From the NCBI GenBank assembly GCA_002878375.1, contig NIRF01000007.1:30576-94575 (forward strand): 64,000 bases of DNA, in the 5' to 3' direction. Within the stretch, counting starts at the first letter, position 1, and each line of letters begins with the position of its first letter. Positions 1 to 64,000 of the stretch are shown piece by piece. A program made the position numbers and the translations under genes. The notes under the pieces were generated by a model. It did not search any database. It saw only the letters and a list, made by a program, of their open reading frames with translations, and had not been told where the DNA came from. This stretch comes from Dictyoglomus sp. NZ13-RE01 (GTDB lineage Bacteria; Dictyoglomota; Dictyoglomia; Dictyoglomales; Dictyoglomaceae).

Positions 1-7
1 TGGTATA

Positions 8-35
8 TTACTGTATTATATGACTAATACAGTAA
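8..35. promoter_or_regulatory. Perfect inverted repeat, probable operator
   Basis: TTACTGTATTA and TAATACAGTAA form a perfect 11-base inverted repeat separated by six bases (TATGAC). It ends about 20 bases before the start of the ABC transporter gene and just upstream of its ribosome binding site at about 42-48. The geometry fits a dimeric repressor site. The regulator is not in the window and is probably encoded just upstream. Operator function is inferred. Confidence 0.6.
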
Positions 36-55
36 GACAATAGGAGGTGTAGATT

Positions 56-745
56 GTGAGTGAGGAAATGATTAGGGTGGAGAATGTATACAAGTACTAC
101 TTAATGGGCAAAGAAAAGTTCTATGCCCTAAGGAATATTAATTTAAAGATTAAAAGAGGAGAATTTGTTGCCATAATTGGTCCATCGGGTTCAGGAAAAT
201 CAACCCTTTTAAACATTATTGGAGGATTGGATTGTCCATCAGAAGGGAAGGTTTTTGTGGAAAATCAAGATATTTTTAAGTTTAATGATAAGAAGATTTC
301 AGAGTATAGGCTAAATAAAATAGGTTTTGTTTTTCAGTTTTTCTATTTAGAACCAAATTACACTGTTTATGAGAATGTGGTGATCCCTTTGATTTTTTCC
401 AGGAAGAATAGTAGGGAGAAAAGGGTTAAGGAGATTTTAGAAAAGGTAGGATTATCTCAAAAAATAAAAAATAGAGCCGTAGAGCTTTCAGGAGGAGAAA
501 GGCAAAGAGTTGCAATTGCAAGAGCAATTATAAATGATCCTAATATTCTTCTTTGTGATGAACCAACTGGAAACTTAGACTCAAAAACAGGTCTTTCTAT
601 TATTCAGCTTTTAAAAGAGTTGAATAAAGAGGGGAAAACTGTTGTTATGGTGACCCACAATTTAGAATATATTCCTTTTGCAAATAGAGTAATAACTTTA
701 AGAGATGGAGAGATAAAGGAGGAGATAAGAAATGAAAATAATTGA
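56..745 (+). CDS. ABC transporter ATP-binding protein, LolD/MacB type
   Basis: A 229-residue nucleotide-binding subunit of an ABC exporter of the LolD/MacB family, which powers an FtsX-fold permease that moves lipoproteins, peptides or drugs out of the membrane. Visible motifs are Walker A (GPSGSGKST, near residue 42), the signature LSGGERQRVAIARA, Walker B with catalytic Glu (CDEPTGNLD) and the switch His (THN). The start is GTG, set by a strong AGGAGGT upstream. It overlaps the permease gene by 14 bases, so the two are co-translated. An operator-like repeat upstream suggests control by a local repressor. Family assignment is firm; the substrate is unknown. Confidence 0.9.
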   Translation: MSEEMIRVENVYKYYLMGKEKFYALRNINLKIKRGEFVAIIGPSGSGKSTLLNIIGGLDCPSEGKVFVENQDIFKFNDKKISEYRLNKIGFVFQFFYLEPNYTVYENVVIPLIFSRKNSREKRVKEILEKVGLSQKIKNRAVELSGGERQRVAIARAIINDPNILLCDEPTGNLDSKTGLSIIQLLKELNKEGKTVVMVTHNLEYIPFANRVITLRDGEIKEEIRNENN

Positions 746-2007
746 TTTTATCAAGATGGCATTTCTAAATCTTAAAAAGAGAAGATTAAGAACTATTTTA
801 AATGTACTCGCTATCTCAATTGGTACCATGCTAATATTGGTTATGATAGGGCTTGGAATGGGAACCCAAAACCTTTTATATAGTGAGCTAAAAAAGTATG
901 ACCTACTTAACCAGATCTATGTTTCTCCATTAGAAGAGGTACAAAATGTGCAAATTTCTGTAGGTTCTTCAAGGGGAGAAAATAAAAAGGATTTCAAAAA
1001 GATCATCACTGATAAAGATCTTGAAAGGATGAAGGATATAAATGGAGTAGAAGAAGTAACAGGAGATGTTAAATTGATGATAGATGAGGCAAAAGTTGAG
1101 AATAAAGGTACATTTTTTACTGCTTTTTTTTGTCATGGGAGCAAGTTTTAATACTAAATATCTTACCTCTCTTAAAAAATATGAAGATTACATAAATAGT
1201 GATGATAATGTGGCAATATTAGGGGCTAAAGTTTTTGAATCCCTCGTTAAAGAGCCAAAAACCTTAGTAGGAAAATATGTGGAGATTACCATATCAAATG
1301 TGAAAAATCCAGAGGCAAAAACCAAAGAGAAGTTTAAGATAGTAGGTATAATAGAAGGAAATTCTATTTATGAAAATTACATTATTTTACCTTTCAAACA
1401 AACCTTAAAGCTAAAAGATTTTAATGAAGGTGTTAAAGATTACTTTTATAAATTTGGATATGATGAGGCTATAGTTAAGACTAAAAGTTTTGAATATACG
1501 CAGGATGTAGCTGGCAAAATTAAGGACATGGGATATACTGTTCAGACCCTTGAGGATGCCTTAAAAGAGCTTAATAAATATTTCTCCATATTTAAACTTA
1601 TATTAGGAAGTGTTGGAGGGATTGTTCTTTTTGTTGCGTCCATAGGGGTTTTGAATACAATGCTTATGGCAATGTATGAAAGAATTAAGTTTATTGGTAT
1701 TTTGAGGGCTCTTGGGGCATCAAGAAAAGATATTAGGAATATATTTCTTGTGGAATCAGGAACTATAGGCTTCTTGGGAGGAGTAGTTGGAGTTCTTGTG
1801 GGCTCAATTTTAAATAGCGGTATTAATCTTCTTATCAATCACCTTGTAATTAAAGAAGCAAGTAAACCCATTACTATATTCTATACTTCTTTCCATTTGG
1901 CTTTCCTAATAATAGTTTTTTCAGTGTTATTGGCATCCTTTGCAGGGCTATACCCAGCCCTAAGAGCAAGCAGGCTTGATCCCGTTGAGGCATTAAGATA
2001 CGAATAA
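732..2007 (+). pseudogene. MacB/FtsX-like ABC permease, frameshifted
   Basis: Two reading frames (732-1151 and one ending at 2007) together encode a single permease of about 424 residues. The first has the N-terminal membrane segment and the start of the periplasmic MacB_PCD domain. The second has the rest of that domain and the C-terminal FtsX fold with three membrane helices, ending PVEALRYE as in MacB-like permeases. The frames meet in a run of eight T at 1124-1131; seven T would give the continuous reading AFFVMGASF. The break is therefore one extra T in a homopolymer. It may be a real mutation, a sequencing error, or a site where polymerase slippage restores the frame. It pairs with the upstream ATPase. 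Confidence 0.85.
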
Positions 2008-2046
2008 GAGGGGGAGAAATCCCTCTCTTAATTTAAAAAATTTTTC
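2004..2046. terminator. Bidirectional terminator between convergent operons
   Basis: TAAGAGGGGG and CCCTCTCTTA pair around a short loop just after the permease stop codon. The 3' side carries an A/T-rich tract (AAAAAATTTTTC) that gives a U-run in one direction. It separates the ABC exporter genes from the convergent etf operon. The minus gene stop codon lies inside the structure. Confidence 0.6.
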
Positions 2047-3436
2047 CAGGATTCATTATTCCGTTTGGATCAAATACTTTCTTTAATTCTTTCATTAGTA
2101 AAATTTCTTTTTTCTTTGAAAGATGTAAGGCTTTCTTCTTTACAAAACCAATTCCATGTTCTCCGCTAACTGCTCCTCCTAATTCTTGAGCTACAATAGA
2201 TATTTCATCTAAAATTTTTTCCTGAAGAGGTTGCCATTCTTCAGGGGATATATCCTTTGGTTTTATGGGAGCGGAGTGAATGTTTCCATCTCCTGCATGA
2301 GCCACATTATATATTTCCACCTTATATTTCTTTCCTATTTCTCTTATTCTTTTTAGCATTTCAGGAATAAGAGATGTAGGAACTACAGCGTCTCCCAAGA
2401 CCACATATGGATCTACTGCTTTTATTGCCTCTAAATAATTTCTTCTAATTCTCCAAAGTTTCTCACTAGCAAAAGGATTTTCTGCCACAAAAACCTCCAA
2501 TGCTCCTTCTTTTAAACATGCTTCTCCCGCTCTTATGTATGCTTCTTCTAACTGATTTTTGTTATTTCCATCAAATTGGATAATAAGATAAGCTTCTGCT
2601 CTATCTTGATATTCCCATTTCTCCTTTGTATATATACTTGCAAGATAGTAAGATCCTTGGTCTAAAAATTCTATAGCGCATGGTAGGACTTTACTTTCTG
2701 ATATAATTTTGGGAACTGTATAAATAGCGGATTCTACAGTAGGGAATGGAACAAGAAGGTCCACAGTATATGGAGGAAGAGGAATAAGGTTAACAATAAT
2801 TTTAGTGAAAATTCCAAGAGTTCCTTCAGAACCTACAAATAAATTCAAAAGATTATACCCACTGGAATCTTTTCTTCTTTTTCCTCCAACATTTATTATT
2901 TCTCCTGATGGAAGAACCACCTCGAGCCCAAGTATATGATGCCCTGTATTCCCATATTTTATTACTTTACTTCCTCCAGCATTCGTAGCAACATTTCCTC
3001 CTAAAAAGCTTGTTTCTACACTCATAGGATATCCAGGATAAAATAATCCTTCTTCTGCTACTTTTCTGCAGAGGTCATTGGTCACCACTCCTGGCTCAGA
3101 AGTAGCGGTGAGATTTATTTTATCTATCTCTAATATTTGATTCATCTTTTCAAGAGATATTAAAATTCCACCATATAGAGGTATTGCACCACCAGCCAAA
3201 CCGCTTCCTGCTCCCCTTGGAGTTACAGGAATAATATTTTCGTTGGCAAGCTTTAATATTCTTGAAATTTCTTCGGTAGATTCGGGTCTCACTACTACCT
3301 CAGGAAGATGAGCATAAAACTTTCCTGACTCATCCTGAGCATATCTTTCCAAGTCTTCATAATTTATTAAAACATCATTATCTCCACAGATATTTATAAG
3401 TTCATCAATAATTCTCTCATCTACCTTTTTAAACAT
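2033..3436 (-). CDS. FAD-linked 2-hydroxyacid (lactate/glycolate) dehydrogenase, GlcD family
   Basis: A 467-residue flavoprotein of the GlcD/D-lactate dehydrogenase family (VAO/PCMH fold), which oxidises a 2-hydroxyacid such as lactate or glycolate to the 2-oxoacid. The FAD-binding N-terminal half has PRGAGSGLAGGAIP near residue 80 and the GGNVATNAGG region. The C-terminal FAD-oxidase domain has GGAVSGEHGIG and ends NPGKIF, as usual. It is the last gene of an etfB-etfA-glcD operon and overlaps etfA by 8 bases. That arrangement matches the Etf-linked lactate dehydrogenase of acetogens (Acetobacterium LctBCD), in which electron confurcation with NAD and ferredoxin drives lactate oxidation. The exact substrate and direction cannot be read from sequence. 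Confidence 0.88.
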   Translation of the reverse strand: MFKKVDERIIDELINICGDNDVLINYEDLERYAQDESGKFYAHLPEVVVRPESTEEISRILKLANENIIPVTPRGAGSGLAGGAIPLYGGILISLEKMNQILEIDKINLTATSEPGVVTNDLCRKVAEEGLFYPGYPMSVETSFLGGNVATNAGGSKVIKYGNTGHHILGLEVVLPSGEIINVGGKRRKDSSGYNLLNLFVGSEGTLGIFTKIIVNLIPLPPYTVDLLVPFPTVESAIYTVPKIISESKVLPCAIEFLDQGSYYLASIYTKEKWEYQDRAEAYLIIQFDGNNKNQLEEAYIRAGEACLKEGALEVFVAENPFASEKLWRIRRNYLEAIKAVDPYVVLGDAVVPTSLIPEMLKRIREIGKKYKVEIYNVAHAGDGNIHSAPIKPKDISPEEWQPLQEKILDEISIVAQELGGAVSGEHGIGFVKKKALHLSKKKEILLMKELKKVFDPNGIMNPGKIF

Positions 3437-4418
3437 TCCCTTTCCTCTCCTCTAATTTTTTCTTTAAAATGGGGAGAATTTCCAAGGCATCCCCTACAAT
3501 TCCTAAATCTGATACTTGAAATATGGGAGCATCAGGATCTTTATTTATGGCAATGATATTCTCAGAATTTATCATTCCTGCAAGATGCTGGACAGCTCCT
3601 GATATTCCTACTGCGATATAAACTTTAGGATTTACTGTTTTTCCACTTAATCCTACCTGATGAGAATATTCTATCCATCCCATATCTACTACTGAGCGGG
3701 AAGCACCTACCGTCCCCCCCAAAAGATGAGCAATGTCAAATAGAAGAGAAAAATTTTGAGGATTTTTTAACCCCTTTCCTCCAGAAATAATAATTTCAGC
3801 CTCACTTAGAGAAATCTCCTCTTCCCTTTTTTTGAAATCTATTCTCTTAGCTCTTGGCGAAAATTCATCATTGATATTATGGATAGTTATCTCTCCTTTT
3901 CTTTTTTCATCCCTTGGAAGAGGCTTTTTTCCTTTAGGTCTAACAGTTGCCATTTGAGGTTTATGTTCTGGAGTTTTTATAGTGGCAAGAACATTTCCCC
4001 CAATAGCAGGTCTTGTCTGGAGAAGAAGTCCTGTACCTTCCTCTATATCTAAATGGGTGCAGTCCGCAGTAAGTCCTGTTTTTAATTTTCCTGCAAGATA
4101 AGGCATTAGGGTTCTTCCCTGAGTGGTAGCACTTGCTAAAATAGTTTCAGGATTTCTCTTTTTTATAAAAGGAATTAGAACTTTGGCATAATTCTCTACA
4201 TTGAAAATTTCCAATTCTTTGTTTTTAAAAAATTCCACTTTATCTGCACCATGGAAGATTATTTCGTTTAATTGATCCTCCAAATTGTTTCCTAAAACTA
4301 AAGCGGAAAGAGTACCCTTTAATTTGTCTGCAAGATCTCTTCCCCAAGCCAACAACTCGTAGGTTACAGGATGAATTTTATCTTCTCTCACTTCTGAGAT
4401 TATAAATATATCTCTCAT
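3429..4418 (-). CDS. etfA: Electron transfer flavoprotein subunit alpha
   Basis: A 329-residue EtfA. The N-terminal half is the nucleotide-binding-like domain. The C-terminal half has the FAD-binding signature, visible as GLSGKTVNPKVYIAVGISG followed by AGMINSENIIAINKDPDAPIF and a final DLGIVGDALEILP. It pairs with EtfB to carry electrons between the adjacent GlcD-type dehydrogenase and other carriers. There is no N-terminal ferredoxin-like cysteine cluster, unlike Acetobacterium LctC, so any confurcating role must work without that domain. It overlaps etfB by four bases (ATGA), showing translational coupling. Confidence 0.93.
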   Translation of the reverse strand: MRDIFIISEVREDKIHPVTYELLAWGRDLADKLKGTLSALVLGNNLEDQLNEIIFHGADKVEFFKNKELEIFNVENYAKVLIPFIKKRNPETILASATTQGRTLMPYLAGKLKTGLTADCTHLDIEEGTGLLLQTRPAIGGNVLATIKTPEHKPQMATVRPKGKKPLPRDEKRKGEITIHNINDEFSPRAKRIDFKKREEEISLSEAEIIISGGKGLKNPQNFSLLFDIAHLLGGTVGASRSVVDMGWIEYSHQVGLSGKTVNPKVYIAVGISGAVQHLAGMINSENIIAINKDPDAPIFQVSDLGIVGDALEILPILKKKLEERKGNV

Positions 4419-5209
4419 AAAATCCCTCTCTCTTCCAAGAATTTTATAATAATATCTACAGCCTTTTCAGGGTCCTTTTCTTTAATCTTTATCCCTTGCC
4501 TTGAAAGCTTTGGATAGAATATTTTCACTACCCTTGTAGGAGATCCTAAAAGTCCCACTTCTTTTTCTGAAAGTTCTAAATCTTTAAGGCTTATTATTGG
4601 AATATCTGTTTCTCTTGCTTTTATTTTACCAGCCAATGTGGGAAGTCTTGGCTCTGAGATTGCTTTTATCACTGAGATTACGCAGGGCAATGAAGATAAG
4701 ACCAATTCCTTTCCTTCTTCTATTTCTCTCTCTACAATAATATAATCCTTTCCTATTTCAATAATTTTGCTTACATAGGTTAATACTGGAAGATCTAATT
4801 GAGCGGCAAGGCTTGGTCCTACCTGTCCTGTTTCTCCATCAGTTGCCCTTTCACCTGTAAAGATGATAGAAAAATTTCCCAATTTTTTTATAAAACTTGA
4901 AAGAGTATAAGATGTTGCCCAAGTATCTGCGCCTGCAAAAGCTTTATCTGAGAGAAGGTATCCTTTATCACATCCCATAGAAATTGCCTCTTTTATTGCT
5001 TCTTTTGCCTTTGGAGGTCCCATGGAAACAACTACAATTTCTGTCTCTTCTTTTACTTTTTCTTTAACCTGCAAGCTTGCTTCTATGGCATATAAATCTA
5101 AAGGGTTTATAACTGCCTCTACCTCTTCCCTTTTCATAGTTCCTGTTTCTTCATCCATTTTTACTTTATCTGTTGCCGGAACCTGTTTAACAAGAACTGC
5201 AATCCTCAC
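4415..5209 (-). CDS. etfB: Electron transfer flavoprotein subunit beta
   Basis: A 264-residue EtfB, first gene of the etfB-etfA-glcD operon. It begins with RIAVLVKQVPATDKVKMDEE and contains INPLDLYAIEASLQ and GADTWATS, typical of the beta subunit. In bifurcating Etfs this subunit holds an extra FAD and binds NAD(H); whether that holds here needs modelling. The start is GTG, preceded by GAGGAGTG. It lies only 15 bases downstream of a decayed kinase/HD-GYP reading frame on the same strand, so no separate promoter is obvious in the gap. Confidence 0.92.
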   Translation of the reverse strand: MRIAVLVKQVPATDKVKMDEETGTMKREEVEAVINPLDLYAIEASLQVKEKVKEETEIVVVSMGPPKAKEAIKEAISMGCDKGYLLSDKAFAGADTWATSYTLSSFIKKLGNFSIIFTGERATDGETGQVGPSLAAQLDLPVLTYVSKIIEIGKDYIIVEREIEEGKELVLSSLPCVISVIKAISEPRLPTLAGKIKARETDIPIISLKDLELSEKEVGLLGSPTRVVKIFYPKLSRQGIKIKEKDPEKAVDIIIKFLEERGIL

Positions 5210-5224
5210 AATTTCACTCCTCTC

Positions 5225-6799
5225 TTATTCCTCTCTTATTTTCAATATTTTATCACATATTTCCAAAGTTATATCTACTAAAAGGGGATCAAAGTGAGTT
5301 CCTTTGCATCTTAAAAGTTCTTCTCTTACTTTATCTTCTGGTAATGGATCCTTATATGGTCTTTTTGATAGCATAGCATCAATAGCATCCGCTATGCATA
5401 CAATTCTTCCCTCCAAAGGATGATGAGGTTTTTATATTAGGATATGAGAATTTTTTCCATCCCCATCACCTACCTTTAAAAGTTTATCTACAAGCTCTGA
5501 GATCCTCTTTGTAGAAATATCCATCTCATTAATGATTTCCTTTAATCTACTGGGAAATTCTTCATAATATCCAGCTTTCAAAAGTTGAATATATCCTGAG
5601 ATAACACATAAAGGATTCCTAAACTCATGGGATGTCTTCTTAATAAATGATTCTCTTTTTCTTCCCATTTCTTTAAGAATTTGTGTGTATCTTAAATTGG
5701 AGTATATAGAAAATAGTGAAAGAATAAAAATTTTATAAAGTTGAAAAGTAGATTCATCTTCCCTTTTAATTATTACCGTCACACCTTCTTTTTCTATCTT
5801 ATCAAATACTTCTAAATTATAATCTTCAATCTTTTCAGGGAGGGAAGATGGATTTTTATAGACAAGATTTTTATCATAAAATACTGCTACTGGAATTTTC
5901 TCCTTTTCGAAAAATTCCACTAGTAACCTATTTATCTCTTCTGTATCCTTACAGTCTAAGGCAAGATGAAGAGTATTTAGAATTTTTTCCTGAGTATTTA
6001 TAATATTTGAAATACTCTCGGAAAGTTTTGATCCTTCCCTTTTATATTCTTCACTCAGAATTCTATATTCCTTTAGAGGATTATAAACAAAATTTACTAA
6101 GGTGAAAAAGGCGATATTGAAGACCCCTATTATTTTAAGAGTATGCCCCATCCACAAAGTCCATTCAAAAGGAGATAAATACTTAATAAAGGACAGTTCA
6201 CTGAAAGAAAAAGATAAGCCTCCAAGAAATAGATATGGATTTTTTCTATTCATAATGGCAAAGACGAAAAATAATAAGGAATAAAAAATTTCTAATTGGC
6301 TTTTTAAAGGAGTTGTTCCTATGTTTTCTGAATAAAAAAGATTTGTAGGAAGATACCTTGGTATAAATATTAAAAGCATAGAAAAAGGAGGGAGAAGATA
6401 AGATATACGTTTAACTCTATCTGAAATTTTTGGAGATTTCATATAGAAAATAGCTATAAACATTCCTATGCTTTGTATAAATCTTGCAAGCATCCAATAA
6501 GTTACCGCTAAGGAAGTATTGCTTATTTCAGGGAAACCTGGATAATATAAAGTATGAGGCACGTCTAATATGGCAGAGGAGAGAAATGTTATTCCAAGAA
6601 TTTGTAAAAATGGTGTTCTTTCAGTGTTTGGAATGGAGATGAGTACAATGAATATGAGGATTGAAATAAATATGGAGAGAAGTTCTAACAAAAAGTGAGT
6701 GGCATAGGAATATCCCAAAATAAATATAAGTAGGAATATTAAGCTAGTAGCTATTAAATTATGTATTAATAGAGATTTTGATATATAATTTTTCCCCAT
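5225..6799 (-). pseudogene. Sensor histidine kinase fused to HD-GYP tail, interrupted by in-frame stop
   Basis: Reading from 6799, the first 455 codons give about seven hydrophobic helices of a MASE3-like membrane sensor, a linker, and a HisKA dimerisation domain with the phospho-acceptor box KKTSHEFRNPL. The catalytic HATPase domain is missing. After KLLKVGDGDGK the frame meets a single TAA at 5432-5434, then continues in the same frame for about 69 codons of an HD-GYP C-terminus (PLEGRIVCIADAIDAM and SKRPYKD), lacking the HD and GYP motifs. The likely history is a deletion that joined a kinase gene to a downstream HD-GYP gene, later cut by a stop codon. A membrane protein could still be made, but kinase and phosphodiesterase activity should be lost. 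Confidence 0.75.
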
Positions 6800-6875
6800 A
6801 TTTTTATTTTATAATAAAAATTTTGGATTTACTATGGTAAAATAAATAGGGTAAAAATAATTTGAAGGTGGGGAA

Positions 6876-8217
6876 ATGAAGGAGAAGATATTAAAAAAAG
6901 CTCCTATACGTATTACTCTTTTTTATATTTTATTTAGTATACTTTGGATTTTATTCTCTGATAGACTCTTAGATATTCTCTTTCCCAATCCTGACATTGC
7001 TTTAAAGGTCCAAACATATAAAGGATGCTTTTTTGTAATAATTACTGGATTAATTCTTTATAAATTACTTTCAAGGGAGTATAAGGCTCATCTTCTGTTA
7101 GAAGAGATTTTAGAGAGGGATGTTGTAAAGGAACAAGCGGATCTTCTTGATTGGGCAACAGACGCAATTATAGTCAAAGATCTTGAGGATAGAATTCTTT
7201 TTTGGAATAAAGGAGCAGAAAGACTATATGGATGGAAGAAAGAAGAAGTCTTAGGAAAGAAAGTTACTGAATTTCATTTTAAAGATATTTCTTTACATGA
7301 AAAGATAAAAGAGAAGGTATTAAGAGAGGGGGAATGGATGGGAGAGGTAGAACAAAAAAATAAAGATGGGAAAGATATTATTGTGGGAAATAGATGGGTA
7401 TTAGTGAGGGATAAAGAAGGAAAGCCTACTAAGATAATGGTCATAAACACAGATATTACAAAAAGAAAATTGTTAGAAAACCAACTTATTAGAGCACAAA
7501 AGTTAGAAAGTATTGGTATTTTGGCAGGAAGTATAGCTCATGATTTAAAAATATCCTATCACCTATATCTATGGGGCTTCAAATTCTTAAAACAAAGATT
7601 AGTGATGAAAGTATTTTGGATACTATTAATATGATGGAAGAGACTTTAAAAAGGGGAATAAATCTTAGCAATCAAATATTATCTATTGTAAGAAGTGAAG
7701 GTGGAAAAATAGAGCTTATTCAAGTAAAAGACATAATTAGAGAGATAGAAAGGCTATTGAGAGAGACATTCCCAAAAAATATTGACATTAAAGTAGAAGT
7801 TTCAGAGGACTTATATCCCATAATGGGAGATGCTACAAAGATCCATCAGGTCCTCATGAATCTTTGTGTAAATGCAAGAGATGCTATGCCAAATGGTGGA
7901 GTTTTAGAAATCTCCGCAAAAAATATCCATCTTGATGAAGATTTTACAAGATGGATTCCTAATGCAAAACCTGGTTTCTACGTTTTGATAACTGTTTCTG
8001 ATACTGGTGTAGGTATACCCAAGGATATTATGAATAAAATCTTTGATCCTTTCTTTACTACAAAAAAGAGGGAACAGGACTTGGTCTTTTCATATTATAT
8101 TCTGTGGTAAAGGAGCATGGGGGATTTGTTGATGTAGAAAGTGAGATAGGTAAAGGAACAACCTTTAAAATTTATCTTCCTGGAGAGGAGAAATATGAAA
8201 ACTATTTTAGGAGTTGA
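6876..8217 (+). pseudogene. PAS sensor histidine kinase with two frameshifts
   Basis: Three reading frames together spell a kinase of about 447 residues: two N-terminal membrane helices, a PAS domain (DWATDAIIVKDLEDRILFWN), a HisKA box (AGSIAHDL) and an HATPase domain with the N box (NLCVNARDAMPNGG), DTGVGIP and, in the third frame, GTGLGL and [19 protein letters not shown]. The first break is in five A at 7547-7551 and the second in six A at 8062-8067; each is one base short. The start is preceded by GAAGGTGGGG. The restored stop at 8215-8217 overlaps the next gene by 23 bases. No response regulator lies beside it. Two independent indels favour a pseudogene, unless both are homopolymer sequencing errors. 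Confidence 0.8.
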
Positions 8218-9337
8218 TGTTTTAAGAAGGAACAATTTTGAAATTTTAAAGGGGAAAAGGATAGGACTAATTACAAACTATTCAGGAGTATCTTCTGATC
8301 TGAAAAGTAACGTTGATCTAATGATAAAAGAGGGAATAAAAATTCAAAAGATATTTACTCCTGAACATGGACTTTTTGGAATAGCGGATGGACTTTCCAT
8401 AGAAAATTCTCATCATCCAAAATATGGAATAAAAATAGTAAGTCTTTATGGGAAAAAATTAAAGCCAAAAGAAGAGGACTTGGAAGATATAGACATCTTG
8501 GTTTATGATATTCAGGATGTAGGGTTAAGATTTTACACCTTTATATATACATTAGCTTATACCTTAGAAACAGCCTCTGAATTTAATATTCCATATATTG
8601 TTCTTGATAGACCTAATCCTCTTTCAGGAGAAATAATAATAGGTCCAAGAATAAGGGAAAATTTAAACTCCTTCGTAGGAGGCTACTTTCTTCCCATAAG
8701 ATATGGACTTACTATTGGAGAGCTTGCCCTTTATTTTAAAAAATTGAAAAATTTAGATGTAGATTTGAAAGTTATAAAAATGGAGAATTGGAAAAGAAAT
8801 ATGTTTTATCCTGAGACAGAACTTTTATGGAATGTTCCTTCGCCTAACCTCCCAACCTTTAGCTCAACTATATGTTACGCAGGGATGTGCTTTTTTGAAG
8901 CAGTAAATGTTTCTGAGGGAAGAGGAACAACAAAGCCTTTTGAGTATATTGGGGCTCCTTGGCTTGATGAAGATATTTTATATGAAGAACTTTCCAAAGA
9001 GAACTTTTCTGATATTGCCTTTAGGAAGAGATATTTTATTCCGGAATTTTCTAAATATAAAGGGGAGATTTGTAGAGGATTAGAATTCTTCCCATTAAAC
9101 TTTAAAGCAGACTTTATAAGAGTAGCTTTATCTCTTTTGAAAATTATTTTTAAGTATTTTCCAGATAAAATCCAGTTTGTGAAGTATAATGAGGTGGAAA
9201 GAATAGATTATTTAATTGGGGATGAGGAAACAAAAAGAGACCTAATAGAGGGTAGAGGCTGGCAGGAAATATATGAACGATGGAAAAAAGAAGAAGAGGC
9301 TTTTAAAGATTTTATATTAGATATTTTGTTATATTAG
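8195..9337 (+). CDS. NamZ-like exo-beta-N-acetylmuramidase (DUF1343, GH171)
   Basis: A 380-residue DUF1343 protein. The family member NamZ of Bacillus removes N-acetylmuramic acid from the non-reducing end of peptidoglycan fragments, for cell-wall recycling. Conserved blocks are [37 protein letters not shown] and [18 protein letters not shown]. Length is normal for the family. No signal peptide is seen, so it may act in the cytoplasm. The ATG follows GGAGAGGAG. The gene is followed nine bases later by a serine hydrolase; a DUF1343 gene paired with a beta-lactamase-like hydrolase is also found in the Bacillus ybbC region. Confidence 0.85.
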
Positions 9338-9346
9338 GAGGAATCT

Positions 9347-10438
9347 ATGGAAAAAGTTGATCGCCTCATAGAAAAATATATAGAGAATAAAACTTTTCCT
9401 GGAGGAGTTTTATTAGTAGGAAATGACAAAGAGATTTTATATAAAAAAGCTTATGGGTATAAAGCAATATTTCCTGAAAAAGAGAGGAATTCTGAGGATA
9501 CTATTTATGATCTTGCAAGCCTTACAAAGGTTGTAGGGACAACCCCTGCAGTAATGAAGCTCTTAGAAGAAGGAGAGATAAGGCTTTGGGATTCTGTAGG
9601 GAAATTTTTAAAAGAATTTTCAAAAGGAGAAAAGGAAAAAGTAAAAATATTTCATCTTCTTACCCATACATCGGGGCTTCCTCCTTATTCTAACGCTTGG
9701 AAATATGCAAAAAATTCTGAAGAGTTAAAAGAAGAACTTTTAAAGACAGAACTTTCTTATAATCCAGGAGAAAACTTAGTATATTCATGTTTGAATTTTA
9801 TCTTTCTAAGATATATTGTGGAAAAGATAACGGGAATCTCTTTTGATAAATTTTTAAAAGAAAATATCTTTGAGCCATTAGATATGAAAGATACAGGATT
9901 TCTTCCAAGGGATAAGGAAAGAGTTGCACCAACCTGCGAAAGAGATGGGAAGTTACTAAGAGGAGAGCCTGATGATGAACTTGCTTATTATCAGGGAGGA
10001 ATAAGTGGAAACGCAGGTCTTTTTTCTACTGCAGAAGATTTATATAAATATGCAAGATCCTTGATAAACAAAGATTATATGATATTTTCTCCTTATACCA
10101 TTGAACTTTTTACAAAAGAGCATGTATCCTTTAAAGACGAAAAGAGAGGGTTAGGCTGGATGATTAAAAGCATATCCTCTTCTTGCGGAGATCTTTTCAG
10201 TGAGAGGAGCTTTGGACATACAGGATATACTGGAACAAGTCTTTGGATCGATCCTCTTAAAAATTTGATTATTATTTTTCTTTCCAATAGGACCCATATA
10301 TCAAGGAAAGTTATAGCTCTTGCCGATAGAAGTATAACTCCTCCTGAAGAAAACAATTTAGAGAATATGATAGAATTTAGACCAAGACTACATAATTTGA
10401 TTGTGATAGAGATTTATAAAATGCAAAAAGAGAGCTGA
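9347..10438 (+). CDS. Serine hydrolase, class C beta-lactamase/DD-peptidase family
   Basis: A 363-residue penicillin-recognising serine hydrolase. The SxxK catalytic tetrad is visible as SLTK in YDLASLTKVVG (near residue 59), the YxN-type motif as YSCLNF, and the third motif as HTG in FGHTGYTGTSLW. Such proteins are esterases, D-amino peptidases or DD-carboxypeptidases more often than true beta-lactamases. There is no signal peptide. It is translated with the preceding NamZ-like gene (nine-base gap, AGGAGG), so a role in cleaving or recycling muropeptides is the simplest inference. The substrate is unknown. Confidence 0.87.
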   Translation: MEKVDRLIEKYIENKTFPGGVLLVGNDKEILYKKAYGYKAIFPEKERNSEDTIYDLASLTKVVGTTPAVMKLLEEGEIRLWDSVGKFLKEFSKGEKEKVKIFHLLTHTSGLPPYSNAWKYAKNSEELKEELLKTELSYNPGENLVYSCLNFIFLRYIVEKITGISFDKFLKENIFEPLDMKDTGFLPRDKERVAPTCERDGKLLRGEPDDELAYYQGGISGNAGLFSTAEDLYKYARSLINKDYMIFSPYTIELFTKEHVSFKDEKRGLGWMIKSISSSCGDLFSERSFGHTGYTGTSLWIDPLKNLIIIFLSNRTHISRKVIALADRSITPPEENNLENMIEFRPRLHNLIVIEIYKMQKES

Positions 10439-10456
10439 GCAGAATCTTCCAGTTTT

Positions 10457-10828
10457 TTACAATTTTTCCACACTCCTTGTGGCAATTATGTTGGCTCCTG
10501 TATTCATAATATTTTGAATTATTACATCTCCCCTTTTTACAGGTGCTTTAACTTCTTTTTCTTTTATAATCTCCATAATCTCCTTTATATATCTTTTAGG
10601 TATTGGTTTATCAGTTCTTACTGATACCAAAGGAAGATTTCCTCCAATAACTTTTATGCTTGTGGTAAGAACCCTTTTTGGATCTTTTATCTCATCTTCT
10701 GCATACTCAATTCCTCTTTTACATCTATTCCCTTCTATTTTTACTATTTCATTTCCATTTAGCTCCACAGTTAGCTTACATCCTAAGGGACATTGCACAC
10801 AAACAAATTTTTTAATCATAGCTTTCAC
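10457..10828 (-). CDS. DUF1667 protein of the glycerol oxidation operon
   Basis: A small protein (123 residues from a GTG at 10828, or 120 from the ATG at 10819) with CVQCPLGCKL near the N-terminus and a further Cys in EGNRCKRGIEYA, so four Cys that could bind zinc or an Fe-S cluster. It matches DUF1667 (COG3862), which regularly follows glpA-like and NAD(P)/FAD oxidoreductase genes in anaerobes such as Thermotoga. The previous stop TGA overlaps the GTG. GGAGG lies one base before the GTG but ten before the ATG, which favours the ATG. It is probably an accessory electron-transfer subunit; function is inferred from context. Confidence 0.85.
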   Translation of the reverse strand: MKAMIKKFVCVQCPLGCKLTVELNGNEIVKIEGNRCKRGIEYAEDEIKDPKRVLTTSIKVIGGNLPLVSVRTDKPIPKRYIKEIMEIIKEKEVKAPVKRGDVIIQNIMNTGANIIATRSVEKL

Positions 10829-12039
10829 GCCTCCTCTATAGAAACCTCTATTTCTTTTAGATTTTCCATATATCTTTCAGGAATTTTTACCCTTAATATT
10901 TCACTGGGAATAAGATCTTTATAATCTTTTTCATATGTTCCTACCTTTAAAAGACCTCTTTCCATTGGTCTTCTTACTCTAATGTATAAGGTCAAATCTT
11001 CTATGGGTGTATAGTAATTGGGGAACAAAATCCCTATATTTTTCCCTTTTTTAATAGGAATTTTTGGGGGGAACTTTTCTCCTTTTACATAGAGGCTTGC
11101 ATATTTTCCTGCCTTTTCTCCTTCTATGGTAACGTAGTCCACAAGATCGTAAATTATAGTGCAGTTTCCAGCTGCAAAAATAAAGTCTAAGGATGTTTGT
11201 CCTAAGTTTGATACTGAAAATCCCTTGCTTGTCTTATCTATCTCTACAAAATCCTCAATAAGCTCAATATTAGGAATTAGTCCAACTGATAAGATTAATG
11301 TGTCTACATGGAAGGATTTTTCAGTGCCTGGTATGGGCTTAAAGTTTTCATCCACTTTTGCCACTACTACTTCTTCCAATCTTCCATTTCCTCTTACCTC
11401 TACCACTGTTGATGATAAATATAGAGGTATATTGTAGTCTTCAAGACACTGTACCACATTTCTTAGAAGTCCTCCTGGATAGGGCAGTCTTTCTACAACT
11501 CCTACTACTTCTACCCCTTCTAAGGTAAGTCTTCTTGCCATAATAAGTCCTATATCTCCTGAGCCTAAAATTAGTGCTCTTTTTCCTGGAAGTATGTTTT
11601 GGATATTTATATATCTTTGGGCAACTCCTGCAGTAAATATGCCGGAAAGTCTTTTTCCAGGTATAAAAAGGCTTCCAAAGGGTCTTTCCCTTGCTCCTGT
11701 TGCCATAACTATGGTTTTTGTCTCAATAGTTTTTACTCCTTCAGGGGTAATAAGATATATTTTTTTGTTTTTCTCATCTATGGAGTGAAGGAATGAGTTT
11801 GATAGTACCTTTATACTTGTATTTTTTAACATGTCAATAAAGATTTCTGCATATTCAGGACCTGTTAATTCCTGTTTGAAGTAATGCAGTCCAAAACCAT
11901 TATGGATACATTGGTTTAAAATTCCACCTATCCTCTCATCCCTTTCTATAAGGACTGCATCTACCCCCTCTTTATAAGCAGAAAGGATTGCACCAAGACC
12001 TGCAGCTCCTCCACCTATTACTACAATGTCTGTTTTCAT
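10825..12039 (-). CDS. NAD(P)/FAD-dependent oxidoreductase, glycerol operon
   Basis: A 404-residue flavoprotein with two Rossmann dinucleotide folds: TDIVVIGGGAAGLGA at the N-terminus for FAD and RALILGSGDIGLIMARR in the middle for NAD(P)H. The GGILNQCIHNGFG segment is typical of the oxidoreductases found beside GlpA-like proteins. It is thought to pass electrons from glycerol 3-phosphate oxidation to NAD or another acceptor. The start at 12039 is chosen because GGGAGGGT precedes it and its ATG overlaps the upstream stop by four bases (ATGA). An in-frame ATG at 12066 lies inside the upstream gene without a binding site. Confidence 0.88.
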   Translation of the reverse strand: MKTDIVVIGGGAAGLGAILSAYKEGVDAVLIERDERIGGILNQCIHNGFGLHYFKQELTGPEYAEIFIDMLKNTSIKVLSNSFLHSIDEKNKKIYLITPEGVKTIETKTIVMATGARERPFGSLFIPGKRLSGIFTAGVAQRYINIQNILPGKRALILGSGDIGLIMARRLTLEGVEVVGVVERLPYPGGLLRNVVQCLEDYNIPLYLSSTVVEVRGNGRLEEVVVAKVDENFKPIPGTEKSFHVDTLILSVGLIPNIELIEDFVEIDKTSKGFSVSNLGQTSLDFIFAAGNCTIIYDLVDYVTIEGEKAGKYASLYVKGEKFPPKIPIKKGKNIGILFPNYYTPIEDLTLYIRVRRPMERGLLKVGTYEKDYKDLIPSEILRVKIPERYMENLKEIEVSIEEA

Positions 12040-13472
12040 GATCTTACCCTCCCATTCAAAATCCAAGATTCCTCAGAATTTGTAACTATCTCAGAGATAT
12101 CCTTATTAAGCTCTCTCGCTAAAATTTCTAAGATTCTTGGTCCACAGAAATTTCCCTGGCATCTTCCAAAGGAAGCACGCGTTCTAAACTTGACTCCATC
12201 CAATGTGGTTGCTCCTCTTTTTATAGCCTCAACTATCTCCCTTTCAGTTACCATATTGCAGTAACATACAATTTTTCCACACAAAGGATCCTTTTTAATC
12301 TCCTCATTCCATTCTTCCAAGGAAAGCTCTGAATATTTTTTAATCCTTTCCCTCTTTGCAATAAAATCTTTTTTCCTTACCAAATTGATCTTTAGTTTTT
12401 CCTGAATGATCTCTACCACGTATTCTGCAATGGCTGGAGCTGCTGTAAGTCCTGGAGATCTTATTCCAATCACATTGATAAAGTTTGGAACAGATTCACT
12501 TTCTTTTATAAAGAAATCTTTATTAGGGGTTTCTGCACGAAGCCCTGCAAAAGTTTTTATTGCATAGGATATATCAAGAGATGGAACTAATCTTCTGGTG
12601 TCCTCTATTACCTTTTTTAATCCTTCTTGGGATGTAGAAGTGTTTTCCTTTTGATCTTCAGGAAGGTCCTCTGCAGTAGGTCCTAAAAGGACTCCTCCAT
12701 CAATGGTAGGAAGTACTAATATTCCTTTAGATTTTGGAGTTGGTGTGGGGAATATAATGGATTTTACAATACCACCTATCTTTTTATCCAAAAGTATATA
12801 CTCTCCCCTTCTTGGATGAATAGGTACAAATTCTGTTCCTGCTATCTTTGCTATCTCATCTCCGTATAAGCCTGCGGAATTAATGACTAAGTCCGCCTCG
12901 TAATAGTTTTTATTAGTAATTACTTTTGAGATCTTTCCATTCTTTTTCTCAAAATCAATTACTTTTTCTCCAAGTACAAGCTTTAACCCATTTGTTACTG
13001 CATTTTCAATAGCTGAGATCACAGCCCCCCAAGGCTCTATAATCCCTGCTGTAGGTGCCCACAAAGCATACTTTACCTCCCTATTTAAATTTGACTCTTT
13101 CTCAAAGATCTCCTCCCCTTTTAATATTTCAAGTCCTGGCACATTATTTTTCTTTCCCCTTTCTAAAAGCTCTTCCAAAACCTTTAATTCATCTTCATTA
13201 AAGGCAACAACAAGAGAGCCAATTCTTTTTACATCGTATTCCAGCTCTTGGGAGAGTTTAAAATGGAGCTCATTTCCCTTGGCACAAAGTTTTGCTCTTA
13301 ATGTGCCTGGATGATCGTCATATCCTGCATGCAAAATAGCAGAGTTCGCCTTGGTAGTTCCCCAGGCAACATCTAAATTCTTTTCTATCAAAGTAATATC
13401 TAAATCATATTTTGATAGCTCTCTTGCAATAAATGCACCTGTTATTCCTCCTCCTATTACTATCACCTTCAT
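12036..13472 (-). CDS. Anaerobic glycerol-3-phosphate dehydrogenase-like FAD oxidoreductase (GlpA type)
   Basis: A 478-residue FAD protein of the GlpA/LhgO group (COG0579). The N-terminal DAO domain begins MKVIVIGGGITGAFIARELS and contains NSAILHAGYDDHPGT. The C-terminal region after residue 395 is a BFD-like [2Fe-2S]-binding domain with CYCNMVTEREI and CQGNFCGPRI. It should oxidise glycerol 3-phosphate made by the GlpK upstream to dihydroxyacetone phosphate. It overlaps the next oxidoreductase gene by four bases. A terminator-like hairpin lies in the gap between glpK and this gene, so its expression may be lower than glpK or conditionally controlled. Confidence 0.85.
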   Translation of the reverse strand: MKVIVIGGGITGAFIARELSKYDLDITLIEKNLDVAWGTTKANSAILHAGYDDHPGTLRAKLCAKGNELHFKLSQELEYDVKRIGSLVVAFNEDELKVLEELLERGKKNNVPGLEILKGEEIFEKESNLNREVKYALWAPTAGIIEPWGAVISAIENAVTNGLKLVLGEKVIDFEKKNGKISKVITNKNYYEADLVINSAGLYGDEIAKIAGTEFVPIHPRRGEYILLDKKIGGIVKSIIFPTPTPKSKGILVLPTIDGGVLLGPTAEDLPEDQKENTSTSQEGLKKVIEDTRRLVPSLDISYAIKTFAGLRAETPNKDFFIKESESVPNFINVIGIRSPGLTAAPAIAEYVVEIIQEKLKINLVRKKDFIAKRERIKKYSELSLEEWNEEIKKDPLCGKIVCYCNMVTEREIVEAIKRGATTLDGVKFRTRASFGRCQGNFCGPRILEILARELNKDISEIVTNSEESWILNGRVRS

Positions 13473-13490
13473 CTTTCCAATCCTCCCTTT

Positions 13491-13529
13491 TTATAAAATA
13501 AAAAGCCACACGAACCACCGTGTGGCTTT
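13491..13529 (-). terminator. Hairpin with U-tract between glpK and glpA-like gene
   Basis: On the minus strand AAAGCCACACG pairs perfectly with CGTGTGGCTTT (11 bases each, at 13519-13529 and 13502-13512), followed by a T-rich tract (TTTTTATTTTA). This is a textbook intrinsic terminator inside the glycerol operon, downstream of glpK and about 30 bases before the next gene. It probably causes partial termination or is subject to antitermination. Confidence 0.8.
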
Positions 13530-13564
13530 CTTCTCCAAATTCTCCTTACCACACAAGAAGCTAA

Positions 13565-15052
<1,488 letters not shown>

Positions 15053-15079
15053 TTAAAAAACACCTCCCATAAAATTAAA

Positions 15080-15120
15080 AAGCCTTACTTACTCCCTTTT
15101 TACAGGAATAAGTAAGGCCT
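15080..15120 (-). terminator. Leader terminator/attenuator of glpK
   Basis: On the minus strand a 14-base-pair stem (15105-15118 with 15082-15095, one G-U pair) around a short loop ends in AAGGCTTTTTAATTTT. It lies inside the glpK leader between the predicted promoter and the start codon, with no gene upstream on that strand to terminate. It is therefore best explained as an attenuator opened by an antiterminator when glycerol 3-phosphate is present. The regulator is not in the window. Confidence 0.75.
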
Positions 15121-15165
15121 TTCTCCAATCTTCTCCTGGCCCCAAATATTCAATTTTCTTATCTT

Positions 15166-15194
15166 AGTATAGTAAAAACCACTATTTTTGTAAA
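15166..15194 (-). promoter_or_regulatory. Sigma-70-type promoter of the glp operon
   Basis: On the minus strand TTTACA (15194-15189) and TATACT (15171-15166) are separated by exactly 17 bases. The predicted start near 15158 gives a leader of about 105 bases that includes the attenuator hairpin before glpK. Confidence 0.7.
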
Positions 15195-15287
15195 GGGGAG
15201 AAGATAAAACAATCGTAAAAAGGTTGAAAAAATGGTATATTACTATTAGTGCTTAAGTAAAATACTGAGAAAAACAGGAGGGAAAAA

Positions 15288-15502
15288 ATGAGTGAACCTT
15301 CTAAAGATTGGCTTTGTAATCTAAACGAAACAGAAAGAGAAAAAATTGAATTGGCGCAGTATTTTATTAAATGTTATATTGCAGCAAGGGAGGGGTTGAT
15401 GTTGTTAAGGAATTAGGAAATCAAACTGAAACTACCTTTAGGTTCCGCTGGAATAAAAAAATAGCAGAGGATCCAAGAATAGAATGGTTTTTGAAAAACT
15501 AA
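15288..15502 (+). pseudogene. Small conserved-looking gene with one-base frameshift
   Basis: An ATG at 15288 with a good AGGAGGG upstream opens a frame that stops at 15416 after 42 codons. The other frame continues the same protein-like composition to a stop at 15502. Adding one G to the run of four G at 15392-15395 gives a single 71-residue, charged, soluble protein ending IEWFLKN. I do not recognise the family. The small size and Arg/Lys-rich second half (FRFRWNKK) could suit nucleic-acid binding, but that is a guess. Confidence 0.5.
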
Positions 15503-15532
15503 ATATTTAATTTTTTCTTTCATCCCCTTTGC

Positions 15533-15560
15533 TTGACTTAAAGGTTTTATCTGATAATAT
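15533..15560 (+). promoter_or_regulatory. Promoter of the MFS gene, apparently leaderless
   Basis: TTGACT (15533-15538) and TAATAT (15555-15560) are 16 bases apart. Transcription should start near 15567, three bases before the ATG at 15570, and no Shine-Dalgarno sequence is present between them. This implies a leaderless transcript. Confidence 0.6.
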
Positions 15561-15569
15561 ATTCTCTGT

Positions 15570-16802
15570 ATGCCTTTAAGAGAAAGAGATTATCGCTGGA
15601 ACTTTATTGTTGATAGTATAGATTTTGCTTTTTTTAGCTTAGGGATGACCTTTGGGTCTATCCTTACGCTCTTTCCTCTTTTTGCCAAAAATTTGGGAGC
15701 TGGTAATCTTGAGATAGGGCTTATTCCTGCTATTGCAAACTTAGGATGGGGAATTCCTGCAATTCTTGGAGCAAAATATGCCGAGAAAACTCCTAAAAAA
15801 TTAGATGTAGTTTTGAAATTTACGTTAGGAGAAAGGCTTCCTTACTTTTTTATGGCTCTTATTTCCTTCTTTGTTGTACCATACAGTCCTAAGCTTGCTC
15901 TTTATCTTGCCCTTTTAATGCTTGGCATTGCAACTTTTTCCATGGGATTTTTGGGTCCACCATGGATGAGCATGATTGAGAAGGTGATTCATCCAAGTAA
16001 GAGGGGAACTTTTTTTGCGGTAGGAAATGGAATAGGTGCTCTTATGGGAGTAGGAGGAGCTTATCTTGCTCGTTATTTTTTATCCTCTTATCCCTTCCCT
16101 AAGAACTTTGGGTATTCATTTCTTTGTGCAAGCATCGCCCTCTTAATATCCTTTATTTTCTTAGCCCTAACTCGAGAGGAGCCCGATAAAGAAGCAAAAG
16201 ACGATGTAAGATTCTCTGAATATATTAAGGGGATAAAATTTGTCATAAGGGATGAGAATTTTAGAAGTTATATTGTTTATAGAATTCTTTCTGCCCTTGC
16301 ATGGGGTTATTCTTCCTTTATTGTGGTATATGCTATAGATAGGTTTTCTATTCCAGATAAGATTGCTGCTGACTTCACAGGTCTTTTCCTTATATCCCAA
16401 GGTATATCTTCCTTCTTCTTAGGTCCTTTAGGAGATAGATGGGGACATAAAATAATCCTCTCCTTAGGAAAGATCTTAAATATTCTTGCTCTATCCTTTC
16501 TCCTTTTATCTAAAAACCCCTCTAATATCTATATTGTTTATATATTAATTGGAATAATTAATAGTGTAGGAATGGTCGGAGACTCCGCTATAACATTGGA
16601 TCTTTCACCAAGGGAGAGAAAAGAGCTATATATAGGGGTACTTAATGTGGCTATTTCACCTTTCTCTTTCCTTTCCCCTCTTCTTGCGGGAAAGATTGCA
16701 GATTCCATGGGATATGAAAATCTATTCTTAATATCCCTTGTAATTACATTAATTAGTTTATATATTCTTGTTAGGAAAGTTAAAGATCCAAGAAGAATTT
16801 AG
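15570..16802 (+). CDS. Major facilitator superfamily transporter
   Basis: A 410-residue membrane protein with about twelve hydrophobic segments and the MFS gating motif between helices 2 and 3 in variant form (GAKYAEKTPKK), repeated in the second half as GPLGDRWGHK. It resembles the group of small-molecule exporters often found with ABC drug pumps. The substrate cannot be inferred. It lies six bases upstream of a heterodimeric ABC exporter and is probably co-transcribed with it. No ribosome binding site precedes the ATG; the promoter position suggests leaderless translation. Confidence 0.85.
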   Translation: MPLRERDYRWNFIVDSIDFAFFSLGMTFGSILTLFPLFAKNLGAGNLEIGLIPAIANLGWGIPAILGAKYAEKTPKKLDVVLKFTLGERLPYFFMALISFFVVPYSPKLALYLALLMLGIATFSMGFLGPPWMSMIEKVIHPSKRGTFFAVGNGIGALMGVGGAYLARYFLSSYPFPKNFGYSFLCASIALLISFIFLALTREEPDKEAKDDVRFSEYIKGIKFVIRDENFRSYIVYRILSALAWGYSSFIVVYAIDRFSIPDKIAADFTGLFLISQGISSFFLGPLGDRWGHKIILSLGKILNILALSFLLLSKNPSNIYIVYILIGIINSVGMVGDSAITLDLSPRERKELYIGVLNVAISPFSFLSPLLAGKIADSMGYENLFLISLVITLISLYILVRKVKDPRRI

Positions 16803-16808
16803 AGGATT

Positions 16809-18542
16809 ATGGATTACTTTAAAAGAGCTATTAGGAAAAATCTAATATTTTTTATCCTTTCTATTCTCTCTTCTATCATTGCCCTTTCCTTAGATATGTT
16901 TAATCCTAAGATTATTCAGGAGATTATAGATAAGGTTATTATGGCAAATAGGATGGAAGAGCTGAATAGACTTTTACTCTTTCTCTTACTAATAACTATT
17001 TCAAGGGTCATTCTTGGATATGCTAAGGAGTATTTTATGGACCTTGGAGGGTCCGCATTAGCCACTGAGATAAGAATAGAGCTTTTCCGTCATATTCAAA
17101 CCTTTCCTTTTAGGTTTTTTGATGGGATAAATACAGGAGAACTTATGTCCAGAATTAAAGAAGATATTGATAATATATGGTTTACTTTTGGTTTTGGACT
17201 TATGTTTTTTGTGGAACAGGTTTTTTATTTTGTTATTGCCAGTGCAATTCTTTTTAGAATTAACTGGCAGTTGACTCTTTTTGTCATCTTTCTTATGCCT
17301 GTCATTGGCTACCTCGCTTATAAATTAGAAAGATCAATAGATGAGATCTATGGGGAGATCTCTGATCAAGGAGTGAGAATGAATACTACCGCTCAGGAGA
17401 ATATTGCAGGAATTAGAGTAGTAAAGTCCTTTGGTAGGGAAAAATTTGAAGTAGAGAAGTTCTTTAAGGAGAATTTTAGGAATTATTCATTGAACGTTAA
17501 ACAAGCAAAGACTTTTGCCAGATATAATCCGTGGATGGACTTTCTTACAAATATTTCTGTGGCTTTAGCTATAACTATTGGAGGACTTTATGTAATAAGG
17601 GGAAATATGTCCATTGGTACCTTGGTTGCCTTTAGTAGTTATGTCTCTATGCTGGTTTGGCCCATGAGATTGGGTGGTTGGCTTGTAAATATGCTTTCTC
17701 AATGCGTAGCATCCATAAAAAAGATAAATAGGTTCTTTAAGGAGCCTCCTGAAAAGAGATTTTTAGGAACTCCTGTTACCTTAAAAGAAATAAGAGGGAA
17801 TATTACCTTTAGGAATGTGTCCTTCAAGTATAATGATGAGTATGTTCTTAAAAACATTAGTTTTGAGCTAAAGGAAGGAAAAACCTTAGGTATCATGGGA
17901 ACCACAGGTGCTGGCAAAACCACCTTAGTAAACTTAATTGGAAGATACTATGATAATTGGGAAGGAGATATTTTAATAGATGGTGTGGATATAAAGAATA
18001 TTGATGTGGAGTTTTTAAGAAGACATATAGCTTATGTTCCTCAGGATGTTTTTCTATTCTCTGATACGGTCCTTGAAAATCTAAAATTAGGAGAAGATGC
18101 AAAGGAAGAAGAGATAATCAATGTGCTTAAGTCAGCAAGGGCATACAATTTTGTAATAAGGCTTCCTGAAAAATTGGAAACTATCATTGGGGAGAGGGGT
18201 ATTGGACTTTCAGGAGGACAAAAACAAAGGCTTTCCATTGCAAGAGCCCTATTAAGAAAAGCAAAGATATTAATATTAGATGATATTACTTCCTCTTTAG
18301 ATATGGAGACAGAGTATTATGTACAAAAAGCCTTAGAGAATTACAAGAATATTACGAAGATTATTATTACTCATAGGGTTTCTGCAGTGAAAAATGCGGA
18401 TGAGATTATTGTATTGGAAAAAGGGGAGATAGTGGAGAGAGGTACCCATGAGGAGCTATTATCTCTTAGAGGAAAATATTATGAGACTTATCAGGAGCAG
18501 TATGGAAAATATATTTTAGATTTTGAAGAGGAGATGGTTTAA
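16809..18542 (+). CDS. ABC exporter half-transporter with degenerate catalytic site
   Basis: A 577-residue type IV ABC exporter subunit: six N-terminal membrane helices, then an ATPase domain with Walker A GTTGAGKTT, signature LSGGQKQRLSIARALL and Walker B ILILDDITSSLD. The residue after Walker B is Asp where Glu is normal, marking the non-catalytic site. The next gene has the complementary pattern (catalytic Glu, weak signature). This is the asymmetric heterodimer design of Thermotoga TM287/288, whose gene order is the same. The pair should export drugs or lipids using one consensus ATP site. AGAGGA precedes the ATG. The stop overlaps the next start by one base. Confidence 0.93.
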   Translation: MDYFKRAIRKNLIFFILSILSSIIALSLDMFNPKIIQEIIDKVIMANRMEELNRLLLFLLLITISRVILGYAKEYFMDLGGSALATEIRIELFRHIQTFPFRFFDGINTGELMSRIKEDIDNIWFTFGFGLMFFVEQVFYFVIASAILFRINWQLTLFVIFLMPVIGYLAYKLERSIDEIYGEISDQGVRMNTTAQENIAGIRVVKSFGREKFEVEKFFKENFRNYSLNVKQAKTFARYNPWMDFLTNISVALAITIGGLYVIRGNMSIGTLVAFSSYVSMLVWPMRLGGWLVNMLSQCVASIKKINRFFKEPPEKRFLGTPVTLKEIRGNITFRNVSFKYNDEYVLKNISFELKEGKTLGIMGTTGAGKTTLVNLIGRYYDNWEGDILIDGVDIKNIDVEFLRRHIAYVPQDVFLFSDTVLENLKLGEDAKEEEIINVLKSARAYNFVIRLPEKLETIIGERGIGLSGGQKQRLSIARALLRKAKILILDDITSSLDMETEYYVQKALENYKNITKIIITHRVSAVKNADEIIVLEKGEIVERGTHEELLSLRGKYYETYQEQYGKYILDFEEEMV

Positions 18543-20338
18543 TGCCTTATAGCGTAAGGGAAGATGAGAAGTTAGAGGAAAAGGTTAATATAGAGATAAT
18601 AAGAAGACTTTTTAAGTATCTTAAGCCCTTTAAAAAGGATATTTTCATAGTCCTTTTCTTTATAGCTATAGTAATGGTTGTAGACCTTATAAACCCATAC
18701 TTTTTAAAAATAACCATAGATAGGTATATAAAGAATAAGGATCTGAAGGGGCTTTTTACTATTGGTCTTTTAATACTTATACTAAACTTTATCTCCGCTC
18801 TTTCCGCTAAGAAGAGAATAATAAAGATGGCGGATATAACAAATAAGGTACTATTGAATATAAGACAGGATTTATATAGTCATATACAGAAGCTTTCCCT
18901 ATCCTTTTTCGATGAAAGACCTGTTGGTAAAATATTGGCAAGAATTATAGGGGATGTTAACTCTCTAAGCAATCTGTTTAATATGAGCATAACTAATCTT
19001 ATCCCTGATACAGTATTAGTTATTTCCGCAATGGCAATAATGCTTTCTTTAAACTTTAAGCTTGCTTTATTTACCTTATCCCCTCTTCCCTTTACTGCCC
19101 TTGTTCTCTTTTCCATTCAAACTATATCAAGAAGAAGATGGCAGGAAGTTAGAAAAAAACTTTCCAATTTAAATGCCTTTACCCACGAAAACTTTCAAGG
19201 GATAAGGGTTGTAAAATACTTTACTGCAGAAAATTATAGAGGAAATATTTTTAAGGATTTGGCTTGGGAGGTAAGAAATGCTTTTATTAGAGCGGTAAGG
19301 ATAAATGATTTGTTCTGGCCTATGGTGGAGTTTTCTTGGGGATTAGGCACCCTTATCACCTATTATTTTGGAGTGAAGATGATAGCAAGAGGAGAGATAA
19401 CCTTAGGTCTTCTTGTTGCTATATCCAGCTACATCTATATCTTTTGGAGACCTATAATGAACCTTAGCAATCTCTATAATACTCTTCTTACAAGCATGGC
19501 AAGTGCGGAAAGAATTTTTGAGATTTTAGATATAAAGCCTGCTATTGAAGAGAGAGAAGATGCTATAGATCTTGATATTAAGGGAGATGTGGAATTTAGA
19601 AATGTCTCCTTTTCCTATGATGGAAAAAGAAAGGTGCTTGATAACGTTAGTTTTAAGGTAAAGGCAGGAGAAAAAATTGCCTTAGTGGGACATACCGGTG
19701 CTGGAAAAACTACCATTATAAACCTAATCTGTAGGTTTTATGATGTGGATGAAGGAGAGGTACTAATAGATGGAGTTAATATAAAAAATATTAAGCTTGA
19801 GAGTTTGAGAAAGCAAATAGGAGTTATGCTTCAAGACACCTTCCTTTTCTCAGGAACCATTATGGATAATATTAAATATGGAAAGCTTGATGCCACAGAC
19901 GAGGAAATAATAGAGATATGCCAATGGGTTTATGCTCACTCCTTTATATCCTCTTTAGAAAAGGGATACTACACAGATATTAAAGAGAGAGGAATTAGAC
20001 TTTCTACTGGACAAAGACAATTGGTTTCTTTGGCAAGAACTTTAATAGCGGATCCCAAAATCCTCATATTAGATGAGGCGACAGCAAGCGTTGATACCCA
20101 AACAGAAAGGATACTACAAAGGGGTATTAATAAACTGCTTGAGGGAAGAACTGCCTTTATTATAGCCCATAGGCTTTCAACAGTACAAAATGTAGATAGA
20201 ATAATGGTGGTAGAGGATGGCAAAATAGTAGAAATGGGAACTCATGAAGAACTCATGAACAAGAAAGGTATATACTACTCCATGTTTATGTCACAATTTA
20301 AGTATTGGAATAAGGAAGAAAAAGATTTGGCAAGCTAA
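18542..20338 (+). CDS. ABC exporter half-transporter with catalytic ATPase
   Basis: The 598-residue partner of the preceding half-transporter. It has an N-terminal extension of about 25 residues, six membrane helices and an ATPase domain with Walker A GHTGAGKTT, a variant signature LSTGQRQLVSLART, Walker B with catalytic Glu (LILDEATASVD) and AHRLSTV. Its Walker motifs with the LSGGQ of the first subunit make the one consensus ATP site. Translation is coupled (TAATG). The gene ends convergently with nikO, overlapping it by four bases. Confidence 0.93.
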   Translation: MPYSVREDEKLEEKVNIEIIRRLFKYLKPFKKDIFIVLFFIAIVMVVDLINPYFLKITIDRYIKNKDLKGLFTIGLLILILNFISALSAKKRIIKMADITNKVLLNIRQDLYSHIQKLSLSFFDERPVGKILARIIGDVNSLSNLFNMSITNLIPDTVLVISAMAIMLSLNFKLALFTLSPLPFTALVLFSIQTISRRRWQEVRKKLSNLNAFTHENFQGIRVVKYFTAENYRGNIFKDLAWEVRNAFIRAVRINDLFWPMVEFSWGLGTLITYYFGVKMIARGEITLGLLVAISSYIYIFWRPIMNLSNLYNTLLTSMASAERIFEILDIKPAIEEREDAIDLDIKGDVEFRNVSFSYDGKRKVLDNVSFKVKAGEKIALVGHTGAGKTTIINLICRFYDVDEGEVLIDGVNIKNIKLESLRKQIGVMLQDTFLFSGTIMDNIKYGKLDATDEEIIEICQWVYAHSFISSLEKGYYTDIKERGIRLSTGQRQLVSLARTLIADPKILILDEATASVDTQTERILQRGINKLLEGRTAFIIAHRLSTVQNVDRIMVVEDGKIVEMGTHEELMNKKGIYYSMFMSQFKYWNKEEKDLAS

Positions 20339-21066
20339 ATTAAGTTGGCATTAGCTAAAAACTCTTTATCTTTTAAAATCTCTTTTCCTCCCTCTCTAAT
20401 AAGCCTCTTATCTTCCCCCAATACATATATTTTTTCAGCCAGTTCTTCTACTAATTTTAGATCATGGGTAGAAATTACAAAGGTTTTTCCTTCCTCTTGC
20501 AACCTCTTTATAAGATTTATAAGATCTCTGGCACTTCTTGGATCCAATCCATTTGTAGGCTCATCTAACAAAATTACCTCAGGCTCTATAACTAATAGAG
20601 AGGCAAGGGCTACTTTTTTCTTTTCCCCTTCACTTAACTGAAAGGGGGATCTATCCAAAAGATGAGAAATATTGAAAAACTCACTTATCTTCCTTACTTT
20701 TTCCTCTATCTCCTCTAAGGAGAAGTCAAGCTGAATAAGCCCAAAGGCAATCTCATCCCTTACTGTGGGAGAAAAAAGCTGAGCGTCTACATTTTGAAAA
20801 AGCATAACCACATTCTTTCTAAAAAACTTATTGAATTCCTTATCATTGAAGGTTTCTTCCCTTATCTCCTTGGAAAATGCAAAAACCTTTCCCTCTTTTG
20901 GATATAATAGTCCATCTAAGATCTTTAAAAGGGTAGTTTTTCCTGCCCCATTAGGTCCCAAAAGACATACCCTCTCCCCTTTATTTATTCTAAGATTTAT
21001 AGAGGAGAGGGCTGGTCTATGATCCAAATAGTAGTACCATACATTTTCTACTCTAAAGATCTCCAT
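20335..21066 (-). CDS. nikO: Nickel/cobalt ECF transporter ATPase, NikO/CbiO
   Basis: A 243-residue energy-coupling-factor ATPase with Walker A GPNGAGKTT, signature QLSEGEKKKVALAS, Walker B VILLDEPTNGLD and the switch histidine in STHDLK. It is the last gene of nikR-nikM-nikN-nikQ-nikO and powers uptake of Ni2+ or Co2+. It starts immediately after the nikQ stop. Cobalt cannot be excluded on sequence, but the NikR gene at the head of the operon favours nickel. Confidence 0.9.
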   Translation of the reverse strand: MEIFRVENVWYYYLDHRPALSSINLRINKGERVCLLGPNGAGKTTLLKILDGLLYPKEGKVFAFSKEIREETFNDKEFNKFFRKNVVMLFQNVDAQLFSPTVRDEIAFGLIQLDFSLEEIEEKVRKISEFFNISHLLDRSPFQLSEGEKKKVALASLLVIEPEVILLDEPTNGLDPRSARDLINLIKRLQEEGKTFVISTHDLKLVEELAEKIYVLGEDKRLIREGGKEILKDKEFLANANLI

Positions 21067-21864
21067 CTAAAGCTTCATCCTCCAGTCTATGATAATAATA
21101 GCTAAAAGGAAAAGGAACATAAAAGCAAGATAGACTATGTCACGCCTTCTCAATTTTTTATTATAAAAGAAATTTATATCCTTATTAATTCCTCTGGATA
21201 TCATTCCTTGATATACCTCTTTTGTAAGCTCTTGGGTTTTTATTCCCAATATTCCTATGCTACTTCCTATCCAGCCTTGCTCCCTTCTTAAAGAGTCTAT
21301 TTTTATGGTTCTGCTTTTTTTGGCTAAGAAAATATTCTCCGCAATCTCCAATAATAAAAATATGTATCTATATGTCATGGCAAGAATAGAGATTATAGGG
21401 GCAGGAACTTTTAAGGCTCTAAGCCCTGCAAAAATATCTGTCCAATATGTAGTAAGTAGCAAAATATTTATATAAGATATAGAGGTAACTACTCTTAAGA
21501 CAAGCCTAAGAGCGGATTCCAACCCTTCAAGAGAAAAACCAAAGGAAAGTTTACCAGGCTGAATAAAGATGTAAGGTAGTACAATTATTAATGTAAAGAT
21601 AGAAACAAAGGACCAGGTTCTTCTCATTAAATTTTTCAAATTAATATGGAATATTAAGGCAAGAAATATACTAAATATATAGAGAAATAAGAGAGATTCT
21701 ATCCTTTTTAAAAGGCTTATAGTTATTAAGAAAAATAAAAGGAGTAAAATCTTTACCCTTTCATCCACATGGGATAAAGGGTTATCCTTTGTACTTTCAA
21801 AGGTAAGACTTTCCTTTAGGAAATGATTTATTTCCATTAATGTTTTATCAATAAAATTTCTCAT
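21067..21864 (-). CDS. nikQ: ECF transporter transmembrane subunit, NikQ/CbiQ
   Basis: A 265-residue membrane protein with about five hydrophobic helices, beginning with the family feature of a short soluble region ending DERVKILLLLFF. The cytoplasmic coupling motifs that contact the ATPase are visible as ALRALKVP-like and SRGINKD in the C-terminal half. It couples NikO to the substrate-binding NikM. It overlaps nikN by four bases. Confidence 0.88.
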   Translation of the reverse strand: MRNFIDKTLMEINHFLKESLTFESTKDNPLSHVDERVKILLLLFFLITISLLKRIESLLFLYIFSIFLALIFHINLKNLMRRTWSFVSIFTLIIVLPYIFIQPGKLSFGFSLEGLESALRLVLRVVTSISYINILLLTTYWTDIFAGLRALKVPAPIISILAMTYRYIFLLLEIAENIFLAKKSRTIKIDSLRREQGWIGSSIGILGIKTQELTKEVYQGMISRGINKDINFFYNKKLRRRDIVYLAFMFLFLLAIIIIDWRMKL

Positions 21865-22181
21865 TTCTTAGCAAGCATTATCCCCAAAAGATAAACTATT
21901 CCTACCACAATTCCAACTCCTATCAATCCTGAAATAATATAACCTAAGGATTGCTGAAGCAAATTTCCATTCTCCCAAACTTTTAAATTATAATCAGGGA
22001 AAAGAGGATTTAAAATAGAGGACAATTTTTCTAAGCCCTCAGGTACATAGCCAATCATCTCTTTAATTTCTTCAGGTCCCCATTCTCCCCAAGCAGAACC
22101 TGCCTTTAAAAGATAAGGAAGTATTATACCTAAAGGAGAAAGAAGAATAAGTATAAATAAGCCTTTCCAAAGTTTACGCAT
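21861..22181 (-). CDS. nikN: Small membrane component NikN/CbiN (PDGLE-like)
   Basis: A 106-residue protein with one hydrophobic segment at each end and a soluble middle region of about 65 residues containing YVPEGLEKLS, similar to the PDGLE domain that acts as CbiN/NikN. This small subunit is needed for metal loading of NikM-type transporters. It overlaps nikM and nikQ at its two ends, so translation is coupled through the operon. Confidence 0.8.
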   Translation of the reverse strand: MRKLWKGLFILILLSPLGIILPYLLKAGSAWGEWGPEEIKEMIGYVPEGLEKLSSILNPLFPDYNLKVWENGNLLQQSLGYIISGLIGVGIVVGIVYLLGIMLAKK

Positions 22182-22851
22182 ACTCCCACTCCTTTATAAT
22201 ATTAGATTTTATAAGATAGGAAAGCACACCTACTGTTACAATAGCCTCTACCCATCCAAACACAAGAAGATGCTCAATCAGCATGGCTGGTATAGTAACA
22301 GAGAGAGGATAAGGGCAGTAAAGAGGAGCACCTGTAGGACTCTTTGCAATTATGGGCTGCAACCCAAGCTCAAGAGCTGTAAAAAATGCTGAAACATTTA
22401 GAGCTATATATGCAGAAATGCCGGCGGAAATAAGAGCTCTTTTTGAAGGGAAGGGACTTTTCCCCTTTATTAATTTATAAAGATAATATCCTACAAAAGG
22501 CATAACAAAAGCCATATTGAAACAATTTGCACCAATAGCTGTTATTCCACCATCTCCAAAGATCAGGGCTTGTATGATAAGAACAATTGAGATAACAAGA
22601 GTGGCAGACCATGGACCTAATAGTATAGCTATAAGTACCGCTCCTACCGCATGACCTGTAGTTCCTCCTGGAATAGGAATATTAAACATCATGATTACAA
22701 AAGAAAAGGCTGCAGAGAGAGCAAGAAGAGGCACATGGGCAGACTTTAACTTGTTTTTCAAGAAGTTATAGGCTCTAACCCATATAGGAGTCATAACTAC
22801 AAAAAGACTTCCATAAGTCTGTGGACCTAAATATCCATCAGGTATATGCAT
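22174..22851 (-). CDS. nikM: Nickel/cobalt-binding ECF subunit NikM/CbiM
   Basis: A 225-residue membrane protein beginning MHIPDGYLG, the hallmark N-terminus of CbiM/NikM in which the amino group and His2 bind the metal; this fixes the start. Other family motifs are PIPGGTTGHAVGA, GDGGITAIGANCFNMAF and a later PCP-like region. It selects Ni2+ or Co2+ for the transporter. A 59-base gap separates it from nikR. Confidence 0.93.
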   Translation of the reverse strand: MHIPDGYLGPQTYGSLFVVMTPIWVRAYNFLKNKLKSAHVPLLALSAAFSFVIMMFNIPIPGGTTGHAVGAVLIAILLGPWSATLVISIVLIIQALIFGDGGITAIGANCFNMAFVMPFVGYYLYKLIKGKSPFPSKRALISAGISAYIALNVSAFFTALELGLQPIIAKSPTGAPLYCPYPLSVTIPAMLIEHLLVFGWVEAIVTVGVLSYLIKSNIIKEWEYA

Positions 22852-22910
22852 ACGGCTTTACCTCCTTCACAAAAATTTTAAAAAAAGTGCTACCAGAAAA
22901 AGAAAAAAAA

Positions 22911-23318
22911 TTAAATAAGATCAGTTAAAGATATATTAGTATGTCTTACCCACTTGATAGAAGATATATCATCGTATAGATTTTTTACCTTCTCAACCCT
23001 TCCCCTAAATATTATTACCTCCAAACAATTTTTCTCATCAAAATGTACATGCATGGTAGAAATTATTATATCGTGATAATGATGCTGAATATCAGTAAGC
23101 TTTTCCACTAAACCATGCACATGATGATCATAGATTATGCTGATTGTGCCTGCAATAGTTTCACTTTTTCTTTCCCACTTCTCTTTAATTATATAGTCCC
23201 TTAAAAGGTCCCTAATAGCTTCGGATCTACTATTGTACCCCTTTTTCTTTATGACCTCATCAAACTTTTCTAATAAATCCTCTTCTAAGGAAATGCCAAA
23301 CCTTATTAAATTTCCCAT
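22911..23318 (-). CDS. nikR: Nickel-responsive regulator NikR
   Basis: A 135-residue ribbon-helix-helix repressor with C-terminal ACT-like metal domain. The DNA-binding part is RFGISLEEDLLEKFDEVI with SRSEAIRDLLRDY. The metal-site residues are visible in DIQHHYHD, MHVHFDEKNCLEVI (two histidines and a Cys, as in the square-planar nickel site). It heads the nikMNQO operon and probably represses it when nickel is sufficient. A matching inverted repeat overlaps its own promoter, suggesting autoregulation. Confidence 0.95.
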   Translation of the reverse strand: MGNLIRFGISLEEDLLEKFDEVIKKKGYNSRSEAIRDLLRDYIIKEKWERKSETIAGTISIIYDHHVHGLVEKLTDIQHHYHDIIISTMHVHFDEKNCLEVIIFRGRVEKVKNLYDDISSIKWVRHTNISLTDLI

Positions 23319-23325
23319 AGGATTA

Positions 23326-23351
23326 TGCTACTTTTTTTGATGATTATAGCA
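23326..23351. promoter_or_regulatory. Candidate NikR operator overlapping the nikR promoter
   Basis: TGCTA (23326-23330) and TAGCA (23347-23351) are inverted with a 16-base spacer, a spacing compatible with a NikR tetramer binding two half-sites. The right half overlaps the minus-strand -10 TATAAT (23348-23343), with TTTCAC 17 bases upstream as -35, eight bases before the nikR start region. Binding would block transcription of nikR-nikMNQO. Confidence 0.55.
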
Positions 23352-23383
23352 CGAAAAATTTTTTTGTGAAAATAAAAAATTAA

Positions 23384-23411
23384 TTGACGGAAAGTTTATG
23401 GATGGTATAAT
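23384..23411 (+). promoter_or_regulatory. Promoter of the first ROK regulator
   Basis: TTGACG (23384-23389) and TATAAT (23406-23411) are 16 bases apart. This drives the ROK gene at 23450 and lies back to back with the nikR promoter. Confidence 0.7.
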
Positions 23412-23449
23412 CAGATAAAAAAGACCCAAAAAAAGGGAGAATTGAAAAA

Positions 23450-24643
23450 ATGAGGTCTATAAATATTAAGCGAATGAGAGAAGCAAATATATCCTTAGTT
23501 TTAAATGTTATAAGGACAAAAGGTCCTATATCAAGGTACGATGTGTCTAAGATAACTGGACTTTCTCCCTCTGCAGTCTCAAGTATTGTAGAAGTTTTAT
23601 TAGAGAGTGGAATTATAAAGGAGACTCCAGCAAAAGAAACAAAAGTAGGAAGAAGACCTATAGAACTATCTATGAATGATACAAACTTTTATCCAATAGG
23701 AATAGAAATAGAGAATGATAGAGTAACAGGAATAGTTTTGAACTTAAGAGGAGAGATTATAAAAAAGAAAGTTTTTCTATTGGACTCTAATACGGAGCCA
23801 GATTTTGTGCTTTCAAAGGTAGTGGAGATATACGAATCCCTTAGAAATGAGATTTATCCTAAGCAGGTTATGGGGCTTGGCGTTGCAATCCCTGGCTCCT
23901 TGGATAGAGAGAGGGGAATATGTCTTTTTGCTCCAAACTTGGGATGGCAAAATGTATCTGTTATGGAATTCTTAAAAGAGAGGATAAAGGATACTGAAAT
24001 ATTTTTAGAGCATATCACAAAGGCTGCAACCTTAGGAGAGCTTTGGTTTGGCGGTGGAATAGGTAAAGAAAATATTATATGTGTTAGAGTGGGAAGCGGA
24101 GTAAGTGCAGGCTTTGTAATTAATGGAAATCTTTATAGAGGCTATACGGATAGGGCAGGAGAATTTGGGCACACAGTGGTAGAAAAAGATGGGAAAAAAT
24201 GCAAGTGTGGAAACTACGGTTGCTTAGAAACCTATGTATCTACCCAGGTTCTAATAGATAAAGTTAAAGAAGGATTAGAAAAGGGCGCATATATTAAGGT
24301 AAATTTAGAGATGGATAGAAGAGAGAAATTATTGGACCAAATAATACAGGCAGGAAGAGAAGGAGATAGATTCATTTTGAATATCTTTGAGGAGATGGGA
24401 GAGTACTTAGGTATTGGAATAGCAAACCTTGTTAATCTTCTAAATCCAGAACTTGTAATTATTACAGGAGGACTTTCAAAAGCTCAAGACCTTCTCCTAA
24501 ACCCCGTAAAAAGAAATTTAAAGCTTAGAGCATTTCCTCCTATACCTGATGTGATCACATCCCGTCTCCGAGAGGATGCCTGTGTGGTTGGAGCTGCCAC
24601 CTGTGTCTTAGAAAGCAAATTTTCCAAAATTTTTAGCTATTAG
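23450..24643 (+). CDS. ROK-family transcriptional regulator
   Basis: A 397-residue ROK repressor: N-terminal winged helix (SRYDVSKITGLSPSAVSSIV, residues 24-43) followed by a sugar-kinase-like ROK domain with the zinc motif CKCGNYGCLE. These proteins sense sugars or sugar phosphates and control carbohydrate genes. It lies 31 bases upstream of a secreted amylase and probably regulates that gene and itself. The kinase-type glycine-rich phosphate loop is not evident, as expected for regulator members. Confidence 0.9.
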   Translation: MRSINIKRMREANISLVLNVIRTKGPISRYDVSKITGLSPSAVSSIVEVLLESGIIKETPAKETKVGRRPIELSMNDTNFYPIGIEIENDRVTGIVLNLRGEIIKKKVFLLDSNTEPDFVLSKVVEIYESLRNEIYPKQVMGLGVAIPGSLDRERGICLFAPNLGWQNVSVMEFLKERIKDTEIFLEHITKAATLGELWFGGGIGKENIICVRVGSGVSAGFVINGNLYRGYTDRAGEFGHTVVEKDGKKCKCGNYGCLETYVSTQVLIDKVKEGLEKGAYIKVNLEMDRREKLLDQIIQAGREGDRFILNIFEEMGEYLGIGIANLVNLLNPELVIITGGLSKAQDLLLNPVKRNLKLRAFPPIPDVITSRLREDACVVGAATCVLESKFSKIFSY

Positions 24644-24674
24644 TAGAAAAAACTACAATATATAGGAGGTAAAA

Positions 24675-26177
24675 ATGTATAAAAAGGGTATTTTATTAGT
24701 TATTTTCTTTTTATTCTTACTTATTCCCTTTGCCCATTCTGAGTCTACTTACTGGTATAAGGATGCTGTATTCTACGAAGTATTTGTTAGATCTTTTGCG
24801 GATAGTGATGGAGATGGTATTGGAGATTTGAGGGGACTTATGGAAAAATTAGATTACCTAAATGACGGAAATCCTAATACTACAAAGGATCTTGGTGTTA
24901 ATGCCCTTTGGCTTATGCCCATATTTCTTTCTCCCAGCTACCATGGGTATGACGTAGTAGATTATTATGATATAGATCCCAATTATGGAGATATGAAGGA
25001 TTTTGAGGAGTTTTTGGCAGAAGCCCACAAGAGGGGAATAAAGGTAATATTGGACCTTGTTCTAAATCATACATCCTCTTTGCATCCTTGGTTTAAGTCT
25101 GCAAGCTCCTCTTTTCTCTCTCCTTATAGAAATTTTTATCTTTGGAGTACAGAGCCCCCTAAAAATAATCCCCAGTTTTGGCACAAGACAAATACAGGAT
25201 ATTATTATGGCTTTTTCTGGTCTGGCATGCCTGATTTAAATTATGATGAGCCAAGAGTAAGAGAAGAGGTTAAAAAAATTGCAAAATTTTGGTTAGAGAA
25301 GGGGGTAGATGGATTTAGATTAGATGCAGCAAAGCATATATATGATGATCATGATAAGAATGTGGCTTGGTGGAAAGAGTTTTATGACTATGTTAAGTCT
25401 ATAAAGAAAGATGTATATCTTGTTGGAGAGGTTTGGGATAGCCAAGAGGTCATAGCAAAATATTACTATGGTTTGCCCTCAAACTTTAATTTTCCATTAG
25501 CTCAAAGGATTATTTCTTCCGTCTCTTCCCAATACAATCTTAATCTTGTAGACTTTCTTTTAGATGAAAGGAGTCTCTTTTCACAATATAATCCTGATTT
25601 TGCAGATGCCATATTTTTAACAAATCATGATCAGAATAGGGTAATGAGCGTATTTGGTGGAAGCATAGATAAGGCAATTCTTTCTGCATCAATTTATTTA
25701 ACTTTTCCAGGTACACCCTTTATATACTATGGGGAAGAGATTGGAATGAGTGGGGCAAAGCCCGATGAACATATAAGGGAACCTTTTGAGTGGACCAGCA
25801 ACCTAAAAGGCGACTATCAAACTATGTGGATAAAGCCCATTTACGCAAAACCAAACGATGGCATATCAGTAGAAGAGGAAGATTTGGATGAAAATAGTAT
25901 ATTAAATCATTATAGAAGACTAGTTAATTTAAGGCTAAAGTATAAGGCATTATCCTATGGAGACATAGAGAAGGTAGATACAAAGGACTCTACTTTATTA
26001 GCTTATATAAGAAAAGTTGGGGAAGAAAAAATTCTTATCATTCATAACTTAAATAGGGTTAAAAATAATTTCTCTTATCCCCTACCAAAAAATTACCAGG
26101 TTCTCTATTCCAGAAATTCCAAGGTAGATAAAGATATAATCTTAGGTCCTTTTTCCTCAATAATAATTAAGATTTAA
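24675..26177 (+). CDS. Secreted alpha-amylase-family glycosidase (GH13)
   Basis: A 500-residue GH13 enzyme with an N-terminal signal peptide (hydrophobic to residue 22, then HSES). The catalytic residues are visible: nucleophile Asp in GFRLDAAKH, acid/base Glu in LVGEVWDS and the transition-state Asp in LTNHDQNR; region I is LDLVLNHTS. It should hydrolyse alpha-1,4-glucans or malto-oligosaccharides outside the cytoplasmic membrane. AGGAGG precedes the ATG. It follows a ROK regulator and converges with another ROK gene with a one-base gap; no terminator hairpin is seen there. Exact specificity (amylase, glucosidase or oligosaccharide type) is uncertain. Confidence 0.92.
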   Translation: MYKKGILLVIFFLFLLIPFAHSESTYWYKDAVFYEVFVRSFADSDGDGIGDLRGLMEKLDYLNDGNPNTTKDLGVNALWLMPIFLSPSYHGYDVVDYYDIDPNYGDMKDFEEFLAEAHKRGIKVILDLVLNHTSSLHPWFKSASSSFLSPYRNFYLWSTEPPKNNPQFWHKTNTGYYYGFFWSGMPDLNYDEPRVREEVKKIAKFWLEKGVDGFRLDAAKHIYDDHDKNVAWWKEFYDYVKSIKKDVYLVGEVWDSQEVIAKYYYGLPSNFNFPLAQRIISSVSSQYNLNLVDFLLDERSLFSQYNPDFADAIFLTNHDQNRVMSVFGGSIDKAILSASIYLTFPGTPFIYYGEEIGMSGAKPDEHIREPFEWTSNLKGDYQTMWIKPIYAKPNDGISVEEEDLDENSILNHYRRLVNLRLKYKALSYGDIEKVDTKDSTLLAYIRKVGEEKILIIHNLNRVKNNFSYPLPKNYQVLYSRNSKVDKDIILGPFSSIIIKI

Positions 26178-26178
26178 G

Positions 26179-27276
26179 CTATCTATTAAAATACTTAATG
26201 AAGCCTAAAACTCCAGCTCCTAATATGAGACTGTTTTCTCCAAGATTTGAATAGTAAAAATTAATTTTGGACCTTAATTGGGGGAATATATTGGGAATAA
26301 TATATTCCTTGATTCTTTCTGTTATATAATTTAAAACTTCCTTGGGAATATTTCCTGAGATACAGATCGCCTGAGGGGGAAAGATTTGAATAACATTTGA
26401 AAGGGAAAGACCTAAATATTTAATGGCTTTTTCCATCTTTCCCCCTTTTATTGCAAGATGCAAGGCGTCATTTATATCATTTTTTTCATAACCTTCCAGA
26501 ACAACAGGAATAGAAGCTACCGTTTCTAAACAACCTTTCTTTCCACACCAGCAATCTTTTCCATCTATTTCTACAATTGTATGACCTATCTCTCCAATAA
26601 TTCCATCATACCCATCTAATACCCTATCATTTAAATAAATTCCCAATCCAATCCCTTTAGTTAATAAAAGATAGAAGAAATTTCTATAGTTTTTCCCTTC
26701 TCCATACCATGTCTCTGCCAGTATACCTGCATTTGTATCCTTCTGCATATAAAAAGGAACTGGGAATTTCTTCTCTATAATCTCCTTTATATTTACATCC
26801 CTCCAGTTTAAACTTGTTGAAAGTATTACCTTCCCAGAGCTCAACTCAAGAAGACCAGGAACTGATGCAGAAATAGCAACAATTTTCTCTTTATAAGGCT
26901 CATATAATCTTTCTATTAATCTCAAAAGATCATCAATTTCCCTCATTTTTACAGAATCCATCATTAATATATCTCCTTTTGGATTTACAATAGCACCTTT
27001 TATTAAGATCCCAGAAAGATCCAATGTTAAAACCAAAAGGTTAGGATTTATGGAAAGTTTTGTAGGTCTTCTTCCACGAGTAGTATTAACTTGTCCAAGC
27101 TCCACTATGAAATTTTTCGATAAAAGCTCTTCTACAATTTCTGTGATGGCAGTCTTTGTGAGTTTTGTAATGCGTGAAAGTTCTGCTCGAGACTTTGGCC
27201 CCTGCTTCATAAGAACTTCAAGAACCAAATTCTTATTATATGTTCCAACATGTTTTGGCGTTCTTCTTTCTCTCAT
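26179..27276 (-). CDS. ROK-family transcriptional regulator
   Basis: A 365-residue ROK repressor with winged helix (SRAELSRITKLTKTAITEIV) and ROK domain carrying the zinc motif CWCGKKGCLE. It is divergent from the Opp-type ABC importer at 27377, and the 100-base gap holds a promoter and an inverted repeat, so it very likely controls that importer in response to a sugar ligand. No Shine-Dalgarno sequence is evident before its ATG. Confidence 0.9.
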   Translation of the reverse strand: MRERRTPKHVGTYNKNLVLEVLMKQGPKSRAELSRITKLTKTAITEIVEELLSKNFIVELGQVNTTRGRRPTKLSINPNLLVLTLDLSGILIKGAIVNPKGDILMMDSVKMREIDDLLRLIERLYEPYKEKIVAISASVPGLLELSSGKVILSTSLNWRDVNIKEIIEKKFPVPFYMQKDTNAGILAETWYGEGKNYRNFFYLLLTKGIGLGIYLNDRVLDGYDGIIGEIGHTIVEIDGKDCWCGKKGCLETVASIPVVLEGYEKNDINDALHLAIKGGKMEKAIKYLGLSLSNVIQIFPPQAICISGNIPKEVLNYITERIKEYIIPNIFPQLRSKINFYYSNLGENSLILGAGVLGFIKYFNR

Positions 27277-27289
27277 TTAGTAAACATAC

Positions 27290-27319
27290 TTGACAAATTT
27301 CTTTTGAATATTATATATT
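27290..27319 (+). promoter_or_regulatory. Promoter of the Opp-type ABC operon
   Basis: TTGACA (27290-27295) is a perfect -35 hexamer, followed after 18 bases by TATATT (27314-27319), or after 16 by TATATA. It reads into the permease gene at 27377. Confidence 0.65.
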
Positions 27320-27321
27320 AT

Positions 27322-27349
27322 CTTAAAGAAAATTTAAAGTTACTTTAAG
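27322..27349. promoter_or_regulatory. Inverted repeat, candidate ROK operator
   Basis: CTTAAAG (27322-27328) and CTTTAAG (27343-27349) form a perfect inverted repeat with a 14-base spacer, placed over the expected transcription start of the ABC operon and next to the divergent ROK gene. The position suits repression; the sequence is AT-rich, so chance is possible. Confidence 0.45.
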
Positions 27350-27376
27350 CTATTTTAAAAAAATTGGAGGTAAAAG

Positions 27377-28420
27377 GTGGAAGGACTCAAAAGAACCATT
27401 AAAAGAATAAGTGGAAATGTAATCCTAAGAAGATTCTTAAAGTCCCTTTTCACAATCTTTGTTGTTGTTACATTAACATTCTTCATAATAAGACTCATGC
27501 CTTCAAACCCTATACAGATATATATAAATCAGATGATTTCACAATATGGAATGACTTACAAAGAGGCAGAAGCATTAGCTGCTTCACTATTCTCTATAGA
27601 TCTTAAAAAGCCTCTTTTACTACAGTACTTTGAATTTTTAAAAAATCTTCTTAGGGGAGATCTTGGAATTTCCTTTCTTTCCCGTGGCACAAAAGTTACT
27701 ACAATTATTAAGGAGTTTTTACCCTGGACCCTTTTTAGTGTAGGTGTTTCTCTTTTAATTAGTTTTACCCTTGGAGTTATCTTAGGAATGTTTATTGCAT
27801 ATAGAAGAGGTAGCCTTATTGATGTTATTGTAACAAGTATAGCATCAATTTTAAGCTCCATTCCTAACTATTTAATTGGAATTATGATTTTGGTATTTGT
27901 AGGAGTGCAATGGAGACTAATTCCTATTGAGACCATGAGAGGTTCTCTATCTCCTGGGGTTAAGCCTGGATTTACATGGACCTTTATAAAGGATGTATTT
28001 TTCCATGCATCCATGCCTATTCTAACCTATGTTATGAGCACTATTGGAAGTTGGATCCTTACTATGAAAAGTAGCACTTTATCAACCCTTGGAGAAGATT
28101 ATGTGATGGTAGCAAAGGCAAGGGGATTAAAGGAGAGTAGGATAACCTTTTCTTATGTAGGAAGAAATGCTATTTTGCCATTATTTACCAGTTTGACTAT
28201 CTCCTTAGGATTCATTGTTGGAGGTTCTGTACTAATCGAAAGTATATTTGTTTATAAAGGGATTGGATGGATTCTCTGGAGCAGTATAAACTCAAGGGAT
28301 TATCCTGTGATGCAGGGAGTATTCTTAATAATAACCATATCAGTGATTATGGCCAACTTCTTAGCAGATCTTCTCTACAGTAGACTTGATCCAAGAATCA
28401 GGATTTCTGGAGGTGAATGA
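27377..28420 (+). CDS. Opp/Dpp-type ABC transporter permease (DppB family)
   Basis: A 347-residue permease with about six helices and the inner-membrane coupling loop (GEDYVMVAKARGLKESRI). The family fold matches DppB/OppB and the oligosaccharide importers of hyperthermophiles built from Opp-type parts. The start is GTG after GGAGGT. First gene of a five-gene importer with a second permease, two ATPases and a binding protein. Flanking by ROK regulator, amylase and sugar kinase suggests oligosaccharides rather than peptides as substrate. Confidence 0.9.
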   Translation: MEGLKRTIKRISGNVILRRFLKSLFTIFVVVTLTFFIIRLMPSNPIQIYINQMISQYGMTYKEAEALAASLFSIDLKKPLLLQYFEFLKNLLRGDLGISFLSRGTKVTTIIKEFLPWTLFSVGVSLLISFTLGVILGMFIAYRRGSLIDVIVTSIASILSSIPNYLIGIMILVFVGVQWRLIPIETMRGSLSPGVKPGFTWTFIKDVFFHASMPILTYVMSTIGSWILTMKSSTLSTLGEDYVMVAKARGLKESRITFSYVGRNAILPLFTSLTISLGFIVGGSVLIESIFVYKGIGWILWSSINSRDYPVMQGVFLIITISVIMANFLADLLYSRLDPRIRISGGE

Positions 28421-29307
28421 TGGACAAAAAAGTAAGAAAATACAAACTTTATTTGGGCTCTTTAAGGGATACTTTTAAATTACTCAAGAAAAATAAGGTT
28501 GGATTTGCAGGATTTATTGTCCTTATCTTCATTATATTAATTTCTTTTATTGGTCCTTATATAGTTCCTTTTGATACAACATCAAGATTAGATAAAATAT
28601 ATGTAAAGCCTTCTTGGGAGCATCCCTTAGGCACAGACAGTCAGGGAAGAGATGTTCTATCCCAAATAGTCCATGGAGGAAGGGATGTTCTTATCGTTGC
28701 CTTTCTTACAGGACTTCTTTCCACTTTTATAGCGGTAAGCTTAGGTTCTCTAAGTGCTTTTATTGGAGGTAGATTTGATTCCTTAGTTACAAGTTTAGCG
28801 GATATTGTTTTAACAATACCCCATTTCCCACTGCTTTCTGTTTTAGCTGCATTCATAAAATTAAAAAGCTCTTTTATGATAGCCTTTATTCTTGCTCTTC
28901 TTTCCTGGCCAGGACTTCTTAGAGCGGTAAGAGCACAGGTTCTTTCTTTAAAGGAAAGAGACTTCATAGAAGCAGCAAGAGCTTTAGACTTAGGAATCTT
29001 TCATATAGTGTTTTCAGAAATCCTTCCAAACATGATGAACTATATAGTAATAAGTTTTATTCTTTCCATGACTTCCGCCGTTTATGCCCAGGTTGGACTA
29101 ATTCTTTTAGGACTTGTTCCTTTAGCAAGTCATAATTGGGGAGTTATGATTAACTTTGCCTGGACTCGAGGAGCCATCTTCTATAAGAACAGTGTTTTCT
29201 ATATTCTATCCCCTATTATTGCCATTTCTCTTTTCCAGTGGTCCTTAGTATCCTTTACCCGTTCCTTAGAGGAAATATTTAATCCAAGATTAGGTCAAGG
29301 AGTATAA
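28417..29307 (+). CDS. Opp/Dpp-type ABC transporter permease (DppC family)
   Basis: A 296-residue permease with an N-terminal OppC-type leader helix (GFAGFIVLIFIILISFIGPY), the motif EHPLGTDSQGRDVLSQ-like HPLGTDSQGRD and the EAARALDLG coupling loop. It pairs with the DppB-type permease and overlaps its gene by four bases. Confidence 0.92.
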   Translation: MMDKKVRKYKLYLGSLRDTFKLLKKNKVGFAGFIVLIFIILISFIGPYIVPFDTTSRLDKIYVKPSWEHPLGTDSQGRDVLSQIVHGGRDVLIVAFLTGLLSTFIAVSLGSLSAFIGGRFDSLVTSLADIVLTIPHFPLLSVLAAFIKLKSSFMIAFILALLSWPGLLRAVRAQVLSLKERDFIEAARALDLGIFHIVFSEILPNMMNYIVISFILSMTSAVYAQVGLILLGLVPLASHNWGVMINFAWTRGAIFYKNSVFYILSPIIAISLFQWSLVSFTRSLEEIFNPRLGQGV

Positions 29308-29309
29308 AA

Positions 29310-30305
29310 ATGGAGATTTTAAAAATAGAAAATCTTTATGTGGATTATAAAGCAAGAAGAGGTTTGGTTAAAGCTGTAAGGGGCGTAAGTTTGGGGCTTT
29401 ATAAAGGAGAGACCCTTGCAATAATTGGAGAAAGTGGTTCTGGTAAGACTACTTTAGGGCTTTCCATAATTAAGCTATTACCTTCCTCTGCAAGGATATC
29501 ACAGGGAAAAATCTGGTATCAAGGAAATGGTAAAAAAATAGAAGTAGTGAGCTTAGACAATGGAAGATTAAGAAAGTTTAGATGGAAAGAAATTGCAATG
29601 GTCTTTCAATCCGCCCTTAATGCCTTCAACCCAGTAATTAGAATATGGGACCATATAGTAGATACTGTGGAATCTCATGATATCCGGATAACAAAAGAGG
29701 AATTAAGAGTGAAAGTTTTGGAACTTTTAAGATTAGTACAGTTGGATCCAGAAAGGGTGTTAAAATCATATCCTCATGAGCTTTCAGGAGGAATGAGACA
29801 AAGAGTACTAATTGCTCTGGCTTTAATCTTGGATCCACAGATTGTTATTCTCGATGAGCCTACTACCGCATTAGATATTCTGAGCCAGAGAAGTATACTG
29901 GAGCTTTTAAAGAAAATTAAGAAGGAACTAAACCTTTCTATCATACTTATATCACATGACCTGTCACTTGCTGCAGAACTTGCGGATAGAGTTGCAGTTA
30001 TGTACGCTGGAAATTTAGTAGAGGTAGGCTCCGTCTACGACATATTCTATAATCCTCTTCATCCATATACTATGGGACTTATAAAGGCAGTTCCTACTGT
30101 AACTACTTCCTTTAGGGAATTAATCTCTATACCTGGCTCACCTCCAGACCTCATTGATCTTCCTCCTGGGTGCAAGTTCCATCCAAGATGTATTTATAAA
30201 GATGAAGAGTGCCTCAAAGAGGAGCCCAATTTAGTTGAGGCTTCTAATAATCATTATGTAGCATGCTATAGATGGGAGAAGATTAAAAATGGAAAAAATA
30301 ATTGA
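29310..30305 (+). CDS. Opp/Dpp-type ABC transporter ATPase (DppD family)
   Basis: A 331-residue ATPase with Walker A GESGSGKTT, signature ELSGGMRQRVLIALAL, Walker B IVILDEPTTALD and the C-terminal oligopeptide_HPY domain (CKFHPRC and two more Cys, the Fe-S/zinc-like Cys cluster of this family). It lies two bases after dppC and overlaps the next ATPase gene by 17 bases. Confidence 0.92.
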   Translation: MEILKIENLYVDYKARRGLVKAVRGVSLGLYKGETLAIIGESGSGKTTLGLSIIKLLPSSARISQGKIWYQGNGKKIEVVSLDNGRLRKFRWKEIAMVFQSALNAFNPVIRIWDHIVDTVESHDIRITKEELRVKVLELLRLVQLDPERVLKSYPHELSGGMRQRVLIALALILDPQIVILDEPTTALDILSQRSILELLKKIKKELNLSIILISHDLSLAAELADRVAVMYAGNLVEVGSVYDIFYNPLHPYTMGLIKAVPTVTTSFRELISIPGSPPDLIDLPPGCKFHPRCIYKDEECLKEEPNLVEASNNHYVACYRWEKIKNGKNN

Positions 30306-31287
30306 ACTGAGAAATGTAAATAAGTTTTTTACTGTTGGTGGAGGCTTCTTTAGTCCTAAAAAAACTCTAAGGGTTTTGGAGGATCTAAATCTTTCCATTA
30401 AAAAGGGAGAGATTTTTTGTCTTGTAGGTGAGTCTGGATGTGGTAAAACAACTACAGGAAAGCTTATAGCAGGTCTTCTAAAACCTACATCAGGAGAGGT
30501 TCTCTTTTACGGAAAAGATATATGGAAAATGAATAAGGAAGAGTTTAAGAACTATAGAAGGTCGGTCCAGATTGTTCATCAAGATCCATACTCCTCTCTG
30601 AACCCTGTAAAGACTATTTATGATATCTTAAGTGCTCCTTTATTAAAACATCACATAGTAAAAAGTAATGGACAGTGTGAAGAGAAAATTGCAGAGCTTT
30701 TAAAAATTGTGGACTTAACACCTGTAGAAGATTTTATTTATAAATATCCTCATCAGCTTTCTGGTGGTCAGAGACAAAGAGTTGTTATAGCAAGAGCTCT
30801 AACATTAAATCCTGAGTTTATAGTAGCAGATGAGGCAGTATCAATGCTTGATGTTTCTATCCGATTAAGTATTATTAAACTACTTCTTTCCTTAAAGGAA
30901 AATTTTGATATGACTTTTCTATTTATTACCCACGATCTTGCTATGGCAAAATATTTTGGTTGGAATGGTAAAATTGCAGTAATGTATTTGGGAAGAATTG
31001 TAGAGATGGGTCCAACACCTAAGGTTTTAGAAAACCCACTGCATCCTTATACAAAAGCTCTTCTCCTTGCAGTACCAGAAGCAGATCCTGAAGTCACAAG
31101 AAACAAAAAGTTTATGGAATTAAGGAGTCTTGACCTTCCAAGCCTTTTGAATCTTCCTCCAGGATGTAGATTTAGCAATCGCTGTCCCTATATGGAACCT
31201 GGAAAATGCGACAAAATAGAGCCAAATCTTTATGAATTGGAGCCAGAGCATTACGTAGCCTGTGAGTTATACGGGAGTAAAGCATGA
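30289..31287 (+). CDS. Opp/Dpp-type ABC transporter ATPase (DppF family)
   Basis: A 332-residue ATPase with Walker A GESGCGKTT, signature QLSGGQRQRVVIARAL, Walker B FIVADEAVSMLD (Ala instead of Pro after the catalytic Glu) and the C-terminal Cys cluster domain (CRFSNRCPYM). It forms the ATPase heterodimer with the preceding subunit. The stop overlaps a small membrane-protein gene by four bases. Confidence 0.92.
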   Translation: MEKIIELRNVNKFFTVGGGFFSPKKTLRVLEDLNLSIKKGEIFCLVGESGCGKTTTGKLIAGLLKPTSGEVLFYGKDIWKMNKEEFKNYRRSVQIVHQDPYSSLNPVKTIYDILSAPLLKHHIVKSNGQCEEKIAELLKIVDLTPVEDFIYKYPHQLSGGQRQRVVIARALTLNPEFIVADEAVSMLDVSIRLSIIKLLLSLKENFDMTFLFITHDLAMAKYFGWNGKIAVMYLGRIVEMGPTPKVLENPLHPYTKALLLAVPEADPEVTRNKKFMELRSLDLPSLLNLPPGCRFSNRCPYMEPGKCDKIEPNLYELEPEHYVACELYGSKA

Positions 31288-31463
31288 ATTCTGAAATTCC
31301 AAGATCTATTTTTAAAATTGGATTTTTTATCTCATTCCTTTCAGGGGTAATGGCTCCATTCTTAGAGCTTGGAACTTCAACCTTTGTAGTAGATATTTTA
31401 GCTTTGATCTCTGGGATCTTAATCATGCTTCTTGCTCTTTTTATAAGAAAATATTTCAAATAG
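31284..31463 (+). CDS. Small two-helix membrane protein in the ABC operon
   Basis: A 59-residue protein starting at an ATG that overlaps the ATPase stop (ATGA) and ending at TAG 31461-31463. It has two hydrophobic helices, around residues 11-27 and 36-53, a short linker and a basic C-terminus (RKYFK). Coupled translation and membrane topology argue that it is a real gene and may be an accessory of the importer. I recognise no family. Confidence 0.65.
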   Translation: MNSEIPRSIFKIGFFISFLSGVMAPFLELGTSTFVVDILALISGILIMLLALFIRKYFK

Positions 31464-31541
31464 GGAGGTGAGAAGCTTTTTTAAAAAATTTTCCTTTCCC
31501 TCATTAGATTCCCAAAAACTTAATTAAGGGGGTCAAAAAAT

Positions 31542-33272
31542 ATGAAGCGTTTAGTAATTTTGGTTATCCTTTTAGGTATCTTAACCTTGGGGCTTGCAGC
31601 TCCAGCAGAAAGAGTTTTCGTAGGAGCATGGCCCTATGATATGCCACCAGTTGGACACTTCAATACCTTTGTATCAAGAGCAATAACCCTCGGAATTTAC
31701 TATGAATTAATGCATCAACCACTAGCATTTTACTATTGGGCAACAGGGAAATATGAGCCAGTTCTTGCTACAAGTTGGCGTCTCGAACCTGCTAATAATC
31801 CTGAGTGGTTCATAGTTAATTTAAGAAAGGGTGTAAAATGGAGTAATGGACAAGAATTTACCTCCAAAGATGTAGTAGCCACTTACTATATTGGATACTT
31901 AATGAATTGGCCAATATGGAGATATATTGATAAAGTAGAGGCCTCAGGTAAATACACTATAAAATTCCATATGAACAATCCATCCTCTGTAGTTCCAAGA
32001 TATATATTAAGAACATATCCTATTAGAGATTATTCCACATATGGAACATATGCAGATAAAGTTATGGCTCTTCTTGCACAAGGGAAGACAAGAGATTCTG
32101 ATGAAATGAAGAAATTGAGAGCAGAATTTGAGCAGTTTAGACCAAATGGTATAGTATCATCTGGTCCCTTTGTACTAAATGTAAATAATTTGACAGAAGC
32201 AGAAATAGTACTTGAGAGAAATCCATACTATTGGAATCAAGAGGCGATTAGCTTCGATAAAGTAAGATTAGTTAATGGTGAAACCCCAACAGTAACTCCT
32301 ATGGTCTTAGCAAAGAATGTAGACTACGCTACTCATGGATTTCCACCAGCTACAGAAAAACAATTTATAGAGAGCGGAATTAGAATTATAAGACCACCTA
32401 TATACTCTGGACCAGCTATCTTTGTAAACCACAACATCTATCCATTAAATAGAGTAGAAGTACGTCAAGCAATGGCTTATGCAATAAATAGGGATGAGAA
32501 TGGATTTGTATCTCTTGGAAAGTCAGGAGTTGGAGTAAAGCTTATGGCAGGCTTTAGTGACAACTTAGTACCATTATGGATTTCTGCAGGAGACCAGAAG
32601 AAACTCAATAAATATGAATACAATCCTAAGAAGGCAGAAGAAATATTACTTAGTATCGGATTCAAGAGAGATAAAGATGGAGTATGGATTGATGATAAAG
32701 GAAAGAGAATGGAATATGAATTGATAGTTCCTGCAGAGTATGCGGACTGGTCTGCAGCAGCAGAAAATGCAGCTTCTCAATTAACAAAGTTTGGAATAAA
32801 GGTAACAGTTCGTGGAGTAACCTATGCACAAGTTCCTCAAGAGGCAGAACAAGGAAGATTCCAGTTATTAATACAGGCATGGGGTGCTGCCCATCCACAT
32901 CCTCACTTCTCCTTCTACCAAGATCTCGTAAGATTTAACTATCCTCTTGGTGTAGGACCTGGAATGAACTTCCAAATGAAACAAAAGACAAAGGTGGTAG
33001 GAGAAGTAGATTTAGATAAGTTAATCACTGATTCTGCAGTAGGATTTGATACAAAGCTTCAAAAGAACTATGTAACCAAGCTTGCATTAGCCTTTAACGA
33101 ACTATTACCAATAATTCCTCTCTGGGAACGTTACGGAAATAACCCTGCCTTAGAAGGAGTAAGAGTAACTGGATGGCCACCTGAAGGTGATCCTATTTAT
33201 AAGAACAGCCCATATTCCGACAACTTTGTAATAATCATGCTCACAAAAGGAATACTAAAACCAGCAAAATAA
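31542..33272 (+). CDS. Extracellular solute-binding protein, family 5
   Basis: A 576-residue SBP_bac_5 protein with a cleavable signal peptide (hydrophobic to about residue 19, LGLAAPAE). The family region WSNGQEFTSKDVVATY is present near residue 104. It lacks a lipobox Cys, so it may be free in the periplasm. It captures the ligand for the Opp-type importer upstream; context favours an oligosaccharide. It is 78 bases downstream of the small membrane gene behind AAGGGGGT and may be expressed more strongly than the permeases. A hairpin terminator follows. Confidence 0.9.
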   Translation: MKRLVILVILLGILTLGLAAPAERVFVGAWPYDMPPVGHFNTFVSRAITLGIYYELMHQPLAFYYWATGKYEPVLATSWRLEPANNPEWFIVNLRKGVKWSNGQEFTSKDVVATYYIGYLMNWPIWRYIDKVEASGKYTIKFHMNNPSSVVPRYILRTYPIRDYSTYGTYADKVMALLAQGKTRDSDEMKKLRAEFEQFRPNGIVSSGPFVLNVNNLTEAEIVLERNPYYWNQEAISFDKVRLVNGETPTVTPMVLAKNVDYATHGFPPATEKQFIESGIRIIRPPIYSGPAIFVNHNIYPLNRVEVRQAMAYAINRDENGFVSLGKSGVGVKLMAGFSDNLVPLWISAGDQKKLNKYEYNPKKAEEILLSIGFKRDKDGVWIDDKGKRMEYELIVPAEYADWSAAAENAASQLTKFGIKVTVRGVTYAQVPQEAEQGRFQLLIQAWGAAHPHPHFSFYQDLVRFNYPLGVGPGMNFQMKQKTKVVGEVDLDKLITDSAVGFDTKLQKNYVTKLALAFNELLPIIPLWERYGNNPALEGVRVTGWPPEGDPIYKNSPYSDNFVIIMLTKGILKPAK

Positions 33273-33277
33273 TGAAC

Positions 33278-34309
33278 TTAGGGGTGGGTTAGCCCCACCC
33301 CTATAAATTTTAATGCGGAGTTTTTGAGATTTTCTTTTAATGAGGATGTTAAGGGAATACCAGCTAATTGATAAGCCCTTATTAAGGCTCCTATTACACC
33401 GGGAAATTCCGGTTCTTTTATTTCATATAAAGAAGGATCCAAATTTTTCTCAAAACTTTTCTTTACTAAAGAAATATTAAAAACTCCACCTAAACCTGCG
33501 GTAGGAATTTTTCCTTTAAAATTTAATTTTCTATAGACACAGTCTACAAGTTTTGCTAATTCTCTACCTGCATCAAGGAGGATTTCTTGGGCAAACCTAT
33601 CTCCCTCTTCTGCTGCCTCCTTCACACTTTTTGTAAAAAGAGCTATTTGGTCCCTTCCAATTTTCCCTGCATAGTAACTTCTTACCATCTCTTCTATAGA
33701 AGAGAAGGATGAATTTTTAATAATCTTTTCCCAAAGAAGAGTGGGAGGATGGCAGGCATCTTCATATTTTAAAGCTATTTTTATCGCCTGAAGAGCTATC
33801 TGAAATCCTCCTCCTTCATCTCCAAATAAGTATCCAAATCCACCACAACGGGAATATCTTGTTCCATCAAATCCTAAAGCAACCGAGCCTGTGCCACCAA
33901 TTACAATGATCCCTTCCTTCCCAAAAAATGCTCCTGCTAAAGCAATACTTGGATCACTATCAACAAAAATTCGCTTTGCTTTTATAATCTTTTTCGCAAC
34001 CTCTGTAAAACTTTTTGCCTCTTCCGAATCGGGACGAGAAACCCCAGTAAGCCCTAAAAAGGCGCATTCAAATTCAAAAGAAGAAGGATCATAAGGAAAA
34101 AGACAAGAAGATAGTGCTTCTTGGAAAGCAAGTTTAGCTACTTCAGGTCCCCTTGGAGATAAAATATGCTCCAAGCCTCTTCCTTTACCAATAGAAAGAA
34201 TTTTCCCTTCTTCATTCCCTAATATACATAGGGTTTTTGTTTGTCCGCCATCTATTCCTAAGAATAGATGAGGATTTCTAATATCTTTAATATATTGGCT
34301 CAAAGTCAT
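33278..34309 (-). CDS. BadF/BcrA-family sugar kinase (N-acetylglucosamine kinase-like)
   Basis: A 343-residue ASKHA-fold protein with the phosphate-1 motif FLGIDGGQTKTLCILG, the phosphate-2 motif VIGGTGSVALGFDG and GDEGGGFQIALQAI. Members are mostly N-acetylglucosamine or related sugar kinases. It converges with the binding-protein gene of the sugar importer, so it may phosphorylate a sugar released from the imported ligand. It overlaps an upstream coiled-coil gene by 23 bases. The last codons lie inside the shared terminator hairpin. Confidence 0.8.
   Translation of the reverse strand: MTLSQYIKDIRNPHLFLGIDGGQTKTLCILGNEEGKILSIGKGRGLEHILSPRGPEVAKLAFQEALSSCLFPYDPSSFEFECAFLGLTGVSRPDSEEAKSFTEVAKKIIKAKRIFVDSDPSIALAGAFFGKEGIIVIGGTGSVALGFDGTRYSRCGGFGYLFGDEGGGFQIALQAIKIALKYEDACHPPTLLWEKIIKNSSFSSIEEMVRSYYAGKIGRDQIALFTKSVKEAAEEGDRFAQEILLDAGRELAKLVDCVYRKLNFKGKIPTAGLGGVFNISLVKKSFEKNLDPSLYEIKEPEFPGVIGALIRAYQLAGIPLTSSLKENLKNSALKFIGVGLTHP
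33279..33303. terminator. Shared hairpin terminator between convergent genes
   Basis: TAGGGGTGGG (33279-33288) pairs perfectly over ten bases with CCCACCCCTA (33294-33303) around a five-base loop. It lies just past the binding-protein stop and over the end of the kinase gene. The T-tract is weak on the plus side (TAAATTTTAA). Confidence 0.7.
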
Positions 34310-34823
34310 AAGAGTAATAGATGGTTATACCTTTACTCTTTGCAAATTCTTCTATTTCTGGTTCGGTCATATAGGTTACAATAATGGGAAAGATTTCCCC
34401 AGCTATTACTTCTCTAATATCTTTTAACCTATCCACAAAATCAATTACATGTCTTAAAGAAAGATTTGCCTTTACTTCAATCCCAAAATCTCTTTTCAAA
34501 AGGAAAGGAAGAGATCTATAGGCTCTATCTTCAAGCTGAAATCCAATACTATGAGATAATTCTCCTAACTCCTTTGTAATTCCGTTTATCTCCTCCTGTA
34601 TATTTTTTAAAGCCAAAGTAAGTTCTCTAATTTCTTCCTCGGTTCTTTTTTGGGCTTGAACAAGCTCTTCAATTCTCTCCTCGGTTTTTTCCTGAGCCAA
34701 GATGAGTCTTTCAACAGAAGATTTTAAATCCACAATTTCACTATGAATAGGTATTCGTATCTCCAGTTCCTGGAGAACTATCTCTCTTACAATAGGATAT
34801 AATTCTTCCTTTGGTATGGACAT
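34287..34823 (-). CDS. Coiled-coil protein, DUF3782-like, nuclease core apparently lost
   Basis: A 178-residue protein: a long heptad coiled coil (residues 25-95, with RLILAQEKTEERIEELVQ and AQKRTEEEIREL) followed by a C-terminal region ending FPIIVTYMTEPEIEEFAKSK and YYSYDF. This resembles the DUF3782 / PD-(D/E)XK-like family common in hot-spring bacteria, whose longer members carry a nuclease core (an Asp and an E-x-K) between these parts. Here only EVK is left and the upstream Asp segment seems missing, so the protein may be an inactive in-frame deletion form. It is upstream of, and overlaps, the kinase gene. Function unknown. Confidence 0.6.
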   Translation of the reverse strand: MSIPKEELYPIVREIVLQELEIRIPIHSEIVDLKSSVERLILAQEKTEERIEELVQAQKRTEEEIRELTLALKNIQEEINGITKELGELSHSIGFQLEDRAYRSLPFLLKRDFGIEVKANLSLRHVIDFVDRLKDIREVIAGEIFPIIVTYMTEPEIEEFAKSKGITIYYSYDFEPIY

Positions 34824-34916
34824 TTCCCCAAAAATCCTCCCTCTCCCTTATATCTTATCATATTTCTGAAAAATGAGGTATAATATTTTTCCTCTATACT
34901 AAGTTTTTATTCTTGC

Positions 34917-35888
34917 CTACTCGCTACTTTCTTCTTTAAGCTGATTTCTCCTTTTTCTGTATTCAATTATTGGTAAATCGCCCTGCACTAAGTTTTCTCC
35001 CATTCTTAATGAAGTTATCTTAGGTTCTTGTGTTTCGACTACTCTTCTATCCTGATGGAGCACAATTTTGTTAAAAGGAGATGCGATTTTGGCAATAAAC
35101 TTATCTAAAAACTTAATTTTGGTCAACCTTACATATGTTCTTATATAGACAAGGGAGTTTTCATCATCTACAGGGACAAAAGCGGCAACAATAAAAAAGT
35201 TGTCACTAATATGGTTTTGCCAAATGTTTGGGAAAATAAATTCAAGATAGACCTTGCTTTTTCTTCCTTTCATTTCCTCTGGAGATTTTGGGGGAGTTCC
35301 ATCGTCTACCCTATTAAAAACATAAAATCTCATTTTATCTGAATCAAACCATTCAACAACAGGACCATCTGCAACAGTTCTATTGCCCCTTCCTATAGTG
35401 TTATGATGTACAAAAGGTAAATGAATAGGATCTAACTGATTCTCAATGCATCTTGAATAGTGCGTTTTCCAATGATCAACAAATTCATCATAAACAAAAC
35501 TATCGTCTATAAAATCAAAAAAGGGTGGTTCTTTAATTGCTTTTTCAGGATCCCCATAAAAAACATATATAAAACCATTTCTTTCAACAGCTTTAAAACT
35601 CTTTACCTTGAAATTATTTGGTACAGGAGTATTTCTTCCATTTGCAGGAATTACTTTTACTCTTCCTGTTCCATCATATTCAAAACCATGAAATGGACAC
35701 TGAAGATGACCATCTACAATTTTTCCATAGGATAGCTTTGCTCCCCTATGAACACACTTGTCAACCAAACAATTGATTTTATCCTTATCTCTCCACAAAA
35801 CAATCTTTTCTCCAAAACGGGTTAGCCCTATTGGCTTATCTCTAAGCTCTCTTGAAGACAACACTACATACCACTGATTCTTGATCAT
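34917..35888 (-). CDS. Rieske non-heme iron oxygenase-like protein
   Basis: A 323-residue protein with an N-terminal Rieske [2Fe-2S] domain (CVHRG, Cys45/His47; CPFHGF, Cys64/His67) and a C-terminal non-heme iron domain. The iron ligands are visible in ENQLDPIHLPFVHH (Asp153, His156, His161), with a further acidic candidate in HQDRR. It belongs with the pheophorbide a oxygenase/vanillate demethylase type of ring-hydroxylating oxygenase, which uses O2 and an external reductase. No reductase or ferredoxin gene adjoins it. An oxygenase in an otherwise anaerobic gene set is unusual; it may have been acquired or act in microaerobic conditions. Confidence 0.85.
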   Translation of the reverse strand: MIKNQWYVVLSSRELRDKPIGLTRFGEKIVLWRDKDKINCLVDKCVHRGAKLSYGKIVDGHLQCPFHGFEYDGTGRVKVIPANGRNTPVPNNFKVKSFKAVERNGFIYVFYGDPEKAIKEPPFFDFIDDSFVYDEFVDHWKTHYSRCIENQLDPIHLPFVHHNTIGRGNRTVADGPVVEWFDSDKMRFYVFNRVDDGTPPKSPEEMKGRKSKVYLEFIFPNIWQNHISDNFFIVAAFVPVDDENSLVYIRTYVRLTKIKFLDKFIAKIASPFNKIVLHQDRRVVETQEPKITSLRMGENLVQGDLPIIEYRKRRNQLKEESSE

Positions 35889-36011
35889 ATGATTTTTACC
35901 TCCCTACCTTTCCAATATACGAATTATATCCCTTAATTATGAATAACTCAATAGAGATTGTCAAAGTTTTGTGATATTTTCATCTTATAAGAAGTAAAAA
36001 AGATATACGAC

Positions 36012-36040
36012 TTGAAAATTACTTTAAAAAGTGTTATAAA
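36012..36040 (+). promoter_or_regulatory. Strong promoter of the structured RNA
   Basis: TTGAAA (36012-36017) and TATAAA (36035-36040) are spaced by exactly 17 bases, predicting a transcription start near 36047. This coincides with the beginning of the GC-rich structured region and is about 220 bases upstream of alaS. Confidence 0.75.
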
Positions 36041-36046
36041 TAAGGT

Positions 36047-36231
36047 TAGAAGTGCCCTGCTGTGTGCGTGGTGCGAACGTGTCCTTGGCTCAACACCTTT
36101 TCTAATTTGAGCCAGATCCCATCTTGGGATTGCAGCTCAAAAGGAGCTACATAACCAAGGTGGGGAGGCTCAAAAAGTATTAGGAAGAGGGCGCAAAGGA
36201 CTGTAGTGCCACGGCACAGCGGGGATTTTTT
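36047..36231 (+). ncRNA. ssrS: Structured RNA, candidate 6S RNA
   Basis: A GC-rich island of about 185 bases in AT-rich DNA, with its own promoter and ending in GGGGATTTTTT. The ends pair in a long closing stem: 36055-36064 with 36215-36224 and 36067-36071 with 36209-36213. The apical part can form a rod: CCTTGG/CCAAGG (36083-36088, 36155-36160), TTTGAGC/GCTCAAA (36106-36112, 36135-36141) and ATCCCA/TGGGAT (36116-36121, 36125-36130), leaving a large asymmetric internal bubble. Size, closing stem, bubble and rod shape are those of 6S RNA, which binds sigma-70 RNA polymerase. T-box, SRP, RNase P and tmRNA signatures are absent. That it is an RNA gene is well supported; the 6S identity is an inference. 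Confidence 0.6.
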
Positions 36232-36255
36232 AATAATAAAATCTTTAGCAAATGG

Positions 36256-38877
36256 GTGAGAGTAAAGGATATGCAAAGCAAAGAAATAAGAGAAAAATTC
36301 ATTAATTATTTTGTAAGAAATGGGCATTTACATCTACCAAGTGCTTCCTTAGTTCCTGCAGACGACCCTACACTCCTTTTCACTACTGCAGGAATGGTCC
36401 CTTTTAAACCTTATTTTCTTGGTCAAGGGACTCCACCTGCAAGAAGAATTACTACTGTTCAGAAATGCTTTAGAACTACAGACATAGAGAGGGTAGGTTT
36501 AACTCCAAGGCACTTAACTTTCCTTGAGATGCTTGGGAATTTCTCTCTTGGAGATTATTTCAAAAAGGAAGCTATTGCTTTTGCTTTTGAGTTTTTGACA
36601 AAGGAGCTTGGACTTCCTAAGGATCTTCTTTGGATCTCTGTTTATGAAGAGGATGATGAGGCTTTTGAAATATGGAACAAAACTATGGGTATTCCTAAGG
36701 AAAGAATTGTTAGGTTAGGGAAAGAAGATAACTTCTGGGGACCTCCAGGTCCAACAGGACCTTGCGGTCCATGTTCTGAGATCTATTATGATTTTGGTCC
36801 TAAAAATAAAGAGGAGGAGAATTGTAAGCCAGGAGATCCATGTGACCGATTTATGGAAATTTGGAATCTTGTTTTTATGACATATTACATGGATGAAGAA
36901 GGAAAAATGTCTCCTCTTCCTCAAAAAAACATCGATACAGGAATGGGCTTAGAAAGAATTACAACAGTAGTTGAAAAGGTAGGTAATGTTTTTGAAACTG
37001 ATTTATTTGTCCCTATTATTGAAAAAACAAGAGAAATATTAAATGAGTTAGATCCAGCTACTGAAAGGATAATTGCGGATCATATTAGAGGGATTACCTT
37101 TTTAATGTGTGATGGAGTAGTACCTACTAATGAGGGAAGAGGATATGTTTTAAGAAGATTGATAAGAAGGGCAGAAAGAAGAGGCTTTGAAAAAGGAGTT
37201 GAGGAGCCCTTCTTGTATAAGCTGGTCCCTGTTGTAGTGGACGTTATGGGAGATTTTTATAAGGAACTTCACACAAAGAAAGATTATGTGATGCAGGTTC
37301 TGAAAAGAGAGGAAGAACAATTTTTAAAAACTTTGGAGCAGGGACTATATCTATTAGATTCTTTAGCTAAAAAGGGGATAAAAAAGCTTGATGGGGATTT
37401 TGTGTTTAAATTATATGATACTTACGGTTTTCCTCTTGAATTGACCATAGAGATAGCAAACGAGAGAGGCTGGGAAGTAGATGTTGATGGCTTCAACAAG
37501 GCTATGGAAGAGCAAAGAAAGAGAGCAAGAATATCAATGGAGGAAAAATTAGAGAGTGAATGGATTAAATTAAGCGATGAAGAGTTACGTACTCTAAAAG
37601 AAATGCCCTCCACCATATTTGTGGGATATGATACCTTAGAGACGGAAGCTAACATCTTATTCTTTTTAGATGGGAAACATGGAAAGGAAATAGTTGAAGG
37701 AGAAGACATCTCTTTTATTTTGGATAAAACACCCTTCTATGCAGAGAGTGGTGGACAAGTATCTGATAAAGGGAAGGTATATAACGATGAGTTTGAGATA
37801 ATTGTAGAGGATGTTCAAAAACTTGGTGAAAAATTTGTTCATAAAGGGAAGGTTGTCAGGGGTAGAGTAAAAGAGCAGGTTAAAGTAAAGGCGGAGGTTG
37901 ATAAAGAACTTAGATTTGCAACTCAGAGGCATCATACCGCTACACATTTATTACATTCCGCCTTGAGAAGAGTTTTAGGAGAGCATGTATCCCAAGCTGG
38001 TTCCTTAGTATCTCCAGATTTTCTTAGATTTGATTTTACCCATTACAAACCACTTACCGATGAAGAATTAAGGGAAGTGGAAAGATTAGTAAATGAAAGT
38101 ATTTTGGAGAATCACTTGGTAGAGAAGTTTGTTACAACAATTGATAAGGCAAGGGATATGGGTGCCATTGCCCTATTTACTGAGAAATACCAAAGGGATG
38201 TGAGGGTTATAAAGATAGATTCAGTTAGTATGGAGCTTTGTGGCGGTACCCATGTAAATAGAACGGGAGATATAGGATTGTTTTTGATTACAAAGGAAGA
38301 AGGAATAGGAAGTGGAATAAGGAGAATTTTTGCAGTATGTGGTATGAAAGCATGGGAGTATGTAAATAATTTAAGTAGGGATATAGCTGAAATTATGAAG
38401 ATTACTAATGCAAATGATATAAAAGATTTATCACAAAAATGGTTGAAACTACAGAGCCAAATAAAAGAGAAGGAGAATATTATAAATGAATTGGAGAGCA
38501 AATTATTAGAGAAAGAGCTGGAGAATATACTGAAGAATGCTATCAATGAAAATGGCATAAACATATTTATAAGTAAGGTGGAAACAAAATCCCAAGAGGG
38601 ATTAAGAAAGCTTGGAGACCTTATAAAAAGCAGAAAGCCGGACAGTTTAATTCTATTAGGTTTGGAACAGGAAGATAAAATATTGATGACCATTATGGTA
38701 TCTCCATCCCTAACCAAAAAGGGTATCTTAGCTAAGGACATTGCCTCTTATATCAATGCAAAATTAGAAGGAAAAGGTGGAGGGAAAGATACTCTGGCAC
38801 AGGTAACATTGAAGATAAATAGCTGGGAAATTATTGAAAATACAGTAAGGGAATGGGTAAGGAAAATTAATGGGTAG
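36256..38877 (+). CDS. alaS: Alanine-tRNA ligase
   Basis: A full-length 873-residue class II AlaRS. The catalytic core starts at EIREKF and has HLPSASLVPADDPTLLFTTAGM and GPTGPCGPCSEIYYD. The editing domain has the zinc ligands HHTATHLLH and CGGTHVNRTGDIG. The C-terminal C-Ala region is a coiled coil followed by a DHHA1 domain ending GGKDTLAQ. The start may be the GTG at 36256 or the ATG at 36271; the second follows GGGTGA at a better distance, while the first gives an N-terminus like that of Thermotoga. It overlaps ruvX by eight bases. No T-box precedes it. Confidence 0.97.
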   Translation: MRVKDMQSKEIREKFINYFVRNGHLHLPSASLVPADDPTLLFTTAGMVPFKPYFLGQGTPPARRITTVQKCFRTTDIERVGLTPRHLTFLEMLGNFSLGDYFKKEAIAFAFEFLTKELGLPKDLLWISVYEEDDEAFEIWNKTMGIPKERIVRLGKEDNFWGPPGPTGPCGPCSEIYYDFGPKNKEEENCKPGDPCDRFMEIWNLVFMTYYMDEEGKMSPLPQKNIDTGMGLERITTVVEKVGNVFETDLFVPIIEKTREILNELDPATERIIADHIRGITFLMCDGVVPTNEGRGYVLRRLIRRAERRGFEKGVEEPFLYKLVPVVVDVMGDFYKELHTKKDYVMQVLKREEEQFLKTLEQGLYLLDSLAKKGIKKLDGDFVFKLYDTYGFPLELTIEIANERGWEVDVDGFNKAMEEQRKRARISMEEKLESEWIKLSDEELRTLKEMPSTIFVGYDTLETEANILFFLDGKHGKEIVEGEDISFILDKTPFYAESGGQVSDKGKVYNDEFEIIVEDVQKLGEKFVHKGKVVRGRVKEQVKVKAEVDKELRFATQRHHTATHLLHSALRRVLGEHVSQAGSLVSPDFLRFDFTHYKPLTDEELREVERLVNESILENHLVEKFVTTIDKARDMGAIALFTEKYQRDVRVIKIDSVSMELCGGTHVNRTGDIGLFLITKEEGIGSGIRRIFAVCGMKAWEYVNNLSRDIAEIMKITNANDIKDLSQKWLKLQSQIKEKENIINELESKLLEKELENILKNAINENGINIFISKVETKSQEGLRKLGDLIKSRKPDSLILLGLEQEDKILMTIMVSPSLTKKGILAKDIASYINAKLEGKGGGKDTLAQVTLKINSWEIIENTVREWVRKING

Positions 38878-39307
38878 ATGGCTTGCTATTGATTGGGGAG
38901 AAAAATATATTGGTCTTGCAATATCTGATCCTTTAGGGGTGATTCCTCAAGGCTTAGGGGTACTCGAGATTAATGGTGAAAAGGATTTTTTGAATAAAAT
39001 AGAGAATATTATTAATGAATATGAGATTAAAGGAATCGTACTTGGACTTCCCATCTCATTAAAAGGGGAAGAAAACGAGAAAACTATAAAGATTAAAAAA
39101 CTCGGTGAAAAACTGAATAAATTATTCTCTATACCTGTGTATTATGTGGATGAGAGATTTACTACAATGGAAGCGGAAAAGCTTTTAATTGAGGGGAATG
39201 TAAGAAGAGAAAAGAGGAAAATTGTAAGGAATAAACAATCCGCTATTCTCATACTTGATAAGTTTTTGTCGGTTTATAAACAAAAAATAGAGGAGGTCCT
39301 GGGTTAA
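38870..39307 (+). CDS. ruvX: RuvX/YqgF Holliday-junction resolvase-like nuclease
   Basis: A 145-residue RNase H-fold protein with LAIDWGEKYIGLAISDP at the N-terminus (catalytic Asp), IVLGLPISLKG and VDERFTTMEAE. The family acts on rRNA maturation or Holliday junctions. Its position after alaS is the common alaS-ruvX pairing. It overlaps alaS by eight bases. Confidence 0.92.
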   Translation: MGRWLAIDWGEKYIGLAISDPLGVIPQGLGVLEINGEKDFLNKIENIINEYEIKGIVLGLPISLKGEENEKTIKIKKLGEKLNKLFSIPVYYVDERFTTMEAEKLLIEGNVRREKRKIVRNKQSAILILDKFLSVYKQKIEEVLG

Positions 39308-39308
39308 A

Positions 39309-39962
39309 GTGAGACAAGGTTTTACAGAGGAACTAAGAAGTTTAGAACATGACCTACAAGAAATGGGTAAGATTGTAGAGAGCATGTTATGTGACAGTTT
39401 AGAAGCTTTAACGAAAAAGGATAGAAAATTAGCAGAAGAAGTTATTGAAAGGGATGATTTAGTGGATAAACTTAATTGGGATATTGAAGATAGATGCCTA
39501 AAATTACTTGCTTTACAGCAACCCATGGCACAAGACTTAAGAGTAATTGCAGCTACCATGAAGATAATAAGTGATATAGAAAGAATGGGAGATTATTGTG
39601 TAGATATTGCCAAATTTACATTAGATCTCATAGGATATCCCACTTTAATTATCAATCCAAATCTTATAAAAATGTTTGAGCTTGTGAAGAAAATAATAAA
39701 TGATTCTTTATTAGCATTCGTTAATAGAGATGTTGACTTTATAATAGAGGTTGTAGATGAAGATAAAGAGATTGATAGTACCTATTGGAAGATCTTTGAT
39801 GAAATTGTTGAAGAAATAGAAAGTGCCCCTGAAACTGCACCCCAAGCTATTAAGCTATTAATGATTGCAAGATATTTGGAAAGAATTGCAGACCATGTTA
39901 CAAATGTAGCAGAGAGAATATATTACATGGAAACAGGAGAATTGAAAGAGTTACATAATTAA
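39309..39962 (+). CDS. phoU: Phosphate transport regulator PhoU
   Basis: A 217-residue all-helical PhoU with two repeats of a three-helix bundle; the repeat motif is seen as QDLRVIAATMKIISDIERMGD and again as APQAIKLLMIARYLERIADHV, which carry the metal-binding E-R-(I/M)-x-D residues. It damps Pst transport and Pho signalling. GTG start after GGAGG inside the ruvX end. Unusually it is convergent with pstB instead of following it, and is transcribed with alaS-ruvX. Confidence 0.93.
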   Translation: MRQGFTEELRSLEHDLQEMGKIVESMLCDSLEALTKKDRKLAEEVIERDDLVDKLNWDIEDRCLKLLALQQPMAQDLRVIAATMKIISDIERMGDYCVDIAKFTLDLIGYPTLIINPNLIKMFELVKKIINDSLLAFVNRDVDFIIEVVDEDKEIDSTYWKIFDEIVEEIESAPETAPQAIKLLMIARYLERIADHVTNVAERIYYMETGELKELHN

Positions 39963-39963
39963 T

Positions 39964-40722
39964 CTATCCAAATCTACCTGTTATATAATCTTCTGTTAGT
40001 TTCTTTTTAGGTCTTGTGAATATATCAGGAGTTTTGCCCATCTCTATAACTTCTCCCATATACATGAATATGGTTTCATCAGATACTCTTCCTGCCTGCT
40101 GCATGTTATGGGTAACAATTACTATAGTTACATGTTTTTTAAGTTCTCTTATTGTGTCCTCAATTTTGTAAGTGGAAATAGGATCTAAAGCGGAGGTTGG
40201 TTCATCCATGAGCAAAACTTCTGGCTCTACCGCAAGAGCTCTTGCAATACAAACCCTTTGTTGTTGCCCCCCTGAAAGTTCTGACGGATAAGACCTTAGT
40301 CTATCCTTTATTTCATCCCATATTCCAGCTAATCTAAGACTTCTCTCTACTATTTCATCTAATTTCCCTTTAGGTACCTTTTTATTATTAAGAATATATC
40401 CTGATATAACATTCTCATAGATATTCATGTTAGTAAAAAGGTTTGGTCTTTGAAATACCATTCCAATTCTTCTTCTAATAATCACTGGGTCAATGTCAGG
40501 ATCGTAAATATTTAGATTATCAATATAAATTTTACCTTCTATCCTTGTACCTGGAGTTAGCTCATGTAATCTATTAAAGCATCTAAGTAAGGTGGTTTTT
40601 CCACATCCAGAAGGACCAATAATAGCAGTTACAAGATTAGCTTTTATTGATATATTGATATTTTTTAATACTTGTAAGGAACCAAACCAGGCATTTAAAT
40701 TTTCAGTTCTTAATTTTTCCAA
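39964..40722 (-). CDS. pstB: Phosphate ABC transporter ATPase PstB
   Basis: A PstB of about 252 residues with Walker [10 protein letters not shown], signature [17 protein letters not shown] and Walker [13 protein letters not shown]. The start is set at a TTG (40722) because GGGAGG lies eight bases upstream, directly on the pstA stop; an in-frame ATG at 40761 would add 13 residues and overlap pstA by 26 bases without a binding site. Last gene of pstS-pstC-pstA-pstB. Confidence 0.93.
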
Positions 40723-40735
40723 GTTTATATCCTCC

Positions 40736-41572
40736 CTACTGGTGATATCTTCTTTTACCATAGTATCTCGATAATATGTTTAGTAGGAGAATAATCATGG
40801 CTAAAAGGAAAGACGATGCCCATGCAATATCTTTCCACTCCTTATAAGGAGAAGTTGCATAATTAAATATTGTTACCGTCAAACTTGCTATAGGTTGGTC
40901 TAATCTTAGGCTGAGAAAATTATTATTTAGGGATGTAAATAGTAATGGGGCAGTCTCCCCCATTATTCTTGCTAAGGAACTCATAATTCCTGTTATTATT
41001 CCAGAGCTTGCACTGGGAAGTACAACTTTAATTATTACTCTCCATTTAGGGGCACCTAAGGCATAACCAGCCTCCCTTACAGTATTTGGAATCATTTTTA
41101 AAGATTCTTCTGTCGCTTTTACAATTGTTGGTATCATAATTATACCTAAGGCTACTCCACCTGCAATAGCAGAAAATCTTTTCATAGGAACAACTATAAC
41201 TATATAGATAAAAATGCCTATAATAATTGTAGGAATGCTACTTAAAACTTCTGATATATATCTCGTCCACCATGCAAATCTATTATTCCCATACTCTGCA
41301 ATATATATACCACTCAAAATTCCAATAGGTATTCCAATTATACTTGCTATTAAACTTAGTAGCATTGTTCCTATTATAGCATTTGCTACTCCACCACCAG
41401 GAACTCCTGGAGGTTTTGGAAGATCAATAATTAACCTTAAATTTAATTTTGATATACCCTTAATAAAAATATCTCCTAAAATCCAAAAAAGGAATAGGGC
41501 ACCAACAAAAAAGGATAAAGTCGATAAGAATAACATTAAATTGTTAATAATTTTTCTTTTTCTATAGCTCAT
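40736..41572 (-). CDS. pstA: Phosphate ABC transporter permease PstA
   Basis: A 278-residue permease with six helices and the family motif [16 protein letters not shown] and coupling loop [15 protein letters not shown]. It forms the channel with PstC. The gene overlaps pstC by four bases. Confidence 0.93.
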
Positions 41573-42474
41573 AGACCTTCAAACCTTTTTATAATTACAT
41601 ATCTTGATATTGCAATAGTAAAAAAGGTTATTAAGAATAGTATTAATGCCAGCTCAATGAGTGATGAGAGATGGAGTTTGCCAAAGGCTTCTGCAAATTC
41701 ATTTGCTATGGTGCTGGCAATGGTTGCTCCAGGACTGAAAAGGGATATTGATAATTGGTAAGAATTTCCAATAACCATAGTTACAGCCATTGTTTCACCA
41801 AGAGCTCTACTTAATCCTAATATAGCACTTGCAATTATTCCTGATTTTGCATTGCCAATTTCTACTTTCCTAATCATTTCCCACTTTGTCATCCCTAAGG
41901 CTAAAGCACCTTCTTTTTGCTCCTTAGGTACTAAAGAGAGAATTTCTCTGGATATAGAAGAAATTATCGGTATAATCATTATTGAAAGCACAATGCCAGC
42001 AGTTAGATATCCTACTCCTATACTATAACCACTAAATAGAGGAATAAAACCTAAATATTTATTTAAGAATGGACCTACCTTAAATTGCATAATGGGTGAT
42101 AATGTAAAAAGTCCCCACATTCCATAAATTACACTGGGAATTGCCCCTAATAGTTCAATAATAAATGATAAGGTGCTTCTTATTCTAAATGGACAGATTT
42201 CCGTAAGAAAAATTGCAATCCCTAAACTTATGGGAAGTCCTATAATAAGAGCTAAAAGGGATGTGATAATGGTACCATAAATAGCTGGCAGAGCAGAAAA
42301 CTGCTCTGTCACAGGATCCCATATAGTGTTCCACAAGAATTTTAATCCAAATTTTTTAATGCTTGGAAGGGCACCTATTATTAGGTAAATGAAAATTGCT
42401 ATTGTTATTATTGTTATAACAAGGCTTGAAAGTATTGTTAAATTTTTAAATATTTTCTCCCCTGTATTTCTCAT
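41569..42474 (-). CDS. pstC: Phosphate ABC transporter permease PstC
   Basis: A 301-residue permease with six helices, the segment GLPISLGIAIFLTEICP and coupling loop KEGALALGMTKWEMI, followed by LGLSRALGETMAVTMVIGN as in PstC. It starts five bases after pstS. Confidence 0.93.
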   Translation of the reverse strand: MRNTGEKIFKNLTILSSLVITIITIAIFIYLIIGALPSIKKFGLKFLWNTIWDPVTEQFSALPAIYGTIITSLLALIIGLPISLGIAIFLTEICPFRIRSTLSFIIELLGAIPSVIYGMWGLFTLSPIMQFKVGPFLNKYLGFIPLFSGYSIGVGYLTAGIVLSIMIIPIISSISREILSLVPKEQKEGALALGMTKWEMIRKVEIGNAKSGIIASAILGLSRALGETMAVTMVIGNSYQLSISLFSPGATIASTIANEFAEAFGKLHLSSLIELALILFLITFFTIAISRYVIIKRFEGL

Positions 42475-42479
42475 AAAAT

Positions 42480-43511
42480 TTATTCAACTGGCTTACCCAT
42501 ATATGTTATTTCTTTTAATCTTCTCAATGCGAGATTTTTAACCTTTTCAGGCAATGGAACATATAGTAACTCTTCTGCATACTTATCTCCCTTAGCATAT
42601 GCCCACTTTATAAAACTGATTAATGCTTTTGCCTTCTCTAAGTCTTTTTGTTCCTTTCTTATCAATAAGAAGGTATATCCTACTATAGGATAACTATTTC
42701 TTCCTGGAGCGTCAACTGTAAATACATAGAAATCGTTTGGAACTTGGTATAAACTCAGAGCGGACTGTACTGTTTCTTTATTAGGAAATACAAAATTTCC
42801 TAATTTATTCCTTATCTGTGCGTAAGGAATATTGTTTTGTTCTGCATAGGCAAGTTCTACATACCCAATGGCACCAGGTGTATTTTGTACAGTCCCTGCA
42901 ACACCAGCATTACCCTTACCACCTATTCCAATAGGCCAATTTACAGAAGTTCCTGCACCAACCTTTTCTTTCCATTCGCTACTCACTGCTGAAAGGAAGG
43001 CTGTAAAAATATGAGTAGTACCGCTTCCATCGGATCTTCTTACAACTGTTATTGGAAGATCAGGTATTTTTATGTCTTTATTTAGTATAGTGATCTTGGG
43101 ATCAGTCCATCTTTTAATTTTTCCTAAATATATGTCCGCAATAATCTCTCTTGATAATTTTAGCCCTTTTCCAACACCTGGTAAATTGTATATCATCACA
43201 ATACTGCCTGCTACTGTTGGAATCATAATTAATCCTGATTGTTTCTGTTCTTCACCTGTTAGGGGAGAATCTGATGCTCCAAAATCTACTGTTCCTGCTT
43301 TGATTTGTTGGATCCCTGCACCACTTCCTATGGCTTGATAGTTTATCTTAATCTTTGTTTCTTGCTCATATTCATAGAACCACCTGGAGTATAGTGGGTA
43401 TGGGAATGTTGCTCCTGCACCTGTAAGAGAAACTTGGGCAAGGGTTGAAAAAATTAGGAGAGAACTTAATAGGAAGAGGATAATAGAAACTTTTTTAATT
43501 TTTGGTCTCAT
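42480..43511 (-). CDS. pstS: Phosphate-binding protein PstS
   Basis: A 343-residue periplasmic binding protein with a signal peptide ending near STLAQVSLTG and the phosphate-binding motifs GAGATFPYPLYSRW, GSGAGIQQ, DFGASDSPL and RRSDGSGTTHIF. No lipobox Cys is evident. First gene of pstSCAB; GGAGGG precedes its ATG. The upstream 140 bases are very AT-rich and shared with the divergent heptose operon; no Pho box could be identified. Confidence 0.95.
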   Translation of the reverse strand: MRPKIKKVSIILFLLSSLLIFSTLAQVSLTGAGATFPYPLYSRWFYEYEQETKIKINYQAIGSGAGIQQIKAGTVDFGASDSPLTGEEQKQSGLIMIPTVAGSIVMIYNLPGVGKGLKLSREIIADIYLGKIKRWTDPKITILNKDIKIPDLPITVVRRSDGSGTTHIFTAFLSAVSSEWKEKVGAGTSVNWPIGIGGKGNAGVAGTVQNTPGAIGYVELAYAEQNNIPYAQIRNKLGNFVFPNKETVQSALSLYQVPNDFYVFTVDAPGRNSYPIVGYTFLLIRKEQKDLEKAKALISFIKWAYAKGDKYAEELLYVPLPEKVKNLALRRLKEITYMGKPVE

Positions 43512-43594
43512 ATAAACCCTCCTTTTAAATTTTTATTTTCATTTTAGATTCTAACAGATTATTTTTAAATAGCTTTTAAAAAATAATTAAATTT

Positions 43595-43621
43595 TTGTTA
43601 GACTTTTAATTTTGATATAAT
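43595..43621 (+). promoter_or_regulatory. Likely promoter of the heptose operon
   Basis: TATAAT (43616-43621) is a perfect -10, with TTGTTA (43595-43600) 15 bases upstream as a sub-optimal -35. The start of transcription near 43628 is about 25 bases before the ATG used. Confidence 0.5.
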
Positions 43622-43652
43622 TTGTTTTAGATTACTAATGTTGAGGTGGTTT

Positions 43653-44735
43653 ATGGGAATTATTGATAAAAGATTGAGATTACATAAAAGAACTTTAGAG
43701 CTGGTTGAAATTGAGCTTAAGGAGGATATCAGACGCTCTGCAAAAGCCATTGTAGAAGCTTATAAAAAGGGGAAAAAAGTTGTTTTGTTTGGCAATGGTG
43801 GAAGTGCAGCAGATGCCCAACATATTGCAGGAGAATTGGTAGGTAGGTTTTTAAAGGAAAGAAGGTCTCTTCCCGCCATTGCTCTAACTACAAACTCCTC
43901 AATAGTTACTGCCATTTCTAATGATTATGGTTTTGATTTTGTTTTTGAAAGGCAATTAGAGGCTTGGGTTGAGGAAGGAGATGTAGTAATTGGTATAAGT
44001 ACATCAGGAAGTTCTAAAAATGTAGTAAGGGGATTGGAAAAGGCGAAAAGTTTAGGGGCTTTCACAATTGCCTTTTCTGGTAAGGATGGGGGAGAGATCT
44101 CCAAATTAGCAGATATTAGCATAACAATACCTTTTCATATTACACCTCATATTCAGGAGTTACATATAACAATAGGGCATCTCTTATGTGATATTGTAGA
44201 GGAGGAGTTATTCCCAAATAAGAAAAAAGCCATTTTTCTTGATAGAGATGGAACATTAAACGAGGATAAGGGATATACGTATAAGGTTGAGGATTTAAAA
44301 ATTTTACCTAATGTTGTGGAAGGTTTAAAAATACTTCAGAAAAAATTTCTTCTCATAGTAGTTAGTAACCAATCAGGAGTTGAGAGGGGATACTATACTA
44401 ATTGGGATGTAGAAAATTTCAATAATCACTTATATTTAGCTTTAGCTAAAGAAGGAGTCTATATAGATGATTTTTATTACTGTCCAAATTTAGAAGGTGA
44501 TTGTAGAAAGCCAAATATTGGTATGTTTATGCAAGCCCAAGAGGATTGGAATATAGATTTATCAAGGTCGTATATGATTGGCGATAAGGAGACGGATGTA
44601 TTAGCTGGGAAAAAGGCTGGTTGTAAAACTATTTTCTTAGGTAAAGATTCAAGTATTTTACCTGACTATTTTGCTAATGATTTATTGGATGCAGCCAATT
44701 GGATTATGAAGGAAGAGGAGGAAAATAATGAATAA
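43653..44735 (+). CDS. Fused sedoheptulose-7-phosphate isomerase / heptose bisphosphate phosphatase (GmhA-GmhB)
   Basis: A two-domain protein of 360 residues from this start. The N-terminal half is a SIS-domain GmhA (GNGGSAADAQHIAGELVGRF and STSGSSKNV), converting sedoheptulose 7-phosphate to heptose 7-phosphate. The C-terminal half is a HAD phosphatase of the GmhB type (IFLDRDGTLNED, VSNQSGV, MIGDKETDV). The zinc loop is reduced to CPNLEGDCRKP, with two Cys instead of the usual four ligands. GAGGTGG five bases before the ATG at 43653 decides the start; an ATG at 43638 has no site. The fusion puts steps 1 and 3 of nucleotide-heptose synthesis in one chain; step 2 follows in the next gene. Confidence 0.9.
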   Translation: MGIIDKRLRLHKRTLELVEIELKEDIRRSAKAIVEAYKKGKKVVLFGNGGSAADAQHIAGELVGRFLKERRSLPAIALTTNSSIVTAISNDYGFDFVFERQLEAWVEEGDVVIGISTSGSSKNVVRGLEKAKSLGAFTIAFSGKDGGEISKLADISITIPFHITPHIQELHITIGHLLCDIVEEELFPNKKKAIFLDRDGTLNEDKGYTYKVEDLKILPNVVEGLKILQKKFLLIVVSNQSGVERGYYTNWDVENFNNHLYLALAKEGVYIDDFYYCPNLEGDCRKPNIGMFMQAQEDWNIDLSRSYMIGDKETDVLAGKKAGCKTIFLGKDSSILPDYFANDLLDAANWIMKEEEENNE

Positions 44736-45729
44736 GAGTAGATTTTTGGATATTATTGGGCATTGGCATGGAAAGAGAATAGGGGTTATTGGGGATATAA
44801 TGCTTGACGAGTATATAATGGGAAAAGTAACAAGAATTTCTCCAGAAGCTCCCGTTCCTATTGTAGAGATGGAGCAGGAATTTTCAGTTTTAGGCGGGGC
44901 TGGAAATGTAGCAAACAACATAAAGTCCTTAGGAGGAGAGGTAATTTTATTTGGAGTTATAGGAAATGATGAAGGAGGCAAAAAGATCTTAAACCTTTTA
45001 AGAGAAAGAAAGATTATGGAGGAATTGATCATTGATGAAAATAGACCTACGACTACTAAAACAAGAATTATAGCTTTAAATCAGCAGGTAGTTAGGGTGG
45101 ACAGAGAAAAAAAAGAGAGTATATCTCAGGAAATAGAAGAAAAGATAATAAATTCCCTTGAAAATAAAATAAAGAATTTAGATGGTATAGTTATATCAGA
45201 TTATCTTAAAGGAGTTTTAACTTTTAACTTAACCCAAAAGATTATCCGTTTAGCTAAAAAAGAAGGCAAGTTTATAATTGTAGACCCTAAGGGTAGGGAT
45301 TACTCAAAATATTTAGGAGCAACCCTAATTACTCCTAATGAGAAAGAGGCTCAAATTGCAACAAATTCTGATGAAAACTTTAATATAAAAGAGATAGCGG
45401 AGAAGTTATTTGATATTGTTAAAGGGGATGGTGTACTTATAACTCGTGGTGAAAAGGGAATGTTTCTCTATCAAGCTGAAAGTCAGGTTTTCATACCTGC
45501 CTTAGCCTCTCAGGTTAGGGATGTAACTGGCGCAGGTGATACTGTAGTTGCTACTTTAGCTCTTGCCTTATCTGGAGGTGCAAATCTATTGGAGGCTTCT
45601 ATTCTCTCAAATCTTTCCGCCAGTATAACAGTAAGAAAATTAGGAACAGCTGTTGTAACCCCAGAAGAGTTAAAACAGATACTACCTGAGAAATTGGAGC
45701 TAAAAGATGGATGGATATTCTTTAAGTAA
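44728..45729 (+). CDS. Heptose 7-phosphate kinase (HldA / RfaE domain I)
   Basis: A 333-residue PfkB-family kinase: GVIGDIMLDEYIMGKVTRISPEAPVP at the N-terminus, GGAGNVANNI and the catalytic DVTGAGDTVVATLA. It phosphorylates D-glycero-D-manno-heptose 7-phosphate at C1. It corresponds to the first domain of E. coli HldE, here a separate protein. It overlaps the upstream fusion by eight bases and the downstream cytidylyltransferase-fold gene by 23 bases. Confidence 0.9.
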   Translation: MNKSRFLDIIGHWHGKRIGVIGDIMLDEYIMGKVTRISPEAPVPIVEMEQEFSVLGGAGNVANNIKSLGGEVILFGVIGNDEGGKKILNLLRERKIMEELIIDENRPTTTKTRIIALNQQVVRVDREKKESISQEIEEKIINSLENKIKNLDGIVISDYLKGVLTFNLTQKIIRLAKKEGKFIIVDPKGRDYSKYLGATLITPNEKEAQIATNSDENFNIKEIAEKLFDIVKGDGVLITRGEKGMFLYQAESQVFIPALASQVRDVTGAGDTVVATLALALSGGANLLEASILSNLSASITVRKLGTAVVTPEELKQILPEKLELKDGWIFFK

Positions 45730-46201
45730 AATAAAGTCAAGAAAAGAGATCACTTCTCTTGTAGAAGAGTTAAAGAGAAAAAAGAAAAAAATAGTATTTA
45801 CAAATGGATGTTTTGAGCTACTACATCCAGGGCATATTGAGTTATTAGAGAAGGCAAAATCTTTAGGAGATGTACTTATTGTAGGGGTAAATAGTGATAG
45901 TTCTGTTGAGAAGATTAAGGGAAAGAAAAAATTAATCCTTGATGAAAATTCCAGAGCAAGAGTAATAGCATCAGTTGGGGTTGTGGATTATGTTGTTATC
46001 TTTGATGAGAGCACCCCTGAAGAATTAATTAGAGATATAAAGCCCCATATACATGTAAAAGGTGGAGATTATAGAGTAGAGGACTTACCAGAAGCTAAAA
46101 TTGTAAAAAGTTATGGAGGGGAAGTAGTTATCATTCCCCTCCATGAAGATTTTTCGACTACAAAAATAATTGAAAGGATACTATTTTTGTATAAAGAATA
46201 G
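45707..46201 (+). CDS. Heptose 1-phosphate nucleotidyltransferase (HldC / RfaE domain II)
   Basis: A 164-residue nucleotidyltransferase with FTNGCFELLHPGHIELLE (HxGH motif), GVNSDSSVEKIKG and the end DFSTTKIIERI. It attaches a nucleotide, normally ADP, to heptose 1-phosphate and corresponds to the second HldE domain. Last gene of the pathway in this operon; no epimerase (hldD) is adjacent. Its end overlaps the convergent ligase/heptosyltransferase gene by 21 bases. Confidence 0.9.
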   Translation: MDGYSLSKIKSRKEITSLVEELKRKKKKIVFTNGCFELLHPGHIELLEKAKSLGDVLIVGVNSDSSVEKIKGKKKLILDENSRARVIASVGVVDYVVIFDESTPEELIRDIKPHIHVKGGDYRVEDLPEAKIVKSYGGEVVIIPLHEDFSTTKIIERILFLYKE

Positions 46202-48529
46202 GATTCTTTTCCATACTTCCTCAACAGTTATCCCTTTCATACAATCAAGAGTTTCGCAGACTCTTTTGCGCCTGTCCCAGAGACACGGTTGACAGGGCAG
46301 GTTAGTCATTACTACTTGAAAATTGATATTACCTTCTGGAACAATCTCCTTAGGATTTGTTGGTCCAAAAAGGGCAATTAGTGGTTTATTTAAAGCTATG
46401 CCAAGATGCAAAGGTGCAGAATCCAAACATACCAGTATTTTTGAATAATAAATCAAAGCTAAGAATTCCTCTAAATTTTTAGGTTTAATAATCCTTCCTT
46501 CCTTTACAAAATTCCTAAACTCTTTTTCCGTTTCTCCCTCATCAGGACCGAGAGTAACGATAAACTCTATATTGTTTTCTTCTAACTTTTCAATTAATTT
46601 TCGCCATTTATCTGTCTCCCATCTTCTATCAATACCTCGAACAATACTCATATTGCTAATTCCTGGATGTATAATGATAAACTCATTTGGCTTTAAATTA
46701 ATGCTATCTAATATTTCTTTTCCTTTTTCGAGAATTTCACTATTTAACTTTATTTGTGGAGGTTCAAATTCTTCTTTTATACCTAAGGCTTTTACAAGCC
46801 TGTAATGTACTCTCCCCATATATTCATTTCGTATTGAAGAAGCCTTGTTTGTATATAGAAAGCTTAATGGGTTTTCCTTGTATCCTACTCTAATATTTGC
46901 TGAGATTAGATACATAAAAATGGGAATAAATGGAGATTTTCCAGAAGAAACTGTTATATCAAACTTCTCTTTGCGCACATTGGTTAAAAGCCTTAAGGTC
47001 TCCTTCAAGCTTAATTTATTTTTAGGATTAAATTCATATACTTCGTAACCACAAATTTCGAGAATTTCTTTCCCTCTCTTTTCAGTTATTACTTTTACCT
47101 CTTTAAAATGCTTTTTTAATTTTTCTAAAGTAGGTAAGAATAATATTTGGTCACCTAATCCTCCCAAGTTAAAGGCTAATACCTTTTGATTTTCTTCCTC
47201 TTTAAAAAGATTAATCAGTATTGCACAAGAAAGCCAGAATATTATTTGAGGATATGGTCTGTACCATATAGTATCCACAAGACCATGAAAGAGAGGAGCA
47301 GTTATAGAGGATATAGCGGTTATCCCTAAAAGCTTTCTATCAAAACTCCAACCTGAGAAATGAACAAAAAATTTTTTATAAAGATAATAAAGCATTATTA
47401 GGAATAGAATCAAGGAGAATATGCTTCCCTCTATTGCTAACTCCAAAAATAAATTGTAGGAGGCAAGAGCAGTATATTTTGGTTCCATGTAAAAGGCATA
47501 AACCTGTCTAAAAACATCGTTACCAAGTCCAATCCCTGTTAGGAAAAAGTCCTTCAATATTTTAAAAGAACTTTTCCATATCATTATTCTGGTAACGTTA
47601 GATGTGTGCCCCCATATAGTAAACATTGAGAGTATTCTCATTCTTAAATAGGTATTAGTAAATATTCCAATGATGAAAAGAAGCAAAAGTATTGAATAAA
47701 TAATTATTAATCTCTTCCTTAAGGATTTATCTTTCTGCCATAAATATAGGAAAGTGCCAAGGAATATTACTAAAATTTCAGCAACAAATCCTAAGTAGGC
47801 GCCTCTCGAATAGGTCCAAATAATGGAGAGGGCGGTTATGACTATAGTAGTTAATATGAATGATTTGAAATATGGAAAGAAAAAAAGAGAAGAAAGTACA
47901 TAGGGGAAAACAGCTATTAAGTATCCTCCAAGCAGGTTTGGGTTTAAAAGAGTACCATAAACTCTTGTTACATTCTCTCCTATATATTCTTGATCTTCCC
48001 ATCCTGCAAGAGGAGGAACTTTTATGATCCATTGGTAAACACAATAAAGGGCTAATAGGAAAGTAGACAATAAAATAGCTATAATGGCATTTTTCTGTTT
48101 ATTAGGATGTTTGAAAACATCTCTAAATATAAAGAAGAGAGCAAAATACACTAAAAATTTGGCTAATCCTTTTATGGCGGATAATAAATACGGTGAGGAA
48201 AAAGTAGCATAAATATTTATTCCTAAAAAGACAAACAAGAGAATAGAGAAGGTATCTAAATTTTTGAAAAATTTTTCCTTAGGATTGAGAAAGGTTATAA
48301 GAGCCCATAGAACAAAAGCCCCAAAGGAAAGAATAGCAATTTTCCCACTGGTTAAAAAAGGTAATAAAAATAGGAATATGTAAAGGTAATGCTCTAATAA
48401 AAAGTCTAACCAGGGAAAAATTCTTGACTCTTCTATTATATTTTGAAATATCCTTTTTACATTAGTTTCTATTTTATCAAGAAATTTGCAAATTAAACTT
48501 TCTCTCCATAAAGTTTCAAGCTTTTCCAT
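46181..48529 (-). CDS. Fusion of O-antigen-ligase-like membrane domain and GT9 heptosyltransferase
   Basis: A 782-residue protein. Residues 1 to about 435 contain around a dozen hydrophobic helices with Wzy_C/WaaL features: GTLLNPNLLGGYL, SRGAYLGF and a late periplasmic loop GLGNDVFRQVY followed by LFLELAIEGSI. From about residue 448 there is a cytoplasmic GT9 domain (LAFNLGGLGDQILFLPTLEKL, IIIHPGIS, DSAPLHLGIALNKPLIALFG, then PCQPCLWDRRKRVC), as in ADP-heptose:LPS heptosyltransferases. It faces the heptose synthesis genes and probably uses their product. I know no standard family member with both activities in one chain. It follows DUF4330 by two bases in a four-gene minus-strand group. Confidence 0.85.
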   Translation of the reverse strand: MEKLETLWRESLICKFLDKIETNVKRIFQNIIEESRIFPWLDFLLEHYLYIFLFLLPFLTSGKIAILSFGAFVLWALITFLNPKEKFFKNLDTFSILLFVFLGINIYATFSSPYLLSAIKGLAKFLVYFALFFIFRDVFKHPNKQKNAIIAILLSTFLLALYCVYQWIIKVPPLAGWEDQEYIGENVTRVYGTLLNPNLLGGYLIAVFPYVLSSLFFFPYFKSFILTTIVITALSIIWTYSRGAYLGFVAEILVIFLGTFLYLWQKDKSLRKRLIIIYSILLLLFIIGIFTNTYLRMRILSMFTIWGHTSNVTRIMIWKSSFKILKDFFLTGIGLGNDVFRQVYAFYMEPKYTALASYNLFLELAIEGSIFSLILFLIMLYYLYKKFFVHFSGWSFDRKLLGITAISSITAPLFHGLVDTIWYRPYPQIIFWLSCAILINLFKEEENQKVLAFNLGGLGDQILFLPTLEKLKKHFKEVKVITEKRGKEILEICGYEVYEFNPKNKLSLKETLRLLTNVRKEKFDITVSSGKSPFIPIFMYLISANIRVGYKENPLSFLYTNKASSIRNEYMGRVHYRLVKALGIKEEFEPPQIKLNSEILEKGKEILDSINLKPNEFIIIHPGISNMSIVRGIDRRWETDKWRKLIEKLEENNIEFIVTLGPDEGETEKEFRNFVKEGRIIKPKNLEEFLALIYYSKILVCLDSAPLHLGIALNKPLIALFGPTNPKEIVPEGNINFQVVMTNLPCQPCLWDRRKRVCETLDCMKGITVEEVWKRILFFIQK

Positions 48530-48531
48530 AC

Positions 48532-49011
48532 TTATTTCACCCTGATTGCAGAAATAACTCCTGTAACATCCGCTTTATAGCTTTCTATGGTAATTGGCAT
48601 TCCTATCTTTACCTTGGTACCTAAAACAATAGCATCTTCTGTTTGATATCCTTTTGCTGTAAAGGTTACTAAGCAGTCAACATTAAATGGATTATTTATA
48701 TCATCTATGGTAAAATATCCACCTTTGCCATCCGGAATAACATTTTTCTTTTCAAATATCTTAACATCCTTAATAACTACCCAGGCAAAGGGTTGGTTTT
48801 TTATCCTTATAAAGGCTTTTTCACCAGGAACAAGGAAGTTATGATCTACTAATGGGAGATTTCTAATAATAAAATCTACTTCAATATTTTTTTCTTCTCC
48901 TCTTACCTTTGTGATAGGCGATCTTCCAGAGCTAACAAGAAAAAAGCCCAATATTGCTAATATGACAACACTAACAAAAAATACATCAAAAATATTTATT
49001 TTTTTTAGCAT
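48532..49011 (-). CDS. DUF4330 membrane-anchored protein
   Basis: A 159-residue protein with one N-terminal membrane helix (residues 8-27, FDVFFVSVVILAILGFFLV) and an extracytoplasmic beta-rich domain, matching DUF4330, known mainly from cyanobacteria and thermophiles. Function is unknown. It is sandwiched between a peptidase and the O-antigen-ligase fusion, so a role in envelope glycan export or assembly is a reasonable guess. Confidence 0.75.
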   Translation of the reverse strand: MLKKINIFDVFFVSVVILAILGFFLVSSGRSPITKVRGEEKNIEVDFIIRNLPLVDHNFLVPGEKAFIRIKNQPFAWVVIKDVKIFEKKNVIPDGKGGYFTIDDINNPFNVDCLVTFTAKGYQTEDAIVLGTKVKIGMPITIESYKADVTGVISAIRVK

Positions 49012-49026
49012 CTCTCTACTCCTCCT

Positions 49027-50334
49027 TTAATTATTTGTAATAAACTTTATTAATAAGTCTATCACTTCTTCTATATCATGGTAAGATATTTTTTCAAAAG
49101 TATCTGTTTTCTGATGGAGATCAGGCATAAAAAGATCCCCACTCGCTCGAGTAATAAATATTACTGGTAGTTTAAGGGAATAAAAACTGTACTGATCTGA
49201 TTGTGTTATTAATGGATGTTCTCCTAAAAGATTTAAGTTTTCATCTATCTTCTTCATTTTTTCTACATAACTTTCAGCAAAATTATTATAAATTAAGTAG
49301 AGATATTCGCCTCTTCCAATGCAATCTATGTTTATATTGAGCAGTAATTTATTCAAAGGGAATATGGGGTTTTTAACATAATAACTCGAGCCTTTAAGAC
49401 CATACTCTTCTCCATTAAAAAAGGCAAAAACAAGATTATACTTAGGAGTAATATTTTTTTCCTTAATAATTTTTATTATTTCTAAAAGTACGCCTACAGA
49501 TAATGCATTGTCATTAGCACCAGGGAAAAAGGACCCATCAAAGTCCTTTCCTACGTGATCCATATGTGCACTTAGGATTATATATTTATCTTCTTTACCG
49601 TTAATTAAAGCAAATATGTTTGAAGAGTTATTTTTAAGGGTCTTATATTTGATCGTATAGCTTATCTCTAAATTTGAGTCTTCTTTATAAAGTTTTTCAA
49701 GCTTTTCTTGAAAGTTAGAAGTTATATAGATTACAGGTATAGGATAATTATTGAGGAATAAGGCTTTTTGAGAAACGATAAATTCTTTGTTTTTATCCAA
49801 AACTAAGATAATACCTTTACCACCGTTGTAATATGATAAATATGTTCTATAATCTACTCTATCCAGATTCTTATCCTTTGAGTTTTCATAACCTAATTTA
49901 GCTATGGCTATTTTATCCTTCACATTTTTGTAATTTTCAAATTTTAACCCATAGCCTACAAACTCTATCTTTCCTGAGATATTCCATGTACCAGTTAGAA
50001 TATCTCTAAAATCCTTTCTATAAATTCCCCTAAGAATTACTTTATTATGAGAGATTACTTCAAGTTTTGGCTCCTCTTCTAATAGATAAACATCAAGAGG
50101 AAATTTTTGAAAATATATCAAGTTCTCAGGTATATTATTTTTTATTAGCTCACTTTTTATGAAGTTTAATAGTTTTTCCTCTTCTAAGGTTCCTGCTTGT
50201 CTTCCTAAATATTTATCGCTACTTAGTTCCTTAGTTATATCTAAAGCATAGATACCATAGGTTTGGGCTTTTACATTAAAAAGTCCAAGAACAATCAGTA
50301 GGCTTAAGATTATTAATAATTTTCTTTTAGACAT
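49027..50334 (-). CDS. M28-family zinc aminopeptidase, exported
   Basis: A 435-residue protein with signal peptide (ending near NVKAQ), an inserted PA-like domain and an M28 catalytic domain. Zinc ligands and catalytic residues are visible as ILSAHMDHVG, FPGANDNALSVG, FFNGEEYGLKG, NIDCIG and HQKTDT. It should trim peptides outside the cytoplasm. It overlaps the upstream beta-CASP nuclease gene by eight bases. Confidence 0.9.
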   Translation of the reverse strand: MSKRKLLIILSLLIVLGLFNVKAQTYGIYALDITKELSSDKYLGRQAGTLEEEKLLNFIKSELIKNNIPENLIYFQKFPLDVYLLEEEPKLEVISHNKVILRGIYRKDFRDILTGTWNISGKIEFVGYGLKFENYKNVKDKIAIAKLGYENSKDKNLDRVDYRTYLSYYNGGKGIILVLDKNKEFIVSQKALFLNNYPIPVIYITSNFQEKLEKLYKEDSNLEISYTIKYKTLKNNSSNIFALINGKEDKYIILSAHMDHVGKDFDGSFFPGANDNALSVGVLLEIIKIIKEKNITPKYNLVFAFFNGEEYGLKGSSYYVKNPIFPLNKLLLNINIDCIGRGEYLYLIYNNFAESYVEKMKKIDENLNLLGEHPLITQSDQYSFYSLKLPVIFITRASGDLFMPDLHQKTDTFEKISYHDIEEVIDLLIKFITNN

Positions 50335-51871
50335 TTCTTTCTCCCTTTATATTTTTTAATATTAATAAGCAGGCTTTAAGCAAACTAATGTTTTCCTCAT
50401 TTTGAGAGATAGGCTGACTTTTCATAGAGATTAAGGTATTTTCTAACTCATTTAATATCTCATCTATTTCAGGTTTTTTAATTTCTTTAGGAGGAGTAAT
50501 TTCTCTTTTAGCAAGATCAATGGTTTGGGTAGGTTGAGGAATGAGGGTTTCAAAACCTTTAGCTTTTAAAAGATTAGAAAGTGCTGTAGATGCTTGTGGC
50601 TCACCATGGGTTATTATAAATAATGGGTTTGATTGAAAGGTGCTTGCCCATTTTAAAAGATCTTTCTGATCCGCATGGGCGGAAAAACCATTTATTGTAT
50701 GGATTTTGGCATTCACAGCAAGTTCTTCCCCCATAATATGTACTCTTTTTGCCCCATCTACTATACTCCTTCCTAAGGTACCTTGAGCTTGATAGCCAAC
50801 AAATATTATATGAGTATTCTCTTTCCATATATTATGCTTTAAATGATGAAGAATTCTTCCCCCAGTGCACATTCCACTTCCTGCAATGATAATACCGTTT
50901 TCTAAATCATTGATGCTTTTTGATTCATCAGGAGTGGACAAATATTTTAAATTGCGTAGAGAGAAAGGGTCCATACCTTCTAAAAGATATTTTTGAATTT
51001 CTCCAGAAAGAAGATTGGTATGTTTTTTATAAATATCAGTTACCTTTTTACCCATAGGACTATCAAAGAAAATAGGAAAGTTCTTAGGTATAATATTTTC
51101 TAAGGACAAGAGCATAAGCTCATAGATAACTCTTTGGGCTCTATCTACCACGAAAGATGGTATAAGAATTTTTCCATTCTCTTTTATTGCTTGCTCTATT
51201 ACGCTTTTAAATTCCTTTCTTGTTTCTTCTAAGCTTTTATGTAATCTATCTCCATAAGTTGACTCAATGACCACATAATCCGCCTGTTCTATCAAAGCAG
51301 GAGTTCCTTCCATTACTCCTTCCCACTGCCCTATATCTCCAGAAAATACTATTTTAGTACTATCGCCCCATACTTCTAAAGAGCCTGCCCCTAAAATATG
51401 GGCAGAATCCCTAAACCTAAACTTTATATCCTTTAAATCAATAATTTCATCATAAGGGATAGGTTCAAAAAGGGTCATTGCCATTTCTACTTCCTTTTCT
51501 GTGTATAAGGGTTCTATTAAGGGTTTTCCTGCCCTTAAATTTTTTCTATTTATCCTTTCAACCTCTTCCTTCATTAATTTTACTGTGTCTAACCATAGAA
51601 CTTCACAAAGTTCAATAGTAGGTAAAGTTGCATATATTTTACCTCTGAATCCTTCCTTTACTAATTTGGGAATCCTGCCAGAATGATCCAGATGTGCATG
51701 AGTTAATATAACTGCGGATATCTGGGATGGATCAAAAGGAAAGGGGACTTCATTTTCTTTCTCTGATTTTCCCTGGAAGATTCCACAATCAACAAGATAT
51801 TTTTTTTCATTGGTCAAAAGATATGTAGAGCCGGTAACCTCTCCCGTTGCTCCCAGAAAGGTCAATTTCAT
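50327..51871 (-). CDS. Beta-CASP metallo-beta-lactamase ribonuclease
   Basis: A 514-residue MBL-fold protein of the CPSF73/YSH1 type (COG1236). The metal motif is HAHLDHSGRIPKL, further ligands in FRDSAHILGAGSLEV and SGDIGQW, the beta-CASP domain has IPSFVVDRAQRVIYEL and IIAGSGMCTGGRILHHLK, and the RMMBL C-terminus has INGFSAHADQ and THGEPQA. Such proteins cut or degrade RNA in bacteria and archaea. A C-terminal extension of about 50 charged residues is extra. First gene of the minus-strand group. Confidence 0.92.
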   Translation of the reverse strand: MKLTFLGATGEVTGSTYLLTNEKKYLVDCGIFQGKSEKENEVPFPFDPSQISAVILTHAHLDHSGRIPKLVKEGFRGKIYATLPTIELCEVLWLDTVKLMKEEVERINRKNLRAGKPLIEPLYTEKEVEMAMTLFEPIPYDEIIDLKDIKFRFRDSAHILGAGSLEVWGDSTKIVFSGDIGQWEGVMEGTPALIEQADYVVIESTYGDRLHKSLEETRKEFKSVIEQAIKENGKILIPSFVVDRAQRVIYELMLLSLENIIPKNFPIFFDSPMGKKVTDIYKKHTNLLSGEIQKYLLEGMDPFSLRNLKYLSTPDESKSINDLENGIIIAGSGMCTGGRILHHLKHNIWKENTHIIFVGYQAQGTLGRSIVDGAKRVHIMGEELAVNAKIHTINGFSAHADQKDLLKWASTFQSNPLFIITHGEPQASTALSNLLKAKGFETLIPQPTQTIDLAKREITPPKEIKKPEIDEILNELENTLISMKSQPISQNEENISLLKACLLILKNIKGERNV

Positions 51872-51967
51872 TTTACCACCTCTTATCTTGTAGACTTTTT
51901 AGGTAGTATATCACAATTTTGGAAAATTATCTGACCTTAAAATGAACCTTTTTACCACATTCTTTTA

Positions 51968-51976
51968 TGCTATAAT
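51968..51976 (+). promoter_or_regulatory. Extended -10 promoter, leaderless gene
   Basis: TGCTATAAT is an extended -10 (TGnTATAAT) with no convincing -35. The expected transcription start falls at about 51983, which is the first base of the ATG, and no Shine-Dalgarno sequence is present. Confidence 0.6.
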
Positions 51977-51982
51977 GTATAT

Positions 51983-52465
51983 ATGATAAGAGAAAAATTT
52001 AATGAGCTTATTGAGTTAATTTATAAAAAGACAAAAGAGTATTATAAAGAAAATCTAACCTCTTTTGTTGTTTTTGGCTCCTGTAGTAGAAATTTACCTA
52101 CCCCAGAATCGGATATTGATCTTCTAATTATCCTTAAAAAAGCACCTACTGGTAGAATAAAGAGGGTTGAAGAATTTTACTTAAATATAGAAAAACCATT
52201 AGAAAATTACATAAACGATCTTAGAAAATATGGAATAAATACATATATATCCCCAATTATTAGAACAGAAGAAGAAGTTAAAATAGGAAGTCCCTTATAT
52301 ATAGATATGCTCACCGGAGTAAAAATCCTTTGGGATGAAGGAAACTTCTTTAGTAAATATCTATCAGAATTAAAAGAGAAGCTCGAAAAACTTGGCGCAG
52401 AAAAAAGAGAAGGATATTGGATTTACAAGAAAAATGTGGATAAAAATGAAGGGGTAGAGGTTTAG
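51983..52465 (+). CDS. MNT-type nucleotidyltransferase domain protein
   Basis: A 160-residue protein with the polymerase-beta-like nucleotidyltransferase motif VVFGSCSRNLPTPESDIDLLIIL (GS and the DxD metal-binding pair) near residue 30. Proteins of this size are often antitoxins paired with HEPN partners or stand-alone adenylyltransferases. No HEPN gene adjoins it, so it may be a solitary member. The target is unknown. The promoter suggests a leaderless mRNA. Confidence 0.8.
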   Translation: MIREKFNELIELIYKKTKEYYKENLTSFVVFGSCSRNLPTPESDIDLLIILKKAPTGRIKRVEEFYLNIEKPLENYINDLRKYGINTYISPIIRTEEEVKIGSPLYIDMLTGVKILWDEGNFFSKYLSELKEKLEKLGAEKREGYWIYKKNVDKNEGVEV

Positions 52466-52483
52466 TATAGCTTACTACTTCCT

Positions 52484-53278
52484 CTACTTCTTCCTCCTAT
52501 AGACTGAGATAAAAAATATTAAGGTTAGGATTAATATTATAGTTGAGCCGGATGGAAGATTTAGATAGAAAGAGGAAATTAAGCCTCCCCAGATGCCTAT
52601 AAGGCTTATTATTGAGCTAAGAAAAACTGCTTCCTTAAAGCTTTTTGATCTTGGAATGGCAATAGAAGGAGGAATTACTAAAAGAGCAGAAATAAGGATT
52701 ATACCTATCAGCTTACTGGCAAGCACTATAGCAATAGCGGAAAGGCTTAAAACGATCTCCTCCAAAACAAAAGTATTAATTCCTGAAACTTCCGCAGAGA
52801 TTGGATCAAAAATTATATATACAATCCTCCAATAATTCTTAAAAAAGAATAATAGCACTAAGAAAAGAAAGAAAAGAGTAATAATTATATCGTCATATCC
52901 TACTCCTAATATATTTCCAAAAAGGTAAGAGAATAGATCCACCGTATACCCTTTATGAAGAGCTAAGAAGATGCTTCCTAAAGCCATAGAGGATGTATAA
53001 AATATGCCAATGGGTACATCTCCCTTTAAAGGCACCTTCCTATTTATAAAAGGTATGAGCCAAACCACAAAAAGGGAGAAAATAATTGCGGATATAAGAG
53101 GATTAATGCCCAAAAGTATTCCTAAGGCAATACCTCCAAAGGCAGAATGGCTTATGCCGGAGCCCATAAAGGTTAGCCCTCTAAAGACTAAATAAGCACC
53201 TAATATTGAAGTTACAACACTTAATAATAATCCAGATATGATAGCCCTTTGCATAAAACCATAGGCTAAGAAATTCAT
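52484..53278 (-). CDS. znuB: Zinc/manganese ABC transporter permease ZnuB
   Basis: A 264-residue ABC-3 permease with about eight helices and the family motifs AYLVFRGLTFMGSGISHSAFGG and PISAEVSGIN, SALLVIPPSIA. It forms the membrane channel for the metal importer with ZnuC and ZnuA. It follows znuC by three bases. Confidence 0.9.
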   Translation of the reverse strand: MNFLAYGFMQRAIISGLLLSVVTSILGAYLVFRGLTFMGSGISHSAFGGIALGILLGINPLISAIIFSLFVVWLIPFINRKVPLKGDVPIGIFYTSSMALGSIFLALHKGYTVDLFSYLFGNILGVGYDDIIITLFFLFLVLLFFFKNYWRIVYIIFDPISAEVSGINTFVLEEIVLSLSAIAIVLASKLIGIILISALLVIPPSIAIPRSKSFKEAVFLSSIISLIGIWGGLISSFYLNLPSGSTIILILTLIFFISVYRRKK

Positions 53279-53281
53279 ATT

Positions 53282-54031
53282 CTAACCTTCCTTCTCGTGG
53301 GTTAGGAAGAATACATCCTCCCCATATATTTCTTTTAGGGATTGACGTATCTTAAGATCTGAAGGACATCCATGGAGAAAGATTTTTCTATTTAGGCAGG
53401 CAAGCTTTTTTACTCTCTTTGATATAACTCCTATATCATGGGATATTAATATTATCGTTAACCCCTTTTTATTCAAATCCTCCAAGATATTGTAGAATTT
53501 TTCCTGGGAAGAAATATCCACACCAACAGTAGGCTCATCCAGTACCAATAATCTTGGTTCTCCTGCTATCGCCTTAGCCACCAATACCCTTTGCTGTTGA
53601 CCTCCAGAAAGCTCCCCAAAAAGCTTATCCCTATAATCCCACATATCTACTTTTTTAATTGCTTCCTCTATCTTTTCTTTATCCTCTAAGGAAAGATTCT
53701 TCCAATCTTTTACTGCTCTTCTCCCCAAGGAGACCACATCCCATACTTTAATAGGGAAAAACTTATCTACTTCCAATCTTTGAGGAATATATCCTATATA
53801 CTTCTTCTCCTCTCCTAATTTCCAGGGAGGCTTCCCAAAAACTTCTACTTTTCCCTTTTGAGGTCTAAGAATACCTACGATTATCTTTATAAGGGTGGTC
53901 TTTCCTGCTCCGTTGGGTCCAATTATCCCCCAGAAATCCCCCTCCTCAATAGAAAAATTAATATTTTCAAGCACTAAATAATCTCCATAACTAAAGTATA
54001 GATTTTCTATATTAACTATTTTGTTCATCAA
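53282..54031 (-). CDS. znuC: Zinc/manganese ABC transporter ATPase ZnuC
   Basis: A 249-residue ATPase with Walker A GPNGAGKTT, signature [17 protein letters not shown], Walker B LLVLDEPTVGVD and ISHDIG. It overlaps znuA by 20 bases. Confidence 0.92.
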   Translation of the reverse strand: MMNKIVNIENLYFSYGDYLVLENINFSIEEGDFWGIIGPNGAGKTTLIKIIVGILRPQKGKVEVFGKPPWKLGEEKKYIGYIPQRLEVDKFFPIKVWDVVSLGRRAVKDWKNLSLEDKEKIEEAIKKVDMWDYRDKLFGELSGGQQQRVLVAKAIAGEPRLLVLDEPTVGVDISSQEKFYNILEDLNKKGLTIILISHDIGVISKRVKKLACLNRKIFLHGCPSDLKIRQSLKEIYGEDVFFLTHEKEG

Positions 54032-54839
54032 ATATTTTTTCCAATTTCTTTACGTTTTCTCTCAGCAAATCAAAATAGTCCTTCCCAAAACCTAAAGGAT
54101 CCAAAGTTATAATCTTTACATTTGTTTCCTTAGCAATAGTATTCAATACAGGCGATCTATTAAAGGGCTCACTTATTATATATTTTATGTTATTCTTTTT
54201 TATGATATTTATGATCTCCACAATTTTTTTAGGAGATGGCTCCTTACCTTCCCCTTCCTCAATAACCCCTACGGTCTTTATATTATACCTCTTAAAGAAA
54301 TAATACCATGCTGGATGATAAACAATAACTTCCTTCTTCTTAAATCTACTAAGCCTTTCTCTTATTTCCTTATCTAATTTATCCAGCTTATTTAATAGTA
54401 CCTTTAAATTTTTCTCATAAATGGCTTTATTACTACCATCCACTTCAATAAGCTTTTTATAAATATTTTCCGCTATTTTTTTAGCAAGAATAGGATCAAG
54501 CCATATATGCGGATTATTATCTTCAAAGGGAATATTAGAGGATACATTTACAATTTTGCTACTGCCCTTTATCAGTTTGCTTATCCATGCATCCACATCT
54601 CCACCATTTATAACTATTAGCCTTGCCTTTTCTACAAGACGAAAGGTCTCTGGCGTTGGTTCAAAGGTATGTGGACTTGCATTATAGGGAAGTATGGAGG
54701 AAACCTTCCAAAGAGAGCCAGTAATATAGGAAGAAAGACTTTGAAGAGGTGGTATACTTGCCAAGGCGGTCCTCTCCTCCCCCCACCCCAAGGAGATCAA
54801 CCCTACTACCAATAACAAAATTAATAATTTCCTCTTCAT
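54012..54839 (-). CDS. znuA: Zinc/manganese-binding protein ZnuA
   Basis: A cluster A-I metal-binding protein of 275 residues, with signal peptide (KRKLLILLLVVGLISLGWG). Metal-ligand regions are visible: YNASPHTFEPTP, NPHIWLDP, VYHPAWYYF and TLDPLG. The acidic/His-rich loop of many ZnuA proteins is absent, so manganese cannot be excluded. The start at 54839 is chosen because AAGGAGG lies nine bases upstream; the in-frame ATG at 54860 lies on the other side of that site. A perfect palindrome overlaps the promoter. Confidence 0.88.
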   Translation of the reverse strand: MKRKLLILLLVVGLISLGWGEERTALASIPPLQSLSSYITGSLWKVSSILPYNASPHTFEPTPETFRLVEKARLIVINGGDVDAWISKLIKGSSKIVNVSSNIPFEDNNPHIWLDPILAKKIAENIYKKLIEVDGSNKAIYEKNLKVLLNKLDKLDKEIRERLSRFKKKEVIVYHPAWYYFFKRYNIKTVGVIEEGEGKEPSPKKIVEIINIIKKNNIKYIISEPFNRSPVLNTIAKETNVKIITLDPLGFGKDYFDLLRENVKKLEKIFDEQNS

Positions 54840-54868
54840 AGCAAAAAACCTCCTTTCCATAGGAAGAT

Positions 54869-54892
54869 ATTATATCAAAATCTTGATATAAT
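54869..54892. promoter_or_regulatory. Perfect palindrome at the znuACB promoter
   Basis: ATTATATCAA (54869-54878) and TTGATATAAT (54883-54892) are perfect ten-base inverted repeats with a four-base spacer, 30 bases upstream of the znuA start. Each arm contains TATAAT on one strand, so a bound repressor would mask a -10 on either side. It is a good candidate for a Zur- or MntR-type site. Confidence 0.55.
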
Positions 54893-55051
54893 TTCCAGAA
54901 ATTTTTCTCTTTCCCCTTCCCTATTATAGTAGTTATTATTATATCCCTTCTTCTCATTCTAAGCACTATTGCCTTAGCAGATCCATCAAATAGCGATAAT
55001 CAAATATCAAGTTTACAGCCACCAGTAGTTGTAGAAAAAACAATTGAATAA
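54887..55051 (+). other. Open frame encoding a signal-peptide-like segment without a normal start
   Basis: Between the stop TGA (54884-54886) and TAA (55049-55051) one frame encodes 54 residues: a run of about 19 hydrophobic residues (PIIVVIIISLLLILSTIALA), a signal-peptidase-like ALA-D junction and a polar tail. No ATG, GTG or TTG is in frame; only ATT and ATA codons are available. It may be the 5' remnant of a secreted-protein gene or a chance hydrophobic frame. Confidence 0.3.
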
Positions 55052-55082
55052 TACCTGGAGGGGATGTGGGGGAGGGGACTAT

Positions 55083-55111
55083 TTGAAATTACCCCCATTA
55101 TGGGGTAGAAT
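55083..55111 (+). promoter_or_regulatory. Promoter of the HD-GYP gene, leaderless
   Basis: TTGAAA (55083-55088) and TAGAAT (55106-55111) are 17 bases apart. Transcription is expected at about 55118, exactly the A of the ATG, and no Shine-Dalgarno sequence precedes it. Confidence 0.6.
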
Positions 55112-55117
55112 ATTATT

Positions 55118-57376
55118 ATGAAAATTATTAAAATTCTTATATTATTATTTTTTCTTTTATCAATAAGTTTTGGGGAAGAGCCCATTATAATCACAGGTGA
55201 TCGTGCTCTTCCACCTATAGAATATTTAGACTCCCAAGGAAATCCCCAAGGCTTTATAGTAGATGTGATGAGAGAGCTTAGCAAGGAGATAGGAAAACCT
55301 ATTGAGATTCGTCTTATGCCATGGAAAGAGGCTGTAAAATCCTTAGATGAAGGTAAGGTATCTGGCATTGAGTTTATGAGAATAACAAAGGAAAGGGAAA
55401 AGAAATATGATTTTGTACCTATTATGGAAAGCTTTAGCGTAATAGTAGTACCTATAGATTCCGATATAGTAAATTCTTTAGATATAAAAAATAAAAGGGT
55501 GGCAGTTTTAAACTTGGATGTTGCCCATAATTTCCTTGCTAATTTCTCCTATGTAGTTCCCAAAGATACGCAGGAAGAAGTTCTTCTTTCTGTTTTAAAA
55601 AGAGAAGTTTCTGCAGGAGTTGTAAACTACTACTTTGCTAAATGGTTTATATATAAAAAGGAATTGCAAGACCAATTGAAGATCCTTCCCGATAAACTTA
55701 TTACAAACTATTCTGGTATTGCCCTACCAAAAAATAGTCCACTACTTCCCCTTTTTCAAAAGGGAATATCTAATCTAAGAAACAGAGGAGTTTTAAATAA
55801 GTTAAGTTTGAAATGGTTTGGAATGGAACTTATCACTGGTGAGACCTTGAAAAAGGGAGAAAAAATATTAGGAACTCTTTTAACCATTCTTTTAATTGCT
55901 CTCCTTGTAATTGCCATTTTTATTGGGAATAGAATATTACTAAAAAGGATAATATTTCAAAGGACAAGGGAGCTTAAGGAAAGATACGAGGATATAGCAA
56001 GAATATATAATTTCCTCCATGAAAGCACATCTATCTCAAATCCTTCTGAATTAGAGGACTTATACACGAAAAACCTTAGGGAATTACTTCCAAACCATAA
56101 AATAAAAATATTAAGAAAGGTAAATGGAGAAATAAATTTAGAAGGTTTTAAGGGAGAAAAAATACCTTTAAGGATAGGAGAAGAGCTTTTAGGATATACC
56201 ATAATAGAGCCAGAAATTACTGATAAAAAGTATGTTATAGATATATTATCTCAGGAGTTTTGCCATCTATTATATACTCTTAAAATGAAAGAGGAGACAA
56301 AAAGAGCGGAAGAGCTTTCTAACCTTATCAATGAATTTTCCCTCTTTTACTCTACCCGTGATACAAGATTAATTTTAACTAACATATTAAGAAAGCTTCT
56401 TAATATATTGTCCGCTAACGTTGGCTCCATAATGACTTTATCTCCTGAGGATAATAAGCTATATATAACTGCAAGCATTGGGCTTTCAGAGGAAGTAGTG
56501 AAAAATGTAGTCCTTAATGTGGGAGAGGGCATTGCAGGATGGTGTGCTCTCCACAAAGAACCCCTAATCTTAGAAGATACTTCCTCAGATCCAAGGTTTA
56601 AGGCTTTTGAGCCTAAACTTCATATAAAATCTTCCATTGTTTATCCTTTAATCCATGAGGGTAAAGTTTTAGGAGTTTTAAACATAAATAGTCTGGAAGA
56701 AAAAAGAAAATTTAGCGAGAAGGACCTTGAACTTGTAGAAAAAATTGCTCCTCTTATAGCAAGCTTCTTGGAGCAGGAAAACTTGGAAAAAAGAATCTCC
56801 AGACTAAACAAGGAAGCCCTTCTTATCCTTGTTGAGGCTATTGAGGCAAGAGACCCTTATACAGGCGGACATGTAAAGGCTGTAACTGATTATTCCCTAA
56901 AAATGGGAGAGTTTTTAAAATTAGATAGGGAAGAGTTAAAAACATTAGAGATGGCAAGCTATTTGCATGATGTGGGTAAAATAAAAGTGCCAGATGATAT
57001 TTTAAAAGCTCCAAGAAAGCTTACACCTGAAGAGTGGGAGATAATGAAGATGCATCCTATATGGGGAGAGGAGTTTCTGAAAAAATTTACCACCTTTAAA
57101 GATATTGCCAAAATTGTAAGGCATCACCATGAAAGATGGGATGGGAAAGGTTACCCTGATGGACTTTCCGGAGAAAATATACCTTTTCTATCAAGAATTA
57201 TCGTGCTATCAGATAGTTTTCAGGCTATGACCTCCATAAGACCTTATAAAAAGGCACTTTCCTTAGAGGAAGCTGTAGAAGAGATTAGAAAGGAAAAGGG
57301 AAAGCAGTTTGATCCTGAGCTTGCAGAAATCTTCATTGAGGTGGTAGTTGAAGATCTAATTAAAGAAGGAGTATAG
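55118..57376 (+). CDS. Periplasmic-binding sensor HD-GYP phosphodiesterase
   Basis: A 752-residue signalling protein: signal peptide (residues 1-18), extracytoplasmic SBP_bac_3 amino-acid-binding-like domain (about 20-240), one membrane helix (about 252-272), a linker, a GAF domain (about 400-555, GIAGWCALHKEPLILEDTS) and a C-terminal HD-GYP domain (570-745). The catalytic motifs are intact: EARDPYTGGHVKAV, SYLHDVGKIKVP, HHHERWDGKGYPDGL. It should bind an external ligand and hydrolyse cyclic di-GMP or a related dinucleotide. It is monocistronic, with a hairpin just after the stop. Confidence 0.92.
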   Translation: MKIIKILILLFFLLSISFGEEPIIITGDRALPPIEYLDSQGNPQGFIVDVMRELSKEIGKPIEIRLMPWKEAVKSLDEGKVSGIEFMRITKEREKKYDFVPIMESFSVIVVPIDSDIVNSLDIKNKRVAVLNLDVAHNFLANFSYVVPKDTQEEVLLSVLKREVSAGVVNYYFAKWFIYKKELQDQLKILPDKLITNYSGIALPKNSPLLPLFQKGISNLRNRGVLNKLSLKWFGMELITGETLKKGEKILGTLLTILLIALLVIAIFIGNRILLKRIIFQRTRELKERYEDIARIYNFLHESTSISNPSELEDLYTKNLRELLPNHKIKILRKVNGEINLEGFKGEKIPLRIGEELLGYTIIEPEITDKKYVIDILSQEFCHLLYTLKMKEETKRAEELSNLINEFSLFYSTRDTRLILTNILRKLLNILSANVGSIMTLSPEDNKLYITASIGLSEEVVKNVVLNVGEGIAGWCALHKEPLILEDTSSDPRFKAFEPKLHIKSSIVYPLIHEGKVLGVLNINSLEEKRKFSEKDLELVEKIAPLIASFLEQENLEKRISRLNKEALLILVEAIEARDPYTGGHVKAVTDYSLKMGEFLKLDREELKTLEMASYLHDVGKIKVPDDILKAPRKLTPEEWEIMKMHPIWGEEFLKKFTTFKDIAKIVRHHHERWDGKGYPDGLSGENIPFLSRIIVLSDSFQAMTSIRPYKKALSLEEAVEEIRKEKGKQFDPELAEIFIEVVVEDLIKEGV

Positions 57377-57402
57377 GGCAGGATTTAACTCTTTCCTGCC
57401 CT
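57375..57402. terminator. Hairpin between convergent genes
   Basis: AGGGCAGGA (57375-57383) pairs perfectly with TCCTGCCCT (57394-57402) around a ten-base loop, directly over the HD-GYP stop codon. No T-tract follows on either strand, so it may act as an RNA stabiliser or weak bidirectional terminator. Confidence 0.55.
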
Positions 57403-57408
57403 AACCCT

Positions 57409-57558
57409 CTAAGATTTTAGGCTTATTATAGCTTGGGATAGATCCTGAATAGCCTTTGTTAAATCCTCTAACTTATGCTCTATCCTTAAAAGTAAGATCA
57501 AAGATACTACAATTGGAAATCCCAAGTTACTTATTATCTGTATCAAATTAGTATCCAT
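57409..57558 (-). CDS. YvrJ-family small membrane protein
   Basis: A 49-residue protein with one membrane helix (ISNLGFPIVVSLILLLRIE) and an amphipathic C-terminal tail (KLEDLTKAIQDLSQAI), matching the YvrJ family of Firmicutes. The start at 57558 is set by GGAGGT eight bases upstream; the longer frame to 57597 lacks one. It closes a five-gene module with DUF1659 and DUF2922. Function unknown; size and topology would suit a holin-like or scaffold peptide. Confidence 0.75.
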   Translation of the reverse strand: MDTNLIQIISNLGFPIVVSLILLLRIEHKLEDLTKAIQDLSQAIISLKS

Positions 57559-57562
57559 ATTA

Positions 57563-57898
57563 TCAAACCTCCATATGAATATATCTCTTCCCCTCATCTA
57601 TCTTACAATATCTAAAACCTAAACTTTTTACTATCTCATAAACCTCCTTTAGATTTTTTGCAGTAATATCGCAGGCTCTTCCCATTGTATGCCTTGAATT
57701 TTTCACTCCTCCAACCTCCATGTTATGCTTCTCGCATCTATACCCACTGGTTATAACAAAACCTCCCTTTGTCTTCTCCCACAAAATCTCCATTTTTTCC
57801 AAAAGATCTGGATGTATCTTTACTTGTTCACAACATCTACATTGGAAATCCATCAAAAGAAAATGAGGAGATATTTTTAATTCATTTACTCTACGCAT
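57563..57898 (-). CDS. M15-type D-Ala-D-Ala carboxypeptidase-like peptidase
   Basis: A 111-residue Peptidase_M15_3 domain protein. The zinc motif is visible as SRHTMGRACDI (H and D ligands) with the second His in the C-terminal IHMEV; SGYRCEKHN precedes them. It has no signal peptide, like many phage endolysins of this fold. It lies inside the DUF1659-DUF2922-YvrJ module, overlapping the CxxC gene by eight bases. It probably cleaves peptidoglycan peptide bonds. Confidence 0.8.
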   Translation of the reverse strand: MRRVNELKISPHFLLMDFQCRCCEQVKIHPDLLEKMEILWEKTKGGFVITSGYRCEKHNMEVGGVKNSRHTMGRACDITAKNLKEVYEIVKSLGFRYCKIDEGKRYIHMEV

Positions 57899-58121
57899 CT
57901 TTTATCTCCTTATCCCCTAAAGCTAAAATTACCTTTGAAATTAATAAGGGAAGAAATTCCTTTTCAAAAAATGTGGGCAAACATTCAGGACATACTGGAG
58001 TATCATCTATAAAAAACATAAAGTTCTTTTTCTTATTACAAATTTTGCAGGTATAATTGGGAAAAGTTTGATAGAGAAAACTAAATTTAAAAGTTAATTT
58101 TTTTACCAAGCTCTCAAACAT
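57891..58121 (-). CDS. Small protein with two CxxC motifs
   Basis: A 76-residue protein with CKICNKKKNFMFFIDDTPVC-type pairs (CKIC and CPEC), so a probable zinc ribbon, followed by a hydrophobic C-terminal stretch. The start at 58121 follows GGGGGAGGT five bases upstream; the longer frame to 58166 runs into the palindrome. I recognise no family. It is in the module with DUF2922 upstream and the M15 peptidase downstream. Confidence 0.6.
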   Translation of the reverse strand: MFESLVKKLTFKFSFLYQTFPNYTCKICNKKKNFMFFIDDTPVCPECLPTFFEKEFLPLLISKVILALGDKEIKDA

Positions 58122-58143
58122 AGAAACCTCCCCCTTTATAATA

Positions 58144-58163
58144 GGCAGGGGAATTCCCCTGCC
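58144..58163. repeat. Perfect 20-base palindrome
   Basis: GGCAGGGGAATTCCCCTGCC reads the same on both strands. It lies in the 47-base gap between DUF2922 and the CxxC gene. As RNA it can form an eight-pair stem with an AATT loop but lacks a U-tract, so it may be an attenuating or stabilising hairpin that sets different expression within the module, or a protein-binding site. Confidence 0.7.
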
Positions 58164-58168
58164 CAAAA

Positions 58169-58399
58169 TTAATCGTAATAATCACTAATATTTGTCTCAA
58201 TAACCCTTGCATCTACCTTTGCTACTAAATCTCCTGTCCTCCCCTGGAATATATTCTGGGCTATGATTAGGTCCATAGCTTGTAAAAGCTCCTCCTCTGT
58301 AACATCATCCTTTGGATCTGGAATTCTTATAGTAAAATTGCTTCCTCCACTATCCCTAAAAACAAGCCTTATATATTTTCTTGAAGAGAAATTTGCCAT
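58169..58399 (-). CDS. DUF2922 protein
   Basis: A 76-residue protein beginning with a short basic strand (KYIRLVFRDSGGSNFTIRIPDP) and containing LLQAMDLIIAQNIFQ, matching DUF2922. Family members are small, soluble and coded next to DUF1659 and YvrJ in Firmicutes. Function is unknown. GGAGGTGAGAG precedes its ATG. Confidence 0.8.
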   Translation of the reverse strand: MANFSSRKYIRLVFRDSGGSNFTIRIPDPKDDVTEEELLQAMDLIIAQNIFQGRTGDLVAKVDARVIETNISDYYD

Positions 58400-58421
58400 T
58401 CTCTCACCTCCCTTTCACTCA

Positions 58422-58643
58422 TTACATTTCAACTAACTCCTCATCATTGGTTCTTACCACCTTTACTAAGGGGTATTTTTGCAAACTTGCCAACTTTTCT
58501 GCTACTGCGTAAACAGAGCTGTCACTGGCATCCGCCTTAACATTATTAAAGCTTCTACTTCTTATTACTGGATTTCCTTGTTGAAATCCCACCTGAACCC
58601 TTAAAATCAAACGAGAATTGTAAGGAATAGAATTTACTGCCAT
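58422..58643 (-). CDS. DUF1659 protein
   Basis: A 73-residue protein (LILRVQVGFQQGNPVIRSRSF, then AVAEKLASLQKYPL) matching DUF1659. It is the first gene of the minus-strand module and precedes DUF2922 by 22 bases; AGGAGGTGAG precedes the ATG. Function is unknown. Confidence 0.8.
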   Translation of the reverse strand: MAVNSIPYNSRLILRVQVGFQQGNPVIRSRSFNNVKADASDSSVYAVAEKLASLQKYPLVKVVRTNDEELVEM

Positions 58644-58770
58644 CTATCTCACCTCCTTTCTATTAAAAAAATAGAGGAGTGGGTGACAGAATAATCCAAA
58701 AGAGTAAAGAAAAATACTAAATTTTATGGTAAAATATTCATAGAAAATATACTAAAAAGGGAGGAATTGT

Positions 58771-58980
58771 ATGGGCATTTACAATTATAAGGTAAAGTAT
58801 AGAGGAAAGATCTACGAGATAAAGGTAGAAAAAGATAAGCTCATGATAGAGGAAATTCTAAAAAATCTTGGGCTATCAAGGGAGTATGCCTTTGTGGTAA
58901 AAAATGGAGAGATTGAGATGGATGGGTATATTTATCCGTCTGATGAAATTGAGGTTATAAATGCGGTCTCAGGAGGATAA
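58771..58980 (+). CDS. ttuB: Ubiquitin-like sulfur carrier (ThiS/MoaD fold), TtuB-like
   Basis: A 69-residue beta-grasp protein ending in Gly-Gly (AVSGG), the mark of a sulfur carrier activated as an adenylate and thiocarboxylate. It is followed after three bases by a TtuA-like tRNA thiolase; in Thermus the TtuB/TtuA pair makes 2-thioribothymidine at tRNA position 54 for heat stability. The context makes TtuB more likely than ThiS or MoaD. No activating E1-like enzyme is in the window. AGGGAGGAATT precedes the ATG. Confidence 0.85.
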   Translation: MGIYNYKVKYRGKIYEIKVEKDKLMIEEILKNLGLSREYAFVVKNGEIEMDGYIYPSDEIEVINAVSGG

Positions 58981-58983
58981 ATA

Positions 58984-59967
58984 ATGAAATGTACTATCTG
59001 TAAAAGTAAGGGGATGGATAATAAAGCTATTATCGACCTACCAGCCCATAATATTAGGCTTTGCAAAGAGCATTATATAGAGTGGTTTGAAAGAAGAGTA
59101 GAAAGAACCATAAAAGAGTTTAGGATGTTTACAAAAAGGGATAGAATTCTTGTCGCAGTATCTGGAGGAAAGGATAGTTTAGGGCTTTGGTATGCCTTAA
59201 ATAAGCTTGGCTATGATGCAGATGGCTTGCATATCGACTTGGGCATATATGATTACTCTGAAAAAAGTAGAAAGATTACCGAGGATTTTGCCCAAAAGAT
59301 TGGAAGAAGATTATACATTATCGATCTAAAAAGGGAGATGGGAGGAATACCAGAGATTAAAGAGAAGATAAAGAATAAGCCTGCATGCTCCATATGTGGC
59401 ACTATAAAAAGATATTACATGAACAAGGTAGCAAGAGAAGAAGGCTATAATGTACTTGCTACAGGGCACAATTTAGATGACGAATCCGCAGTACTTCTTA
59501 ATAACATATTGAATTGGCATTTAGAGTACTTGGGAAGACAATATCCAGTTCTTGAGGAGGAAGAGGGCTTCGCAAAGAAAGTAAAACCATATTTTAGAAT
59601 ATCAGAAAAGGAGAGTGCCATATATACCTTTTTAAATGGGATAAAATACATAGAGGAAGAGTGCCCATTAAGTATTGGAGCCAATTCCTTAAAGTATAAA
59701 GAAATATTGGGAAATATAGAGGAAAAATTCCCTGGAACAAAGCTTAGATTCCTAAATGGATACATGGAAAAGATCCATCCCTTATTTGAAAAAAGGGAGG
59801 AAAAAGAAGTAAAATCTATGGGGAGATGTAAGATCTGTGGAGAGCCATCCTCTTTAGATATATGTGCGGTTTGTAATATAAAATTAAAGATGGGGAAGGG
59901 AGGGGATTATTCCCCTCCCCAAATACTAATCTTTAGTCAGAAAAGATATCCTTATCGTAAACCTTAA
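58984..59967 (+). CDS. ttuA: tRNA 2-thiolation enzyme, TtuA/Ncs6 family
   Basis: A 327-residue PP-loop thiolase. It has an N-terminal zinc finger (CTICKSKG and CKEH), the ATP pyrophosphatase loop VAVSGGKDSLGLWY, the CSIC pair and a later Cys in EEECPLS that bind the [4Fe-4S] cluster in TtuA, and a C-terminal zinc finger (CKICGEP and CAVC). These features separate the TtuA/Ncs6 group from TtcA. The last 25 residues run through a GC-rich hairpin and 35 bases into the convergent lipoprotein gene, so the true end may have been altered. It works with the ubiquitin-like protein just upstream. Confidence 0.88.
   Translation: MKCTICKSKGMDNKAIIDLPAHNIRLCKEHYIEWFERRVERTIKEFRMFTKRDRILVAVSGGKDSLGLWYALNKLGYDADGLHIDLGIYDYSEKSRKITEDFAQKIGRRLYIIDLKREMGGIPEIKEKIKNKPACSICGTIKRYYMNKVAREEGYNVLATGHNLDDESAVLLNNILNWHLEYLGRQYPVLEEEEGFAKKVKPYFRISEKESAIYTFLNGIKYIEEECPLSIGANSLKYKEILGNIEEKFPGTKLRFLNGYMEKIHPLFEKREEKEVKSMGRCKICGEPSSLDICAVCNIKLKMGKGGDYSPPQILIFSQKRYPYRKP
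59898..59919. terminator. GC-rich hairpin at the end of ttuA
   Basis: GGGAGGGGA (59898-59906) pairs perfectly with TCCCCTCCC (59911-59919) around TTAT. It lies inside the last codons of ttuA and just past the end of the convergent lipoprotein gene. There is no strong T-tract. It probably ends transcription from one or both sides. Confidence 0.55.
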
Positions 59968-60980
59968 GCTCATCGTAGGTACCTCTTAGGGATCGAGCTT
60001 CATAGGGCCAATAATTTTGAAAGGGATTGTGACCAATGAAAAATTGATAAGTATTATTTAGATCCGCATTATAATCTGCCTCTGCCTTCAATACTCCATC
60101 TATATAGATTCTTAGTTTACCTTGGGTTTTGTTCCAAGTAATAGCTATATCGTAAAATTTATCACTCTCAAAAACAAAGTTATTAGTGTCTGAATAATCA
60201 GGGTTAGAATTAGCAGTAGACCAATCAGAGCTATTCCAAGTGCCATAAGCCATATTAGTAATATTTCCTCCTCTAAAAAGTAGAGAGAACCCAAAAGCTC
60301 CAGTATATGCGTAAAGCCATCCTACTGTATCTATTAAAAATCCTTGATGGGGATAACCTAAATTCGGATCATTGTAAACAGTATACATATCAGCATCTGG
60401 CTTGAAATAAAATCTTATGGTTCCCTCAGTAGGATTTATACATTGAGAGCTATACCCTACATAGCTATTTAACTCATCAAGATGCACAGCTTTTCCCTCT
60501 ATTCCATCCACAAAAGAAATATTTCTTGTTCCATTTACAGTTTCACTATAGAAAGAACTAAAGAGGGTAGAGGTTGTATTAACAGAATCTTCAAACTTAT
60601 CTATGAATACAGGTGCAAAGGGAACCTTAACTACTGTTACCACCTTGCTTGTTCCAACATTTCCTGCATTATCGTATGCCTTTGCATATATGGTATGCTC
60701 TGAATTATCATCATAACCTGATACATCCCAATCGTACTTATAGGGAGAAGAAGTAAACTCTTTTACCTTTACATCATCAATAAAAAGCTCCACCTTTTTT
60801 GATACCAATATTATCCATTACCTGAATCTCAATAGTGACTACACCTGAAACCTCCGATGAATCTTGTGGCGATAAAATACTCACCTGCGGTTTTACTGTA
60901 TCCTTTTGGGTACATCCAGAGATTGCAAAAACAAAAAGGAAAAATAAGAGGAAAAGGGAAACCTTCTTCACAATAAACAT
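59933..60980 (-). pseudogene. LamG-domain lipoprotein with a one-base frameshift
   Basis: Two frames (60777-60980 and 59933-60808) join into one lipoprotein of about 348 residues. The first has a signal peptide with lipobox AISGC, then an Ig-like segment (PQVSILSPQDSSEVSG). The second finishes that domain (EHTIYAKAYDNAGNVG) and carries a concanavalin/LamG-like jelly-roll (residues 110-345, with GTIRFYFKPD and KLRIYIDGVL). The break is one extra base in six T at 60795-60800; five would read IGIKKVELFIDD. It looks like a surface sugar-binding protein, next to a GH127 gene. Confidence 0.78.
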
Positions 60981-61095
60981 CTCCTTTCGTGGAACAATAT
61001 TTAGCGGAAGATGTTTTTTCTCTCAAAAAACCCCTTCTGCTATACCTACATTATAACAGATGAAAATAAAAATAAATGTGATTTACGTCACAGAT

Positions 61096-62952
61096 CTATC
61101 TCCTCTTAATCCAAACCTGCATGGGACCTTGTTCTCTATTTGCCCAAGCATAATAAGGGATAGCTTTAAATTCCACATCAGACATCTTTGAACTTACTTC
61201 CTTAACTGGTAAATATAAATTTTTCTTCCATATATTTCTATCCACCAATTTCCCTTTTCCTCTTACTACAACAACGCCACCTAATATGGGCTCAAAATTC
61301 GAGGTTAAAATAGTATCTGTAGGAATTTCTAAATCACAAATATTAAATGAGTTATCCACCTGTTCCAAACAATAGACTATTGGTCCTCTTTTTATAGCAA
61401 TTCTTCCTGTATTATCTAAAACTTTTGGATGGGACTCTATTAGTTGTATCTCCATGGAAAGATCAAGCTTTAAAACATCTTTCTTTTTCCATTCCCTCTC
61501 TATCTTCACATATCCATTCAATTTTGTGGGGAAGATCTGTGTGTCATTTACATATATGGAATACTTTTTACACCAATTAGGTATTCTTAAGTAAAGACTA
61601 TATTCTCCGTCAGTATTTATGTTAAATTCCACTAAACCGTCCCAGGGATACTGGGTATTAACCTCAAACTCTATTATTTTTCCATTCCATGATATTTTTG
61701 CCAAATTTGATGTATAAAGATGCACCCAGATACCATCAAAGGATTTTGAATATATGTACCCTGGCAAACTTGCAATTAGTCTTGCTATATTTGGTGGGCA
61801 ACAGGCACAAGCAAACCATTTCTGTCTTCTATGCTTACCATTATTACTTAGAGGATTAACATAAAAATAATATTCTCCATCTAAGGAGATGCCAGAAAGT
61901 AATCCATTGTACAAAACAAGCTCCATCATATCTGCAAATCTTCCTTCAGGAGATACATGAAGCATTCTATAGTTCCACATCATATTAGCAATACTGGCAC
62001 AAGTTTCTGCATAGGCAGTCTCATTAGGAAGTTCATACTCCTCTCCAAAGGCTTCTCCTTCATGTCTTGCTCTTGCACCTCCTGTAATATACATCTTTCT
62101 TTCTGTAAAGTTATGCCATAGCCTTTCCAAGGCATTAAGAATCTCCTGGTCTCCAATTTCCAAATACAAATCTGTAGCTCCACAATTTAAATAAAGAGAT
62201 CTTACTGCATGCCCAACTATTTCATCCAGCTCTCTAAAGGGCTTATGGTCTATATGATATAAATCTCCGCCTACTAAACCTTTGCCTCTCTCATCAATAA
62301 AAAATTTGGCTAAATTAAGATATTTATAATTCTTTGTTTCCCTAAATAGCTCCACTAAAGCCATTTCAATCTCAGGATGTCCACTGGTTCCTTCCCTTTT
62401 ACCAGGACCAAAAACAGAATCAATATGATCTGCAAATCTAATAGCAATATCCAAAAGACTTCTTTCCCCTGTAGCCCTATAGTAGGCTATTCCTGCTTGT
62501 ATAAGGTGCCCTGCACAATAAAGCTCATGCATATCTTTTAGATTTGTCCATCTATCCTTCTTCTTTTCAAAGGTAAAGAATGTATCAAGATATCCATCCT
62601 CATCTTGAGCAAGACGAATCTCCTCAATTACCTCGTCCACTAACCTTTCCAAATTTTCATCTCTCTCCGTCATCAAGGAGAAAGAAACTGCCTCAATCCA
62701 TTTATACACATCCGTATCATTAAAGAAAAATCCAAAATAATCTCCCTGTATCTTTCCACTTGCTCTTCTAAAATTATTTATTCTTTGAGTTTGTTCTAAA
62801 AGCTCATATTGGGTAGGAATAGTAACTTCTTTAACTACCCTTAGTCTATCTGCTAAAAGCCCATTTGTAAGTTTTACCGAGGATACAGAAACAGGGTGAA
62901 GTTTTGAATAGGCACTATTAGAGGTATCAATAATATATTTTCTTTCTTCCAT
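61096..62952 (-). CDS. GH127 family glycosidase (beta-L-arabinofuranosidase-like)
   Basis: A 618-residue GH127 (DUF1680) enzyme with an alpha/alpha toroid and C-terminal beta domains. The zinc-Cys catalytic centre is visible: the Glu and Cys in NETAYAETCASIANMMW and the Cys pair in CACCPPN, whose second region supplies the Cys nucleophile in characterised members. No signal peptide, so it acts in the cytoplasm on imported arabino-oligosaccharides or a related sugar. It lies downstream of a FadR-type regulator with an operator in the gap. Confidence 0.9.
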   Translation of the reverse strand: MEERKYIIDTSNSAYSKLHPVSVSSVKLTNGLLADRLRVVKEVTIPTQYELLEQTQRINNFRRASGKIQGDYFGFFFNDTDVYKWIEAVSFSLMTERDENLERLVDEVIEEIRLAQDEDGYLDTFFTFEKKKDRWTNLKDMHELYCAGHLIQAGIAYYRATGERSLLDIAIRFADHIDSVFGPGKREGTSGHPEIEMALVELFRETKNYKYLNLAKFFIDERGKGLVGGDLYHIDHKPFRELDEIVGHAVRSLYLNCGATDLYLEIGDQEILNALERLWHNFTERKMYITGGARARHEGEAFGEEYELPNETAYAETCASIANMMWNYRMLHVSPEGRFADMMELVLYNGLLSGISLDGEYYFYVNPLSNNGKHRRQKWFACACCPPNIARLIASLPGYIYSKSFDGIWVHLYTSNLAKISWNGKIIEFEVNTQYPWDGLVEFNINTDGEYSLYLRIPNWCKKYSIYVNDTQIFPTKLNGYVKIEREWKKKDVLKLDLSMEIQLIESHPKVLDNTGRIAIKRGPIVYCLEQVDNSFNICDLEIPTDTILTSNFEPILGGVVVVRGKGKLVDRNIWKKNLYLPVKEVSSKMSDVEFKAIPYYAWANREQGPMQVWIKRR

Positions 62953-62989
62953 AATTCACCAACCTCCAAAATTGATAAAATGATTAAAT

Positions 62990-63008
62990 GGTCTTACCAT
63001 ATTATAAT
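62990..63008 (-). promoter_or_regulatory. FadR/GntR-type operator at the GH127 promoter
   Basis: ATGGT-CTT-ACCAT (62990-63002) is a perfect inverted repeat with a three-base spacer and fits the TnGTnnnACnA pattern of FadR-subfamily GntR operators. It directly follows the minus-strand -10 TATAAT (63008-63003). Binding by the adjacent regulator would block GH127 transcription. Confidence 0.7.
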
Positions 63009-63020
63009 ATAAACAAAAAT

Positions 63021-63740
63021 TTATTTAAATAGCTTCTCTATTTCATCCTCCCACATTTTATAAAACCTATCAATCAGCATATGGATCTTTTGAATATTTC
63101 TTGTTTTTATTCCCTCAAATATTTCTCTATGATATGAGTAAGTTTTTTCTGCAAAAACTGGATTTTCCCGTGGGTCTTGCCAGGATAAAAAGATGTCCTT
63201 TAAACCTTCCAAAAAATCATAGAGAAATTTATTTTTTGAAGCTCTATATATGGCACTATAGAAGTTCCAAAGCTCTTCCAAGCTCTCCTCGCTTCTCCTT
63301 TGAGTTTCCTCAAGAATATTTAATAACTTCTCAATACTTTTAATCTCCTCATCATCTATATTTTTTATAACTTCCTCAAAAGCAAGCTTTTCCAATGCTT
63401 TTCTTACTTTTATTACGTCAAGAAGTCTTTCCTTCTCCTTTGTATCTACATGAAGGACTATATAAAACATTTCAGGAGTAAAGGGATTTTTAATGTATAT
63501 ACCACTTCCTGGCTTTACCTCTACAAGATTTAAACTTTCCATAATTCTTATGGCTTCTCTTAAAAGAGGTCTGCTAACCCTTAAAGCACGTGCAAGATCC
63601 CTTTCTGAAGGTAGCCTATCCCCCACCTTCATATTCTGAGATACAGCATACTCCATAATAGCTTTTACAATACTATCCGTCAATTTTGTTCTAACAATTG
63701 GCTTCACTCTAAAACACCTCTCATAAACTGGACTAACCAA
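63021..63740 (-). CDS. GntR-family regulator, FadR subfamily
   Basis: A 239-residue regulator with an N-terminal winged helix (GDRLPSERDLARALRVSRPLLREAIR) and a helical FCD ligand domain. The start appears to be TTG at 63740, after AGAGGAT; no ATG occurs before the HTH except at residue 29. It lies directly upstream of the GH127 gene and probably represses it through the operator in the 68-base gap, responding to a sugar acid or pentose-derived ligand. Confidence 0.9.
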   Translation of the reverse strand: MVSPVYERCFRVKPIVRTKLTDSIVKAIMEYAVSQNMKVGDRLPSERDLARALRVSRPLLREAIRIMESLNLVEVKPGSGIYIKNPFTPEMFYIVLHVDTKEKERLLDVIKVRKALEKLAFEEVIKNIDDEEIKSIEKLLNILEETQRRSEESLEELWNFYSAIYRASKNKFLYDFLEGLKDIFLSWQDPRENPVFAEKTYSYHREIFEGIKTRNIQKIHMLIDRFYKMWEDEIEKLFK

Positions 63741-63811
63741 TTTTATCCTCTAATATACAGATTGTCAATGAGGAGAAATTCCTGACCTGTAATCAGTTTT
63801 TGAAAAGAAAA

Positions 63812-63866
63812 ACCTCCCAGGGTTAGAATTAGATTAGAAAGAGATAACATCCAAACCCCGGGAGGT
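63812..63866 (+). promoter_or_regulatory. Inverted repeat masking the ribosome binding site of the last gene
   Basis: ACCTCCCAGGGTT (63812-63824) and AACCCCGGGAGGT (63854-63866) are 13-base inverted repeats with one mismatch. The right arm contains GGGAGGT, the Shine-Dalgarno sequence for the ATG at 63874. In RNA that reads through from outside the hairpin would hide it, a design known from transposase genes. Confidence 0.6.
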
Positions 63867-63873
63867 GAAAACT

Positions 63874-64000
63874 ATGGTCATTAATATTCTACCAGATTTT
63901 TCTTTAAGAAAAAAGATAAAAGAAATTTTAATTGTGTTAATAATGAGTTTAATAAAAGAGAAAAAACCATCAATTAGAGCTCTTTCTAAAAAAGCTTTAT
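63874..64000 (+). CDS. Start of an unidentified, possibly transposase, gene (partial)
   Basis: An open frame runs from ATG 63874 to the window edge (42 codons), basic and helical (SLRKKIKEILIVLIMSLI and then SIRALSKKAL), behind GGGAGGT. The N-terminus and the RBS-masking hairpin suggest a DDE-type transposase, but the catalytic part lies outside the window and no terminal repeat could be defined. Alternatives are any small regulatory or hypothetical gene. Confidence 0.45.
   Translation, partial: MVINILPDFSLRKKIKEILIVLIMSLIKEKKPSIRALSKKAL

Follow-up and report, generated by a model that had tools for sequence, protein, structure and literature searches.

Evidence for a 6S RNA gene directly upstream of alaS in the Dictyoglomota

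We characterized the locus upstream of the alanyl-tRNA synthetase gene (alaS) in a 64,000-nucleotide stretch of Dictyoglomus sp. NZ13-RE01 DNA, referred to here as the window. From the promoter to the coding sequence, the following features are found, with conservation given for seven genomes of the phylum:

36012-36017, plus strand: -35 element TTGAAA, invariant
36032-36040, plus strand: extended -10 element TGT-TATAAA (TGn at 36032-36034, TATAAA hexamer at 36035-36040), a 17-nt spacer away from the -35 element; T, G and TATA invariant
36047-36231, plus strand: 6S RNA gene of ca. 180-185 nt, assigned from a match to RF00013, the fold z-score and orthologs in 7/7 phylum genomes; 5' end predicted 7 nt past the -10 element, 3' end within the T-run
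36226-36231, plus strand: T-run (T6), TTTT invariant
36256-38877, plus strand: alaS, starting with GTG 36256 or the in-frame ATG 36271 (Pfam tRNA-synt_2c, E 6.8e-196)

The original prediction had assigned the segment a promoter of its own (TTGAAA-17-TATAAA), which can be read directly from the DNA and is conserved across the seven genomes, and had placed its end at the T-run, which is likewise found there and conserved. Identity across the seven genomes amounts to 100% for the -35 element and 93% for the -10 element, dropping to 64% in the spacer and 42% in the 30 bases further upstream. The promoter scanner listed sites with the -10 sequence TATATT in relatives and left the window promoter unlisted because it requires T as the last -10 base.

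6S RNA is a small RNA that mimics an open promoter and keeps RNA polymerase in check. In a permissive Rfam scan of 421 bases, the 6S family (RF00013) matched positions 36051-36229 over the full length of its model (1-187) with 32.8 bits and an E value of 4.4e-5, while all other Rfam matches in the same scan had E >= 0.45. This score lies below the RF00013 gathering score of 46.4, and no Rfam family matched anywhere in the window at gathering thresholds. A whole-genome RF00013 search missed 2 of the 7 copies in the phylum, among them the window copy, probably as a result of the search's first-look filter. An exact 28-mer search of the genome contigs yielded no match. DNA searches found the segment in 7/7 phylum genomes; 34 genomes at greater distance gave no match. 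All seven orthologs match RF00013 end to end with 32.1-48.0 bits, one of them (G003, 48.0 bits) above the curated cut-off.

For the reciprocal comparison, the seven Dictyoglomota sequences alone served to build a covariance model (R1). R1 matches one locus per phylum genome with 176-204 bits, and an R1 search of these seven genomes found no second 6S locus. Antisense matches of R1 were considered as a second gene and rejected, being a mirror of the palindromic rod at the same place. When run against 30 6S loci of other lineages that had been chosen independently by RF00013, R1 recovered 18 of these genes (E < 0.01; best 3e-12). The ends are common to Dictyoglomota and other 6S RNAs (CCCUGC..GUGU-CGUG / CACGGCA..GCGGGG). 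At nt 35-45, most other 6S RNAs carry UGAGCCAACA whereas Dictyoglomota carry UGGCUCAACA, with the motif UGAGCC-AACA in the former and UGGCUC-AACA in the latter.

The elements of the fold, together with the predicted product RNA (pRNA), are located as follows:

36055-36074, plus strand: 5' strand of the closing stem (11 bp, bulged G36066, 8 bp); every cell paired, three pairs doubly changed
36081-36091, plus strand: helix between closing stem and central bubble, 5' strand GUCCUU-GGCUC; consensus fold, compensatory changes
36081-36094, minus strand: predicted pRNA 5'-GUUGAGCCAAGGAC-3', starting opposite C36094; position as in other 6S RNAs, template invariant
36092-36106, plus strand: central bubble, 5' strand, holding the invariant AACACCU; unpaired in the consensus except CC/GG
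36107-36113, plus strand: apical stem, 5' strand of the proximal helix, pairing with 36167-36173; compensatory changes at three positions
36118-36127, plus strand: apical stem, 5' strand of the distal helix, pairing with 36155-36164; compensatory changes at five positions
36134-36138, plus strand: terminal hairpin AGCUC, pairing with GAGCU at 36144-36148; single-sequence and consensus folds
36174-36188, plus strand: central bubble, 3' strand; consensus fold
36189-36202, plus strand: helix between closing stem and central bubble, 3' strand GGGCGCAAAGGAC; consensus fold, compensatory changes
36206-36224, plus strand: closing stem, 3' strand; same pairing evidence as its 5' strand

As had been predicted, the segment is strongly paired: its fold has an energy of -95.2 kcal/mol, while 200 dinucleotide shuffles average -55.8 (sd 4.15), corresponding to a z-score of -9.49, and none of the shuffles folded as well. 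Both the fold and the homology clearly exceed chance. The consensus of the seven genomes consists of the closing stem, a small internal loop, the central helix, a bubble of ca. 15 + 15 nt and an apical rod of three helices. A one-nucleotide bulge at the matching place of the closing stem is also present in RF00013, and the bubble motif of the AACACCU region is common to 6S RNAs of other lineages. The closing stem and apical rod of the original prediction are thereby borne out, while its large asymmetric bubble proved to be only moderate in size, with ca. 15 nt per strand. That description is also partial because the minimum-energy fold of the window copy closes most of the bubble by pairing; in the seven-genome consensus the bubble is open.

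Using a MAFFT alignment of the seven genomes, 97.8% of cells were paired and the covariation score was 0.162, a value reached by 1 of 500 shuffles; with slid partners, the score dropped to 0.04-0.09. MAFFT misaligned the proximal apical helix when the two genera were compared, and for this reason the helices of each genome were additionally curated manually. The curated helices contain 14 doubly changed positions, of which five belong to the distal apical helix. Compensatory changes are thus present in the stems by both measures. In the closing stem, 14 of 19 pairs never vary and covariation is confined to three pairs, so that this stem is backed more by homology than by covariation. Together, the sequences form a rod of ca. 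180-200 nt with a closing stem, a central bubble and an apical stem, supported by covariation.

Based on the RF00013 match, the covariation of the stems and the conserved end at the T-run, the 6S assignment made in the original prediction is supported, and we conclude that segment 36047-36231 is very probably the only 6S RNA gene (ssrS) in this Dictyoglomota genome. The molecule itself is of a known kind, and standard annotation missed it here. A 6S RNA of Dictyoglomota is probably already recorded in databases because one genome of the phylum passes the Rfam cut-off. In the literature searched, no paper treated 6S RNA in Dictyoglomus, and the motif listed in the single paper there that contains both 6S RNA and Dictyoglomi is another one, Dictyoglomi-1.

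The start of the pRNA template, CAAC, is invariant in the seven genomes, as is GGCUCAACACC, at the place occupied by GAGCCAACA in other 6S RNAs. By analogy, the C of the invariant GGCUCAAC at 36094 would serve as the template nucleotide for the predicted pRNA start. The predicted pRNA of the window copy, 5'-GUUGAGCCAAGGAC, is also predicted for the two other genomes of the same genus, with 5'-GUUGAGCCAGGAC(C/A) predicted in the second genus. In B. subtilis, the 6S-1 pRNA is 5'-GUUCGGUCAAAACUA with GTP as the first nucleotide (PMC12005410), and a start with G has been proposed for Aquificaceae pRNAs (PMC4227106). When the 14 template bases were blocked in silico, the bubble strands of all seven RNAs were predicted to refold into a collapse helix. 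Over nine columns of this helix, 90.5% of cells are paired and the covariation score is 0.328. A single shuffle out of 500 attained this score, and each slid register scored lower, while doubly changed pairs are not more numerous than in shuffles. The predicted helix would parallel the central-bulge collapse helices proposed for the 6S RNAs of B. subtilis (PMC12005410) and A. aeolicus (PMC4227106).

Following the behavior of characterised 6S RNAs, polymerase binding, pRNA synthesis and release may be expected of the Dictyoglomota RNA as well. Its own housekeeping-type promoter would give rise to a rod-shaped transcript of ca. 180 nt ending at the T-run. The rod would mimic an open promoter and be bound by RNA polymerase holoenzyme, the closing stem taking the place of downstream DNA. 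With nucleotides plentiful, the enzyme would start opposite C36094 and copy a short pRNA, 5'-GUUGAGCCAAGGAC..., which would unwind the central helix and allow the collapse helix to form between the bubble strands, thus freeing the enzyme.

The only unusual part of this 6S RNA is its fixed place directly before alaS. In 7/7 genomes alaS lies directly downstream, its start separated from the T-run by ca. 25-45 bases, a gap conserved neither in length nor in sequence. Upstream of the 6S gene, six relatives carry acpS and a gene for a TPR protein in the same orientation; in this genome their place is taken by a Rieske gene in divergent orientation, and the TPR gene is located on another contig. 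The linkage was kept despite the changed upstream neighbor, indicating that the 6S-alaS pair stayed together. The Rieske gene itself (34917-35888, minus strand), located beside the 6S promoter, encodes a Rieske [2Fe-2S] / vanillate O-demethylase-like oxygenase. It is absent from the other six phylum genomes, is odd for an anaerobe lineage and was perhaps gained by transfer.

The original prediction had pointed to the aspS-alaS neighborhood of the 6S gene in Bacillus. As a general rule this synteny was not supported in tests that addressed bacteria other than Bacillus: AlaS was found within 1.5 kb of none of the best 30 6S loci outside the Dictyoglomota, and the alaS flanks of 17 other bacteria (3 kb where the contig allows) contained no 6S above the cut-off. 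The 6S assignment does not need the Bacillus synteny.

The two genes lie so close together that alaS may depend on read-through starting at the 6S promoter. In the four genomes scanned, the interval separating them showed no consensus promoter, which makes read-through a reasonable inference. The RNA may then have a second role as a leader that regulates alaS in cis: the single promoter would yield either terminated 6S RNA or read-through alaS mRNA, coupling alaS to the expression or termination of 6S. This would be consistent with the adjacency in all seven genomes, with its persistence across the upstream break and with the promoter scan. Yet non-consensus promoters for alaS are possible, the gap shows no conservation, no T-box or other known leader was matched, and the 6S features (pRNA template, bubble, reciprocal match) would have no function in a leader. 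On balance, we consider this additional function unlikely. Still less probable is the stricter version, in which the Dictyoglomota 6S RNA is an obligate 5' leader of alaS as well, with one promoter and a leaky terminator setting the ratio of 6S RNA to alaS mRNA. If true, translation capacity would be tied to the 6S cycle.

An RNA that is solely an alaS attenuator or riboswitch-like leader, resembling 6S by chance, would account for a place directly before an aminoacyl-tRNA synthetase gene and for a strong fold followed by a T-run. This reading is refuted in the main by the full-length RF00013 matches of all seven sequences and by the recovery of 6S RNAs of unrelated bacteria with R1; it would also leave seven genomes showing no 6S locus. 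T-box in particular had no Rfam match, either in the window at gathering thresholds or in the permissive local scan, and its specifier/antiterminator architecture was not seen. We therefore regard an attenuator-only function as highly improbable. A protein-coding or chance structure is even less credible: the antisense ORF at 36046-36327 (minus strand, 93 aa) was rejected because the orthologs vary in length by 2 and 4 nt, so that no reading frame could be kept, conservation tracks the RNA pairs, and no conserved reading frame was seen in relatives.

The 6S assignment thus provides a small, early-branching thermophilic phylum with a well-supported 6S RNA, including seven aligned members and a predicted pRNA. 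Within the phylum, model R1 outperforms the general RF00013 model (176-204 vs 32-48 bits), and the locus exemplifies an annotation blind spot where a real 6S gene falls under thresholds. The fixed 6S-alaS adjacency further makes it possible to test whether a regulator of polymerase and a translation gene are joined in one transcription unit.

Compared with known systems, resemblance to T-box and other aminoacyl-tRNA synthetase leaders is limited to the place before such a gene. The Dictyoglomota RNA shares with 6S RNA/SsrS (RF00013) its size, the closing stem with a single-nucleotide bulge, the central bubble, the apical rod, the pRNA template motif, the conserved ends, its own promoter and the T-run. 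It differs in that this genus scores below the Rfam cut-off, in the template-side helix, which is GGCUC here and GAGCC in other 6S RNAs, and in the smaller loop between closing stem and central helix. As in B. subtilis 6S-1, the pRNA is predicted to start with G (GUUGAGCC here vs GUUCGGUC in B. subtilis) and a central-bulge collapse helix is predicted upon pRNA pairing; unlike that system, Dictyoglomota carry one gene only, located before alaS and otherwise diverged in sequence. The 6S RNA of Aquifex aeolicus likewise belongs to an early-branching thermophile and is GC-rich, with a proposed G start of its pRNA and a proposed collapse helix (PMC4227106). It lies near pheT (table in PMC4227106) and is experimentally verified, whereas the Dictyoglomota 6S RNA is known from sequence.
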